A stretch of DNA of 64,000 nucleotides, taken from positions 16,113,231-16,177,230 of the forward strand of contig OX463815.1 in the NCBI GenBank assembly GCA_949825045.1, in the 5' to 3' direction. This document shows positions 1 through 64,000 of this stretch, in pieces. A program made the position numbers and the translations under genes. The notes under the pieces were generated by a model. That model saw nothing but the letters and a program-made list of their open reading frames with translations, did not search any database and was not told the DNA's origin. The first letter of the stretch is position 1, and every line of letters begins with the position of its first letter. The DNA comes from Argyresthia goedartella. Lineage: Eukaryota > Arthropoda > Insecta > Lepidoptera > Argyresthiidae.

Positions 1-42
1 GTAACATCATAGGCAAGAATTACGCTTCTTTAATTACATTAG

Positions 43-378
43 TTACTCATAGATTTCCCAGAAAGCACAATTCTTATCGGAATACTGTAATACTGACACA
101 ATGGTGTACTCCAAGTCATTACAAGCCCAGTCATAACTTGAAGATGCAGAAGAACTGACGGAATCTAAATGTATCAGACGTACTGTTGACCCAATATAAA
201 ATTTATGAATGACCGTCGCGATGAGAAACGTTCCAAAGCATGAAAAACGGTTTCCCCTCCGCGAATAAAGGTTGCACGGAAAATAGCTTGCAGCGGGCTC
301 TCTAACTTTGCACGAACACCGCATATTTTTGTGAAGAAACTGAGGTTTTCTCCCTTTACGACTTCGCCGCGATTGCAT
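43..378 (-). CDS. Orphan 111-codon open frame, unrecognised
   Basis: An uninterrupted ATG-to-stop frame of 111 codons on the minus strand. The protein starts basic (MQSRRSRKGRK), has several cysteines in its first half and a Ser-rich stretch near residue 75. I see no domain, signal peptide or repeat that I recognise. Base composition is more mixed than the AT-rich flanks, which mildly favours coding, but no splice sites, promoter or polyadenylation signal can be tied to it. It could be a chance frame, an exon fragment or a transposon remnant. Confidence 0.2.
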   Translation of the reverse strand: MQSRRSRKGRKPQFLHKNMRCSCKVREPAASYFPCNLYSRRGNRFSCFGTFLIATVIHKFYIGSTVRLIHLDSVSSSASSSYDWACNDLEYTIVSVLQYSDKNCAFWEIYE

Positions 379-944
379 AGTTGCAGCTTCGGTCTAGTGG
401 GAGTAACGTTTCACTTTAGAATAGTTTCAATTTATTTTTATTAGCACCCTTTTATTAGGCTGACTTGTAACTAAATAATAGGTTACAACAAATCTAGGAA
501 TGGAAATTTCACTCTGTTTTAGTTATTGTAACATTACGAAATTTGGAACGTATATGGTAGATACCATCGAACTGGTCTGATGATGGAGCTGAAAGTTGGT
601 AGAGGGATATCTGGGATGCTTACTTGTAAACCAATCTAGTTTGGATGTATTGGATTTGTCTTGATAAGTCCTTTTCATCTATACTGGTGAAGATCTCATC
701 TTCATCACCTGATGATGAAACTGGGTATAGTCGACGGAAGACCAGTAATCGCCACGGAGTTTGGGACCAATTGATTTGTCTTTGCAAGATTTCAAAAGGT
801 TGTTTTAGTTTTGTAGGCTACCAACTATAATTTTATTGGTAATTAAGTGTGTTAGTTTTATTAAACTAGAGTTAACTTATATGTATTCAGAAACAGGGCA
901 TTAAGTCATCTAATTTTGTATAGTTTTTGACACAGAATAGAAGC
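379..944. other. AT-rich stretch without recognised features
   Basis: Unique-looking AT-rich sequence. A short open frame at 645-830 has no recognisable motif. Nothing else is supported. Confidence 0.5.
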
Positions 945-1000
945 CAGATTGAGCCAACCCTTCATGTGCGAGTCCGACTCGCACTTGGCCGTAATTCACT
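945..1000 (+). repeat. 3' terminus of a dispersed lepidopteran repeat with terminal hairpin
   Basis: An 8-bp perfect stem (GTGCGAGT / ACTCGCAC, loop CCG) at 966-984 is followed by the phrase CACTTGGCC. The same terminal phrase, in diverged form, ends repeat copies near 33,290, 41,070 and 60,745. Here only the end is present. A hairpin just inside a fixed terminal phrase is reminiscent of Helitron 3' ends, but that classification is inference. Confidence 0.5.
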
Positions 1001-1403
1001 TACTCCCTATTAATTTGGAAACTATCTCCACCTACAATACAAAGTACAGTAATTAGTCACTGATATATCAAACGTTACATTCCCTATTTGTTTAGGAACT
1101 GAGTCTGATCACACATATACAATACACAGAACAGTAATTAGGCACTAATGTACCAAACGTTACAATAGCTACACAGCGTTGTAACCTAAGTATAGGTTAT
1201 AGAGATATTCTATACAGAAATGGACAAGAACATTTCCTCGTAGTTCCCAAGTTATGCTCAACGAGAGATCATAACTCCGTAACAATTACATAAGTAGAAT
1301 TCGTGACTTGAGTTGCAATTTCATTTGGGTTGTGACTTAGCGAAAAACGAGAATATTAGATAACTTATCTTTCTGTGATGACCTCCATGGTCTAGTTGTT
1401 TCA
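1001..1403. other. AT-rich stretch with a local partial duplication
   Basis: The phrase around 1038-1076 (AATACAAAGTACAGTAATTA, then AAACGTTACA) recurs in altered form at 1120-1168, suggesting a small old tandem duplication. No coding signal was found. Confidence 0.35.
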
Positions 1404-1651
1404 TGCTATGAGCTCCGTGGTCTACGGTTTTATGCTCGCTTCTCACGCAGGAGATGCGGGTTCGCATCCAGTGCTGAACAAGTACTAATGAGATAGGTAA
1501 TTTATCTTAAGTACTCTATAAGAACGTGTAATGGTGATGGAAAATATCGTGAGGAAACCTTCAATTCCCATAGAAGGAGCGATGGGCTCGTGCCCCTTTC
1601 CTGTATAATGGAGTACTGATTAACGTGAAAAAGACGTGAAGCTATGTTATG
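1404..1651 (+). mobile_element. tRNA-headed SINE, family 3 (full-length, diverged)
   Basis: The head reads like a Pol III promoter region (TGCTCGCTTCTCACGCAGG, then the B-box-like GGGTTCGCATCC). The body carries the family's signature GGTGATGGAAAATATCGTGA with a GGAAACCTTCA phrase, and the tail ends near GAAGCTATGTTATG. Related copies lie at 20,865-21,615 (split), 32,175-32,470 and 61,765-61,945. It sits just upstream of the large inverted repeat and, if the acceptor at 1740 is real, inside an intron. Confidence 0.75.
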
Positions 1652-1714
1652 ATATGATCTTTCTGCTCCCTTTATTTATATACTCCCGGTTGAGCTATTT
1701 GGATAACTGACATT

Positions 1715-1740
1715 CTACATATTTTCTCTCTATTTTTTAG
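1715..1740 (+). promoter_or_regulatory. Splice-acceptor-like sequence exactly at the palindrome edge
   Basis: A pyrimidine tract (TTTTCTCTCTATTTTTTAG) ends in AG at 1739-1740, immediately before GACTCCAAGAGTTCTGAGG. That is where similarity to the right arm begins. In the right arm the same GACTCC block is joined without a break to an upstream open frame on the minus strand (8774 to 8571). The coincidence suggests 1741 is the first base of an exon whose intron is absent from the other copy. Confidence 0.5.
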
Positions 1741-2710
1741 GACTCCAAGAGTTCTGAGGAACTTCCATATCTGAGCTGAGCTGAGTGAGAGTTGAGTAAT
1801 TCTCAATGCATTCGTTAATGTGGCGACACAAACGACATTACAGCGATTCCGTCGGCATTGAAAGGTGATAGAGTTGTCTTATTTTGGATATTTTTATATA
1901 CTTTTTACTCGGTTCCTCTTGGCCATAAGGTGCTTGATAGCAACTGTTAGCCAAGGTGCATGTGGGTCCTTCACCCTAACCTCTCATGATCGGAGGGTGT
2001 TTGTCGAACAGACTGAGGATGATGGGTTTAATTTTTAATTTTTTTCGTCAATGGTATCGCTAGAGAGGACGGCGGACCGGCCCCTAGAGGAGGCATCTAA
2101 TTTGAGGGATGTATTGTCCATATCCTTAAATCTGCATTCCATCACATCGACTTTGCATTTTTTAGTAGAAAAATTAGAACATGGTTAAAGAAAGGGGCGT
2201 TCATTTTACCATGAGCAGGAACCGTTTCAAGACCAGTGATTATCATGAGATCAAGAAGAGAAGAAGTAAAATGAGGTTGAAAATGAGTCGAGTCAAGAAA
2301 GACGAAGAAGACGGATCACACACAATCGACTGGCGTTTGTAGGACAATTTTTTAAATCACCTAGGATAAGTTTGTCCAGGGAAGTCAAATCGTTGAGAAG
2401 GTCGAATGAGTCAAAGTAGTCCATCCAAAGAGTGGGGCTGTAGAAGTCACCGAGAAGAACTTTACTGTGTTGAAGACAAATTTCTATAAAAACAATGAAA
2501 TTTCCAAATTAATAATAGAGCCCAAATTGTATGGCAATTGTATTTGAAGGACAACCCGTCAAAAAGGGCAAAAAAATATATATTTTGTCAAAAGTAAAAT
2601 AAAATCTTAATCTTTTAATATTATCACATATAAAGATTAAAATAACGAAATAGATAAACTTTTTGATTTCAGCTACGGCTGCGATAAAGTGCCCATATCT
2701 AGCATATTTA

Positions 2711-2812
2711 TATGTATGTGACGTCGCTGTTTCTAGTTACCACCAAACGGTATCCTATAGTATAGCGCCAGAAGCAATGTACTTTTATGTATATGTATAC
2801 ATACCATTATTT
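2711..2812 (+). mobile_element. SINE family 1, 3' part only (left arm)
   Basis: Matches the SINE-1 tail found intact at 49,480-49,580: GTGACGTCGCTGTTTCT, then a degenerate ACGGTATCCTA and GCCAGAAGCAATGTA, ending in TATGTATATG repeats. The tRNA-like head is missing. It is mirrored in the right arm. Confidence 0.65.
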
Positions 2813-2919
2813 TTTCGTTTCCGCTCGACATGTCTCGGTTTTAGTCGCTGAAATTTGTTTTTAATTTTGACTTACTAAACCCCTTAACCTTAGGCACAGG
2901 GTCCGGCTCAGGTGTAACT

Positions 2920-4385
2920 TCGGCTAGTCCGTCATGGTCTGTAATTTGGTCGTCGAGGTCCAGTGCAGGTCCATATTGTGTAGTACGACACATGCCACAA
3001 TAACTTTTAGGTCTTTTTCTAATTTTAACTGCATCCCGGAGTGGAGGCATGGGAATCTTCTTTTTTATTCAGTTGCAGAAATGGGGTCATTAGGTCCCTG
3101 AGACATGGGTAGCCACTATCTCCTAAAATGATATAGGACCCTAATCTCCCTTCTTCGAACTGGGCAGCAAGCGGGGAGTCGTTCCAAATTGTTGTGTCGT
3201 GCACTGAAATTCAATTCAATACAATCTTTTATTGCCTTAAATTACATATTACATGTGCCAAAATGTAACATAAGATGTTACATTTTGGCATAAGATAAAG
3301 TACAGTGTAATTTTACCTGTAAACGGCATAAAAAATTACTCCTTATAGTAAACCTAGTATACTTATCATCAATACATAGGATCAAAATAAACTACAATTT
3401 CATTAAATTAAGAAAAAAACACAATAAATAAATTAAAATTTCATTCAATTTAAGTTAGTCAACACTCAATAAAAGTTCAATTATAATTTTTCATCATTAT
3501 CACATTTCTCATAAAATTCATTTAAAGTGTAAGGATCTGATCCTGGCCATCGTGCAATTATGCTCAAAATGTTCAGGTTTGTATCAAAAATCGCCTGCAC
3601 ATTGATAGAAAAAAAAACCTTTTCTGTTGCGATAGAGTTCAGCGTTGTTACCTCCTGGAGAAGTAATTTTTACGTGCGTGCAGTCAATCACCAATGACGC
3701 GCGGAAATCCAGCCAAATCGAAAAACCTTGCTGCCATTTTTTTTTCAACCATTTATTAATCCCAATTACAATATATACAACTTATGCTATATAGCCACTA
3801 CACAAACCAGTAGTATAGGTGTAGTGGCGAGTGTTACTTACTTAAAACACAAGTTATCTTAAAAACATAATTACGAAAACAGTCTTAAAAATATCACGCA
3901 CGTAGGTACATATTTTAATTATATTATTTGGAAACAGAGTTTTTGATAAGGAAATCTTTTATCTTATCCTTATACTTATTGTTATCGCTATAAATATATA
4001 AATGTTGTTGGTAGTTAGGAAGTTCGTTGACCATATCCGGCAAAAAGTACATCCACTGAGGGTCGCTGTTGAGCTGTAGGCATTTTCACGTACATTTGCC
4101 TCAACAAAGCTATTGCACTTGTTACTCTGCCAGTGACACGGCAAACTGTAGCTTTGCCCACATTCCAATCACGACTCGTAAGCTGCCGGTAGCATAAAAC
4201 CGCAAGGCTATCAGTAGCTGCAGCATAGCTGAGATGCAGTCCCATCTTTGAATGCTTGCTGGCAACCTGCGCTTGATTTTCATAGGAATGGATCTGACTG
4301 ACTCTTTACTGAATCTGAATCGCTGCGTAGGTGGTATTTGCCGAGGCTCGTCCATCGATGACAGTGATTTATCATCACTCGACAT
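2920..4385 (-). pseudogene. PIF/Harbinger (HARBI1-like) transposase pseudogene, left-arm copy
   Basis: Minus-strand mirror of the right-arm pseudogene, starting at the ATG ending at 4385. Its first 87 codons encode exactly the same peptide as the right-arm copy. The same frameshifts, the same two LINE-tail insertions (about 3736-4065 and 3209-3535) and the same internal deletion before the CVVLHN motif are present. The copy was therefore already dead when the arms were duplicated. The C-terminal 69-codon frame differs from the right arm at only four residues. Confidence 0.88.
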
Positions 4386-4769
4386 CTTATCTAATATAAT
4401 AATCTAATAATATAAAATCGGGATTTTTTCATCAAAAATACTCGTGATTAGAGAATAAGTAGCCGCTTTCGGTTTCTTAAACGTCACTCACACAACTCGG
4501 TGTTGACAGAAGTTTGAGAACTGTCACAGGCTTCCAGAAGCGCAAACTTGGAGTAAAGCACTGGTTAAGCATGAAGTTTGAGTTTTCTCAAGCAATTTCT
4601 TAATTTGTTAGATAAGAAGCCCCAAAATGTCATTGTAAGTATCGGTTGAAATGTTATCAACGTTAAAACCTCAAATGAGAAATCGGCTCATTTAAACTAT
4701 GGATTATGAGATGATATTTGTTGGGTTTTGACACAGAGTAAGTAAGTTAAGCAAATAGTTTAATTTATT

Positions 4770-5612
4770 ACACATTAACCCTTCGAGCCGTTTCTGTAGC
4801 ACTGGTGCCACGGTAGAACTCATACTCGTAAATAACGCGATATTTCAAGTTTTCCATTTTGTAAGCGGAGTGACCCCAGAAAAAAAAACAATTGAGGAAA
4901 AAACAAATGAATTATAATTTTAGAAACACAAATACATGAGTAAATAGCTGTATAAATTTGAATTTGGAATTCCTAACCATACAGGAGATATTTGAGGTCA
5001 AAATGGCCAGTACGGCGAAACGCCAATTTCATATGTAAGGACCTATATTTCGATTATTCTCATTTTTCTAAATCTGAATCCTCGAACTCGAATAATGTTT
5101 CCAATAGTTGCACTGATCTTTTAAATCCGATGTCTTCTATTAGTCTTTTTTGTAATGAATTGAGAGTAGAGAGTTCTTTAAACCTCTTGTGAAAGTCGTA
5201 AATCATCCGCCATATTACACTTCATCGAAATCATCCAGTTTCAACCTATTTTTCATGTTTAGTTTTGGTATTTTCCTTATTGCAATTTCCATCCGTGTCC
5301 GTACTTTTCAAATATTCCCGTTGCCTCACTAATACTCTTTGAAAATTATTATTTTCATAACCATTTCATACATTGGCTTCGCTTTAAAAGTATTCACATC
5401 ACTACATATGTACATTATTTACAATTTCGCAAGATTGTGCATCAAGCTTTTTACCCTGTTTTATATTACTGGCAGATGCAACAGGATTGCTCTTTGTTGC
5501 CTCCATGGCAATTTATTAATAATTTCCAGTCTAAAAAATTACAAAGGCAAATAAATCTTCTTTGTTTAAATTATTTTGACAAATGCCTTAATTTTCAAAG
5601 TCGAAACTCATG
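4770..5612. other. Spacer (loop) of the giant inverted repeat
   Basis: Single-copy 843-bp AT-rich sequence between the arms. On the minus strand (about 5215 down to 5065) a roughly 45-codon run reads FKELSTLNSLQKRLIEDI and onward to a stop, downstream of an ATG-led fragment MADDLRLSQEV in another frame. This might be a decayed N-terminal or accessory exon of the Harbinger element, but I cannot assign it. Confidence 0.5.
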
Positions 5613-6319
5613 AATAAATTAAACTATTTGCTTAACTTTCTTACTCTGTGTCAAAACCCAACAAATATCATCTCATAATCCATAGTTTAAATGAGCCGAT
5701 TTCTCATTTGAGGTTTTAACGTTGATAACATTTCAACCGATACTTACAATGACATTTTGGGGCTTCTTATCTAACAAATTAAGAAATTGCTTGAGAAAAC
5801 TCAAACTTCATGCTTAACCAGTGCTTTACTCCAAGTTTGCGCTTCTGGAAGCCTGTGACAGTTCTCAAACTTCTGTCAACACCGAGTTGTGTGAGTGACG
5901 TTTAAGAAACCGAAAGCGGCTACTTATTCTCTAATCACGAGTATTTTTGATGAAAAAATCCCGATTTTATATTATTAGATTATTATATTAGATAAGATGT
6001 CGAGTGATGATAAATCACTGTCATCGATGGACGAGCCTCGGCAAATACCACCTACGCAGCGATTCAGATTCAGTAAAGAGTCAGTCAGATCCATTCCTAT
6101 GAAAATCAAGCGCAGGTTGCCAGCAAGCATTCAAAGATGGGACTGCATCTCAGCTATGCTGCAGCTACTGATAGCCTTGCGGTTTTATGCTACCGGCAGC
6201 TTACGAGTCGTGATTGGAATGTGGGCAAAGCTACAGTTTGCCGTGTCACTGGCAGAGTAACAAGTGCAATAGCTTTGTTGAGGCAAATGTACGTGAAAAT
6301 GCCTACAGCTCAACAGCGA

Positions 6320-6645
6320 CCCTCAGTGGATGTACTTTTTGCTGGATATGGTCAATGAACTTCCTAACTACCAACAACATTTATATATTTATAGCGATAA
6401 CAATAAGTATAAGGATAAGATAAAAGATTTCCTTATCAAAAACTCTGTGTCAAAATAATATAATTAAAATATGTACCTACGTGCGTGATATTTTTAAGAC
6501 TGTTTTCGTAATTATGTTTTTAAGATAACTTGTGTTTTAAGTAAGTAACACTCGCCACTACACCTAAACTACTGGTTTGTGTAGTGGCTATATAGCATAA
6601 GTTATATATATTGTAATTGGGATTAATAAATGGTTGAAAAAAAAA
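6320..6645 (+). mobile_element. 5'-truncated LINE 3' end inserted in the Harbinger relic
   Basis: A frame reading MVNELPNYQQ ... KIKDFLIKNS then stop resembles the short conserved C-terminal tail of insect non-LTR ORF2 proteins. It is followed by an AT-rich 3' UTR, AATAAA at about 6625-6630 and a short poly-A run (6637-6645). The transposase frame resumes directly after the poly-A. An identical insertion lies in the left arm at about 3736-4065, so it predates the duplication. Confidence 0.6.
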
Positions 6646-6843
6646 TGGCAGCAAGGTTTTTCGATTTGGCTGGATTTCCGCGCGTCATTGGTGATTGACT
6701 GCACGCACGTAAAAATTACTTCTCCAGGAGGTAACAACGCTGAACTCTATCGCAACAGAAAAGGTTTTTTTTCTATCAATGTGCAGGCGATTTTTGATAC
6801 AAACCTGAACATTTTGAGCATAATTGCACGATGGCCAGGATCA

Positions 6844-7176
6844 GATCCTTACACTTTAAATGAATTTTATGAGAAATGTGATAATGATGAAAAATTATAA
6901 TTGAACTTTTATTGAGTGTTGACTAACTTAAATTGAATGAAATTTTAATTTATTTATTGTGTTTTTTTCTTAATTTAATGAAATTGTAGTTTATTTTGAT
7001 CCTATGTATTGATGATAAGTATACTAGGTTTACTATAAGGAGTAATTTTCTATGCCGTTTACAGGTAAAATTACACTGTACTTTATCTTATGCCAAAATG
7101 TAACATCTTATGTTACATTTTGGCACATGTAATTTGTAATTTAAGGCAATAAAAGATTGAATTGAATTGAGTTTCA
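6844..7176 (+). mobile_element. Second LINE-like 3' end splitting the transposase between ARWPGS and VHD
   Basis: The conserved transposase string WPGS|VHDTTIWNDS is broken by 333 bp lacking a GT 5' end, so a canonical intron is unlikely. The insert has a short frame ending in CDNDEKL-stop, an AT-rich UTR, an internal palindrome (GCCAAAATGTAACA...TGTTACATTTTGGC, 7092-7124) and a tail reading AATAAAAGATTGAATTGAAT, typical of LINE tails. TCA flanks both sides (6841-6843 and 7174-7176). The mirror copy is at 3209-3535. Confidence 0.6.
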
Positions 7177-7568
7177 GTGCACGACACAACAATTTGGAAC
7201 GACTCCCCGCTTGCTGCCCAGTTCGAAGAAGGGAGATTAGGGTCCTATATCATTTTAGGAGATAGTGGCTACCCATGTCTCAGGGACCTAATGACCCCAT
7301 TTCTGCGACTGAATAAAAAAGAAGATTCCCATGCCTCTACTCCGGGATGCAGTTAAAATTAGAAAAAGACCTAAAAGTTATTGTGGCATGTGTCGTACTA
7401 CACAATATGGACCTGCACTGGACCTCGACGACCAAATTATGGACCATGACGGACTAGCCGAAGTTACACCTGAGTCGGACCCTGTGCCTAAGGTTAAGGG
7501 GTTTATTAAGTCAAAATTAAAAACAAATTTCAGCGACTAAAACCGAGACATGTCGAGCGGAAACGAAA

Positions 7569-7670
7569 AAATAATGGTATGTATACATATACATAAAAGT
7601 ACATTGCTTCTGGCGCTATACTATAGGATACCGTTTGGTGGTAACTAGAAACAGCGACGTCACATACATA
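7569..7670 (-). mobile_element. SINE family 1, 3' part only (right arm)
   Basis: Inverted counterpart of 2711-2812, with the same truncation and changes, so it was inherited through the arm duplication rather than by independent insertion. Confidence 0.65.
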
Positions 7671-7939
7671 TAAATATGCTAGATATGGGCACTTTATCGC
7701 AGCCGTAGCTGAAATCAAAAAGTTTATCTATTTCGTTAATTTAATCTTTATATGTGATAATATTAAAAGATTAAGATTTTATTTTACTTTTGACAAAATA
7801 TATATTTTTTTGCCCTTTTTGACGGGTTGTCCTTCAAATACAATTGCCATACAATTTGGGCTCTATTATTAATTTGGAAATTTCATTGTTTTTATAGAAA
7901 TTTGTCTTCAACACAGTAAAGTTCTTCTCGGTGACTTCT

Positions 7940-8035
7940 ACAGCCCCACTCTTCGGATGGACTACTTTGACTCATTCGACCTTCTCAACGATTTGACTTC
8001 CCTGGACAAACTTATCCTAGGTGATTTAAAAAATT
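7940..8035 (+). pseudogene. LINE endonuclease relic in the right arm (mirror near 2345-2440)
   Basis: The frame MDYFDSFDLLNDLTSLDKL followed by ILGD resembles the endonuclease-domain region of Jockey-like ORF2 proteins, where an acidic-aromatic stretch precedes an LGDFN motif. The usual phenylalanine after the Asp is changed here (LGDLKN). It has the same orientation as the reverse transcriptase relic at 8.9-10.1 kb and may once have belonged to the same LINE. Confidence 0.4.
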
Positions 8036-8570
8036 GTCCTACAAACGCCAGTCGATTGTGTGTGATCCGTCTTCTTCGTCTTTCTTGACTCGACTCATTT
8101 TCAACCTCATTTTACTTCTTCTCTTCTTGATCTCATGATAATCACTGGTCTTGAAACGGTTCCTGCTCATGGTAAAATGAACGCCCCTTTCTTTAACCAT
8201 GTTCTAATTTTTCTACTAAAAAATGCAAAGTCGATGTGATGGAATGCAGATTTAAGGATATGGACAATACATCCCTCAAATTAGATGCCTCCACTAGGGG
8301 CCGGTCCGCCGTCCTCTCTAGCGATACCATTGACGAAAAAAATTAAAAATTAAACCCATCATCCTCAGTCTGTTCGACAAACACCCTCCGATCATGAGAG
8401 GTTAGGGTGAAGGACCCACATGCACCTTGGCCAGTAACCGAGTAAAAAGTATATAAAAATATCCAAAATAAGACAACTCTATCACCTTTCAATGCCGACG
8501 GAATCGCTGTAATGTCGTTTGTGTCGCCACATTAACGAATGCATTGAGAATTACTCAACTCTCACTCAGC

Positions 8571-8774
8571 TCAGCTCAGATATGGAAGTTCCTCAGAACT
8601 CTTGGAGTCCTTATGTCTCGGTACCTGCCAGGTGGTAATATCGATGTCATTGCTCTCAATAGACACTTTTCTGCACCATGTGTTACGATAGAACCCATCT
8701 TCGTTTAAATAAACCACTCTACGTAGCCTTCTTTTTATAAATGCGGTCACCACCACTCCTTTGACTGCAGACAT
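8571..8774 (-). CDS. 67-codon frame crossing the right palindrome edge; spliced-exon-like
   Basis: Starts at ATG 8774 on the minus strand and ends at TGA 8571. Residues 1-54 lie in unique sequence and the last 13 (DSKSSEELPYLS and neighbours) lie inside the right arm. In the left arm the codons for this C-terminus are preceded by a pyrimidine tract and AG instead. The simplest reading is that the right copy preserves an exon-exon junction (…CATAAG|GACTCC) and the left copy an intron-exon junction. The protein is basic in its first third and I do not recognise it. It could be a processed-gene fragment or a transposon-encoded exon. Confidence 0.4.
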   Translation of the reverse strand: MSAVKGVVVTAFIKRRLRRVVYLNEDGFYRNTWCRKVSIESNDIDITTWQVPRHKDSKSSEELPYLS

Positions 8775-8929
8775 GTTGGAATCGATGCTGTTAGAAAAGC
8801 AGTGCTACCTATACATATCTACCAAAACTGTGGGCGATGACAATATTTCCCCCGAATGGTCAGCAGCGTGATTGACGGAACTGCTTCCTGTGATCACTCA
8901 TATAATATTTTTTTCCCTCTCAGAAAGCT

Positions 8930-10084
8930 TATTTACTACCGTGTAGAAGAAAGCACATATCAACTCTCTGTCCAAAACTTCCAATCCCTCCTCATACAGA
9001 GTTTTGTCATATTTATATTTTCCCTAGCCTCTTCAAAGTTCTAGAATACTTTGCCCATACCCAGTTCTCCTCCTACCTCTCCAGAAACCTTTTTATCAAC
9101 CCATATCAAGCTGGGCTCGGGTCTGGTCATGTCACCGTGACTGCCTTAATTAAGGTCACGGACGATAAACAGGTTGCTATGGACAAGAAACAATAAGCTT
9201 TCTGTGTTAGCACTGATTGACTTCAGAAGCGCCTACAACTGCGTCGATTTTAATATTATCGTTGAGATACTGAAAATCTTAAATGTCTCCTCCCGCTCGG
9301 TTAGCTGGTTACCTAACAGATCTGCAGCAGGGTATAAAGTCCGATCAGACATTAATCGAGTGGTGCGATATTACTTCGGGGGTTCCGCAGGGTTTCTCAA
9401 TATTTATTAACTCCACTTCTGATGTTATCTATTCTTTGTATCTACTCTACGCTGATAATCTTCAGATTTACCTTCATTTTCTCTTTAGTGACGTGACTTC
9501 GGCTATAGATGCTCTTTAAGTTGAACTGATCGTTAACCCCAGTAAGTCCCAGGCTATGATCCTGGGAGCCAGGTACAACCACAACTGCGCATAGTACCTG
9601 TAGTATATAATGGTACTAAAATCGCTTACAGATACAAGGGCTAACACCTGTCTTGTTCGATAGCAACCTTTCGTAGTCAAAGCCTGTCAGTGTTTTTTGC
9701 CACTTGCCAAATCAAACGAAAGTTACCCTTGCTCAATCCCAGCAGAAAGAGAGAAGGCTCCTGCCGTTGAATAATTATGCTGATGTTTCCTGGGGTAGCG
9801 CTAACGAAGAGGAACTGAACAAACTCGAGCGACTTCAAAATCTCGGGACTCAATTTATCTTCAGACCGTGAAAGTTCGACCAAGTCTCACAGTATCGCAA
9901 GGAGTTAAAATGGCTGCCTTTTCGTCTTCGTCGGGACACTCACATCCTCACTTTCCTATGTACTCTACGTCACAATACCTTCGCTTACTAACATGGGTTC
10001 CGAATGAGGAAAATAAATCTGTGGAACGCGACTCCATGCGCCATCAGCGACAGTCCATCTCTCTTTATCTTCATGAATCGCCTA
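8930..10084 (+). pseudogene. Degenerate LINE (Jockey/CR1-like) reverse transcriptase and C-terminal region
   Basis: In order: a QAGLGSGHVTVTALIKV stretch (~9105-9155), the palm region LSVLALIDFRSAYNCVDF (~9195-9255), then after a frameshift TSGVPQGFSI (~9373-9402) and YADNLQIY (~9448-9471), the position of the catalytic YADD. The second Asp has become Asn. The C-terminal region follows: NYADVSWGSANEEELNKLER (~9770-9830) and a RELKWLPFRLRRDTHIL-like stretch near 9900-9950. Several stops and frameshifts make it dead. The C-terminal part is clearly homologous to the better-preserved LINE at 50,457-51,068. A SINE truncates its 3' end. Confidence 0.85.
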
Positions 10085-10375
10085 AAGACTTGCCTGTCAC
10101 ACAGGAGATGCAGGTTCGATTCCTGACCATGTACCAATTAGATAATTAATTTATCTTAAGTACATTCTCGGATGTTCATTGTTTCGGATGAGACGTTAAG
10201 TTAAGTAGGTCCCGGCTACTACCGCTACGTGGTAGTGATCGTAAAAACCCCTCCATCAACCCGCACTGAGCCAGCGTGGTGGAGTATGGCTTATTCTTAC
10301 TCGTATCCGGGTAAATGCCCGTGCCCCTCGGTGGGGACATTAATGGGCTACACATATTTATATATTTTATTTATT
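10085..10375 (+). mobile_element. tRNA-headed SINE, family 2
   Basis: B-box-like GCAGGTTCGATTCCTG at ~10,110, TTTATCTTAAGTAC, a GTTTCGGATGAGACGTTAAG block, the conserved GAGCCAGCGTGGTGGAGTAT block, and the family's 3' signature CCCCTCGGTGGGGACATTAA then GGGCTACA with a (TTTA)-like tail. Other copies: 28,470-28,715 (minus), 38,515-38,860 and 58,245-58,525. It inserted into the LINE relic just upstream. Confidence 0.85.
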
Positions 10376-10479
10376 TATACTGTGTATTTTTATATATGGT
10401 ATTCGTGTACTTCTATATGTAGTAGATTTAGTAAATGCCTTTTCTATAAACTTGTAATGGGAATTTTCATGTTGTAATA

Positions 10480-10545
10480 TATTATTATTTTTCTTATTAG
10501 CCAAGGTCCTTCCACTGCTGGGCAAAGGCCTCTCTTCTCCTCTAC
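10480..10545 (-). mobile_element. RTE-like LINE 3' end
   Basis: Read on the minus strand it gives AGAGGCCTTTGCCCAGCAGT followed by an AT-rich trinucleotide-like tail (AATAATAATA), the usual 3' end of lepidopteran RTE-clade LINEs. Relatives occur at 38,862-39,010, 45,695-45,772 and 63,230-63,300. Confidence 0.65.
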
Positions 10546-11308
10546 TATATATAAATATACAATTTTTTGTTTGGCCGGCACTGTAGGCAAGTAAATAACA
10601 AACAGAGGCATTACAGGTAACAGTAGTAGTATTTACTTTTACTAATACGACCCTTTAGTATAGAGAGGACAGCTTAGAAGATTAGTAGTTAGTTTCAATG
10701 GCCGTGCATCCCGTACAACTTTTATAATTTTACTGCAAAATAGCATTATTTTATTTCAAACTCGGTGAAACTAGTTTAAAGACTTTGCGTATCAAATTGT
10801 GGTAAAACTACTATGAGAATTATCTCTTTTAAAATAAATATGAATACTTACTGTTAACAGTTAGTCCTCAAAATTCCATTCCACATACTTTTAAAAAAAC
10901 ACTTGAACTATAAACAAGCACAGCAACATGAACACAAACTCTGGTTGAGCTGCCCCAAAACATACTTATTTACTGCATAGTGGTTTTGTTCGCAGTTCAA
11001 TTGCTCTCTCACCGTGACCAACACGATCACAAGGGTCAATACAACAAAATCATGCGTTATTGCTGGTTCCGTAGGTCGTTAATCTATTGACCCATGCTGA
11101 ACATAAATAACTTGTATTTCAAATACAAAACACAAAAATAAATACAAAGTATAGGCTAACCCATGGCCTAACTTATATGCGAAAGCTTAGCTGTTGTAGA
11201 AAATTGATGCTATATTTATTCATTGATCAGAATAAACTGTATCGTATATAGGTATTTGCCGCCAAAGCTCTACACGATACCTTCTTTATATGCCTTGGTT
11301 TAACCAAT
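10546..11308. other. AT-rich stretch without recognised features
   Basis: Unique-looking sequence with many short A/T runs. No open frame of note and no repeat that I can match within the window. Confidence 0.5.
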
Positions 11309-11447
11309 AAGGTCTGACCCTCCGCATCCCGTCTTACCCAGAAGATGTCATCATCACGAGAAAGAAAAACCGCTAAGTTCATTTTCGTAAGTGTCAACTA
11401 GGTGATGACGTCACCATATTTCTGCGGAAAACTGAGGGTCAGACCTT
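11309..11447. mobile_element. Short MITE with 14-bp terminal inverted repeats
   Basis: Ends AAGGTCTGACCCTC and GAGGGTCAGACCTT are perfect inverted repeats 139 bp apart end to end. Internally GATGTCATCATCAC and GTGATGACGTCACC extend the palindromic character. No coding capacity. A target-site duplication is not clear, so the superfamily is open. Confidence 0.7.
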
Positions 11448-11699
11448 GTTTAGTTTAGGGTATGGGCAAACACTACCCGAGACTGAGACACACCATAACA
11501 GAGGCTTTCAAATCGCAGGTCACCGGCATATCCAATTTTGTGTAATGTGTAGAGTTTTCGGGCATTAAAGTTGCAGCATTTAAATTCTATGTATTGCTAT
11601 ACATTGAATACTACTACGACTACTGAGTACTAAGTATATTACACTTGTAACCTTATACTTTGTTAAGTTGGGAAGTCCCTCGCCAGTAAAAATATTTAC

Positions 11700-12190
11700 T
11701 GGTGGTTAAAGTGATGGTTTTATTAAGGATCAATAAAATAAATAAGGGTCCCTTTCTTTGGTGGCTGGGCTTAACTAGATGTGAGCTTCCACAGCTTCGC
11801 AGCAAAATGGGGTCCGACCTGCAAGTCGCTGACCTCGCAAGCGGGGTCCTTAAAAACAGAGAAGGAGAAGAAAAGAGAAGGCGCTATCAGGACGCCACGC
11901 CCGTTCCTCCTCCTATCTTAAAGATAGGCCAGATCTCGTCCCAGTAGCTGCTTTCGTAGGCTTCCTCGTCAGCTCGCAGCACAACGCGGTGAACGACTCA
12001 TGGGCTCGTGTTCCAAAGCGCGCAACGCCTCGCAAGCCACGCTGGCCAACTCCTTGTGTACAGAAATGGCGGTTCAACACGCCTCGCTTCCTTGGTCAGG
12101 AATGCAGAGCTTCGGGTCAAAACTGGCCCCCAGACTGACAGGCTGACAGCCTTACAACACGTCAACTGGAGATGAATGAAGCTCCTCAGG
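11700..12190 (-). other. GC-enriched retroelement-like patch
   Basis: Distinctly richer in GC than the flanks. On the minus strand a frame near 11,990-11,890 reads ADEEAYESSYWDEIWPIF then KIGGGTGVAS-stop. Further downstream on that strand are AATAAA (about 11,723-11,728) and a palindromic ACTGG…CCAGT near 11,685-11,705. This could be the end of a retrotransposon (gag/LTR region) or a diverged gene fragment. The plus strand also has an 81-codon frame (11,702-11,947) with no recognisable motif. Confidence 0.3.
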
Positions 12191-12918
12191 CGAAATCTCC
12201 GTATTTATATCGCCATGAAACGCAACGCATTTTCTAGAAAGCTGGTTACCAAATCGAGCGACAAGAAATTCCCAAGTGTCACTTTTCCAGACAAAACCGA
12301 ACGTAGTTTAGAACCCCAAAAAATATATTAATAAACGAATATCCATATTAGGTTTTTGGTGCCAAACCAAAAAAATTATCGCTATACAGCTCCTTGGAAA
12401 AGTCATTGATGCTGAATGGCATTAAACTAATAACCATAACTCATTCCGACTCCATTTTTAATACGAAAGAAACCTTACTTTTACCAAAAAATCGTGGTAC
12501 GGCAACTCTCAAACCGAAACGTTTCGATAATGCACCGATTTTATAACATGGAAAACAAATAACCTTGTTAGGCTGTTCGCTGTGAAGAACCTACACAAAC
12601 CTAGTTAAAATACAGGGCTACACACTTCAGTTCCGTTCAGTTCATTGTATCGTATGATTCATGATTTTATTATCAAATAAACATTTAGGAATAGTAGTAA
12701 TACTCGTAGTCTTTATCAAGCCGAAGGTTAACGGACTTTATATCAGATTATTCGTCAATGAAATGTGTAATACAGATAATTTTAATGTGAATAAATTCTT
12801 ATTACACATGCTACTGATACATAGCGGTTGTAGCAAATAAATAAATACTGAACACCGAAATATTCAAAGCGCACTCTTCCTTCTACCTGCCTAAATCGAA
12901 AGCCATGCTGACCTACTA
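12191..12918. other. AT-rich stretch without recognised features
   Basis: No gene, repeat copy or structured element that I can support. Confidence 0.45.
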
Positions 12919-13061
12919 CGGCCTTACTAATAAAAAAGTTATTCACTGTTTAGCATACAGTGTTTTGTCCTTTTCATACGTCGGGTAAATGTCAAATGTC
13001 AAAGCAAGACAAAATCCTGTTTAAGTTATACTGTGAATAACTTCTTTTATTAGTAAGGCCG
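12919..13061. mobile_element. 143-bp MITE with 28-bp TIRs and CTA target duplication
   Basis: The first 27-28 bases (CGGCCTTACTAATAAAA then AGTTATTCAC) are repeated in inverse at the other end with a single one-base gap. CTA flanks both sides (12,916-12,918 and 13,062-13,064). Three-base target duplications are typical of PIF/Harbinger MITEs, so this is probably a non-autonomous Harbinger-like element. Confidence 0.8.
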
Positions 13062-13299
13062 CTAGAGTATAAACTTTCCATGTCACAAAAAAATTAAAAA
13101 GAATTAACGCGTACCTATACTCCTTTGCAATATTAAAGACAAAAGAGAGATAATAGCTTTCAGTGACATTCCTCTAGTAGACAAATAACAGGTTCCACAC
13201 AACACACCGTCTCAATTAACATCCGCCTTCCAATCCCGACCCGCCTCAACGATTTTAATCGGAGCAATTTTCGCTGAATTTAAAATCGTTATCGCATCG

Positions 13300-13530
13300 G
13301 GTGCATGGCGGTGGCGCGGCATGGCATGAATGATAAGCGCGGCCCGGGCAGCGGCGGCGGCGCGGCGTCGTGCGGCGCGCGGCGGCGGCGGCGGCGGCAG
13401 GCGGCAGTGCTCCTCTGCTGGCAACCGCGGCCACACGCGAGCCCCGCGCCGCTCGCCGACCGCTAAACGGACCGCGCCCGCGCTCGCGTCCGCGTCCGCG
13501 CCCGCGACCGCTCCACAACACTAGTGCCAG
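13300..13530 (+). promoter_or_regulatory. CpG-dense GC island ending in a splice donor; candidate first exon
   Basis: About 230 bp dominated by GCGGCGG and CGCGTCCGCG-type repeats in otherwise AT-rich DNA, ending GTGCCAG|GTAACA (junction 13,530/13,531), a fair donor. A 47-codon frame (ATG at 13,327: MNDKRGPGSGGGAASCG…, stop at ~13,470) and a 64-codon frame (13,330-13,524) both stop before the donor, so the exon would be mainly 5' UTR or carry only a short upstream ORF. Low-complexity Ala/Arg/Gly translations in several frames are a composition effect. Plausible promoter-proximal exon of a gene on the plus strand with a long first intron. Confidence 0.4.
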
Positions 13531-13916
13531 GTAACAATCACACTTTGTGCTGGTAACCATTGTCGGATCAACTTGGGTTTTAAAATAATGTTAATGCAAA
13601 CGTTTGATGCGACAATTGTCATAATTCCTGAGGCGCCAAAACTAACCATAGATTCTTTTTTTTAAACTAACCTTTTTGAATTTTGTAGCCTTTGGAATCG
13701 GCATGTTCCATTTATTTACATAAATGCATAGCCCAAGTTGATCCGACTATAGGAAGGTAGGATGCTCGGCTCGAATGATCACCTGCACCTTGAGATTTCT
13801 ACAGGATTGTTGTTTGAAAGAATGACCTTGCTGATGACGATTTCACGACGCTGATGGATATTCAGCTTGTAACGACATGTGACGGACGCTTGCAACACAA
13901 ATAGAAAAGTGACAAA
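13531..13916. other. Possible start of a long intron; no features
   Basis: Follows the candidate donor. AT-rich with no repeat recognised. Confidence 0.35.
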
Positions 13917-13953
13917 AATATTCAACTGGTTATCGAAATATTCAACTGGTTAT
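13917..13953 (+). repeat. 18-bp tandem duplication
   Basis: The phrase AATATTCAACTGGTTATC occurs twice in direct succession (with one extra base between copies). A simple local duplication. Confidence 0.8.
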
Positions 13954-14945
13954 CATGGTGATCGAATACTTGAGGCAAAAAATATACGCCAATTGATAAT
14001 AGCATTATCTTCCGTAATTTTATCCCATCTTTAATTTGGCGCTGCTTTACCTAGACCGTAAATAACTAATTAACAAACAAAGATGATCGAATCGAAATTA
14101 ATATTAAATTAGCTGTAAAGCAAAAAGCACTTTATGACGCTTTTAAATGCCGAAAAGGCGATTCCAAGAATCTCATAATCGGACATAAATTATGTAAATG
14201 CAATAACAACACCGAATACAGAACTGAAATGTGTCGCTTATCTACGAAGTGACCCTGAAATATCTTAATCTTAATCTTTTCATCTTGGACAAGATTCAAG
14301 TGATAGCACTGTATTCAATCATTTACACTCTGAGGTTTTTCTACCTAGAAATATGATACGAGTATCTATACGCTGTTGAATTTGATTTACGTACTAGTAA
14401 AATACTTAAATACTTGCCAACTGCAGTATATGAATCACCGTTTACAAATTCGCAGTTTAACATAGTTCACTGAGAATAACTTTGTATTCATATGTATTGC
14501 TTCACCTGATCAAACACAAACCAAATAACAATAGTGGCACATGTGCGTACTACACCAACAGTTTCGTTTGAAGTGATACCAGCATGAATAAAATTATTGA
14601 AAGTAATGAATGGAGTGAACAGAAAAACAGCATATTATGGCGGAACTGAACTTCAAAAGTGGGCCATAATTGGACTGGTAACTATAGAGACGATGCTCCT
14701 TAAAAGGGTTCATTAGACAATTTGGATATTTATCTAAGCCCAGATTGCGACCGACAGTTTAAGCTTGCTTTGGCTTGGCCTTTACATCTACTCGAATTTA
14801 CTTCCGATTAGGGCTGAAATGATTGAGGTGGGGTCCCAACTTTGTTCAATTCTTTCCCAGTGGTTGGATTTTTCTTGAAATCTTTTACTACCTTAATCTC
14901 TTCTAATGTTTGGTCTGGCGATGTTAATCGAAGTGTTGACCTCGA
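13954..14945. other. AT-rich stretch without recognised features
   Basis: No open frame or repeat copy that I can support. Confidence 0.45.
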
Positions 14946-15168
14946 AAAATGCTTGAAATGCATAACATGACTGATTTGGATGGTACAAGAGATATACTGG
15001 AGGAAACCGATAGCTAAGTCAGAGTTAAGTTAAGCATTTTTGCTTGAAATGACATAACATGAGTGATTTTGATGGTACAAGAGAGTTATACAATGGAGGA
15101 AACCCACAACTAAGTCAGAGTTAAGTTAAAATAATAGTCTTCGTTCGTATAATAGTCTTCGTTCGTAT
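14946..15168 (+). repeat. Tandem duplication of a ~90-bp unit plus an 18-bp doublet
   Basis: TGCTTGAAATGCATAACATG…AAGTCAGAGTTAAGTTAA (14,950-15,036) is followed by a second copy beginning TGCTTGAAATGACATAACAT (15,041-15,132), about 90% alike by eye. Directly after it TAATAGTCTTCGTTCGTA is doubled (15,130-15,168). Confidence 0.8.
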
Positions 15169-15789
15169 ACTCTTAAGTTTCAAACTTAATTAACACAGTA
15201 GGAAGCCTTTAATTCATACCATATTCAACTTGGCACAGAGCCTGAAAGCTTAAATTGGCGAACAGATGCTTAGTTTCACATATGAAAACAAAATCGGTCT
15301 GGTTTCAGTTTCAATTCCAACCTTTTCACCTGTACAATTGATGTAATTACTTTGTTTGATCATTTCAGCTTCAAGCTTTAAATGGTTTCCTACTTTCTAT
15401 CAATTCATAATACTTTATTTCTATATTTTTTGTGTGAGGGGAAAATACTTCTTATTAAGCATGCCCGGGAGTCAGACCTCCCTGCTATGTCCGAGTCCCT
15501 ACACGTTCAGTGGGCATCAGCTTGTGCAGTATACGGACTAAACAAATAACCCCAGTGTTTGTGTACAGTTATCGATAATCGATTTAACTGTGAGCCATGG
15601 GGCCATTCTTACTACTAAAATCAGTTTTAGGCATGACCACGACCTAATGAATCAATATTAAGAATCTTCCGGGATAGGCAACGGCCTGAGTCACTCTATA
15701 GATGGGATTTTTTTGCGTTGGTGACGTCAGCCGTTTCAGGCAAAATAAATCAAAATCTCGAAAGAGAAGAACACCTAATATATTTTCCG

Positions 15790-16260
15790 TCTTGGCGGTT
15801 CTTTTTTTAACCCCCTACGACCTAAAGAGTGTGTCGGTGTATCTGTCTGTATGCCTCTCCGTGGCACCCAGCGGTCAACCGTTGGACGGATTTATGTTTA
15901 TCGTTTTTTTTTTGCGGGTTTCTATAAATTGTATTAGACTTTCCAGCGGTAGTTCTTAGATATGGTTTGTTAAAATCGGTTCAGTACTTCAAAAGTTATC
16001 AGCTTAACAAGGAAATTCGGTCAAACGATTCGACGGACTTTGATTTGCATTTTTACTGTTGGTAGTAGACTTCACTGCGATGGTTTTAGACATGTTTTGT
16101 TAAAATCGGTTCGACAGTTATCAGCTTAACGATTATAGCGGTCAATCGTGTAGATGGTTTTTAATGTGGTTTTTTGTAGTTGGTAGAAGACTTCACCGCG
16201 ATGGTTCTTAGATATTTTGTTAATATCGGTCCAGTAGATCTAAAGCAATGATTCGAGGGT
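15790..16260 (+). repeat. Dispersed repeat family B with internal tandem units
   Basis: Contains GTCGGTGTATCTGTCTGTAT, CAGCGGTCAACCGTTGGACG and then roughly three degenerate ~120-bp units, each with a GCGATGGTT…TAGATAT…TGTTAAAATCGGTTC…TTATCAGCTTAAC pattern. A single-unit relative lies at 32,500-32,735 with the same order of phrases. No coding frame persists. This is an unclassified interspersed repeat that appears common in Lepidoptera. Confidence 0.65.
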
Positions 16261-17731
16261 TATTTTATTTTAAAATTATAGCTATGTTTTGGCTTCATTG
16301 GGCTGACATGTAACGATCTTCATTGAACCCAGCTCATTTAAGTTTTAACCGACCTTGTTAAACTTAGTTAATATCACGGAGAGCATAGTGTTTGCAGCAT
16401 TCAGCAAGTGAAAGCGTACTGTAACTTGGATAAGGTACAACTTCTCTCATGGTTTTAAAGTGTTTATCACAGTTATCTCAGTCACGACCTACGCCATGTT
16501 CAAACCAATTAATGTTTCTCAAGTGTACGGTCACGATATTGTTTCTATACTAAATGTGTATAACCACGTGAACACCAATCTCTTTTATGTGTTCAAATGA
16601 TCGCATATCGATGACATTATTTTCATGTTTCTGATTGTAAACTACAATTCGAAATGAAAGTTAATGTTTGGGATTTTGGAGATATTAATTTGTGAACGCT
16701 AAACGAATCTTATCGATTTTTTTAACTTCACATCGCGACTTTGAATTATCAACAAATCGGTAAGTGAAGCCGGTTTACTGACTCCAAACGAAATCAAAAT
16801 TTCCATCAACGAGAAGTTGTTTAAATAATTTCCTAACCTGAACCCTGGCGCTAGAGAGGTGAAATCGACACACATTTCGGAGGACTTTGCCCCCAGATCG
16901 AGGGTAAATATTATTTTAAGATATAATTTTTCACATTGGCTGTACAAATATCATAGCAAAACATGAAATCTCATAACCAGGCTAAGAGGAAACTTTTAGT
17001 TTAATTTTCGTTTAATATTTTATTGAGAAATATTCGAGGTTGTTTACAAAGCACTGTTAAATCTCTCTTATTTGATAACGACATGCAATAAAGTGTGTGT
17101 AATTGAAGAATAAATAACAAGGAAATAATAGTGTAATCAGATCCAATTTACCTATAGTTAGCTTAACTTAGGCTAGCTAACTCTAGTATCTGGTTAAAAT
17201 ATTTTTCTGCATTCATTTTAACGAAACTTTGACGCTTTGTAATCACCTATGTGACAGAAAATAAAAACAATGGCCTAGCTCTATTTTCGAATTGAAAATC
17301 CAACGGACACGTACAGTAAGGTCGGAAAAAATATATTGTTTTATTTAAAAAAAAAGTTTCGGCGCTACACTCTGCTGTGAACCCAGATTTAGTTGGCCCA
17401 GAATTTGGTGATCCATAACAGAGAAAAGCAGACAAAACATCTAATTATAAAGTCTTTCTCTTGTATATTGTGATAGGAACTGTAAATATAAAATACAATG
17501 ACGAGAAAACCAATTGGTTGTATATCGTTTAATTGCAACGACTTTGGGGTTACTGCAAGCCATAAAACTTTGTCAATATTTATCGCTCGTAAAAAACAGT
17601 TAGTATTGATAGCGAACGTTACGTAAAATGTATGAATTTTCCTTCAGCGAGCAACTAGTTATGTGGAAACTTAGCTTCTTTTTAGGATTTGTGCTACGAA
17701 TTAACTAACAGTAGATCGTACATTAACTATA
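16261..17731. other. AT-rich stretch; two short open frames only
   Basis: Open frames of 82 codons (16,699-16,947, minus) and 62 codons (17,247-17,435, minus) show no motif or compositional sign of coding. No repeat copies identified. Confidence 0.4.
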
Positions 17732-17987
17732 GTGTGGACGCGTAAGCGTGGCAATAGCGGTCATCGACTCCAGTTTACCTTTATTCGCTCGTGATTGGGT
17801 TCTGGAGAAACATAACTAAGTGCATGCAACGTTCAAAGTAACTGTCGCTAAGCGTAGCATCGTAGCCGCCACGACCGTTACCATCGTTACTATGGATGAT
17901 TCGACCGTTACCATGTCTACCATATATGATTTGGTTCGCAGTATAGAATCGGGTCAATGACCGCTATTGCAAGGCATGCGTACCCAC
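17732..17987. mobile_element. ~256-bp MITE with ~32-bp imperfect TIRs
   Basis: The left end GTGTGGACGCGTAAGCGT continuing GGCAATAGCGGTCAT pairs with the right end ATGACCGCTATTGC continuing through GGCATGCGTACCCAC in inverse orientation. The inner 14 bases (GCAATAGCGGTCAT) match perfectly. The interior has two ACCGTTACCAT phrases. The target duplication is unclear. Confidence 0.7.
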
Positions 17988-19084
17988 CAAAGTTGTTCAA
18001 TCGCAGATTATTAATGGCTTCCTACCAAAATTTTATCTTTTCTTTTTATCATCCCTTTCTATATTTAGCGACTTGATTTGACTTTATATCCCAAAACATT
18101 TTTCTTGTTAGCAAATAAAAAATATTTTTTCTATCAAATAGGTATGATTAGGACTTCAGCTTGTCTCTTTTCACATAAATGATTGAGTTTGTCTCGAATG
18201 ATATCAAAACATTTACAAAACTTTATTATCTTCTACCGTGCTAGTCAACATAAATATATATGAGTTTAAGTATTTATATCATAATATATAACGTAATTAA
18301 AACACAAAAAAACCTAACTGCGATATACCAAAAAGCACAAACAAGCAGACTTAACGTAATTATTTAAATCCGAGTACATTGTTAAATTAAATTGCAAGCG
18401 GAACCCACTGTATTACGTATAAATGTAATGAGCCCCGCCTTATCTAATGAGGTATCATTTGTCAAAATTGGTCGATCCGTCGAGTATGTACGAGGGGACA
18501 CAGGAACAGACATACATACATATGTAAATACAGGTCAATTTCCGCTTCGCTGTAATAACAGTGTCTTTGCTACTTGGTGAGCAATCCTCGCATTAAAATA
18601 TTGTACACAAATAATAATGATGCTTCCCGTACTATTGCATAGAACAGTGTTAGCTGAACAAACCCAATTTGCACTAATGGCTCCACTGATTTGTTTTAAT
18701 TAACTCTCAGTGCTCCTGTAATGTTTTATGTATTAATTAATAGTATACGTAATGTCCTTCTATGTTCAGACTACGTGAAATAAGCATCAATTTTGCGTGG
18801 TATTTTTTGTTAAAATTCTTTATTATATTTTTGTTCTTCCTGGCTGTTAAGGCTGGGCACCACGACACCGCGGAACTTAGAATTACACCTTCAGCTAACG
18901 TTTGAGGAATTAAAATGTAACAAAAGCTCTTCACCGATGTGTAGAGGACTAACAGGGCAACAACATGACTTTATACGTTTTATAACGATTATATGAATAA
19001 CATGTACATCAAAATTCGGTGCGATATATAGATATAAACAGATTTTGTGTTAACTTCGGGAGACTTTACTATCGAATAAAAATA
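17988..19084. other. AT-rich stretch without recognised features
   Basis: Short open frames at 18,392-18,580 (+) and 18,737-18,934 (-) have no recognisable features. Confidence 0.4.
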
Positions 19085-19228
19085 ACGAAATTACATTTAA
19101 TAATTCATAATTTCTTTATTGCAAACAACTAATATATGGACAACAAGACTAACATAAAAATAGTGTACGAAGGCGAGCTTATCTCTAATAAGAGATCTTT
19201 TCCAGCAAACCAAATTAGGATGGGAATG
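19085..19228 (-). mobile_element. LINE 3' end with conserved hairpin (copy 1)
   Basis: On the minus strand: TTTGGTTTGCTGGAAAAG, a stem GATCTCTT/AAGAGAT-like with TAATAAG between, AAGCTCGCCTTCGTACA, then CAATAAAGAAATTATGAATT. The same block ends LINE copies at 36,290, 48,950 and 51,305, and a deleted one is at 27,330. It is a heavily 5'-truncated insertion carrying only the 3' UTR. Confidence 0.8.
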
Positions 19229-19408
19229 GTCGATTGCTGAGCAGGGGTGACAATGTGTACAACAATATAATTTAGTACATATCTAAGTAACTAACATATG
19301 GTTAGATATATGATATATCTAAATAACTAATATAAAATAATATTAATTAAATATACAAGGGCTTATATAAATATTATATAATATACTCGTACATGCTATG
19401 CATTTGTA

Positions 19409-19647
19409 TACTCTATTTCATATACCATGGCCCGATGCACTTGAAGCTTAACAATAGGGCTCATAATGTTTGCCTTTTGTTATCTAATTAGGAGCACTTC
19501 AAAATGGCACGCGTCGGTCCAACCTGCATGCAACTAAAGCGTGACTAAAACATTTTGGTATATACTTGAAAATAAAAATACGAAATATACCTAAGTTGTT
19601 TACGGTATTTCATAATAATAGCTAACATGTGTACATGAAATGGAGTA
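19409..19647. mobile_element. 239-bp TA-flanked MITE (internal-deletion derivative)
   Basis: Starts TACTCTATTTCATATACC and ends GTACATGAAATGGAGTA, with TA on both sides (19,407-19,408 and 19,648-19,649). The first ~215 bp are almost identical to the first part of the 558-bp element at 24,861-25,418, then it jumps to the last 17-20 bp of the right terminus. TA target duplications point to a Tc1/mariner-type non-autonomous element. Confidence 0.85.
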
Positions 19648-20164
19648 TACACGTTAGTGAATGTAAGTTGGCACTCGTGATCAACAAGCTAGTATAAAGA
19701 AACCTCTGCTTTAATAGTCTTATTTTGTGTAACTTTAGATTTACAAAAGTCAGCTTTGGCCGACTGCGGCATCTTAATTACCTTGCTTGGCCTTTTTTGT
19801 ACGTAGCTAAGAGTCAAGCGGGCTTCAGCTACTTAAATATTAATGTTTACCGAAAACTGACGCATTCCTCCAAACAAACAACGCGTCCAGTGATCAAGCA
19901 ACAGTGTACCTCTTACGTGTATTTAACTTAGTAGCTTCTTAGTCAATATTTCCATTACTTGGGTGAATTATTTAGTTACATTGTTACATTGTGTTGAGAT
20001 TGTTGTAACATTAAAATCATTATTTATTATCTTATTAGCGCCTTGTTAATCATTATCAACATCATCGTCATATAATAGGTGTTATAAATTTAATTTTTGT
20101 TGAAAGTACGTTAAAATGAATTTAAAATGATATGAAGTTGCATAATTCATTTATTAAACAAACA

Positions 20165-20365
20165 TAAACAAATAAACATTTAATACAGGCACATACATTG
20201 CTTCTGGCCCCACACTAGGATGCCCCGTGTCGTGGGAACCAGAAACAGCGACGTCCACACATATAAACATCCAAAACCTGGCATTTTTTTTCTTGACCCC
20301 AGCCGGGGATCGAACTCTCGCATGGCAGGCAGAGCCACAACCGCTACGCCACAGAGGTCGTCTAA
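20165..20365 (-). mobile_element. SINE family 1 (near full-length)
   Basis: On the minus strand: ACCTCTGTGGCGTAGCGGTT (A-box-like), CTGCCTGCCATGCGAGAG, the B-box region TTCGATCCCCGGCTGG, TGTGGACGTCGCTGTTTCTG, then CACGACACGGGGCATCCTAG and a TATGTGCCTGTATTAAATG tail. One of eight copies or fragments of this family in the window. Confidence 0.85.
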
Positions 20366-20864
20366 ATTGGAGTTAACTTTTCTTACCCTTCATTGTTTTA
20401 ATATTGGGTAAATATATTTGTTGCAGTTGGAATTAGGGAGATTTTAGACTAATTATCTAGGATAGCCATTAAGGCACCCCGACAGTGGCACTTCAGCTTA
20501 ATTTTAGAAGAATTCAAATGTTAAAAATGCTCTTCACTAATGTAAAGAGAACTAACTGGGCAAACAACATATTTTTTAATATAAAGATAAAATAAATAAC
20601 AAGTACAAATTTACACGTAGCTGTCACTCATGATCATCAAGCTGGTATAAAGAAACAAATGCTTAAATACTTCTATTTTGCTTAACTTGAGATTTACAAA
20701 ATGCCTTAAAAGAGTAAATAGTTAATTTAATTACGTATGTACCTAGTCGTAGGCCATAACTTCCGTCCCATACTTTACCATTCGGATACTGCGCCTATTA
20801 ACTATAGCTCTGGCTGCAGCGCGGGCGACGACAGACAGGGGGGTAGAGGGGGGGGTGTCATTTA
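20366..20864. other. AT-rich stretch, short G-rich run
   Basis: No gene. A purine-rich GGGGGGTAGAGGGGGGGG run lies at about 20,837-20,855. The phrase CTAACTGGGCAAACAACAT at 20,552 resembles one at 18,948-18,966, and the TGATCATCAAGCTGGTATAAAG phrase at ~20,630 resembles one at 19,678-19,700. This hints at an old duplication of the flank of the 19.4-kb region. Confidence 0.35.
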
Positions 20865-20972
20865 GGAAGGGCTCCGTGATCTAGAGGGTTTCACGCTTGC
20901 TTCTCATGCAGGCGGTGCAACTTCGAATCCCGATGGTTACCATGTACCAATGCGATAAGCAATTTATCTTAA
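20865..20972 (+). mobile_element. SINE family 3, head half (split by insertion)
   Basis: CTCCGTGATCTAGAGGG, CTTGCTTCTCATGCAGGCGG, B-box-like TTCGAATCCCGATGG and AATTTATCTTAAG. The body resumes at 21,419. The two halves together make one normal family-3 SINE. Confidence 0.8.
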
Positions 20973-21418
20973 GACGCTGGGTACCGACAAAGTCGGTCAA
21001 ATGCCAATCATTGAAGCACTATTCCTCCTAAAGGCGTCACTTGCCAAATTCAAAACATATATATGTTATGCACTCGCCTCTTTTCTTTAATGTGTGTGTT
21101 TGAAAATTTCATTTCACTTTCGATGTCTCTTACCTAAAACTTGGGATCTCAAAAGAGTATTGAAATGATTATTGCGTCAAAGTGTAGGTATTTAAAATAT
21201 CTTAAAACTGTGTATTTGAAATTCAGAAATATTCCCCGAAAAAGTGGTTTGAATAAATTACTAAAAAAAGTCAATTTTCGCAACGTTCTGCAGCAGCGAC
21301 CGGCGTAACATCCATATTTCAGTGTGAGCTGTTATAAACATTATTTCAACATGAGTCCAATCAAGCTTGAGTCGAAATTTTCAATCACCGAGTCGCTAAT
21401 TTTGCCAATAGACGAGCC
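20973..21418. mobile_element. 446-bp TTAA-flanked insertion inside a SINE
   Basis: Bounded by TTAA at 20,969-20,972 and 21,419-21,422, at the SINE's own CTTAAG site. The right ~290 bp matches 49,965-50,258: CTAAAACTT…TTGGGATCT, a GCAGCGAC…GACGTAACA-type phrase, AGTGTGAGCTGTTAT and an end CGCC/GAGCC-TTAA. TTAA duplication is the mark of piggyBac-type transposition, but no clear TIRs were seen. Either the element is diverged or it integrates another way. Confidence 0.6.
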
Positions 21419-21615
21419 TTAAGAACATTATACGGATGTTTCAACGGCGATGGAAAACATCGTGAGGAAACCTTCATTACGCCATAGCTGCTGCGATGGA
21501 CTAGCCCCCTGTCACGCAATGTTGAGTATTGAAAACTGACCAAAAGTGGGCACAATTTAGCCTCTTCCATCCCGTATGGGAAAAGGTGTGACGCTATGTT
21601 ATTTGTTATATGGAT
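21419..21615 (+). mobile_element. SINE family 3, body and tail half
   Basis: TTAAGAACATTATACGGATG, GGCGATGGAAAACATCGTGA, GGAAACCTTCATTACGCCAT, CTAGCCCCCTGTCACGC and a tail CCCGTATGGGAAAAGGTG…GACGCTATGTTA. Continues the head at 20,865-20,972. Confidence 0.85.
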
Positions 21616-21954
21616 TAATAAATATAATTAAATATATTTTAGTTACTTTTTTCTTTTCAAATATTTATGCAGGCACAATTTTTCCTGGAACAGAATTTAT
21701 GGCTTGACTAGGTATGAAGAGTAAGTTTAGTTGGATAACAATTTCTGTCTTTTAGGTTTGACAATAATTAATTTCATAATCATTTTGTAAATTGCCTGAA
21801 TATCAGCTGTTAATTAATGTAATTTCCACATCGTATCTCATAGTCTGCTTGTTCGCATATTATTCCAAAGCATTTTCATTTATTTTATCTCAAGCTTCCA
21901 TAGGAGTTCTTCCTAGTTCATGCTGAGTTTTGTTCACAAATATTAAATAAATTA

Positions 21955-22224
21955 GATAATAAATATTAGAGGACAATCTTACACGATTCGGACTAGGCCC
22001 ATAGTAAGCTCAACAAGGCTTGTGTTATGTATAGGTACTAGACAACTATATATTTTATAGAAATACTTATGTAAATACATAGAACGTAAATACATAGAAA
22101 ACATCCAAAACGAAGAAATAAACATTCAGGCTCAATACACTAATATTTACCGTACCGGGATTCGAACCCAGGACCGTCAGCTTTGTAGGCAGGGTCACTA
22201 CCCGCTAGGCTAAAGCGGTCGTCG
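21955..22224 (-). mobile_element. tRNA-headed SINE, family 4 (near full-length)
   Basis: On the minus strand: GACGACCGCTTTAGCCTAGC then GGGTAGTGACCCTGCCTAC, B-box GGGTTCGAATCCCGG, a body with TTTTCTATGTATTTA repeats, CACAAGCCTTGTTGAGCTTA, ATGGGCCTAGTC and an end TCCTCTAATATTTATTAT. From family knowledge this head and body combination is a widespread lepidopteran SINE. The only copy in the window. Confidence 0.88.
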
Positions 22225-22892
22225 AATATTTCCCGTAAATAACTCGACTCCTTGAAAATATTCAGCTGAACCGCAAAAAAAAGAATCAGGCTGAATCGGA
22301 AAAAACCTGAACACGACGTAGCATTGTAGTACCGGTACAATGTAACAGATACAAATTCAAGGGAATTTCAGTCCGTAATAAAAGTAATTTCCAGTGTTCA
22401 ATTTGACCAGGCTCTTCACAGTTTATTCCTCAGTAGAACGTTGGTGAGTTAACTGAATCAATCAATACCGTTCACAAGTTGTCCCAACTCTAAACCTCAA
22501 TCAATCAATACCTTTTATCAATTCGATAAAGTCGTATTAGGCAGCAGGCGCGCTGACAAGTTCATGGGCAAGTTTCTCCTGGTGGAGTATGTAAAGTGTC
22601 AAGGGTCAATCTCTAGTTGTGTGATGTTTTTGCGTTATTATTTGCGCAAACTCTTTCCGAAACTCGTTAAGCTTATATAACCATCGGGTATTGTACCTAC
22701 CCAAATGTCTTCACAGTTCCATTCTTATCTTATTGTTTTTTACAGACAGAAATATTTTAATTTCGCACAAAAACTCGTCTATGCTCATAGAGTGTTAAAA
22801 GCTACGAGATGAGATACATTCTCGAGCAATACCCCTTTTTACTCGACTGAAGCGCAGCGAAAAAAAGGAGCATTATGTGTTTGACCTGTTTT

Positions 22893-22974
22893 ATATAAAC
22901 ATAAACAGCTACTATTTCTGAACCCACACTAGGGTACACTGTGTCGTGGGAACCAGAAACAGCGACATCACTCA
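22893..22974 (-). mobile_element. SINE family 1 fragment (3' half)
   Basis: Minus-strand reading gives GATGTCGCTGTTTCTGGTTC, CACGACACAGTGTACCCTAG and GTGTGGGTTCAG, the SINE-1 3' half. The tRNA-like head is missing. Confidence 0.75.
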
Positions 22975-23321
22975 GGCGGGGCCAATTCAACTTGATAGAG
23001 TGGGTGCCAATTGCATTTAAATTTATTGAAATGAAATACTACTGTAGTAATTATCGAATCTCAATAATTAGGCTAACTCCCATCTACTTGTTTTGTGCTT
23101 TTCAGTGTACAGCAGTCGGGGTTTTTTGTATGTTTAATTAAGTTATTTATTCATAACATTCGTCGGGATGATTTCAAATCCACTTTTTGCTTGATTTTTC
23201 CCACAAGTAGTAGTCCAGAAGTATGGAATGTTGTATATTGTATAATTTAACGCGAGTGAATGGTGTGAACAAGACCACTAGATCACATTTGTAAGCCTTC
23301 TAGCCCTGAACTTTTAGGGCC

Positions 23322-23430
23322 TTACCACAAAAAATAAACTACTGTTCAACACTTGTTTAAAAACAAAAACGTATGGGATTTGACGTTGTTTTGAAGTTAA
23401 ACGCTGTTTAATATTTTTTTTTGTGGTAAC
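23322..23430. mobile_element. Candidate short MITE with ~13-bp TIRs
   Basis: TTACCACAAAAAA at the left end is repeated in inverse as TTTTTTTGTGGTAA at the right, 109 bp overall. The interior contains a second imperfect inverted phrase (AAACACTTG/…AACGCTGTTT). No target duplication established. Confidence 0.45.
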
Positions 23431-24858
23431 ACGGTCAGGTTTTAAGCAAACGCAGAGGCGCTCGCAGTTCTTGTCAACAATTTGTACTTGTTTTACACAA
23501 TGACACGCATGTAAACCCAGCTTGATATAATCAACGTTAGTTACTGTAGACAATGAAATGACAATGGATCGATCCATCCCAAAAATATCCTCTCTTTATT
23601 TGGACCTATTGTTTGCCTGCTAATTTCAAGTACTCGATAGTAATTAATTATACAATTTGACGTTTCACCGCTTCAAGTGCCTGGCACTGGTTTAGAGTTA
23701 TAAAGTTTGCCATACGTTACCTTATACTATATCAAATGATTATGGATATCAATGTATTTAAATTCTGTTGATACCATCTCTCCGTCCTCTGTATTTATAA
23801 ATAGGAGCTCCACCCGTTTCTTGTTCTACACTCTCATGTAAATATATGGGTGCACTCTCGGAAAGCTTTAACTTCTTTTAACTAGGTTCGATTAGTTAGT
23901 TCAAGTAAGTTCGATTTCCGGGATTAAATCCCATCATTGCTGAATGAATGCTGAATTTTATTATTAGAGTACGGCGATGAACAGGCAGCGGTCCGAATGA
24001 AGGTTTATTCAAGTCTTGGATTTAAAATATCCTTTCAAGTAACGCTACTTGTTGGGACGCCTACTCGGGATCTGCGCAATTATTTTTAGTGTTGTGTTGA
24101 AGAGGGTCATGCTTCTATGCGTCTTAGATCCTTTGATCAAAATAAGCATATTCCAACCTTTACGTCCCGGAAGATCAAACGCAGCACTACAGGACTTCTG
24201 GTAACTTCGGTAAATTATTAGAGGTTACCACAATATATGCAAAGATAGCGGGAAATGCCTTAGCACCTATTAGTATCTAGCATTAGTACTTAGTGTTTCC
24301 ATTCCATTAATACTTGAATTCAATTTCATGATCTTAAACTCCTTAATATTTTTGAACGGGTGGGGATAAAGGCATATATATAAAGTAAAGATGTAATCAC
24401 GAAGGGATATCTCTTCAAATATCCGATAACTACTCGTTAAAAGGCTCAAAGTATTTGCCCATCAAGCACATCACTTTTGTCACTGTCGGTTTTATAGCCA
24501 TTGTCACATTCTTGACTTTATAGCTTCCGCCCCTAAGTGAGAGAGTGTAATATATGGGACGCCTGGGATAATAAGGAAAACTAAATTAATACTATATTAA
24601 CCCATATGTTTTATAGTTATTGCTAAACTTTCGCTTGAGTAGTACATAAAAGTCGTAAAATTCTGTATTCTTTGATTGATCAGTGGCAGGGTGTCGAAGC
24701 CGTTTTCCTCATATGCTGTCCCTATGCTCCATCAAGTTTGGGACACACCAGTATTCAATATATTTCGATGAGTTTCGCCAGGAACACCTGTTAGTCTGTG
24801 TATACTGGTAAGACATTTTACCAGTGTTAGCTCCTAAAGTATTTTCGTGCTTTTAGGA
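23431..24858. other. AT-rich stretch without recognised features
   Basis: No repeat copies or coding frames that I can support. Confidence 0.45.
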
Positions 24859-24860
24859 TA

Positions 24861-25418
24861 TACTCTATTTCATATACCATGGCCCGATGCACTTGAAGCT
24901 TAACAATAGGGCTCATAATGTTTGCCTTTTGTTATCTAATTAGGAGCACTTCAAAATGGCACGCGTCGGTCCAACCTGCATGCAACTAAAGCGTGACTAA
25001 AACATTTTGGTATATACTTGAAAATAAAAATACGAAATATAAGTTGTTTACGGTATTTCATAATAATAGCTAACATGAGTTAAATCAAAAAAAAATTGTG
25101 TCAATAAAATAATAACAATCAGCTTTAAGACTAACTTAATTTAATTACTTTAAAAACATGTACATTAATTATATAAAATATTTAACAATTTTAAATATTT
25201 AAAGGCAAAAATTAATTATATACATTTATTCGCATGACAACTAACATGAAATATTGTTTATGTTGATTACTAGGTTAAACGATCAAGATCATTAGGTTGC
25301 ATGTAAAATACCACGCCGCAAAAGGGTCTGGCCAGGTATCTTTTGTTATCACTAATCCTATTGTTAACGCCTAATGACCGTCTCAAGTGCATCGGGCCAT
25401 GGTACATGAAATGGAGTA
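24861..25418. mobile_element. 558-bp TA-flanked MITE with ~38-bp TIRs (parental form)
   Basis: The left end TACTCTATTTCATATACCAT-GGCCCGATGCACTTGA and the right end TCAAGTGCATCGGGCC-ATGGTACATGAAATGGAGTA are inverted repeats of about 38 bp with three differences. TA flanks both ends (24,859-24,860 and 25,419-25,420). No transposase frame. It is a plausible parent, or less-deleted sibling, of the 239-bp element at 19,409. Confidence 0.9.
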
Positions 25419-25867
25419 TACCTTTCAATAATTTATATCACTTCGATTATAGCAAAGGTCCGTGGCCTTCGCTATGAATCACCATTTTTGCATAAAAAGC
25501 ATCTAAATTGTTCTAAAAAGTATATCTACATATGCTAAAGGTGAGCTTTCCCGACCATACTTCTATCCAACAACACAACTGTATCAGGATTGTCAGATAT
25601 TTAAAGTATATTTAGGAAGCTGGAGACTATGACTAAATTGAACCTAGAGGAAAAACCTCGCTTAGACTTGGTTTTTAATACTGTGACGATTTTTTTTTTT
25701 TGCGATTCGTTTTATGTGCTCTCTTGGCCGTCATGTAATGGAAATTTATACAAAAAATAGGTATGAATTAAAAAATTATGTTACAAACTGGCTAATATCA
25801 CTTAACTATGCTACAAACTGAAGAACTGTTGAATGGGATAAGGTGTCATCAATATTTACATAATCAA

Positions 25868-25958
25868 TCACACAAACATGCACACACACTCACACACTCA
25901 CACACACACACATACACACACACACCACACACACATGCATACGCACGCACAAACACAT
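25868..25958. repeat. (CA)n microsatellite, imperfect
   Basis: Roughly 90 bp of CA dinucleotides interrupted by CTCACA, CATA and GCATACG units. Confidence 0.95.
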
Positions 25959-27081
25959 AACTCAATCATAACAACACAAATTCCGTGTTATGTTTTAAAA
26001 TTCCATCTTTCTAAATTTTCCTTCAAACCAAACTAATAACCATTTAATTTTAATATATTCTTTATAGACTTCGTTTAATATTTTGCTACCAAGAATAATT
26101 TATAATTTATACAAGTCTCTAATAGATATTATATAAAAAAAAAATCAACAAAACATTTTGGCGACACCAGAAGAGAAGCTATCGCCTTTTATACAGGTCC
26201 TTAGCCTAGTTAAGGTAACAAAAACTCACATTAAATGTAAATCTTTGATGAATACATTATTCTTATATTTAAGTTAATATTATTTTTCCCTAAACTTGAA
26301 CAGTCACCCAGTTTAATTTTAGGGATAAATGTATAATTTATTTAGCTGACCATATTTTGTGGAATGTTGTGAACGTTGTGAACAACTTACCCAAGAAACA
26401 TATTTATGGTCGCAAACGAAAGAAGGTACTTAAATACATCCATTTGCAAAAGTGCTTTGAAACTGTTAAGTGTTTCATTTATTTTTGTTCTAGTGGAAAG
26501 AGAGAAATCTCATTTCATAAAGTTAAAAGTTTATATTTAATCCAATCCGAACAGTAGATGGTACAGCCGGTAAGCAAGACTAGAATATTTTCTGTGTAAA
26601 AATTGCATAATTTGTTACGAATCTTCAAATACATAAGTTAGATACGACATTACGGCCATTGGATATTCTGTGATCAGTGATTATTTACGGTGAATATTAA
26701 ATTGTAATAAGAGGGTTAATTAAATATGAACGATTCCAATCCAAAATGTAAAAATGGATGTACATACTGCGAGAAAATCGTAAGCTACTGTAAAATATCT
26801 GTTGCAATTTAAAATTTCGGGATAAATTATTAAAATCGCACAAGAATGGTATACGTTACCTAACCGAACCTAGAACGTGATTGTACGTACATGCTGTTTC
26901 TCTGGTCCCGAACCGTTCAATGTGAATGAGATTGGTCGTGCATGACCGAGCGATTAGATGAATGAATGAAGTGACTTGGTGCCGATCGTGCAATCGTGCA
27001 ATCGTGTCGTATTTGTAACAGAAAGATACAGAAGAATTCACGAGTTAAAACGCATGCATCTGTAGATAAATGATGCTCAAA
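25959..27081. other. AT-rich stretch without recognised features
   Basis: A 66-codon frame at 26,357-26,557 has no motif. A short triplication GTGCAATCGTGCAATCGTGT lies at ~26,988-27,008. No gene supported. Confidence 0.4.
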
Positions 27082-27415
27082 TCATAAAATCACTCTCTCC
27101 CTTTCCAGTCAGAAATATCTATGTATATTGGTATGTATTAGTGTTTTATACGTTTTATATATATTGATACGTTGTATTCAAGTAATTGTGTATGCAGGCT
27201 ATTTTTAGCAATTAGGGTTATTATCAGTATGTATTCAATGTATTGTTTGTCTAAATATAACTCGTAGTACTTACAGAGTTTTGTTATACACACAATTCTT
27301 TCCCCGCTCAACCATCACCTTTCCTACCCATCATGGTTTGCTGGAAGAAATCTCTTGTAAGTTATCTGTATGTCTGTTTTGTAACATCAAATACATTAAG
27401 AAAAGGCTTCATGAT
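27082..27415 (+). mobile_element. LINE 3' UTR, internally deleted (copy 2)
   Basis: Matches the UTR following the LINE at 50,457: CTCTCTCCCTTTCCAGT, GTATGTATTAGT, TAATTGTGTATGCAG, TATTTTTAGCAATTAGGGTT, CCCCGCTCAACCATCACC and GGTTTGCTGGAAGAAATCTC. The hairpin's second half and the GATAAGCTCGCC phrase are missing, and the sequence resumes at AAGTTATCTGTATG. Confidence 0.85.
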
Positions 27416-28469
27416 TTGAGCATCATTTATTTACTACAGTGCTTGTTATTTAAACCCGTGAATTCTACAATATGTGCGTAGGTTTGTTGACAATTGCGTT
27501 GTTGTCCTTATTACCCACAAAAATATTTCATTTCGTTCACCAGGAACATCCTTAGTTTTCTGCCAGTAATTGCTCGTTCAGCCAGTTAGTTCAGTTGAGT
27601 CGGCGATTTCATCCCATTACTCTTATGAGAGCCGATAATATTACTTTATCAATTGGATTAAGCGGTAACCGTGCAGTTACGTCTAGCTGGAATTGAGTAA
27701 ATTTTAGTATACGGAAGTATGTTACTAATTGAATACAGTCGAGCGGGCTCGAGGCGCACTGGACTCAATAAATCGATTTTAAATACATTAGTGTGATCAC
27801 TGAAATGTATCAGGTTCGGGCCAGTTTTAGCCCCTAATGTGGGTTTTACATTCTACAACTCATGCCATCCACGTCTCGAAAGCAAAAAAGTGGACTCAAC
27901 TTTAGGAGAAATACTGATTGCTGCTCCGATATGGGACGTCAAGACCCTAAAAACGATGATGAAGCAATATTTAACACGAAGATACCAGTTGCGTCCAGAT
28001 TTTTTACGGCTCAATTTATTTTATGACTGTGCTTCAATTTTGTATTGACGACCGTGGGGAAGGCACTCTAAAAATTAAATGAATTACTCCTTCACCCCTA
28101 AAACTAAATCTGATATCCGTTAACCTTGTTATTAGTCTGATTCTCAACTCAACGAGTGCCAATGGCGAGGCTTGGCGTTGACAAGATCACTCACTGTCTA
28201 TCTCGGAAAGGAGTTGAATAATAAAGTTTGGGAGTAGAGTACAAAGTTTGATGTCTGATACCAAAAATAGGGGTATATTTTCAAAAGAACCTGAATTTCA
28301 TAGATAGCTTGTAAATAATGGGTTCTTAATGTTATCTCGAAGGGGTTAATGTGGTCAACGAAAACTTTTTTCCTCGTATGATCGATGCGTCTAATGACGT
28401 CACAATCACTGTAACATGACGAAAACAAAATTCCCCTAGTGAGAACAAAATGGAAAGTAAATAAAATAA
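27416..28469. other. AT-rich stretch without recognised features
   Basis: A 69-codon frame at 27,839-28,048 (+) has no recognisable motif. Nothing else supported. Confidence 0.4.
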
Positions 28470-28715
28470 ATGAATAAATGTAGCCCATTAATGTCCCCGC
28501 CGAGGGGCATGGGCCTTTACCCGGATACGAGTAGAACTGAGCCATACTCCACCAGGCTGGCTCAGTAGGTGTCGGGCTTGTGGCCAACCCGACTGTCAGA
28601 AGTTATCAAGCTGCCCTATTAGGGCCTCTGACACCGCTTTGCGACTACTACCACAGAGTAGCGATAGTAGCCGGGACCTTCAGCTTAACGTGTCATACGA
28701 AACACGGAATGCAAC
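28470..28715 (-). mobile_element. SINE family 2, minus strand
   Basis: On the minus strand: GTTTCGTATGACACGTTAAG, GGTCCCGGCTACTATCGCTA, a GGCCCTAATAGGGCAGCTTG block shared with the copy at 38.7 kb, GAGTATGGCTCAGTTCTACT, and CCCCTCGGCGGGGACATTAA then GGGCTACATTTATTCATTTA. The head is not well preserved. Confidence 0.85.
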
Positions 28716-28754
28716 GTACGTTTTGGTTTTATTCCTGTGTTATTATGTTGTAAA

Positions 28755-28781
28755 CAGAACATTTAATTATTAAATGTTCTG
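28755..28781. repeat. 27-bp palindrome
   Basis: CAGAACATTTAAT, one central T, then its exact reverse complement: 13-bp arms with a 1-base centre. No element boundary recognised around it. Confidence 0.85.
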
Positions 28782-29826
28782 CGGTGTTGTAACGTAGCTT
28801 TGTGTAGATAGGTACGGAACATCAATCAAGGTTGACGGTTATCATGAGACTTCGCTCGACCTTTCCAAGATATATTGTCTTTCGGTCCCGCCTTGACAGA
28901 CAGCCATACGCGTGCATAACCAACAGACAGGAAGACAAATAAATATAGATATTCTCAGAACATTATAAGTATACACATATATTGATTGTTTATCTGTATC
29001 ATATATTATGTTAACGATAAAAAACTGTACTAGACATCAAACTCATAATTTCATTATTACTGTAGATTACATATACTCAGCAAACGTATTTTTAATCCTC
29101 TTCTCTACATTGGACCACTGTGGGAGAATGAGGGAGAAACTTTCACAAATTGATTTTAGATCTCTTTTAAATATTAGTTCTGTTTAACTGATACAAATAT
29201 TAGTTCTCTTTAACTAATATAATTTTAATTAAATCTAAATAAAAAGCAGGAATATATAATTACAAAATTATTAATAGCGAGTTTTGTATTGAGTTAGATC
29301 TTTGATGTATACGACAAAAACAAGTTAGTCGTATAGACCTTCTTTCTAAAAATACCAAACAAACACAAACCTATGTTCAGACCCAGACAACAAATATTCA
29401 GTTGTTCTTATATCCCACTTACATATATACATTTTCTTAACTCCGTTATGTTTAGTTACATTGTCATGTCACTTGGTTTAGTTTGCATACTTAACTAGGT
29501 CTAGGCCGTACCGCCATACTGTGGTTGTGGACCGCAATGAACTATTCTATGGGAAAGTTTTCATATACCCGACTACTCGACTAAAATATCTTACCCGAAA
29601 AACCGGGTTGTAAGCTACTCAAGACCCGCTGAACACTGATTTTGTGCGGATTACAAACGGATGAAGGCAATATCGCTGAATCCCTGAAGATATCATTATT
29701 TATACTCATTGTATGTTATGCACGGGTCAGGACACCGGTTGTGCGTGGTTAGCATGATATAGAGTCATTTAAAAAAATCGTAGGATTTGAACCTTAATGC
29801 TCGCACGCGTTAGCCCTAAAAAGGGC
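28782..29826. other. AT-rich stretch with a small local duplication
   Basis: AATATTAGTTCTGTTTAACT at 29,170-29,189 is repeated with changes at 29,197-29,216. No genes seen. Confidence 0.4.
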
Positions 29827-30170
29827 GAAATATGAAATCTACGCTTAATCGCGTCAGCCCTAAAAAGGGCTTCCGTTTGCGCGCGAAATCGAGGTTTCGA
29901 AAATACTCGATTATGCTACGTTGATCGTTGTAAAATGAAACCGGTATTCACACCCACAAATAGTTTTATTCACAAAATCACAAATAGTTTTATTCTATTC
30001 ATCCATCCTCTATCGATGTCATTTTATCTTGATTTGTGCCAAACACGAAATATGAAATATACATCTATTCGTGTAAGTCCTAAAATGGGCTACCATTTGC
30101 GTGCAAAGTCGAGGATTCGAAAATGCTTTAATTAATCATTTTCGAAACCTCGATTACGCGCGCAAACGGT
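29827..30170 (+). repeat. Direct plus inverted copies of a ~78-bp unit
   Basis: The unit GAAATATGAAATCTACGC…GCGCGAAATCGAGGTTTCGA (29,827-29,904) recurs at 30,047-30,124 with ~80% identity by eye. Its last third appears inverted at 30,137-30,170 (CATTTTCGAAACCTCGATTA then CGCGCGCAAACGG). The AGCCCTAAAAAGGGC mini-palindrome occurs twice near the first copy. Also AAATAGTTTTATTC is doubled at ~29,957-29,996. Confidence 0.75.
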
Positions 30171-32174
30171 GTTACATTCAGCGTACAATAAAACTGTGAA
30201 TGGACAGTACTAAAGCGGAAGTGTCGTAATCTTATTATGTATCTATGGAACTTATCAGAGCCCCCATAAGCATTTGCAATATGTTCTTTTATGGCGGCCA
30301 TTGTTCCAGTTTCGTAATTTTGCATTTTCGCAAAATCTTCGACTCCATTTTGTTAGTCATCATATGGGAGGTATAGTAAAATAATGTATGGATTGATAAG
30401 ATATATATTAAGGATAATAAAAGTCGCAAATTTGATACATAATTGTCCTCAGTCTTAGAAATAAAAATTAAATACAAAACATAAAACGTCAATTTTTCTC
30501 ATGGCTTTAATTTGACTGACTACAAATAAGTGAGGCATAATTGAATAGGGTACAAGGTCATATATTCAGATAAAAGCATCAATACATATGTGTCCAATTT
30601 TTATTTCAAAGCTTTAGACATAATACTTTAGATGCTATCCATCATTCAGTAAACATGGGCACATAATTTCCGCACAACTCCATGACGCCTCGAAAATTAT
30701 AGACATTGGGGATAAATTAGGCAGATAGGGAACAGGTTAACATAAAGTGGTGAAGTTGAAAATTGCGAGACAACTTTCAATACTCCAGTAACGTCATGGC
30801 TAAGCACGGGTATGATTCGAGTACGAACGGTCATTGAGCGAGTTACCCGATATTTAAACTGAAACACTATCTGGTAGACACGGCACACAACGATGCTTGT
30901 CGTTTGACCTCATGGTCAACAGATAATGCAGCACTATGTTAATGCCTTGTATCGATTCGACGTTAACGTTAGGAAGCTTTAGGTGAAGGTACGTGGCTAT
31001 TGTGAAGTGGTCTTTCATGTGGCGCTCGGTTAATCCATTTGTTTGAGGTTGTTAGTTGATTATATGATACAACGATTGATTAAACCTATTCTTACGTGGT
31101 CACTGTTCACATTTGGTAGAAAATATTTTGCTTACAACATTATGAAGCTATTTACAGCAATGCGTAGGCATATCGTTTCATTTTTTTGGAAGATCTCGCA
31201 TTCGAATCTCACGGATTGAGTTCTGACTGAGAAATGAAATAAAATGATTTCTGCTAGGCTATAAACACAGTAAACACTGAGATTATGGATAAATACTCAC
31301 AACACTGCATTCTAGCAAGTACTGAATGATTTACGTAAAGGTATTCCTAACTTGGAAATTGTTTTGCTGTGCAGATGTTGCTGGTACAGGTGGGTCTATC
31401 CAATTTAGTAGTTCAGTTATGACTTTTCAGTTGGTAGCATGGTTGCTGTAAATTGATTTCCGATAGTTCGCCCTGCAACTGCTCTAGTCCTAACCCGCTA
31501 CAACGTAGCGTTCTGAAATATTTCCTTCAAGCCTCGGCCGCTGTAGCTTAATCTAATGAGGAGATTCCACGAGTTACCTACTCATTTGAATGTCTACTAC
31601 CGTTGATAGATTCGTCAACAGATGGCCCTTTTAGCAAAGATCTATCATTGTATTTACTTCCTAGATTCGGATTCTACAGGACATTGCTTTGGCAGTGTTA
31701 AAACCAACTCGATAACGGTTAAGGTAGTTAAATAAAATTATCTGCGCATAAGATGTCTTGTAACATTTCCATTTATTTACCGTGCAAAAAAGATTAGCGA
31801 ATTCCTCCCACGCCGCAAGTACTGCAAGTAACGTAACAATTAATACTGCAAGTCCTGAAAAAAATTGTCCTAGAGTTTCTTTGAACTAGGTTAAATTCTA
31901 TAGAATGTTATATGTAAGCAGTAACGGCCATGCATGGCTACCATCTGTGTAACTACGCTTAACTGGTCACCTCAATCCATAATGATTGCAGGTCTTTATT
32001 GTTCGTACATTACGGACGGACATTGGCTGTTATTGACATAGTCTCGTGGAACTGACATGAGACATATTGACAATCGGATGCATGTCGGGCCCGACGACAT
32101 TGTATAGTGTGTGTTGGGACATTTCCCTAACAATTCAAGATGGGTACCTAAATAAATTAATATATATGTAAATA
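30171..32174. other. AT-rich stretch without recognised features
   Basis: Three minus-strand open frames of 63-67 codons (30,128-30,888) show no motif or base-composition support. No repeat copies identified. Confidence 0.4.
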
Positions 32175-32470
32175 AAAGAGTTGGTCTTGTTTCGCGCTCG
32201 CTTCTCACGCAGGAGATGTGGGATCGAACCCGGGGCTGACCAAGTACCACTGAGAAAAGTGATCTTAAGAACAAACGGGTATATACGGATGTTTTAACGG
32301 TGATGGAAAAAATCGTGAGGAAATCTTCAATCTCCATAGCTGCGGCGATGGACTAGCCTCCTCTTACGCAAGATGGAGGATTGGATTACTGGCTTAACGT
32401 GGGCACAACAGTTCCTGTGCCTCTGCCTAGGAGTGCCGTATGGGAATGCCGTGATGCTGTGTATGTAAAA
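32175..32470 (+). mobile_element. SINE family 3 (full-length)
   Basis: CGCTCGCTTCTCACGCAGG, B-box-like GATCGAACCCGGGG, GGTGATGGAAAAAATCGTGA, GGAAATCTTCAATCTCCATA, GCGGCGATGGACTAGCC and a tail TATGGGAATGCCGTGATGCT. An apparent 113-codon minus-strand frame (31,996-32,337) is only this SINE read backwards. Confidence 0.85.
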
Positions 32471-32499
32471 ATATGAAAGGGTTTCCGGATTTCTTCCTT

Positions 32500-32735
32500 T
32501 AAACCTAGCGTCTCGGTGTGTTTGTCCGTTACACCCTAGCGGTCAAACGACTGGACCGATTTGAATGAGGTTTTCTTTGAAGGTTTTCGACTTCCCTGCG
32601 ATGGTTCTCAGGTATCTTTTATTAAAATCGGTTCAATAGTTCGAAAGTTATCAGCTTAACAAGGAATATCGGTCAAACGGGTAGATGAATTTTAAAGAGG
32701 TTTTTTGTAGTTCTTAATACTTTACTTTTCTTTGT
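32500..32735 (+). repeat. Dispersed repeat family B, one-unit copy
   Basis: Shares GTCTCGGTGTGTTTGTCCGT, a CTAGCGGTCAAACGA phrase, CCCTGCGATGGTTCTCAGGT, TTAAAATCGGTTCAATAGTT and TTATCAGCTTAACAAGGAA with 15,790-16,260, in the same order, but with fewer internal units. Confidence 0.7.
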
Positions 32736-32832
32736 AGTTGAAGTTGTTATGCTGTTCAAAAGTTATCAGCATAAGTAGGCAATAAGTGAACTAAATTTTA
32801 GTCGTAAGGTTTCATCACCCCCGGTTTAACAT

Positions 32833-33305
32833 TTATAGGGTTCCGTACCCGAAGGGTGCCAAACGGGACCATATTACTAAGCCTCCGCTGTCCGTCTGTC
32901 CGTCCATCTGTCACCGAGCTCTACCGGATCAACTGAAATTTTCAAAGGGGGTGTATTTCTATTGCCGCTATAACAACAAGTAACGAAACATACCTGTTTT
33001 TTAAGAATTAAAAGAAGTACCGATACAAGAAATTATTGCTATGGCCATTTTCTCTTAGCCATTTTGTTTTATTTGTTTATCAGTGAAAACTGGACTCTCT
33101 CGAACTTACCGCAAAAGATATTTAATTGCAGGTATTGAGTTTTGTGCTTCGTTATTTGTCATTATACGATTAATTCTAATTTTAATATTAATATTAAGTT
33201 TTTTATCAAATTTGAATTTATTTCTGTAAATAAGTTAGTAAGTTTCTACCCATTTCTGGTTTTAATTCCGGTTCCGAAGTCCTACTCGCACTTGACCGGG
33301 TTTGT
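32833..33305 (+). repeat. Dispersed repeat family A (GGGTTCCGTACCC / CCGTCTGTCCGTC type)
   Basis: Opens with TATAGGGTTCCGTACCCGAA, ACGGGACCATATTACTAAGC and CTCCGCTGTCCGTCTGTCCG, continues with a TTGCCGCTATAACAACAAG phrase, and closes with CTCGCACTTGACCGG. Relatives: 40,794-41,085, 60,137-60,757 (a diverged subfamily), 63,610-63,790, and the terminus at 945-1000. Common across Lepidoptera in my knowledge; class uncertain. Confidence 0.75.
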
Positions 33306-34424
33306 TAACTTATAGTTATATTAAGATAGTTTTGATATGTGTCAGCTGTTAATATATTACTTGTCATTTCCTTGTAGATGCTGTTACAAAATGAACAATC
33401 TTAAATCGTAATATTTTTTTATTCTTTCACCGCAGAATCATACAGAGGTAGAAATTGCCCTAGATTTTCGCATGCGATTTGAACGAATAACATCGAGAAA
33501 TCTCAGGCCATAAATAATGTACAAACTCACAGTATTGTTTAAAAGCTACACAAAAGTGAATCAGATTGCTTTCAATTTTGTAATGTTGCTTTTCCTCTAG
33601 GCTTAACTTTCCTCTTATTTCCTTACTTATCTTGTTCAACTTTCTGCCCCTTAGAATGTAAAAGATTTTCTGCTCGGGGCAAAGAATTGTCCCTTGAATT
33701 TATATTACAAGTCGTAGGCTTTGGTGCTCGGTTTAATTTCAAGTTCTAGTAATGTCATGAGCCTATAGGCTGATGCCTGTAGTTATCAATTTTCCCTATC
33801 GACTTGCGGTTTCGTCAAGTTTCGTTAGTTTTCGATGCTGAAGGTCGCCTGGTACGGAATGCGATGGTAAAATGACTGGTTCCCCTTCGATCGAAGTCAC
33901 TATATGCGTGCGCCGCGGCAGTCCCGACGATCACCTAATTTCCTCAGGTTATAGTTTCAACGCTTTCATGTACGTTCTTTCACAGTCGTAGCCTCGACCT
34001 TTACGCAACCCTTGTTGTTATCGCCGCGATGGATTTCAGGAGAAGGTTGTTTCGGCAATTTGTATTTTCAAAATTTTTAAAAGTGTTACAAGGTTGCGAC
34101 TAGACCCTTACAAATGTTGACAGACTTTACAATCCATTTTGTTGATGTTTAAAACTGACAACCTGAGAGTATTTGAAGAGGACCTCTCAATTCATCTCCC
34201 GCTTATATACAGAGAGTGCTGGCAACATTGCGCCTTGATGGTCGTCAATAAAAGAGCTCGTACACAATAATTAAATAAAGCCTACAAATCAACTCAAATA
34301 CACCAGAAAATAAACCTGTAGAATACAAACCACACACCAACCTCTATCCACGTAAGTAAACATATTGTTTTCTTACATCCTAGATTTTCGTATCACAATC
34401 ACCATATCATCGTTTCACAATTCA
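33306..34424. other. AT-rich stretch without recognised features
   Basis: No repeat copy or coding frame that I can support. A slightly GC-richer patch lies near 33,890-33,960 with no frame. Confidence 0.4.
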
Positions 34425-35345
34425 ATTAGCATTCAAGCGGGTCTTTTTGAGCAAGGATTTTACCCGGATAAACTTAAAACATCCATCATAAAACCTGTTT
34501 ATAAATCTTGGAATAAAAAAGATGTCACCTAAGACCCTTAGCTCTAATTCGTATAATTACTAAGATGTTTTTATTCATAATAGAATAAATAATTTTCTTG
34601 GAATGAATAACATCTTTGTTGCGGGACTACTACTGGCAATATATGACCCTAAAACCATGTGTACGATATAGATCAAACCGGTACAGAGCAAAGCTATGCA
34701 TCCAACACTAGGCCCGTCAAGTATGGAGCACCATAAGGCAGAATTCTGGGGCCCCTACTTTTCTTGACCTTTATCAATGTTTTACCAGAAAGTGTACCAT
34801 ATCCGACGGTTTTGTTTGCGTATGATTGCTCGGTTGTCATGAAATGCACAGAAGTACTTAACTTTTAATCAGAGATAAATTATGCATTGAGTGGACTAGT
34901 AAAATGGCTACTAAATAATAATCTAATAATCAACCTTCAGAAACTAAAATTATGCAATTTCACCAGCCTCAAGAAAACCCACCATCCTTACAAATAAACT
35001 ATTTTATTTATTTATTTATTTATTTTATTGTATATAATAACCAAAACATACAAATAGTTAAAACAATAAAATTCCTCAGACTACACCTAGACCAACATTG
35101 TGGATGGCAACTTCAGAAAGAGAAACTAAGCTGTAAAATAAATCGCTGTATATACCCACTCCCGCATCCTAAGCTACGGTATTATTTTCTGTGGTATTAT
35201 TTTCTATTGAAAGAGATAAAGTTTTTAAAACTCAGAAAAAAATTATCAGGGCTATTGCTGGTATTAAACCATCGGAAAGTTGCAACTAAAAATTCTATCT
35301 ATATTCATATGAGAATGACTAATATTTATGAAGAAAAATTATAAT
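34425..35345 (+). pseudogene. Degenerate LINE reverse transcriptase (CR1/Rex-like)
   Basis: Scattered but ordered motifs: FYPDKLKTSIIKPVYKSWNK then KDVT (~34,455-34,530), the catalytic-region string YGAPQGRILGPLLF (~34,720-34,765) with FINVLPE after it, an FAYD at the FADD position (~34,815), WLLNNNLIINLQKTKIM in shifted frames (~34,890-34,950), and FLRLHLDQHCGWQLQ (~35,070-35,110). Stops, frameshifts and a (TTTA)n expansion at 35,000-35,027 break it. It is a different LINE lineage from the 50.4-kb element, judged by the distinct motif wording. Confidence 0.8.
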
Positions 35346-35395
35346 CGTTCTACTGAGCTACTGAGCTGTGTAGCTACAAAAATATATAACTTGTT

Positions 35396-35603
35396 ATAAA
35401 CATAAACAAATACATACAGGCACATACATTGCTTCTGGCCCTACACTGGAATACCCTGTGTCACGGGAACCAGAAACAACAACGTCACACACCTTTTAAC
35501 ATTCCAGACCTGGTTTTTTTTTCTTTACCCCCAGCCGGGAATCGAACCCGGGACCTCTCGCATGGTAGGCAGAGCCACAACCGCTGCACCACAGTGGTCG
35601 TCG
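35396..35603 (-). mobile_element. SINE family 1 (full-length)
   Basis: Minus-strand reading: GACGACCACTGTGGTGCAGC, GCGGTTGTGGCTCTGCCTAC, CATGCGAGAGGTCCCGGGTT, CGATTCCCGGCTGGGGG, GTGTGACGTTGTTGTTTCTG, CCGTGACACAGGGTATTCCA and a TATGTATTTGTTTATG tail. A short GTTAT phrase at both flanks may be the target duplication. Confidence 0.85.
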
Positions 35604-36289
35604 CTGTTATCAAAAGATATAAAGTCTATGCGATCACTAGAATTATTAAAAATAAAATATACCATGATATTAATGAATTCTTCAATGATACAGAATTGAT
35701 TATTCCAAAAACTCACAAACGTCACCGGGCTGGCCTGAGTTTTCTTTCTGTTTCTTTCTCGACCTTAAAGCCCACGGCTTACGAAACGGAGTAGTATTCC
35801 TAAAATTAGAATACCTACTAAATGTTTTAGGCAAAAAAATACAATTAATTAATCAAAATAATTCAGTAATCATGTTAAATATATAAGTTATAACTTCTTA
35901 TGTAAAAATGTAAATAAATAACTAGCAATTAAGTTACGTAAATGAATCATTTGCATAGTTATTTAGGTTTATATCGTTTGAAACTGAAATTACACATTAT
36001 GTAAGACCAAATGTAAACCATTATAAGAAAATAAAGTTTCTAATTAACATAATGGGGTAGTCTTGTTCTAATGAGCTACTTAGGACAGCATGCTAAGCAA
36101 CGTTCACTATGAAACCGATTAAACCAGAGCAACTTTGAATACAACAAAATGTAAAAGAAAAAGGCTTATGTTTAAACGATTACCAAAAACGCACCTATTT
36201 TACTACCAATAAATTTGAAATAACTGCCAGAATGGATAAATGTCCACCAAATTGTGTTTGGATAATTCATAATTCTTTCATAATTCTTT
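35604..36289. other. AT-rich stretch; possible continuation of the LINE
   Basis: An open stretch near 35,660-35,730 (NEFFNDTELIIPKTHKRH) could be a remnant of the interrupted LINE C-terminus, but the evidence is weak. The rest shows nothing. Confidence 0.3.
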
Positions 36290-36785
36290 ATTGAACACAG
36301 TTATTTAAAAAAGATACATTAAGAGAAAACATATGTACAAAGGCGAGCTTATCTCTAAAAAGAGATTTCTTCCAGCAAACCAAGGCATGACAGGAAATTT
36401 TATCAATAAAGGGTAGGCAGTGCACAATATCTAAACAATAATAAAATACATATAAGTAAATTACATATCTATAAAATACGGTAAATAAAATACATACTCG
36501 TATCTAACAAACTACTAAATACGTATCAATACATACATAAACCTGTACATAAAGTTTACATATAATAATAATATACATACTACAACTATCACAAAAGAGA
36601 GAGGAAGTGCTCTTTTACCCGGTTTTTGAAAGCGAAAAGAGTCGGGCTGTCTCTTATCGCACAAGGAAGTGCGTTCCACAGTCGGACCGCCTGCAACCTG
36701 AAGGAGTGCTCATATGCGGAAGTGGTATGCCTTGGAGTGGCTAAGAGTGAGACCGTGTGAGATCTCCGTTGCCGATCTCCTATAA
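36290..36785 (-). mobile_element. 5'-truncated LINE: C-terminal codons plus 3' UTR (copy 3)
   Basis: On the minus strand a frame at ~36,745-36,600 reads TRSHSLATPRHTTSAYEHSF then RLQAVRLWNALPCAIRDSPT and LFAFKNRVKEHFLSLL-stop. This is the conserved LINE tail also seen at 51,000-51,068. The UTR ends with TTGGTTTGCTGGAAGAAATC, the hairpin, AAGCTCGCCTTTGTACA and AATAAAGAATTATG followed by a second GAATTATG-like tail unit. Confidence 0.88.
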
Positions 36786-38514
36786 ATATATATAAATGGA
36801 TAAATGATCATCAAACTTCTTTTTATGTTTTGTGTACTTAAGTTTATGTTTTTTAAGTATTTTTTGTTGTTCTTACATGTTCAACCTAACACGAAGGATA
36901 AAGGGGGCTTTGCTTCGCTCACTACCTTTACCTTTCACCTAAGCTACCGCAGTATTTTGCCCTGATATTTTTTGCAACATTTGGTGTTCATTTATCCATT
37001 TTGGGTAGTAAAAAATTATTTTGGTGATCATAATATTGGCTGCCAAAGAAAAAGTGAAGAATAAATTGGACAGATCAAATCGATTTCATAGTGAAAATGG
37101 TTCAGAATACCCCTAACAACTCCCTAAAATGGGTACACCTTTTTTTTACACCCTGTATAATGTGAAAGCTTTTTCCGCGGGCTCTTTTCACTACGTGACT
37201 GGCAAAATACATTTTTCTTCCATTTGAGCGAGGAAAAAACGAACCGTGAAACTTAGAAATATGAGATTTAGGAGAACTGTCACGCATGTGTTGAGTGGTC
37301 ACATGTACACAACCGATATCACAGTGTCTGATATTTTTAGCTCAACATTCCAACGGTTAGGTTTCTATTGTCTCTAAGTCAGCTTTGGTGTGCCTAGTGG
37401 GGTTAAGGGCGATGGAACGGCGCCTTTAGATAAGACTGGATGGGGACGGAACGGAAGCAGCTCGCGTGCACACCTTGCCTCGACGATGTTGGAACAATGC
37501 TACACAAATCTCAATACTGACCCGCTGAAGGTCTCCTGGCTATTTAGAGCAAAGGTCACTCGTGCAATAAATTATACCTCACAGCGACATCGACGAAATT
37601 AACGTTGTAAATATTGTAACAATGAAAGTCATTGCCGTATTAATGTCGAAATTGTATGTTAATTTCAACGCGACTTGCAGGTGAACTTTACTAGCAGTTC
37701 TTAATAAAATCTGTACAAGCCAAATACATTGTTTCCCGTAGCTCAGGAGTTAGGACTGCTTAAAATAGGAAGCGTTCTTGTGACTATCTGTTGGAAATGG
37801 CTCAATACAATGCTTAACCAAATTTCCATCGCACGAATGCGTTTGAAACCATACCGGCAGCTAATCAAAAGTTTTCATTCAGATTCATTACAGTTCATTA
37901 CACAGCCCGTTGTGGACAAAGTGAATTTTGAGTTGTGTAGGTCCTTTTCAACCAGCGTTTTATAGAGTGGAGCGTGGAGCTGACGTCACCGCTAAACGAG
38001 ATTAAATGTTGTTGTATTGTAAGCCCAAAGACCCAAGCCATAAGACCAACGTGTAGTCGCACGAATTGAGTAAATAACCTTTTTACTTTTTTAGTGTAAT
38101 ATTTAGTTACTTCGGTAGTTGGGTGGAAAGAATGTTTACATTGAAGAATAATAGTAGAATTATTAGCTAAAGCGTTTACGCGTTAAATCTTCAATATGAA
38201 TGGTTTACGAGTATTAGACACCCAATATATTCAGACCGCAATGTACCCGGACGAGAAACCATACCTTAACGAGGTCATACATTGACACCGTTCCTCCTGG
38301 TGATAAAACCAGCCTCCCCTTCTGCCGAGGTTAGATTAGAACAGTAAAGTCATCGCCGATGATTTATACAGTGAAACAGAGAACGTAGCCATAATTCAAG
38401 CCGCGTTAAGTATATCTTAGCCTTCGCTATAGGTTTTTTTAAAGTAAATTAGAGATTTTTTGCACATCTGGCGTTCTCACAAAAATGAGTACTATATAAC
38501 TAAATTATCTTGGT
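36786..38514. other. AT-rich stretch without a supported gene
   Basis: A 70-codon frame at 37,390-37,602 (+) and a 78-codon frame at 37,729-37,965 (+) lie in a somewhat GC-richer patch but show no recognisable motif. A run of T followed by ACACCCTGTATA at 37,141-37,160 resembles the end of an unclassified insect repeat. Confidence 0.35.
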
Positions 38515-38860
38515 ACGTTGAAGCGTCCATGGCCTAGCCGTATTCGCACATCGGATACGATCCTGCGGGTAGTAACATCTGGCTGAGGCGGGTTTTGGAT
38601 GGTTGATTTTCCGTGTTTCGTATGACACGGTAAGCTGTAGGTCCTGGCTACTCGGTGGAGAAGTCGTAAAGCTGGTCAGAGGCCCTAATAGGGCAGCTTG
38701 AACACATCGGACAGTCGAGTTGGCCACTAGCTCGACGCCCTCCATCAACCCGCACTGAGCCAGCGTGGTGGAGTATGGCTCCATCTTACTCGTATACGGG
38801 TAAAGGCCCGTGCCCCTCGGTGGGGATTTTAAAGGGCTACATTTTTATTCATTAATATAA
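38515..38860 (+). mobile_element. SINE family 2, long form
   Basis: TGAAGCGTCCATGGCCTAGC (tRNA-like head), GTTTCGTATGACACGGTAAG, the GGCCCTAATAGGGCAGCTTG block absent from the 10-kb copy but present in the 28.5-kb copy, GAGCCAGCGTGGTGGAGTAT and CCCCTCGGTGGGG then GGGCTACATTTTTATTCATT. A 94-codon minus-strand frame here is not a gene. Confidence 0.85.
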
Positions 38861-38861
38861 A

Positions 38862-39010
38862 TCCCAGGAAGAGATGGAGTGATGAGTTGGGTCTATGGGA
38901 CATGGAGTGGAGAGACCGCTCAGGATCGGATAGAGTGGAAGAGGGGGAGAGAGGCCTTTGCCCAGCAGCGGGACATGGTGGGCTCGTAATAATAATAATA
39001 ATAATAATAT
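38862..39010 (+). mobile_element. RTE-like LINE C-terminal end with (AAT)n tail
   Basis: A frame ending …DRIEWKRGREAFAQQRDMVG-S-stop, the usual last residues of RTE-clade ORF2, is followed by (TAA)n at 38,987-39,008. It abuts the 3' tail of the SINE directly. Confidence 0.7.
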
Positions 39011-40047
39011 CTTGGTATAGTTTCATCTAGGTCAATAACACTGTGACTGTATGATCGTATTCTCTATGTCACAGTTTTTATACAAGAACGTTTCAAAGTT
39101 TAATTAGTGTATTGTATACCAAAACCAGGGTGACCTCTTCCGGAACAATGCAGAATTCGTAAGTTCTTTATAGTAGAGATGTAGATGGTATAAGGTCAGA
39201 GGCAATGTACCTACATGTTTTCTTCCTATTATATTTATGTTGTGGAAGCCTGGCTATACTCCGGTCTCGTAATAAAACCATGGTAATACATATCTGCATG
39301 CATAATGCTTAGCACGCTCAGGTACGAGTAAACGACTTTTATTCTTCCGTGACGTTAGGTAACATCGTTTTATTCCATTTCCTTCCATAATAAGACTTAT
39401 TGAGAATAAATGTACCTCATCTCCGCGAATAAAAAGAGCACACTCTTCTGCAAAACACTTTACTGCTGGATGCCTATACATGATGTTAGATTTGTTATGG
39501 ATATTATAAATTGCTCACGCGATATTATTAACTGCTCACGAGCTACTAGCATGAGATTTTTGGACACAAAATGAAAAATCTCTTACATCACCGTCCGTTT
39601 CTCGTACTCAAGTCAATTTTATCCTGAGCAAATTGATTTTGTAAGTGATGTAGATACGGACAGAATACGGTGCTGCTGGGCCTGCCCTAGAATCTAGGCT
39701 GAATCTGAAATTGTCTTTGCCGTGAAACAAGATTTTTTATCTCAACAGATTTGTTGTTAATAATGTAATATTGTAATTTTTCTACCACAGTCCCTTGTTG
39801 TGCAAGTCAGATGCACTTGTTTTTTCCTTCGGTTTGTTAACGCCGGCTAACAACCATTCCAGCTGGAGCAGGCAACGAAACGTTTCGTTCATTAGCGCGG
39901 CAGTTACTGCGCCCGGAATATTTAATGGCCGTTTCAACTGCACTACTGAGATTAAACCGTTAATCCATTATGAATACAGAAAATTGCCTCAACATATAAC
40001 TTTTTTACGCATTTGTACAGAGCAGCTTGCTGGTCAAAGGTGCTATG
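39011..40047. other. No supported gene; one 89-codon frame
   Basis: The frame 39,795-40,064 (+) is preceded by a fair splice-acceptor-like TTTTTCTACCACAG (39,777-39,790) and has mixed base composition, but I recognise no domain. Its end coincides with the 31-bp direct repeat described separately. Confidence 0.3.
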
Positions 40048-41249
40048 GCTACCAGCTAGAATGAACCATGCTATTCATACTTATCTAAGCGCTTTACATA
40101 TTTCGTATAAAATTGGTGAGTTGTTAATATACGTAGGTATTGTTGTGTATCTCACCCTAAGTAGAACATGGTAGAACAATACATGTACTTTAAACAAAAT
40201 TTGACAAGAAACACTGAGTAAACTACAGTGGTAACCATTATTTATGTATACATGTACACACTAATTTAAAGAAAAGGAACTCCTTTATTTTCTTTATACT
40301 CCTATTTTCCTTATTAACTAACTAGTATGTTTCCTCAAGGCGTTTGTAAAATAGTCTGGTATATGCTGTGCGTGTCTTACTTGTTCACAATGAACATAAT
40401 TCACCAAAGTAACAGGAAAAGCGGCTAGGTGTATTTCTTGTACATATTTCATGAACACTTCATTCATTATTCATTTAATCATACATATTTGGGTGTTTTG
40501 TCCTCAATCGTACCTTTATCAAACATCTCTATATAATTCAATGTTTATTGATAAATTTATGTAAACATAGACATTTTGAGCCACAAGATAAATGTATTTA
40601 TCCTTCAGCTTGTTGCCAATAGAAACTGCGTACTACTCTCCTTAGTTATAATGAACTTTATTGTGTCTTTCATTGTTATGCGTAAAAACGTCAGGCAGTT
40701 AAACGTCTTTCCTTGGCCAAAGTTCACGCGCGCTCACAATTTGCAAAACAATACCCATACCATTATGCCGCCTGAAACCGAAGTCTGGTTTTCATGGTTC
40801 TGTACCTGAAAGGTGCAACGGGACCCTGTCACTAAGCCTCCACTGTCATCCGTCTGTTCGTCCGTCTGTCCGTCAGGGGCTCTATCTCGTAAACTGTATA
40901 GGGAATGAGAGCTAAAAAAAATACAGAATGTTTATTTTTTAAGCCCCTACAGCAACAAATAATGAACTACACACATTTTGTTTTTGATAGGGAGTCCCTT
41001 TATAAGATACGTGACTTTTTTGCGTTTTTATCGTCCGATAGTCCGGAATCGTGTGCGATTCCAACGCGCACTTGACCGATTTCCACCCAGAAGCATCGTT
41101 GGTCGAGTTATAACAATATCATATTCATCACTATCGACACTATCATTAACGTTACCGTAAATATGACATCAATGACCGAGGCACCGTCAGATCCGATCCT
41201 CTTACCACGTCGATAGGTGCTACCAGCTAGAATGAACCATGCTATTCAT
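40048..41249 (+). repeat. 31-bp exact direct repeats bracketing 1.14 kb
   Basis: GCTACCAGCTAGAATGAACC plus ATGCTATTCAT occurs at 40,048-40,078 and again at 41,219-41,249 with no mismatch. The first bases outside the repeat differ on both sides. The bracketed segment contains a family-A repeat (40,794-41,085) and AT-rich DNA. The origin is a tandem duplication with later loss, or a long target-site duplication. Confidence 0.85.
40794..41085 (+). repeat. Dispersed repeat family A, short copy
   Basis: GGTTCTGTACCTGAAAGG, ACGGGACCCTGTCACTAAGC, CTCCACTGTCATCCGTCTGT with CCGTCTGTCCGTC, a GCCCCTACAGCAACAAATAA phrase and the end CGCGCACTTGACCG. Confidence 0.7.
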
Positions 41250-42290
41250 TTAATATAAAAAAGTTGTAAATTAATAAACGAAGTATTTGCAAAAAGTAAT
41301 TAAAAAAAAATATTTCCCTCATTTCAGCTGCTTGCTACATCACGGACATTTGTGTCATATAACTGCAGTCTCGTGATAGCACCAACTGCGACGCGTTATT
41401 TATTTTCAGTAGCAATGCTTCCTATTTGTGTAGGTACTTGATACAGCGTTGCATGCCGTGTTGATGTAACAATAATATTAACACGGTTAGTCAGCGAGGG
41501 AGCTTTGCCAATCGTTATTCATACTCCAGATCGATATGTTTATTGCCCCTTCATCTGAGTACTCATCATGCGAGACGGTGGCTCCTGACGCATAATATCT
41601 ATTTTCAGCATAATATGAATTTGGCAGTCTGGCCGGTATTTGCCGGCGCCACAATAATGTGGACAAATACCTCTCGTTTCTTCCCTTTATTCGATTTCCT
41701 TTCATCGATGCCTCTCTCATTCCTCGACGATAAATGTACATTAGGTAGCCTATAAATCATTAGGAAAGGCAGCGACATTTGCTATTGCAAATGTCGCTCC
41801 AAACTCTATAAATTGCCTGACTAACTGTAAAGTAGATTCCATCTATAAATCAATAGACCGTTCCACTTAATTAATGAGCAGATTGCTGATGAGTCTAGAC
41901 AGATGTCCTGTACGTTTGCGAAGATCTAGCCAAGATTTTAGTGTCTAGGGCTATGAAGAACGCAATCGTAAATCAAGCCCGAACAAAAGCAAGACAATAG
42001 CTCTAATAGTCTAAAATAAAGTCCTAGCCACCCATGGAAGTGCTAGGGGGCCTAAAAAGGTTTCACACACAGTACCTACGTAATTGTATTTAGTAACGGA
42101 TACAGATATAAAAGCCTTTTAGCTAGACTTTAAAAAGAGTAAAGGGTACACTATGCACAGTGTACATCACTATTCTAAATACCAAACCTCTACTAAACAG
42201 TTAACAATGCAACTTAGATAAGACTAACAAATCAAATACAAAAAAAAAAAACCCTATCTGCCACCTCCTAAAGCGAACGGCGAGACGATA
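41250..42290. other. AT-rich stretch with one perfect hairpin
   Basis: Apart from the hairpin at 41,771-41,798, two overlapping frames at 41,487-41,755 on opposite strands have no motif. Nothing else supported. Confidence 0.4.
41771..41798. repeat. Perfect 12-bp hairpin with 4-base loop
   Basis: AGCGACATTTGC, loop TATT, GCAAATGTCGCT. Stable and GC-balanced in an AT-rich area. No T-run follows, so it is not an obvious Pol III terminator. Confidence 0.85.
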
Positions 42291-42291
42291 T

Positions 42292-42491
42292 CTATACTAA
42301 TGCAAACGAAAAGTGTCCTGGAAACGCCGCACAGTTTTCCGGTGGCTTCTTGGCCCCAGCCGTAGACGCAGGCGCACTGGCGGGCGATGTCGTCGTCACA
42401 GGCTTGCGCCCACGCTCGCTTCCCGGACAAAAGCGACGCGCCGCAGCGTCATCCCAACCCAGTCCACGCGCGCACTCCAAACTGTGTACAC
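42292..42491 (-). CDS. Candidate terminal exon on the minus strand, unrecognised
   Basis: A ~200-bp GC-rich, CpG-containing island. On the minus strand it is preceded by a splice-acceptor-like ATATTTGTTAG (AG at 42,492-42,493) and stays open to a TAG at 42,292-42,294. The open frame (GVHSLECARGLGWDDAAARR … TTTSPASAPASTAGAKKPPE … GHFSFALV) has a Pro/Ala/Ser/Thr-rich middle typical of disordered regions. The opposite strand is also open for 60 codons but very Arg-rich, typical of an antisense shadow. No domain known to me. Confidence 0.3.
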
Positions 42492-43433
42492 CTAACAAAT
42501 ATTCCAGACATAATTGTTACCATAAACAATAACTTGTGCAAACGTTAACAACGTATTTGAAGAAGCTAAGGTAATTAAGTAAAATTTTTGTTCTCTTATT
42601 CTGCTTTTGATTTGTTGGGTAATAATTTACTTTGTTTTTGGTTTGGAATTATTACTATTTCAAAAGTTTATCCTCGGTGTTTTCATAAGTATGATCAGTA
42701 AATTTTAATTAAAACTATGTCAAAGATCATGTCCTAATTCACACATACAATTGTCAATACTTTAGGTACTCCATTCCATCTAACATTCGAAAATAAACTC
42801 AAAGAGAAAAATGAAATCTTTCACCTCTCGTCGTGAAAAGTTTAATAAATAGGTCATGTGTAGTTATAGTTAGGTCACGCTTACACGGCAGGTACTCGTC
42901 TCAGAATTCGCTCGTTTTTAATAGACTCGAATTCCTCTGTCATCTTCAAGGTGGCATTGTTACAGAACATTCCTCCAGAACGTTCACCGACACGGTTTTC
43001 CATTTCAACCGGCTCTAAATCCACCAACAACGTGAATTTAAATGCGGTTCAAGCATTTCGCCCTGGCACGACGCCAGCTTGCTATCAATTTCTATCGAAA
43101 CGGGATTTCTGGATGTCTGAGTACGTCCAACGTTGACTAATTTATCACGAACCGTTGTTTGATCTCCCCATTGCCTTTTGTTTGTTTCTATAAATTCCTG
43201 TGTTAGTCATTCTGATGATTCGCTTGATATAGATATTCGAGTGACTTAAGAGTAGAAAACACTTTCTGAGTCATGATGATGATGCAGAATTTATTTATTC
43301 GACCAAAATTATTTTATGTAGAGATATTTTCCCAGGATTCCAAGAACACCTTAGTCTTAGCATAAAAGCTATCTATTTATACGAGTAATAGTAACAAACC
43401 GTCCCATTTATAGATAACCAACATAAACACAAC
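42492..43433. other. Upstream region of the 43.4-kb ORF
   Basis: AT-rich. Two overlapping 61-codon frames (42,833-43,136) lack motifs. A TATA-like TATCTATTTATAC lies at 43,369-43,381, about 50 bp before the start codon, but no initiator can be confirmed. Confidence 0.3.
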
Positions 43434-43784
43434 ATGTCTGAAAGCAAGAACCTTGAGGCCGGCCAGCAGCTCGTAAAGAAGACCATGGACCAGATCGTGG
43501 ATTCGCGACAGACCACAGAAAAGGTATCCATCCAAGCGAGACAAGAGTTTCGCGAGAGCTACTCCGAGAGTTACGAAGAAGAGTTTGAGGAGGAGACCCA
43601 TATTGATGAGTTCGGGAACGAGACAACAAAGAGAGTGGAATCCAGCAGCGAGAGTAAGGAGCACTCCAGAAGTGCAGACGTGAAGGTGAAGGCGTCAGGA
43701 CTGAACTCAGAACAAGTGAAGGCGCTCACAGACTGCGCGAACCAAGCGGGGCAGCTGGCGCTCGACTCCAAGTCTGCCAACTGA
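43434..43784 (+). CDS. Small acidic, Glu/Ser-rich protein of 116 residues (unrecognised)
   Basis: ATG in a good insect start context (ACAACATG) begins a GC-rich frame that ends at TGA 43,782-43,784. Codon third positions are mostly G/C, unlike the flanks, which strongly suggests real coding sequence. Residues ~1-30 look helical (GQQLVKKTMDQIVDSRQTTE). Residues ~40-65 are very acidic (SYSESYEEEFEEETHIDEFG). Residues ~70-85 are Ser/Glu-rich (VESSSESKEHS) and the end is DCANQAGQLALDSKSAN. No signal peptide, membrane segment or domain is seen. It may be a complete single-exon protein or the coding part of a gene whose 3' UTR is spliced: a CAT|GTAATT site follows the stop, and an acceptor lies at 44,130. 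It reads in the same direction as the next ORF, 546 bp away, and could be an alternative product of one locus. Confidence 0.6.
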   Translation: MSESKNLEAGQQLVKKTMDQIVDSRQTTEKVSIQARQEFRESYSESYEEEFEEETHIDEFGNETTKRVESSSESKEHSRSADVKVKASGLNSEQVKALTDCANQAGQLALDSKSAN

Positions 43785-44120
43785 CTCATGTAATTACACT
43801 GACTATGATTCAAAGCAATAACTCTTGAAACCTAATAATACTCGGCTAATTATTAACACTTGAAATCTAATAACACTCGGCATTGAATTTTGGTGCACTA
43901 CAGGGTGTGAAGGATAAATAGTAAGAGTTAAGGGCTATCTTAATATGTACTAACTCACGGTTACTTATCTATTAATTATTTAATATTCTTAATATTCTTC
44001 TTATTACGGTGCAAATGTTTATAGGTATCATTCGAGCTGAGCATTTCTTACTTATTTACTTTACCAGCACTTTATATTTCCTTGAAATGCATGGTCAGAA
44101 TAAGCTCTAAATATAATTTA
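43785..44120. other. Intergenic or intronic segment between the two coding ORFs
   Basis: AT-rich. CACTTGAAACCTAATAA… at ~43,823 and CACTTGAAATCTAATAACAC at 43,857 form a small duplication. No coding signal. Confidence 0.4.
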
Positions 44121-44130
44121 ATTGTTGCAG
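44113..44130 (+). promoter_or_regulatory. Splice acceptor before the 44.3-kb coding exon
   Basis: TAATTTAATTGTTGCAG|GTGCACC is a good pyrimidine-rich acceptor. The ~200 bases from 44,131 to the ATG at 44,331 would be 5' UTR of the downstream ORF. Alternatively they form a 3' UTR exon of the 43.4-kb ORF, since AATAAA occurs at 44,247-44,252. Confidence 0.5.
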
Positions 44131-44330
44131 GTGCACCGAATAAAAAAGTGACCAGCGTGAGTGGCTCCCAAAAGTGATAAAGACTGTCCAGTGTTCCTTA
44201 TTGTGTGTTATGTATCAAATATTATGAAAGGTTTATAAAATTATGAAATAAAATTATACGAATGAATAGCATTGGTGTATTGAATGGTGCATTGATGTGT
44301 CTTTAGATAAATTAATAAGTAAACATAAAA

Positions 44331-45170
44331 ATGGAGGAAGAAGACGAGGACAGCAAGGACCGGCAGCAGCAAATACTTGCTGCTTTCGGTACGCTGAAAC
44401 AGAAAACATTGAGGAACTCTCTCGAGGAGACCGTTACCGCAGTGACGACCGCGGCCACTACCGTTACCGTCCGGCAGCAGACCTCCTCCGACTCGACAGA
44501 GGCGTGCTCGAGCATCTCGACAGCGCAGTACAGCGATCGCAGCTTCATCTCGAAGACAAGCATGTTCTCGTCGAGCTCGAGCCAGGAGGAGGGCGACGCG
44601 GCAGCCCAGCGGACTGTGACGAGCGGACAGTACCTCGTGGCGGCGAGGGTCGAGACCGCGCGATCCATGGAGAGCCTGCGGCCGCGGGCGGATGCTTCGT
44701 CCCCCGCGCGGCCCGGCTCTTCCTGCACGGGAAGTACCAGCAGCGGCTGCGCGCGCGCACATCGCAGCTCATTCCTTACTGCAAGTGAACGCGACGTGCG
44801 GGAAACGCGTGGTTTACCTGCACGCCGCGCGCTCTCCGGCGAAGATATGGGTGCTTCGGCGGAGAAACGCCGCGGTCTCTTTGCTAGTACTGACCGGCGG
44901 GCATTACAGCAGCTCAGCCTCCCGCCGCCGGAGCGCCGGCTGACCATCCTCAGTCCGCACAGCCCCATGGCGACCACGGAGCTGCTCTGGCCCACGCCGA
45001 GCGGTATCCGCGGCCGCCGGAAGAAGGGCATGGTGCTGCCGAAGCTGATCCTGCCGCGCGCAGACTCCGATGTGTCTGATGTGTTTTTTGAAAGGTGCAT
45101 TTTTTACATTCTATCTTATCTAGTTTCCTGCTACGTAAGTATGAGCTTTATTTTAGCAGCTGCTTATTGA
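44331..45170 (+). CDS. First coding exon of a Ser/Thr-rich protein (unrecognised), open for up to 279 codons
   Basis: ATG in context ATAAAAATGG starts a long GC-rich frame in an otherwise AT-rich window; this is the clearest coding sequence here. Residues ~1-30 are charged and helical (MEEEDEDSKDRQQQILAAF). Residues ~30-95 are Ser/Thr-rich, with SSSSS near residue 77. Residues ~100-165 are Arg/Ser/Ala-rich. Residues ~195-250 have a conserved-looking block, QQLSLPPPERRLTILSPHSP … GRRKKGMVLPKLILPRADSD. Coding probably ends by splicing before the stop. A weak donor AAAG|GTGCAT lies at ~45,094, just after DVFFER, and a strong donor TAC|GTAAGT at 45,134/45,135. The hydrophobic stretch between them (CIFYILSYLVSCY) and everything after the strong donor may be intron. 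It looks intrinsically disordered, like a scaffold or cytoskeletal protein N-terminus, but I cannot name it. Confidence 0.7.
   Translation: MEEEDEDSKDRQQQILAAFGTLKQKTLRNSLEETVTAVTTAATTVTVRQQTSSDSTEACSSISTAQYSDRSFISKTSMFSSSSSQEEGDAAAQRTVTSGQYLVAARVETARSMESLRPRADASSPARPGSSCTGSTSSGCARAHRSSFLTASERDVRETRGLPARRALSGEDMGASAEKRRGLFASTDRRALQQLSLPPPERRLTILSPHSPMATTELLWPTPSGIRGRRKKGMVLPKLILPRADSDVSDVFFERCIFYILSYLVSCYVSMSFILAAAY
45089..45140 (+). promoter_or_regulatory. Alternative splice donors ending the 44.3-kb exon
   Basis: Two donors lie about 40 bp apart: GAAAG|GTGCAT (junction ~45,094) and CTAC|GTAAGT (45,134/45,135, near-consensus). Use of the first would remove a hydrophobic 13-residue segment unlike the rest of the protein. 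Confidence 0.4.
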
Positions 45171-45694
45171 CCTGTGGCAGCTGTCCATTAATATTTTTCG
45201 GCCTGTTAGGCACACATTGCCCAAATTCAATGTAATGGTGGTCGTCTATATGTATTGAACCAGGGTAAAATCTGGCCCCGTTTTCTGCTTTTAGCGAATA
45301 CCTCAATATTCGACAAAGTTCTGAATGATTCTAGTATATTAAAATATGCTGCTGCTACTGAACGAGTAGACATATTATAGATATCAAGCAACGTTTGCAT
45401 TCAAAGACCTGCGATATTTTGTCTCAAGTTAAATATGTACCTACATTATTACTCTTGCTGCAAACGTAATATATTGTTATGAGGGTAATTAATTACCTGT
45501 GTATTTTCTTTCATGTAACATTGGCTATTTCAGAATACAGTAAAGCTGAAGGTAAGCTTGTGACAAATTCTTTCCCCGACAAATGGGACATTTTCCCGAC
45601 ATATTTTGGGAATGAATGAAATATATGAAGAAAGACATGTCCTTAATTCAGTCTGCCACTCTTCTGGGAAATGCATGGCGATGATGGTGAGCCT
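45171..45694. other. Likely intron; no features
   Basis: AT-rich sequence downstream of the candidate donors, without recognised repeats. Confidence 0.4.
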
Positions 45695-45772
45695 CATCAT
45701 AATCATCATCATCATCATCATGCTCAGCCCACATCGACCCACTGCGGGGCATAGGCCTCTTCTCTAAAGCGC
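45695..45772 (-). mobile_element. RTE-like LINE 3' end with (ATG)n tail
   Basis: Minus strand: AGAAGAGGCCTATGCCCCGC then AGTGGGTCGATGTGGGCTGA followed by (GAT)n. This is the standard end of lepidopteran RTE elements. It lies inside the presumed intron and in antisense to the gene. Confidence 0.75.
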
Positions 45773-46274
45773 CAATCAAAATGGTGGGCATGTTTGTATT
45801 ATTATTGTTTGAGTCCATATGATGGGGCATATCGTCAAAAGTAGCATAAACACTCTAATTATAGACATTACAATAAACAAGATAGGTGATTAACTGTTTT
45901 ACATGCGTCAAAAGTTAGAACCGTGCCAGTAAAAAATAAAACTTTTAATAGTTTTTACTTATCTCTGTCTGTGACGGTGGAAAGTTTCCTCGGCTGGCTC
46001 AACAGCGCAGCCCTAGACTCCCTTATATTAAACTCACTTCAAAAACACATACTGGCTTTAGGTATTTTCCTTCTTGAATTAGGCGTGCTACTAATATATA
46101 AATTTATAATAATAATAAAATTAAGACGGGTTCGCATAGTAATATTAGCACTATTGTAAAGATATAATATAGTAGTATCATCAATATCTCATAATATCCC
46201 AATTACTGTCGAGCATACCTCTGATGCGTATATCCTTAAGTCTTGGTTGTAAAGATACGCAAATGAGCGGAGGG
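45773..46274. other. AT-rich stretch without recognised features
   Basis: A 78-codon frame at 45,923-46,159 (+) has hydrophobic character but no motif. Not supported as a gene. Confidence 0.35.
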
Positions 46275-46660
46275 AGGTATTTATTTATTTATTTATTTAT
46301 TTATTAAGGTTTACCAACAGGTCTTACATTCAACACAGAAATGGAAAGAAAAAAAAAGTGTACAATTGCTCTATGTAGACCAAATTACAGGTGAACACAG
46401 CATACATTTAAAAATGTACAGTTCTATCATACATTTAAAAATATACAGTATCTAAGTGAATACTACCAACATCGCCCGAAATGAGCCAAATTTGAATATT
46501 AACACCTTTTAAACAAACAGCATCTGGTAGAGACATCTTATTCAATTGCATTTTTATGTAAAGTACTGCTGTAAAAATATTCCAGAATACATTATCGTTC
46601 GCTTTGATGCGATTTCTTTGGTATAAGTTAAAGAAGACGTTGAAATCAATACTCAACTAA
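46275..46660 (-). mobile_element. Possible 5'-truncated retroelement with (TAAA)n tail
   Basis: A (TTTA)7-8 run at 46,275-46,303 is followed by TTACCAACAGGTCTTACATT. On the minus strand this would be a 3' UTR ending in (TAAA)n. A 73-codon minus-strand frame (46,435-46,656: FFNLYQRNRIKANDNVFWNI…) sits upstream of it, and a ~20-bp phrase CATACATTTAAAAATGTACA is duplicated at 46,400-46,446. Family unknown. Confidence 0.4.
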
Positions 46661-46775
46661 TTATGCGCGACAAAAAAATCGTGCTACCTACTGATCTGAA
46701 TACTAGATCAATGGTGCCACTAGAGATACAAGCCGTTGATATTCTGATCACGACCAATGACTTAAAATTTAAAGT

Positions 46776-47626
46776 AATATTAATTTAGAATAATTAGAAT
46801 ATGTACCTATATTGTCTCATAGAGGATCTTCACCAAACCCATCGCAAAACTGTGACCTTTGCCACGTTATTTGGCAGATAGTATATCTATTTATAATATA
46901 CAATAGCGTCACGCCTTTTCGCAACAATTGTGCGCAACTTTAGCTAATATTGATTTAGAATAATTAGAATATGTACCTATATTGTCTGATAGAGGATCTT
47001 CACCAAACCCATCGCAAAACTGTGACCTTTGCCACGTTATTTGGCAGATAGTATATCTATATATAACATACAATAGCGTCATGCCTTTTCGGAACAATTG
47101 TGCGCACCTTTAGCTAATATTGATTTAGAATAATTAGAATATATACCTATATTGTCTGATAGAGGATCTTCACCAAACCCATCGCAAAACTGTGACCTTT
47201 GCCACGTTATTTGGCAGATAGTATATCTATATATAACATACAATAGCGTCACGCCTTTTCGGAACAATTGTGCGCACCTTTAGCTAATATTGATTTAGAA
47301 TAATTAGAATATGTACCTATATTGTCTGATAGAGGATCTTCACCAAACCCATCGCAAAACTGTGACCTTTGCCACGTTATTTGGCAGATAGTATATCTAT
47401 ATATAACATACAATAGCGTCACACCTTTTCGGAAGAATTGTGCGCACCTTTAGCTAATATTGATTTAGAATAATTAGAATATGCACCTATATTGTCTGAT
47501 AGAGGATCTTCACCAAACCCATCGCAAAACTGTGACCTTTGCCACGTTATTTGGCAGATAGTATATCTATATATAACATACAATAGCGTCACGCCTTTTC
47601 GGAACAATTGTGCCCACCTTTAGCTA
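46776..47626 (+). repeat. Five-copy 170-bp tandem (satellite-like) array
   Basis: The phrase GATTTAGAATAATTAGAATA begins at 46,782 (diverged), 46,952, 47,122, 47,292 and 47,462, an exact 170-bp period. Copies are ~97-99% alike by eye. The first is the most diverged and the last ends cleanly at CTTTAGCTA (47,618-47,626). Each unit contains CATCGCAAAACTGTGACC and GTTATTTGGCAGATAG. The 62-codon minus-strand frames that recur are by-products: 170 is not a multiple of three and the frames stop within a unit. Confidence 0.95.
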
Positions 47627-47689
47627 CTTATTCAATACTCAATTTTGCCTATCTACCTACCGACATATCCAAATGTATTTAACCTCCGG

Positions 47690-47795
47690 AAATTAAATCG
47701 ACTCTGGAACGCACTTCCTTTCACTATACGAGACAGTCCTACTCTTTTCTCTTTAAAGAAACGTATTAAAGGGGGTTTTCTTAAGGAGAAAACCC
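47690..47795 (+). pseudogene. LINE C-terminal fragment
   Basis: Reads LNRLWNALPFTIRDSPTLFS then LKKRIKGGF, the same tail motif as the LINEs at 36.7 kb and 51.0 kb. It starts about 60 bp after the tandem array. Confidence 0.75.
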
Positions 47796-47957
47796 AACTT
47801 TAGTAAAATCAAAAGTTCTTTTAAATAGTAGCCAGTCTTGGATACGCCCATCAAACAAAGGAAGCTTTAGGTCACTCACCCTCGGCGACTGCCGCTTCGA
47901 TGCGGCCAGGCTCCTGATAGCTTCAGCCAGTTGTTTTATATCAGTAGGTGTACTTTA

Positions 47958-48630
47958 TTAATCTTGTCTTGCTAATTTTATTATTCTTGTTACATAGTTC
48001 ACGTTGTGAGTATGCTGTGCATGTTTAGTAAACTGTTCACACGGAGGTAGACACCCCGCTGAAGTAGGTACCGGTCCGACAGGCGAAGGGCGGCTCTGCC
48101 ACACGGTAGCCGCGGCAGCAACGCATTTCATTGCTTCTATATGGGGCGGCGACCTTTGGTGTGGCTTTTCATTGAAAGGATGCAATTGCACTGACGGTAA
48201 ATGTACACACTCAACAACATCATCATTAGGCCTGGGCACCTGAAAATTAGGAACAGTGTCCACGAGTCTACCTAATCCGCCGTTATACTATATCGACTAC
48301 TAGAACCACTGCGTGCTGCGATCGTAACCAGCTCTGCTTTTAATTCCATATCCGCGGCTGCTCGCTCCTTCTCAAACATGGCTCGCTCCTTCTCCATCAC
48401 GGCTCGCTCCTTCTTCATCACCGCGCGCTCCATCTCGGCGACGCTGCGAGCATGCTCAACATGCGCTGCAAGCTTTTGCGCTACGAAGGTTGTTCTAGAG
48501 CGACTAGAGCAGGCAGAGTGACCCGAGACTGATGAGGTAGTTCCGACGGCTGTGCCGATGAAATGGAAGGAGCCGGCTTTGGGCCTTTAATGGATTGCTC
48601 TGGCATTTTTGTAGCGCCGATTTTGCTTCT
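47958..48630 (-). pseudogene. Retrotransposon gag-like remnant (BEL/Pao-like)
   Basis: GC-rich. On the minus strand a frame at ~48,580-48,290 reads TSSVSGHSACSSRSRTTFVA then QKLAAHVEHARS, followed by four near-copies of a seven-residue unit (MERAVMK, KERAVME, KERAMFE, KERAAAD) and ELKAELVTIAARSGSSSR, ending in a stop. Ser/Arg stretches followed by a charged coiled-coil are typical of BEL/Pao gag N-termini. An overlapping MPEQSIKGPKPAPS frame lies upstream. A second open part (48,263-47,958, 101 codons) continues after the stop with Pro-rich sequence. No LTRs, protease or polymerase follow. Confidence 0.4.
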
Positions 48631-48944
48631 AGTAAGCATCATAAGCGATGAAAAAAAGTTCTAGTATGAAGCTACGGATAAATTACTAGAATATTGTAGG
48701 CACCACACAAATATAATAAGACTAGTTCAATACTTACGAAGGACCATTTAAATCTCTCTTTCGTTAAAATTATTGTTAGTATATTATTATATGTAAAGTT
48801 TATGTAGAATATATATGTAATTATTTAGTATTAACTATCTGTATTTTATAGGTATTTAACTTATTCCTGGGCATTTTATTTATATTATTTATTGTGGACG
48901 TAGAAATTGTGCACTGCATTCCCTTTTATGATACTATTTCCTAT
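48631..48944. other. AT-rich stretch without recognised features
   Basis: No coding frame or repeat match. Confidence 0.4.
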
Positions 48945-49062
48945 AATGCCTTGGTTTGCTGGAAGAAATCTCTTTTTAGAGATAAGCTCGCTTTGTACAT
49001 GCATTTTCTTTTAATATAACTTCTTAAATATTTATTTGCAATAAAGAATTATGAATTAAGAA
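48945..49062 (+). mobile_element. LINE 3' end with conserved hairpin (copy 4)
   Basis: CCTTGGTTTGCTGGAAGAAA, stem TCTCTTTTTAGAGA, TAAGCTCGCTTTGTACATG and GCAATAAAGAATTATGAATT. Only the 3' UTR is left. Confidence 0.85.
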
Positions 49063-49373
49063 ATCGCGATCAATTTCGCATGAGTATCACATAAGATACA
49101 AAATTCTAGTTAGTTGGAATCATCCCAATAATCACTAGTTGTTCTCATCAATCTTTTAGCTTTTGCCAAAATTTATTTCAGTACTATTGTTGTGCTAACA
49201 AAATTTAGAACAAATCCGAGTAACAACTAGATGCAAGGTGTAATTTAGTTTTGTGTATAAAGGAAACAATGTATATATGTGTGTTTTACAATAGGCCGAC
49301 GCTGGGTGTATACCTGCTAGTGCCTCAAAAAATATATGTTATGAAGACAATCCTTTTCCTGCAATTTGTGACG
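49063..49373. other. AT-rich stretch without recognised features
   Basis: Part of a 104-codon frame starts here (49,251), but its second half is SINE sequence, so it is not considered a gene. Confidence 0.45.
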
Positions 49374-49580
49374 ACCTCTGTGGCGCCGCGGTTGTGGCTC
49401 TGCCTACCATGCGGGAGGTCCCGGGTTCGATGCCCGGCTAGGGATTCAGAGAGTAATAATCCTCAGGTCTTGGATGTCTATAAGTGTGTGACTTCGCTGC
49501 TTCTGGGTCCCACGACACAGGGTATCCTAGTGTGGGGCAAGAGCAATGTATGTGCCTGTATGTAAATGTTTATGTTTATA
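49374..49580 (+). mobile_element. SINE family 1 (full-length, best plus-strand copy)
   Basis: CTCTGTGGCGCCGCGGTTGT, CTCTGCCTACCATGCGGGAG, GTCCCGGGTTCGATGCCCGG, GTGTGTGACTTCGCTGCTTC, CCACGACACAGGGTATCCTA, GTGTGGGGCAAGAGCAATGT and the tail ATGTGCCTGTATGTAAATGT. Used here as the reference for the other family-1 copies. Confidence 0.9.
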
Positions 49581-49594
49581 CATATGTATGTATG

Positions 49595-49745
49595 TAGATT
49601 TGCTCACGCCTATTTCCCGGAAGAGGGGTAGGCAGAGACTAAAGTCCTCAACCTGCTACGATCCTGGCATACATCTCTCGCTTCCTCAACATCCATAAGT
49701 CTCTTCATGCAAGCTCGCCGGTTATGGGTACTTCGTATTTGTATA
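49595..49745 (-). mobile_element. LINE-like C-terminal remnant
   Basis: On the minus strand: ACMKRLMDVEEARDVCQDRS then RLRTLVSAYPSSGK. The pattern 'VEEAR..CQDRSRWR..V.AYP.GK' is a common degenerate LINE C-terminus in Lepidoptera, from memory of the family. Confidence 0.45.
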
Positions 49746-49964
49746 TGTTTATGTATTATGTTGTAAATATGAAATAAGTTTATTCGGATAATACACAATA
49801 CAAAACTCAGAAGATACAACAAGTAGGCATACAGAAATTTGCATAGTATATTATTAAATAATACTTTTTTTTATATTTTACCCTGTATTATTTTTTATGT
49901 TTGAAATTATTATGTCAATAGGAGCTACTTGTTAACGAACAAAATAACTATACAGAAGTTTTAC
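49746..49964. other. AT-rich stretch without recognised features
   Basis: Short AT-rich segment between repeats. Confidence 0.4.
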
Positions 49965-50258
49965 CTAAAACTTCTTATTTCTTGGGATCTAAAAAAGAAC
50001 AATGATAAACAAAAAATATATTTTTTTTATTTAAAATATCTTAAAAATATTGTTTGAAACTGAGAAATAATCAGTTGTTTTTTTTAATTTAAAAATAAAT
50101 TAAAAACACAATTTTTGCACTCTTTTGCCGCAGCGACTGACGTAACAAACATGTTACAGTGTGAGCTGTTATGGACTTCATTAAAATATGGTTGAGTCCA
50201 CAATTTCAACTACCCCGAATCGAGTTGCAAATTTTACCGATACTTACACGCCTTAAAT
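49965..50258. repeat. Second copy of the 21-kb TTAA-associated repeat
   Basis: Shares with 21,128-21,418, in the same order: CCTAAAACTT, TTGGGATCT, TTTAAAATATCTTAAAA, GCAGCGAC..GCGTAACA/GACGTAACA, CAGTGTGAGCTGTTAT, TGAGTCCA, TCGAGT and an end GCCTTAA. Divergence is high. The left boundary is not defined; a TTAA at 49,932-49,935 is a candidate. Confidence 0.6.
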
Positions 50259-50456
50259 CGAAGTTCAATACGGTATAGCCTTACCTAACCGAAAAACTAA
50301 CTTGGCCACTAATTTACTAAATTAGAAGTTAAATTAAATGGAGATTATCCACCTAAATGATACAACTGAAAATAAAGGGCTTCATGTATTTCCCAGAAAA
50401 AAAAGCCGGTCAATTTAATTTATCTTTGCTGTATTGTGTTTATTCATATCCGTTGA

Positions 50457-51068
50457 TTGGTAATATGCATAATTAAAGGCTATACATACATTGGTGTTAT
50501 CTTTGATAATCAATTGGCCTGGTCAATGCATGTTAATGAGGTCAGCAGGCGAGTTTACGCAACTTTTCATTCCCTCAGGAGACTTCAGAACTTTCTTCCT
50601 CGCCAGACCAAAATAACTCTCGCTCAGTCCCTTCTTCTCCCCCTCATTGATTATGCTGATGTTTGCTGGGTGAGCGCAAATGAAGAACAACTGAACAAAC
50701 TCGAACGACTTCAAAATCTCGGGATTCGGTTCATCTTCGGACTGCGCAAGTATGACCACGTATCTCAGCATCGCAGGGAGCTGAAGTGGCTACCGATTCG
50801 TCTTCGACGGGACTCTCATATCCTGTGTTTCCTTTATAATATTTTGTGGAACCCTCGTTACCCTAACTTCCTACGTGATCGCTTCGAATTTCTTTCTTCA
50901 AGCAGGCCTCTGAGAACTCATATGGCGTCTACGCTCAAAGCTCCAGATCGCTCCACTGCAGCCTACGAGCACGGGTTCAGAATCCGAGCCGTACGACTGT
51001 GGAATGAGCTTCCTTGCACTATCAGGGACAGTCGATCTCTAAATATATTCAAAAACCGGCTAAAGTAG
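50457..51068 (+). pseudogene. LINE ORF2 C-terminal region (best preserved; 203 codons, 5'-truncated)
   Basis: An uninterrupted frame from about 50,457 to TAG 51,066-51,068, with clear homology to the post-catalytic half of Jockey/CR1-like ORF2. It has a Y-IGVIFDNQLAWSMHV motif at residues ~11-25, LLPLIDYADVCWVSANEEQL at ~60-79, NKLERLQNLGIRFIFGLRKY at ~80-99, ELKWLPIRLRRDSHILCFLY at ~108-127, and the terminal AVRLWNELPCTIRDSRSLNI-FKNRLK. The polymerase and endonuclease parts are missing upstream (5' truncation), so it is non-functional despite the open frame. The first codons are arbitrary: the true protein would enter from upstream. It is homologous to the relic at 9.7-10.1 kb. Confidence 0.9.
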
Positions 51069-51420
51069 CACTATCTCTCCCTTTCCAGTTAGATAATATA
51101 TATATATTTGTATGTATTAGTTTATTATACGGTTTATTCATATTTTTACGTTGTATTTAAGTAATTGTGTATGCAGTCTATTTTTAGCAATTAGGGTTAT
51201 CAGTATAATACATACTGTTTGTAGTATATATTAGTCGTAGTATTTATAGAGTTTTATTGTACGCGCAGGACTTCCCCCGCTCAACCATCACCTCTCCTAC
51301 CATCTTGGTTTGCTGGAAGAAATCTCTTTTGAGAGATAAGCTCGCCTTTGCACATGTTTTTTTCTATTATAAGTTATCTGTATGACTGTTTTGTGTAGTA
51401 CAATAAAGAAATTACAAAAT
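51069..51420 (+). mobile_element. 3' UTR of the 50.4-kb LINE with conserved hairpin (copy 5)
   Basis: CTCTCCCTTTCCAGTTAGAT, TAATTGTGTATGCAG, TTTTTAGCAATTAGGGTT, CCCCCGCTCAACCATCACC, CTTGGTTTGCTGGAAGAAAT, stem ATCTCTTTTGAGAGAT, AAGCTCGCCTTTGCACATG and CAATAAAGAAATTACAAAAT. This links the dispersed hairpin fragments elsewhere in the window to this LINE family. Confidence 0.92.
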
Positions 51421-51594
51421 TACAAATTACATTGCATTTATACATTCTTAAACGAATAAAATATTTGGGTCTCCCATAGTAACTTGTAATCAATTGATCG
51501 GGTCAATGTACTAAGGGACGATTCTTTTTTTCATTTGCGACCATATCTTTCATGGGAAAAGTTGTTCATATCATACAGTATTTAATAATGTCAC

Positions 51595-51785
51595 CCTATA
51601 TAAAGGCACATTCGGTCCCCACACTAGCATACCCTGTGTCGTGGAAACCAGAAACAGCGACATCACACACATATAAACATTCAAGACCTGAGATTTCTTT
51701 TCTGTATCCTCAGCCGGGGATCGAACCCGGGACCTCTCGCATGGCAGGCCGAGCCACAACCGCTGAGCCACAGAGGCCGTTAATA
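51595..51785 (-). mobile_element. SINE family 1 (full-length)
   Basis: Minus strand: ACGGCCTCTGTGGCTCAGCG, GTTGTGGCTCGGCCTGCCAT, GCGAGAGGTCCCGGGTTCGA, TCCCCGGCTGAGGATACAG, GTGTGTGATGTCGCTGTTTC and CCACGACACAGGGTATGCTA. The best-preserved head of the family. Confidence 0.9.
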
Positions 51786-51904
51786 AATTTACCTATAAAT
51801 ATTTTACCGTTTTGTACCAGAACGCAAAACGTACAATGATACTTATAGTAGTTTATGTGACTGATACATAATGGAGGACATTAAAGCTCGAGAGTTTTAA
51901 TGCC

Positions 51905-52262
51905 TAATTATGTACAGTTATGTTACATACACTACTTATATCTACACACAGATCATAAGCTCTCTTTAATGTGTTCAGGAACCGCATGTTCGACCGGCAT
52001 GGTGGCATTGATAATTGCTCTACACTTGTTTATCTTGTTCAGTAGTACCAACTTCACAGACAAACTAGGGGCGGCACGCAGGCGGGCGTCGGCGTTCGAA
52101 AATTGAATGTCATAATTTGTCGAATATTTATACATTATGGTCATAATGTATCAATATTCAGATAAGAAACGAGTTTTACCAAGTAGTATAGTATTATGCT
52201 AGTCGTAACGTGCGGTTTTTGGACGCAGTAAAGAGGGTTAATATATGTGTGTAGATACAAGA
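51905..52262 (+). repeat. Local duplication, copy 1
   Basis: Aligns with 53,565-53,857 in the same order and orientation: AATTATGTACAGTTA / AATTATATACAGTTA, TGTGTTCAGGAACCGCAT / TTTGTTCAGGAGCCGCAT, GAATGT…ATTTGTCGAAT / GAATGT…ACATCGAAT, GTGCGGTTTTTGGACGCA / TGCGGTTTTAAACGCA, AGAGGGTTAATATATGTGTG / AGAGGGTTTATTATATCTGT and GTGTAGATA. No transposon ends recognised. Copies are ~1.65 kb apart. Confidence 0.7.
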
Positions 52263-52660
52263 ATTTATAATTATATCTCTCCCGCATCTGTATTTGATTC
52301 ATACTTCAAGCTTTGTGACAACTGTTCTATAATACTTCATTGGCCTATAAAACACTTTATTCTTATAGATATTGATCAGAACATACAATTTTCGTTAAAT
52401 TGATGTCCATATTTGTGTTATAGACACAATTGTTGAATAAATAACTAAAGAAGCATTATGGGTATTATGGACAACACCATTAAAAAGCGCTTTGCTATTA
52501 TTAATATGCAGGAAATTGTTTTGTAAAGTTACGCTCGACTCAGGGATGATAGTTTACGTTTTGCTTGTAAATAAACATTAGTATTTTTCCCTCGCAAATG
52601 TTGAATTCACAAATTGCCGTGATCATTTTGTCCTGAAATAACCTTACCGTGTGGACATGC
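52263..52660. other. AT-rich stretch without recognised features
   Basis: Between the first copy of the local duplication and the GC patch; nothing recognised. Confidence 0.4.
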
Positions 52661-52710
52661 CCGGCCGCCCCCGACCGCCCCCGACCGCCCCCGACCGCCG
52701 GCCGCCCCGG
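52661..52710 (-). repeat. 10-bp GC tandem, G-quadruplex-capable on minus strand
   Basis: The unit CCGACCGCCC is repeated about three to four times, preceded by CCGGCCGCCC and followed by CCGGCCGCCCCGG. The minus strand thus has four G-runs of 4-5 in 50 bases, which meets the usual pattern for an intramolecular G-quadruplex. Very unusual composition against the AT-rich flanks. Confidence 0.8.
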
Positions 52711-53038
52711 TCGCGTCTTCTGAAAGTCGTTTCAAGGTCACAACTTCTCACTGGTAATTTGTGGTCATTTTATTTTGGTGCCTAGTATCACAATCAAGAT
52801 GTGCGAAACAATAAAAAAAAACTGTTATTATTCTCGGATGAGAATTTTGGATTTTGAGTTGATTAAATTTGACGTGTGGAGAAGAAAATAGTACAGAAAA
52901 AAGATTGCCTGGGGATTGCAAAATCGGATGTAATTTGTACAAACTTGATCCACAAGAAGTATAAATTTAGAATGACTAAAATTAGAAAATACATAGGCGC
53001 TTAGTAGCGTTATAGCGCTCCGGTTTTTTAACTATAGC
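52711..53038. other. AT-rich stretch without recognised features
   Basis: A 64-codon minus-strand frame (52,748-52,942) without motif. Confidence 0.4.
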
Positions 53039-53275
53039 TTGTCAAATTCGTACCGTAGCACTCCCATGGTCTGCAGGCAACGGGGGACGAAAGATGCGGG
53101 GGCTGCGAGGGTGGGAAAGCAGAGCGCGGGCGGCGGGGCGCGTAGTAGGAACCGTTTTGGCTATGTTCCGGTGACATTTAAGTATAAAAAAATACAAGGA
53201 GGATATTTAAGAACAGCTACAGAACACAAATCTGCGAGTTTCGAATTATTTTCTGTGTGTCTTAATCCTACATAA
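53039..53275 (+). other. GC-enriched patch with a 78-codon frame, uncertain
   Basis: The first half of the frame is GC-rich and Gly/Arg/Ala-rich (GTKDAGAARVGKQSAGGGAR) and the second half is AT-rich. No motif recognised and no splice sites obvious. It may be a GC-rich non-coding patch rather than an exon. Confidence 0.2.
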
Positions 53276-53564
53276 TTAGGAACAAAGTTTATCAAAGTTT
53301 AGTTTATTTCATTCAAATCGGAATTGTGATATCTTTTTATCGTCATTAATATTGGATACTGCTATATTTCAAAAAAAAAAATTGCGTTTTGCTGACTATG
53401 TATGATTTTGATATTATTCATCGCTTTATTCCAAGTTTTGCCAACATCGTCTATCCGCGCTGTAAAACGGAAGTTTCACTGTATAATAGTAGTCTAAGTG
53501 ACAGTTACATAACGAAATCTCTCGCCTGTCGGCTCGTTTCATAAACCCACACTCGTATTTAATG
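53276..53564. other. AT-rich stretch without recognised features
   Basis: Nothing recognised. Confidence 0.4.
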
Positions 53565-53857
53565 CATAATTAATCTAATTATATACAGTTACTTACACTG
53601 CTTTGTCTACAAACATATTGATATTATGAGCACTCTATGATTTGTTCAGGAGCCGCATCTATTAAATTATTCACAGATGTTTGAAATTTGAATGTAATAA
53701 GAACATCGAATTCAATGTTATAATAACAATAGCAATAATAACATTTTTTCAGATAATAAATGTGTTCTAAGAAAACAGTTTTTCTTTGAGCTGTTTGTAA
53801 TTTGCGGTTTTAAACGCATTATAGAGGGTTTATTATATCTGTGTAGATAAAACAATA
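53565..53857 (+). repeat. Local duplication, copy 2
   Basis: Counterpart of 51,905-52,262; the shared landmarks are listed there. More diverged in the middle, where it has an ATAATAACAATAGCAATAAT insertion. Confidence 0.7.
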
Positions 53858-53955
53858 TAAGCGGTGGATCATTGGGTCATGCGGTGTTTGTGATTCTTCA
53901 TCAAGTCTTAGGTTCAAATCCCGCGGATCCGAAACGTTTTTTTTTTTCTTTTTAC
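53858..53955 (+). other. tRNA-like / Pol III-like remnant with T-run
   Basis: AGCGGTGGATCATTGGGTCA … TTAGGTTCAAATCCCGCGGA has a B-box match (GGTTCAAATCC) and ends with a long T-run at 53,938-53,947, as Pol III units do. The acceptor and T stems do not pair well, so it is not a functional tRNA gene; more likely a SINE head or tRNA pseudogene. Confidence 0.35.
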
Positions 53956-54955
53956 CTTATGCATCGAGGTCGCTCGGTCAGCCAGGCACTAATGATTAAT
54001 TACGTACAAAAGAAATTAAGTTGAGTCTACATGAAAGCAGATGCAATTTTTGCCAAATAAAAGGTACTTTTTATATATCAAAAGGCTTAGCTGAAGATGC
54101 TGGCCACTACTGCCAGGTTTAGGGGGGAGGGAGGAGTTATAAACAGTTGCAGCTAGGATTGGAGCTGATAACGTTTTTAAAAAAGACTGAGTAGGAGACG
54201 GGCAGTTGGGGGGCTGGAAACAGAAACAACAACTGCTAGCCAATTAGTGACATTTGAGCTGTTAACCCTTTTTGGTGAACACACGCCACCACACGCACCA
54301 CTGGCAGAGTTTTGGAGTGCATTACGGATGCGCAGGACAGGGTCAGTCTTCTGCTACTTATCGCTACAATTTCACTAACATGATTTCGCTATAACTTACA
54401 GGCATAGGTACTACGACTGTAGATACTAACATTGGGTGTATAGGTACTTATAATGACAAATCATCTCACTTAATATGAGGTAATAATTTTAATACCCCTT
54501 TGCGCCAGATGTTAGAAGGAAGGTAATGGATTTGTACAGATCGTTAAAGTGAGATTTTAGCCTACATAATTTTAGTAATAACTTTATAAGTTAGATTTAA
54601 GGTCGCAAAATGTAGTTTACAAAGTTATTGGTGTGGCTACTTTCATGCTTCATGTACCTACATAGGTAACTAGTTGCATTCATACGTTTTTTAATATAAT
54701 GAAATACTAGACTTGTCTTATGTTTTCAGATGCTTAAAGTGGCTTACTTTAATTGACCTAAGGTTTTGATCACTGCACAAGATATTTATATACGCATGTG
54801 AGATACATTTTATAGTTCGGACGGGGGCCTTGTTTACTCACTTATTTTACTATGCTGGGGACGAGTCCTACTTAGTAGCCGCTGGTCCAATAACTCGGTG
54901 ATTTTCAGTGAGATACTCTTAGTAACTTCCGTTAAATATAACTAATCCGAGACCA
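53956..54955. other. AT-rich stretch without recognised features
   Basis: A 75-codon minus-strand frame (54,016-54,243) lacks motifs. Confidence 0.4.
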
Positions 54956-55375
54956 CAAAGTCCACATCAACCGGCTTCATAAAATACAAAGAAAGCTTTT
55001 GAACGCGCTTGACATAAGAACTCATAATTTAGTCTTCGTTGAAACACCTGCTGTATTTCATGGGATCCCTCTTTTAGCAAGCCGTGCACAGTTCATGGAC
55101 GCATGCTTCTTATTTCAAACCCTCTCCAATATTGTTGACTGTTCACATATACTTGAAAATCTCAATTTTAAAATCCCTCCATTATCTAGCAGATCCCACA
55201 ACGTCTTTATAGTTAATCATTTTCTTACTATTATGTTCAAAACTCATTCACAAGGCGAACCTCGAACTTTTATAATAAACAACTTTGTGATCCAGACATT
55301 GACATATTTAATATTTCTTTAGGCTCATTAAAGTTAAAATTAAGGTTAATATTGTTTAATTTTTGGTCAATTTTA
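54956..55375 (+). pseudogene. LINE C-terminal remnant (second lineage)
   Basis: A 107-codon frame (54,999-55,322) with KLLNALDIRTHNLVFVE-like opening, PLLASRAQFMDACFLFQTLS, NIVDCSHILENLNFKIPPLS and SRSHNVF. In order this matches the C-terminal region of CR1/Jockey-type ORF2 proteins (…L..RR…D..FLFKI.N..ID…LL..I.F..P…R…F). Frameshifts follow near 55,260, where LCDPDIDIFNISLGSLK lies in another frame. Confidence 0.65.
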
Positions 55376-58244
55376 AAATAATGTTTTCATTTTAATTGTC
55401 GTTCTTATAGTTTCTCAAACCCACTAATTTGCTCTCGTAAAGCATGTTACTTTGTATTTTTCATGAAACGCAAGGCCTACTTTGAAAGCTTATTTCTTGT
55501 GTCATTGTTCTTATATGTGACCGTTTGTTTCTTATAAATAAAAATAATATAATTATCCGCCTAACTACATACTTTATACATTTATATACTTTACATGATT
55601 TACCAACTTTCTGCTTGCGGTTATGTAAGACAGTAATATATGCGTTCATTATTACGAGTAGAGGCTCGGTGTCCACAAAATCATATTTATATTCCCGCCT
55701 ACAGATAACGTAGTTAAATATACGCAATTAATAAGCACGACAAAAGCATTTCGCTTCGATGTCGTTCATATTGATAAATCCCTCAATAACTCAAATTTTA
55801 ATAAGACATCAACTGTGATTTCCTTATTAAGATACAAACTTGTTATTTCAGCTCGCTAAAACATAGTAGCACTCATCGATCTGCGATAACGACTGTTTCA
55901 TTTATGTTCGCGATCTCTACTCAACTCTAATCTGATAGTGGATCCAAAATTGAATAATTAATCGTGTAGCCACGAGAGTCAAATTGATTTCGCCTAAACT
56001 TATCGCTGCTTAGCCGGAACTATTGTGCGCTGTCGGGATAGTTAATAACTTCATAATAAGTTTAGTGTATCAATAGTGATAAATCCAACATACTCTTAAT
56101 TAATACAGAATCTATGAGACTGAATCGAGGAGACGATTAATTCCAGTTGTTAAGTGAATAGTTTTGTATATCGGTCAAAACATCTCGTTTGTATTAAACT
56201 CATAACTTTAAACTAATTACCTACCCCACCTTCATGAAATGGAAGTTCCGAGCGAGATTAAAGCCCTAATTTATTATTAATTTATGAAACTTAAATTATT
56301 TTTCGACGACGACGATGAAGACCTTACTAAACGTAGAAAGAGAGAGTTTTTTACATTAATAACACGGAAGAGTAAGTCATTCACCTATTAAAATAATAAA
56401 ACATTGAATCGAGCACTAAGAATGAACAATATTATCACGGCATGCATATTGTTTACAGTAATGTCATGGACCTTTTGGGTATCAAAGTGTGATCTTATCG
56501 TGGTCACCCTGGGAACAACTTATTATTTTTTATTGAGTATTTGTTTACTTTCCTCTTAATTATTTAAAAGCAAGTATTATACATCGATGTAAATTAAGGG
56601 ACGCGGGGAATGAACATCGATGGTATTATGCCATTTCAATATAACTACATTGTAGTTTGTCTTTGATACGGAGTCTCAACAATTTACCTAGACGTAGTAT
56701 CAAAGGCAATCATACAATATACAAGCACTGACTGTGGTAGGTAAACTAAAATAGGGTTCAGTAAGAAATATTTGACTTCAGTATTCCTTAATTTCTTAAA
56801 AACATCGATTTAATTGAATGAATCGATACGGCCTTCAAACATCTGTGAATTGAATGCAGTCATCATTGAATTCAATTATTTTTCATCGAACGATTCATCG
56901 ATTTTTTGGGTATCAGCCCTAAAATAAAAAGAGTGTACCGTACAATATAACCTTGTAACCTTGCAATGATATTCAGTTTTGTAAAGCAATTTTTTAAGTT
57001 ATGGTTAGAATAGTTTCTTAGTCAACGTAAATCGTAAAATTGCCTTCTATTGTCATTATTACAATAAATTTGTATTTTTAAATACAATTAATATGTATTT
57101 CAGCTGTAAACATTTATGTAAATGTGCATATCGTGTGCCCTTCTGCTTATTTTATGTACCTAGTTCTTAAAAATTGTATAATATAAGTGAAAAAATGTTT
57201 CAGTGCTCGTGACATTTAAAGGGCTATTGCATAATTATTGCGATATATGTACACAACTGCTGCAATAAACATCTGAAAAGGTAATTTGATAAGGCCAATT
57301 ATGATGATGAGTACAATATTAGTACAAGTGCAACCCACTTTATAAATTAATCTTTCAAACTTCGATACTCAGAAACCTCCTCATAACATCTCAAAGATAT
57401 TTTCAATTATCTACTTGTTTATGTACAAAGGTATTAGAGCTCGCCTAAATTTATACAAATTTACTGCTATTTGCCCCTGGCTGAACGCGGAATGTTACGA
57501 CTTATTATTCTCCTTTGTGCGAATAAAGTATGATTTTTTGTACTGGATAATGATGAGGTCGGTTCTCGGCTAGGGTTCATGGGCTCTGAGCCAGCTGTCA
57601 CGCCTCTCTCTCTCGCCCATGCATGCATCTCTCTTTAACCAATGCCTCGCTCTGCCCCCTCCGGGCGGCATTCAGAGGCCTACAAAATTGGCGTGACTAT
57701 AGAGGTTCCCTTACATGCGCCGTCGCCGGTAATGTACCATTTTCAACTGGATTTTTTCTTTACATAATCTAATTTCACTAAAAATTTTCATGAAGCAGTA
57801 AAAAGATCGCCCTCTCGCATTAATTTCAATAACACTTAAGTGTCACATTTATTTATGTACACGCTTACTACAAATAAGAATTTGCGCCTGACCTTCTACA
57901 AGTTGAACCATACAGTTTTCCGATTAAAATTCCGTACAAACAAGCTAGCCACCTGCCCAGTTGCACAAAACAGCCTAGCATTTTGTAGCTACGATTTGGA
58001 CCGAATTTATTACGGTCATTAAATAGCAAACCTGAACCTAACACATATCTATAAATTGAATCATATTTGTGCAGGTAGAGCTCCCGCTGGATATGTATAT
58101 TTTACACAAGAACTGAGTTACAATAAGAGATTTACGAGTATGCTCTATGCGAGCTCTGTTGGTCGTGTGTGTGAGACAAACAGTACAATTTACATTGTAA
58201 TATTGTATGCTAAAATGTACGGTTTAAGTTAATAACTTGAAAGA
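55376..58244. other. Long AT-rich segment without recognised features
   Basis: About 2.9 kb. Short open frames at 55,461-55,727 (-) and 57,840-58,022 (+) have no motifs. Near 56,800-56,905 there are several ATCGAT/ATTGAATTCA-type phrases. A GC-richer patch at 57,560-57,730 (a CTCTCTCTC run, TGCATGCATC) has no coding frame. Confidence 0.45.
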
Positions 58245-58525
58245 TGTTTCGTAGTCTCAGTTTCACGCTTACTTCTCACACAAGATATGCAGGTTCGAAT
58301 CCAGTATGTAGCAATGAGATAAGTTATCTATCTTAGCTACGTGTTTCGGATGACACATAAGGCTGTAGTTCCCTGAAAGCAGGTGGTAGTAGCCGTAAAA
58401 CCCTCCACCAATCGGCACTGAGCCTGCGTGGTGGTGTATGGCTCAACCTTACTCGTATCCAGATCAAGGCATGTGCCCCTCGGTGGGGACATTAACAAGC
58501 TACATTTATTTATTTATTATAACAC
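58245..58525 (+). mobile_element. SINE family 2
   Basis: GTAGTCTCAGTTTCACGCTT, B-box-like GGTTCGAATCCAG, GTGTTTCGGATGACACATAA, AGGTGGTAGTAGCCGTAAAA, GAGCCTGCGTGGTGGTGTAT and CCCCTCGGTGGGGACATTAA then a TTTATTTATT tail. Confidence 0.88.
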
Positions 58526-59939
58526 GAAAAGCCTTTAGAAATCCTTTAATAAGTGGAGCGCTCTCTTTTCCCCGTTGTTAATGTTGGCGGATTATCGTAC
58601 TTGTAATTCTGTAGAGCATACGGTGCTGATTGGCTGTATCTCCTCGAGACTGAACTGAAATAGGCAGGTATATCTTTAAATGGAGTCAGTACATATTATG
58701 ATATTATTAGATTCGATTTTCTCAAAGGCGTCTTGCTATAAACATAACATAAACAAGCCCAAGGTTGACATATTAACAATCAGTCATTATCATCATTACC
58801 GTAGGCTGCACTCGTACAAAAAAACCAACAAGGCACTTATGATCACGTTTTGAAATATACTTCTAAAACTCTCCGTAAAACTAACGGCTACACGCTCAGA
58901 CACTAGCCCAGCTTAGCTTAAAAGTTGCTCTTAGTTGGAAGTTGGTTAGCAGTGAAAAGTCAAATAACTGACGGGCCCCGAGGCAACGGCCACGGTCAAG
59001 TAAATACTTTGGTGGTAATACACACAGAGCTTGCCTACAGCAACGTTGAAGGGATAGTTACGAGTAACTAAGCTAGTGCTTGTGCGAGTAAAATCGTTTG
59101 ACCTTTGAGTGTCACACGATTTGTAAGTGTAACCAAGAAAATAAATGGCGATTATCGCAAATTGGCTGCACAAAGAAGGTAATTGGCAAAAGGAAAAAGT
59201 AAAGTCGGCCAAATAATGGCAGAGTAACTTAGATGGTTATTCAAACGTGATCCTAAACGATGTTATAAGAGATTAATGTGATTTTTCAGCGATGAATGTA
59301 TAGTACATTCAAAATATGCACAGGTGTGAGTGTACCTAAGTATATGTCAAATACAAACTTTTAGGCAAATTCAAAAGAGGTGGAAGTCTGGCCGATACAT
59401 TATTGACTTTGATATCGTCGCGACCAACCACGCCTAGCTGCTTCTGATAGGAAAAGGTCGTAGGGAAATCGCTGAAACAAATTGTTGGATCGGTTTCAAA
59501 GCATTTCTGTTCCGTGGGCTTATTGGTGTTCTTGTTTTATGTTACCAGAGCCGCAATGTCGATATTAAACCAAGGGTCCTTTAGTGATGGGCTGTGACTC
59601 TATTTTCTATCTCTGTGAAACATTTAGTTCATCAGACATTTTATTCTTCCAAACAAAACGAGGATAGATTCATATTTATCCCAGAAGAAAAGAAAGCAGA
59701 CATATACGAGTTTAAAGAGAAAAAAATGTTATGATTATGATTTTGTAGCCTTTCCTCGACATTTAGAGTGAATTATACTTTCCTCTAATTAAAGGATGTT
59801 TTTGGATTCCGTTTTCGCGCCATCGTAATTCGTAACACAAAGGAACTTAATATATAGCAGTTCATATACATACAATGAAATAATAATCAATAAGTTACAC
59901 GAAAGCACGAGTATCGTACCTATAAAGTGTTAACATTAA
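58526..59939. other. AT-rich segment without recognised features
   Basis: A minus-strand 88-codon frame (58,946-59,212) begins MADFTFSFCQLPSLCSQFAI and has two hydrophobic stretches but no family I recognise. It has no splice or promoter support. Confidence 0.35.
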
Positions 59940-60090
59940 CATTTTCATGCAGGCACATATATTTCCTCGGGCCACACACTAGGATACCTTTTGTCGCAGG
60001 AACCAGAAACAGCGGCGTCACAAACATAACACCCAAGACCTATTTTTTTTCATTATTCTCAGCCGGGATTCGAACCTCTCGCTTGGTAAG
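59940..60090 (-). mobile_element. SINE family 1 (head truncated)
   Basis: Minus strand: CCAAGCGAGAGGTTCGAATC, CCGGCTGAGAATAATG, GTGACGCCGCTGTTTCTGGT, CGACAAAAGGTATCCTAGTG and TATGTGCCTGCATG. The A-box region upstream of CCAAGCGAG is lost. Confidence 0.8.
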
Positions 60091-60136
60091 TACACAGCTT
60101 GCACGATACAAAACATTTTCTGACTCTATTTTTAAG

Positions 60137-60757
60137 ATGCCGTAGAGAAGCAAGGAACCCTTATAGTTTCGTCAAGTCTGTCTGTCCGGCTGTCCGTCTG
60201 TCCGTCGGTCCGTCCGTCTGTCCGTATGTCACAGCAACTTTATTCCGAAACTATCAAGACTACACACTTAAAACTTGGTATGTAGATGTATTCTGTGAAC
60301 CACTTTGCGTTTATCAAAAAAATAAAAAAATAAAAATTAATGGAACTGAAACCAAAAAATATTTTTTTCATCAAACCTTAATGTGTTCCTAAACCTACAG
60401 ACCCTTCCAAAGTGGAAAAAATTGAGTTCCCCCCTCCATCCCATAATTTTTAAAGTAAGAGAATGAAAAATCTAAAAAAATATATGTCGTGTATCTCAAT
60501 AAACACTTTCAACGAAAATTGGTTTTAACAACAAAAAAATAAAAAAATTAAGATATAAAACATTTATTAAAAACTGCAAATATAACTTTGTCATTCATAC
60601 AAACACTTTGAAAAACAAAGTAATTATTTGCTGGTGAAGAATGATAGTGATATTTTGGCTAGGTGTATCAGGTGCATCTGGAGTAGGTACCTTCCTAATT
60701 TAATTTTTTGGCTTATATTCTACATTTATGTGCGATGTCCGACACGCACTTGGCCAG
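60137..60757 (+). repeat. Dispersed repeat family A, diverged long subfamily
   Basis: AAGGAACCCTTATAGTTTCG, then CTGTCTGTCCGGCTGTCCGT repeated as a CCGT/CTGT run, AAACTTGGTATGTAGATGTA, AT-rich middle, and the end GTCCGACACGCACTTGGCC. It has the same opening logic and terminal phrase as the shorter family-A copies, but a different interior. Confidence 0.7.
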
Positions 60758-60962
60758 TTTTTGACTTTATGCGAGCAATGGGGTTTCTCAAATGGAATGA
60801 AAAGCCAACCTTCTAAGGTTCTAATGAAAATTTAAATGCTCTGGGAACACTCATTTTGTACATCCCTTAATTACATAATTACATTATTTGTATCTGTAAG
60901 GGCCCTACTTTGAGCATGATGATAAAGGAACAATGCAACAACTTTGTATATAAAAGTGGTAT

Positions 60963-61074
60963 GCGCAGCGTATAAGTTGGACCAAAATGGCGGCGACTGC
61001 GCAGGTAAAAATAATTGTTTTAGATACATTTTACCCTGCGCTGACGCCGCCATTCTGGTTAAACTTATACGCCG
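60963..61074. repeat. Foldback hairpin with ~47-bp arms
   Basis: The left arm GCGCAGCGTATAAGTTGG-ACCAAAATGGCGGCGACTGC-GCAGGTAAAA pairs with the right arm TTTTACCCTGCGCTGACGCC-GCCATTCTGGTTAAACTTAT-ACGCCG, with about five or six mismatches and one indel by eye and a loop of ~17 bases. GC-rich arms in an AT-rich region. Could be a foldback/MITE relic or a miRNA-like or hp-siRNA precursor. Confidence 0.85.
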
Positions 61075-61764
61075 GGTACTGTAATTAGGTGTCAGTTAAG
61101 TACCTATAGAGTCTCTCTGTCTGTAGACGATAATGTTAATTGTTTTGAAATGTTACCTGTAATTGAATTTATTGTTATTCTAAATATATTTGAAATTTTT
61201 ATTACTATGGCAATTCCAAATAACAGATGAATTAGCAAACAAAATGTTAATTTTAATCCTAGAGAACATTTGTGTAAATGGATGGTCTGTTCCTAACTAC
61301 GTTGCTGACTGACAAAAGAAAAACTTATGTCTATCATGAAACTCGGCAAGAATCTTTTGTATAATTTTCTACAACAAAGAAAAGTGCCTTCCATCTCAAT
61401 TTGTATTAAATTGTGCTTAACGTCATGCAACCACGATAACCGATTATTTAGGTAAATAGGTACAAACACGGACGAACATCTGTATACTCGTAGGTATCGA
61501 AAATGTAAGTAAGTTCAGGTGAAATTACTATAATTTCTTTGTGTGCATACTTCACTCGATTTACTCTCTAGAGAAAAGTCTATCTGTATATTGCTTCTTA
61601 CATCAGATGATATCAGATAACACCGCTCACATAACCACAGGCAAGAGAATACTATTTTATATATGTAGATAGGTATAGGTATTTTAAGATTTCATGCCAA
61701 AACGGTCAAGGGGATAGACACATCTCCTAAATGGTCTAACAAAAGTGAGAACTTGATTCTGTTA
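61075..61764. other. AT-rich stretch without recognised features
   Basis: Nothing recognised. Confidence 0.4.
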
Positions 61765-61945
61765 CCAAGTTTGGTGATGGAAAACATTGTGAGGAAACCT
61801 TCATTACTCCATAGCTGCAGCGATGGGCTTGCCCCCTGTCACGCAAAATGGAGTATTGAATAACTGACTATAAGTGGGCTCAATCATTTGTGCCTCTGCC
61901 ACCCCGTATGGGAAAAAGCGCGACGCTGTGTTTGTTTTGTTTTAC
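61765..61945 (+). mobile_element. SINE family 3, body and tail only
   Basis: GGTGATGGAAAACATTGTGA, GGAAACCTTCATTACTCCAT, GCTGCAGCGATGGGCTTGCC, CCCTGTCACGCAAAATGGAG and CCCCGTATGGGAAAAAGCGC then GACGCTGTGTTTGTTT. The tRNA-like head is replaced by unrelated sequence. Confidence 0.85.
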
Positions 61946-63229
61946 CAAGTCTGATACATTGTTTTTTTCTTTTAATATAATATTCAAAGATGGACTCCGT
62001 TCCCAATACTTAGATCTAATGCCAAAACGGTTTCCCAGGGGTACAATATGTACAATTTTCGTTTATTTGTCATCGCTTCCGCATCGCTTCCGCATCGCTT
62101 CCACAACGTAAATGGGACGCGCTCGATAGCGTCAGCGTATCGACAGTTGCGATCTAAAGCGGGTTTCGAAAACGCGTTGGAATTTTTCAGTCGAATCTGA
62201 TAAGGAGCTGCAATATGTCAATATTATCCCTTCCTCTAGGATCGACGTATTCCTCGAATAACGAGTTTAGAAGGCCGCTATCCTTTATAATTTGAACCAA
62301 ATATCTTAATCTTATCTAATCTATGTTCAGTGTGTACAATTATAAAATGTGCTAACTGGTTACTGATGATCAAACTTTGATCAACATTATTATCTACTAA
62401 TATCTTTTATATCAAACTATTCATACACCAAATCAAACCTTTCATAAATCTCTGATAACACGAAAGTCATATTGCTCATTTAGTTATCATACACATTGAG
62501 TAATCAAATGTGGGTTTTATTCGCAGACATCCAATGAAAATAGAGAACACATTGTCATATCTATGTAAAACCCAATAGTCTAGTGTACCTAAAGAAAAAC
62601 CACGCTGCTATTCCTAGGGGAAAAACATGCATATCCGTATAAAAACTCGAGTAAATATATCGCGAACATTAAATTCATGTAATGTATTGCAAACTATGAG
62701 GACCTAAACAAGTTAGCACTTAAACTCGCACACCAATTCTAAAAAGGCGATTTCGAAAATACGAGTACAGGATGACAGATAAGTAAAAACACAGTCTGCT
62801 TAGCTCTGAGTCAATTGCTTGGCGTATTCCGGCTTTCCGATTTTAGGTAAGTTACTGTTACCGCCAAACAAAATAATCTAACAGAAAGGAATGATAAAAT
62901 ATTCACGCACATAACTATATAGGTACTTAGCTCACAGTCCTGGTGACACTTATTTAAATTCCATGAGCAGAGCAGATTCAAGCATGAATGTACGACCAAA
63001 GTTCTCGAAAACTCTGAAGTTTGCACCCTAATGAAGTAGAATCTGTGTTGGCTAGAGGCTAACTGTTGGCACGTAATACAGAGTTCAGATTTTGTTAACC
63101 TTAACTTTATGTTTTTTTAATTAGGCACATGTATCATCGGGTAATCCACAATAACTTGAAATTAATGTTTTTAAAATTGCATCGCGATTTTGAAACACAA
63201 CCCTTTAAGCTGTTGGACACAGCCCTTTA
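61946..63229. other. AT-rich segment with one small minisatellite
   Basis: Apart from the 11-bp tandem at 62,068-62,102, nothing is recognised. Short frames at 61,890-62,111 (+) and 62,811-63,026 (-) lack motifs. Confidence 0.4.
62068..62102 (+). repeat. 11-bp minisatellite, about three copies
   Basis: The unit ATCGCTTCCGC follows itself twice more in direct succession, then decays. Confidence 0.85.
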
Positions 63230-63300
63230 GCGTGAAGAGTGGAAAAGAGGAAAAGAGGCATTTGCCCAGCAGGGGGAAGTACAAGCTAATAATACTGATA
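63230..63300 (+). mobile_element. RTE-like LINE 3' end
   Basis: REEWKRGKEAFAQQGEV reads in frame, matching the last residues of RTE-clade ORF2 (compare 38,930-38,985), followed by an AATAATACTGATAAA tail. Confidence 0.65.
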
Positions 63301-63609
63301 AAAACTAAATGTTAAGGTTCAAATCCTTTAAAAAAAGTATGATCGTTAAAACTGGGCCAAAGCAAATTATGAAAACTGCATTAAATGAAATTTATTGCCG
63401 TGGCGGGAAAGGCGGCGAAAAAAGGAGGCGACGAGCATAGAGTTTGAAGCCACAGGCGAGGACTTCAATAATTCGAGTCAGGCAATTGCCATTTCCACTT
63501 TTCTTAAAAAAATGCAAAAAAATTAATGAAAATTCTATAGAAAACATATTTGCTGTCAACATTTACTTTTTTTAACACAGTCTTTTAGTTCCTGTTCCTG
63601 CGAGTTATT
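63301..63609. other. AT-rich stretch without recognised features
   Basis: A purine-rich GGAAAGGCGGCGAAAAAAGG run at 63,405-63,425; no coding frame. Confidence 0.4.
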
Positions 63610-63790
63610 TTTTCATATTTTTTAAGGCAAAGGTAACTGGATGGTACGGTCTTGTTAAGCCTCCGCTGTCTGACGGACGGACCGTCGGCAGGCTCTATCT
63701 CCTGTACCGTAAAAGGGAGAGAGTTGAAAATTTCACAGAAAGTGTATTTCTGTTGCCGCTGCAGCTACAAAAATGAAACGAGATTTTATA
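63610..63790 (+). repeat. Dispersed repeat family A, partial
   Basis: TTAAGCCTCCGCTGTCTGAC, GGCAGGCTCTATCTCCTGTA, GAAAATTTCACAGAAAGTGT and ATTTCTGTTGCCGCTGCAGC align in order with 32,870-32,970. It lacks the GGGTTCCGTACCC opening in good form and the terminal CACTTGRCCG phrase. Confidence 0.65.
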
Positions 63791-64000
63791 AACTAAAGCG
63801 GGACGTGTTATAATTACAACGCAACCCGTAATATTACAAACTAACATGATTCAACCGCGATCGAAGATTTCGCGGCTTCTCACATGGCTATGGTGGCGCT
63901 GTTAGTTTGATATCGGTTTCGTAATCTTAGGGTTCTGACTGAACACAAAAAGACAATACTCTTTTGTTGTGGCCATGGGAACTTTGTAATAAAACGACGC

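Follow-up and report, generated by a model that had tools for sequence, protein, structure and literature searches.

The locus at positions 1739 to 8611 of the window (the whole 64,000-nt stretch of Argyresthia goedartella contig OX463815.1 that was analysed) raises the question of how two almost complementary arms of about 3 kb came to face each other, and whether the pair serves any function.

Geometry of the palindrome

In the BLASTN comparison of the window with itself, the segment 1739-4769 paired with 8611-5613 on the minus strand (98.284% identity over 3,031 columns, E = 0.0, with 20 mismatches and 3 gap openings). A previous sequence-only reading had described a giant palindrome here, with coordinates that proved right to the base. 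Base-by-base alignment resolved its arm identity of 98.28% into 20 substitutions (11 transitions and 9 transversions), gaps of 28 nt and 3 nt near 1915-1949 / 8431-8435, and a gap of 1 nt at 3609, so that the arms diverge by 0.67% substitutions per ungapped site. Similarity was lost sharply at all four arm edges, and the unbroken complementary runs between the arms reached 703 nt. The parts are as follows:

1739-4769, minus strand: left arm, the inverted (derived) copy of 5613-8611 (98.28% reverse complement), whose outer end cuts a LINE in the middle of its ORF
4770-5612: loop of 843 bp, probably what originally lay upstream of the right arm
5613-8611, plus strand: right arm, the original copy, continuous with the right flank at 8611 in 66 of 68 LINE proteins (tblastn and frame alignment)

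Elsewhere in the window the loop had a single 41-nt match at 80% (E ≤ 0.1) and nothing else, and no other inverted repeat longer than 331 columns appeared among self-matches of at least 250 nt with E ≤ 1e-20. The locus thus has the hallmarks of an inverted duplication, namely inverted copies with sharp edges around a sequence that is single-copy in the window. Since an 843-bp spacer and 0.67% divergence are in keeping with a spaced inverted duplication of some age, the previous description of the palindrome as unstable and rarely persisting looks too strong.

Transposon content of the arms

Both arms carry remains of a PIF/Harbinger element and of a LINE, listed here with a shorter repeat and the main length difference between the arms:

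6105-7409, plus strand: broken HARBI1 (PIF/Harbinger) transposase in the right arm (Pfam; tblastn with HARBI1-like proteins)
2972-4235, minus strand: its counterpart in the left arm, broken likewise (tblastn; alignment)
7810-10087, plus strand: dead LINE that starts in the right arm and extends into the right flank (tblastn)
1739-2571, minus strand: LINE in the left arm, cut at the duplication breakpoint (tblastn)
1915-1949, minus strand: 28 + 3 nt present in the left arm and lost from the right arm near 8431-8435 (alignment)
7582-7683, plus strand: short dispersed repeat in the right arm, mirrored at 2698-2799 (diverged copies in the window)

The HARBI1 homology of the right arm is broken from approximately 6316 to 6640 and again from 6843 to 7174, and two of its pieces matched PF13359 (DDE_Tnp_4; 7.4e-08 and 1.2e-06), which places this content in PIF/Harbinger with a broken reading frame. 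In the left arm one additional A at 3609 shifts the frame further. For the LINE on the right side, tblastn aligned residues 157-767 of protein P0042 at 7888-9576 and its C-terminal part at 9650-10087 (E = 2.8e-66), and P0063 matched from 7810; we read these parts as the endonuclease side, linker, RT side and C-terminus. The LINE of the left arm was matched by residues 157-429 of P0042 at 2493-1732 and residues 121-418 of P0063 at 2571-1714. No Pfam match was obtained for the LINE pieces, and a protein search with a short decayed LINE piece gave none at E ≤ 0.001.

Diverged copies (71-82%) of the short repeat lie at 20194-20270, 35403-35508, 51625-51686, 59980-60028 and 22938-22971. The Harbinger and LINE content proposed before was thereby borne out (Pfam and tblastn for the former, tblastn and frame alignment for the latter), whereas no SINE could be demonstrated within the arms. 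Short dispersed repeats in the flanks, at approximately 1412-1624 and 10089-10376, looked tRNA-SINE-like to us. Rfam yielded no RNA family at gathering score over the window, and none of the three tRNA genes that ARAGORN located in the window falls within the palindrome.

The stops and interruptions of HARBI1 and of the LINE are common to both arms, so this debris was dead before it was copied. Each arm was damaged separately thereafter: the right arm lost the 28 + 3 nt, and the left arm, most simply, gained the A. The 28 + 3 nt of the left arm encode LINE residues resembling the APWLT... of homologues, which fit the left arm and find the right arm broken.

The original and the copied arm

Which arm is the original can be read from the LINE at the outer edges. 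With tblastn, 66 of 68 LINE proteins had alignments that crossed 8611, and none of the 68 had one reaching beyond 60 nt on each side of 1739. Some of these tblastn alignments (P0063, P0042) pass 8611 in a non-homologous frame, and the following open frame was tested alone, with controls:

8472-8708, plus strand: open LINE linker frame over the outer edge of the right arm (alignment to 68 LINE proteins)

Of 68 full-length LINE proteins, 66 still aligned to this frame with 12 residues or more on each side of 8611. Its part outside the arm, taken alone, was collinear in 66 of 68, compared with 8, 4 and 3 of 68 for the three frames beyond the left edge. By score the outer part alone is weak (its median of 39 lies below the highest shuffled score, 40, which 27 of 68 proteins exceed), and continuity at the right edge is carried by collinearity together with the joint alignment. 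One copy is therefore continuous with its original surroundings and the other is cut at the breakpoint, which, as judged from these alignments, marks the right arm as the original place and the left arm as an inverted copy cut inside the LINE. No repeat spanning the inner edges, including 5612/5613, was found in the window, and the loop belongs only by inference to the original side.

These edges also bear on the possibility that the palindrome is an assembly artefact, produced by read-through of a missed adapter or by a head-to-head join of two haplotypes. False palindromes can arise from hairpin artefacts in long reads and from haplotype mis-joins, and 0.67% is of the order of insect heterozygosity. 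A missed adapter, however, would yield near-identical arms without an 843-bp loop of their own, whereas here there are 20 substitutions, three gaps, such a loop and differing flanks; it would be unexpected for a haplotype join to break off within a LINE at one edge when the opposite edge reads on, and the window contains no N. Because of the divergence of the arms, the loop and the differing flanks, an artefact is unlikely.

Breakpoints and flanking sequence

The copy is delimited by two breakpoints (marked by a slash):

1738/1739: outer breakpoint of the copy, ...TATTTTTT/AGGACTCC...
4769/4770: inner breakpoint of the copy, ...AATTTATT/ACACATTA...

By our reading, 0-1 nt are shared at the outer junction and 2 nt (TT) are common to the inner junction and the inferred target edge; microhomology of 0-2 nt is indistinguishable from chance. 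The palindrome is flanked by TTA on both sides (TTTTTTA/GGACTCC ... GGAGTCC/TTATG). The target duplication of Harbinger elements is TTA, and a HARBI1 relic lies within the arms, which could suggest that the whole is a mobile element with giant terminal inverted repeats, either a fold-back element of the Galileo type, a kind with long inverted repeats, or a Harbinger derivative, inserted at TTA. In such a transposon both outer edges would be element ends, but the right one is crossed by the LINE in 66 of 68 LINE proteins. A 3-nt flank match is frequent by chance, and no second copy of the palindrome unit was found in the window. Harbinger termini, as inverted repeats with a 3-nt target duplication, were not recovered either: the scan of 4760-6000 against 7535-7830 for a Harbinger-like end pair gave one 12-of-16 match, a yield not above that of 20 shuffles (0-3 matches of 12). 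Fold-back transposons such as Galileo (PMC4168063) are a known system for comparison. Very long inverted repeats and a flanking short repeat are common to them and the palindrome, but the right terminus of the palindrome lies inside a continuous LINE, with no transposon end there. The LINE runs on past the right edge, and for this reason a Harbinger-like insertion of the entire palindrome at TTA was rejected. The resemblance of the TTA flanks to a target duplication is therefore probably a coincidence, and a giant-repeat mobile element is extremely improbable.

Probable origin by local inverted duplication

A passive local inverted duplication of dead transposon debris, copied once by DNA repair and followed by drift, is very probably the origin of the palindrome. 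The 3.0-kb segment 5613-8611, comprising the broken HARBI1 and the 5' part of the dead LINE, would have been copied by DNA repair and inserted in reverse orientation between the present positions 1738 and 4770, 843 bp to the left of its source, presumably in a single event. A fold-back or template switch would fit this outcome: a strand that ended where the loop begins on the left may have turned back, used the right arm as template for 3 kb in the outward direction and then been end-joined to the left flank, after which the arms would have diverged passively.

The differences between the arms show some clustering (2875-4039 contains 16 of the 20; scan test P = 0.015), and their longest difference-free run of 703 nt has P = 0.098. 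This gives a weak hint of gene conversion between the arms, which, if true, would make them appear too young; as proof of gene conversion these values were judged too weak. The mutation rate in butterflies is near 3e-9 per site and generation, and at 0.67% divergence the age of the duplication would be about a million generations, as an order of magnitude only and an underestimate if the arms interconvert.

Comparable events have been described in other animals. Among 17 duplications in fly lines, one was inverted with microhomology, 11 were ascribed to error-prone repair, and block medians were 4,518 and 3,651 bp, close to the arm length found here (as given in PMC11226609). In human inverted duplications all 21 sequenced junctions had a single-copy spacer, of 766-70,466 bp (as reported in PMC3907307); like them, the palindrome consists of two inverted copies around a single-copy spacer, its 843 bp falling within the human range, and, as in the accounts of both the human and the fly-line cases, its joints show little or no homology. 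The human cases of PMC3907307 are megabase-scale and terminal, whereas the palindrome is 3 kb, interstitial and older, with a repair route that we infer. Small inverted triplications (DUP/INV/DUP, medians 148/160/148 bp, with a 30-bp spacer) are described in PMC13334657 with an inverted copy, a spacer and an origin in replication or repair, as is proposed here, but the palindrome has two copies only.

A possible hairpin-RNA locus

The palindrome might in addition be a hairpin-RNA gene, whose transcript across both arms would fold and be cut by Dicer-2 into siRNAs of 21-22 nt directed at Harbinger and LINE transcripts; this reading is compatible with an origin by duplication, and both could hold together. 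The geometry fits, since a long inverted repeat able to form an extended duplex is present, with arms of about 3 kb that are 98.3% complementary. The sequence-only reading was right that a nearly perfect inverted repeat of transposon relics would, if transcribed across, form a duplex of about 3 kb. Transposon-armed hpRNAs have a precedent in hp-ODox2 of D. simulans, with BS2/Jockey arms (described in PMC10317233), and 20.7-52.4% of the siRNAs of the moth T. ni map to transposons (figures of PMC5844692). The insect loci Esi1, Esi2 and hp-ODox2 likewise have an inverted repeat able to form a hairpin, and the arms of hp-ODox2 are TE sequence as they are here (according to PMC10317233 and PMC5392987). 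Unlike these loci, the palindrome is known from its sequence alone, and its arms are long-dead TEs.

Against this reading, HARBI1 and the LINE are broken alike in both arms, so that siRNAs from them would rarely fit a living element, and the arms have no 18-mer or 21-mer in common with the rest of the window; the further proposal of a functional small-RNA source was unsupported. AATAAA occurs 10 times on the plus and 11 times on the minus strand across 1739-8611, so a full crossing transcript would need to pass many possible ends. Less than 4.6% of the non-transposon siRNAs of T. ni map to predicted hairpins (as stated in PMC5844692), and hpRNAs are recognised by Dicer-2-dependent small RNAs of about 21 nt from their arms (as set out in PMC10317233). 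A hairpin-RNA gene is very unlikely at this locus. It would be a long shot, too, for a repair accident, in copying dead transposon debris in reverse, to have given rise to a young lepidopteran long-hairpin locus that is transcribed and whose duplex of roughly 3 kb is cut into siRNAs; if true, the locus would show in a living case how a spaced inverted duplication becomes an hpRNA gene, while the original copy and the breakpoints can still be made out.

Implications

Local inverted duplication by repair would make the palindrome an ordinary kind of mutation, and its sequence gave no sign of function. Taken by itself it is of little consequence, a further example of a spaced inverted duplication in insect DNA rich in transposons. 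It is nevertheless a clean case: an older transposon spans one edge and is truncated at the other, so that the sequence by itself distinguishes original from copy. The same approach, based on transposons across edges, could be used genome-wide to learn how frequent such duplications are and whether any of them turn into hairpin-RNA genes.

Structure of the inverted repeat

Comparison of the window with itself by BLASTN resulted in an inverted repeat of 1739-4769 against 5613-8611 (98.284%, 3,031 columns, E = 0.0), confirming the coordinates that the sequence-only reading had given for a giant palindrome. Among self-matches of at least 250 nt at E <= 1e-20, the next-largest inverted repeats spanned 331 and 259 columns. 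The following features were distinguished:

1412-1624, left flank: short dispersed repeat, tRNA-SINE-like by eye
1739-4769: left arm
4770-5612: loop, 843 bp
5613-8611: right arm, with a broken HARBI1 transposase on the + strand
10089-10376, right flank: short dispersed repeat, tRNA-SINE-like by eye
44241-45170, both strands: four open frames (172-283 aa) that overlap one another, possibly a real exon (Pfam match at E <= 0.01 in neither of the two tested)
46775-47626: tandem array with a period of ~170 bp and copies 97-98% alike by self-BLAST, which looks like a short satellite array
50457-51068: better preserved C-terminal stretch of a LINE like that in the arms, open frame of 203 aa (no Pfam match at E <= 0.01)

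The two flank repeats had matches at 20871, 21418, 28455, 32196, 38738, 58268 and 61772, and no tRNA was called at either. The loop had a single further match within the window (41 nt at 80%, E <= 0.1); its start, from 4776 onward, near TTAACCCTTCGAG, resembles a piggyBac-type end at TTAA.

Aligned base by base, the arms differ by 20 substitutions and three gaps (28, 3 and 1 nt), with similarity breaking off abruptly at all four edges. An assembly artefact, either a mis-join or a palindrome left by a missed adapter, is a very unlikely source of this arrangement: the latter does not fit with a loop, differing flanks, that number of substitutions and three gaps, and the window is without any N.

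Transposon relics and the original arm

Two pieces of the HARBI1 relic in the right arm matched Pfam PF13359 (DDE_Tnp_4; E 7.4e-08 and 1.2e-06). One piece had 37 protein matches at E <= 0.001, a few of them with names, including a HARBI1 nuclease from Diabrotica and, from the moth Mythimna, a DDE Tnp4 protein. Homology was interrupted from ~6316 to 6640 and from 6843 to 7174, and the left arm carried the mirror image of this interrupted relic. A perfect small hairpin (16-nt stem, 3-nt loop), present in both arms at 7091-7125 and 3256-3290, sits within the second interruption.

Outward of HARBI1, the arms contained the 5' part of a dead LINE. A stitched query, scored over the better preserved copy at 50460-51065, matched 143 proteins at E <= 0.001; the named matches among the best 120 were largely from Lepidoptera (Parnassius, Heliothis, Tuta, Mythimna, Plutella, Euphydryas, Bombyx), so that the DNA probably comes from a moth or butterfly. 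From these 120, the 68 proteins longer than 900 aa were compared with positions 1-11,000 by tblastn (E <= 1e-3). Of the 68, 66 gave an alignment extending by more than 60 nt in either direction from the right edge (8611); the left edge (1739) was crossed in this way by none, and no protein had a match entirely to the left of it. Since the LINE is decayed and frame-shifting, some crossings of 8611 were in a non-homologous frame there (those of the LINE proteins P0042 and P0063), and the tblastn result thus shows collinearity of both sides.

The right edge was tested directly with the open frame 8472-8708, which has ~47 residues inside the arm and 32 outside. This frame aligned across 8611, with at least 12 residues per side, in 66/68 LINE proteins, best in P0042 (residues 382-454), P0063 (364-438) and P0045 (363-436). 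Aligned alone, the outside part came at most 40 residues downstream of the inside part in 66/68, whereas three control frames beyond the left edge were placed in this way in 8/68, 4/68 and 3/68; the outside part is short, and its score alone beat the best shuffled score in 27/68. In the left arm, the P0042 alignment ended at residue 429 (position 1732). Because the LINE runs across 8611 and stops at the edge of the left arm, the LINE, and hence the right arm, still occupies its original site, and the left arm is a copy ending within the LINE.

A transposon with giant terminal repeats was also considered. TTA, the size and sequence of Harbinger target duplications, flanks the unit on either side and, together with the Harbinger relic, suggested this candidate; it is contradicted by the continuation of the LINE through the right edge, and a scan of 4760-6000 against 7535-7830 revealed no Harbinger ends.

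Changes after copying

Later damage is separate in each arm, since the right arm lost 28+3 nt and the left has an extra A. Near 1915-1949 the left arm retains those 28+3 nt, which give homologue-like residues (APWLT...). At 3609 the A causes a frameshift in a HARBI1 piece whose right-arm counterpart is in frame with homologues, and was most simply gained in the left arm. Substitutions amounted to 0.67% per ungapped site (11 transitions, 9 transversions) and were somewhat clustered, 16 of the 20 lying within 2875-4039 (scan P = 0.015); the longest difference-free run was 703 nt (P = 0.098). Such clustering hints weakly at gene conversion.

Possible hairpin RNA

A transcript running through both arms would pair without interruption over stretches of up to 703 nt, and hairpin-RNA loci have good precedent. 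The locus hp-ODox2 of D. simulans has BS2/Jockey arms and yields Dcr-2-dependent siRNAs (PMC10317233), and Esi1 and Esi2 are hairpin loci in fly culture cells (PMC5392987). For the moth T. ni, the reported share of siRNAs mapping to transposons is 20.7-52.4%, and that of non-transposon siRNAs mapping to predicted hairpins < 4.6% (PMC5844692). Such a locus is defined by a primary transcript, Dicer-2-dependent 21-nt RNAs and targets. That the unit is an hpRNA/siRNA locus is nevertheless very unlikely: the transposons in the arms were already dead before copying, no 18-mer from the arms is found elsewhere in the window, and the locus contains 10 copies of AATAAA on the + strand and another 11 on the - strand.

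Breakpoints and mechanism

For an inverted duplication, comparable cases come from human and fly. A study of human inverted duplications gives a single-copy spacer (766-70,466 bp) at 21/21 sequenced junctions and inverted microhomology of 2-8 bp at 13 (PMC3907307). Among 17 duplications in fly lines, 16 were tandem and one inverted, the latter with microhomology; error-prone repair was credited for 11/17, and the medians of two classes were 4,518 and 3,651 bp (PMC11226609).

Here, the joints, read by eye, have 0-1 nt in common with the alternatives at the outer breakpoint and 2 nt at the inner one; end joining or a template switch would leave overlaps of this size, but chance would also do so. 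No repeat spanning 5612|5613 was found in the window, and we infer that the loop originally adjoined the right arm. The copy would have been placed between 1738 and 4770, and its inner end adjoins the loop with the outer end far off, the geometry that a fold-back would produce. In that case, a strand end at the left edge of the loop would have turned back, the right arm would have been copied outward, and the end would then have been joined to the left flank.
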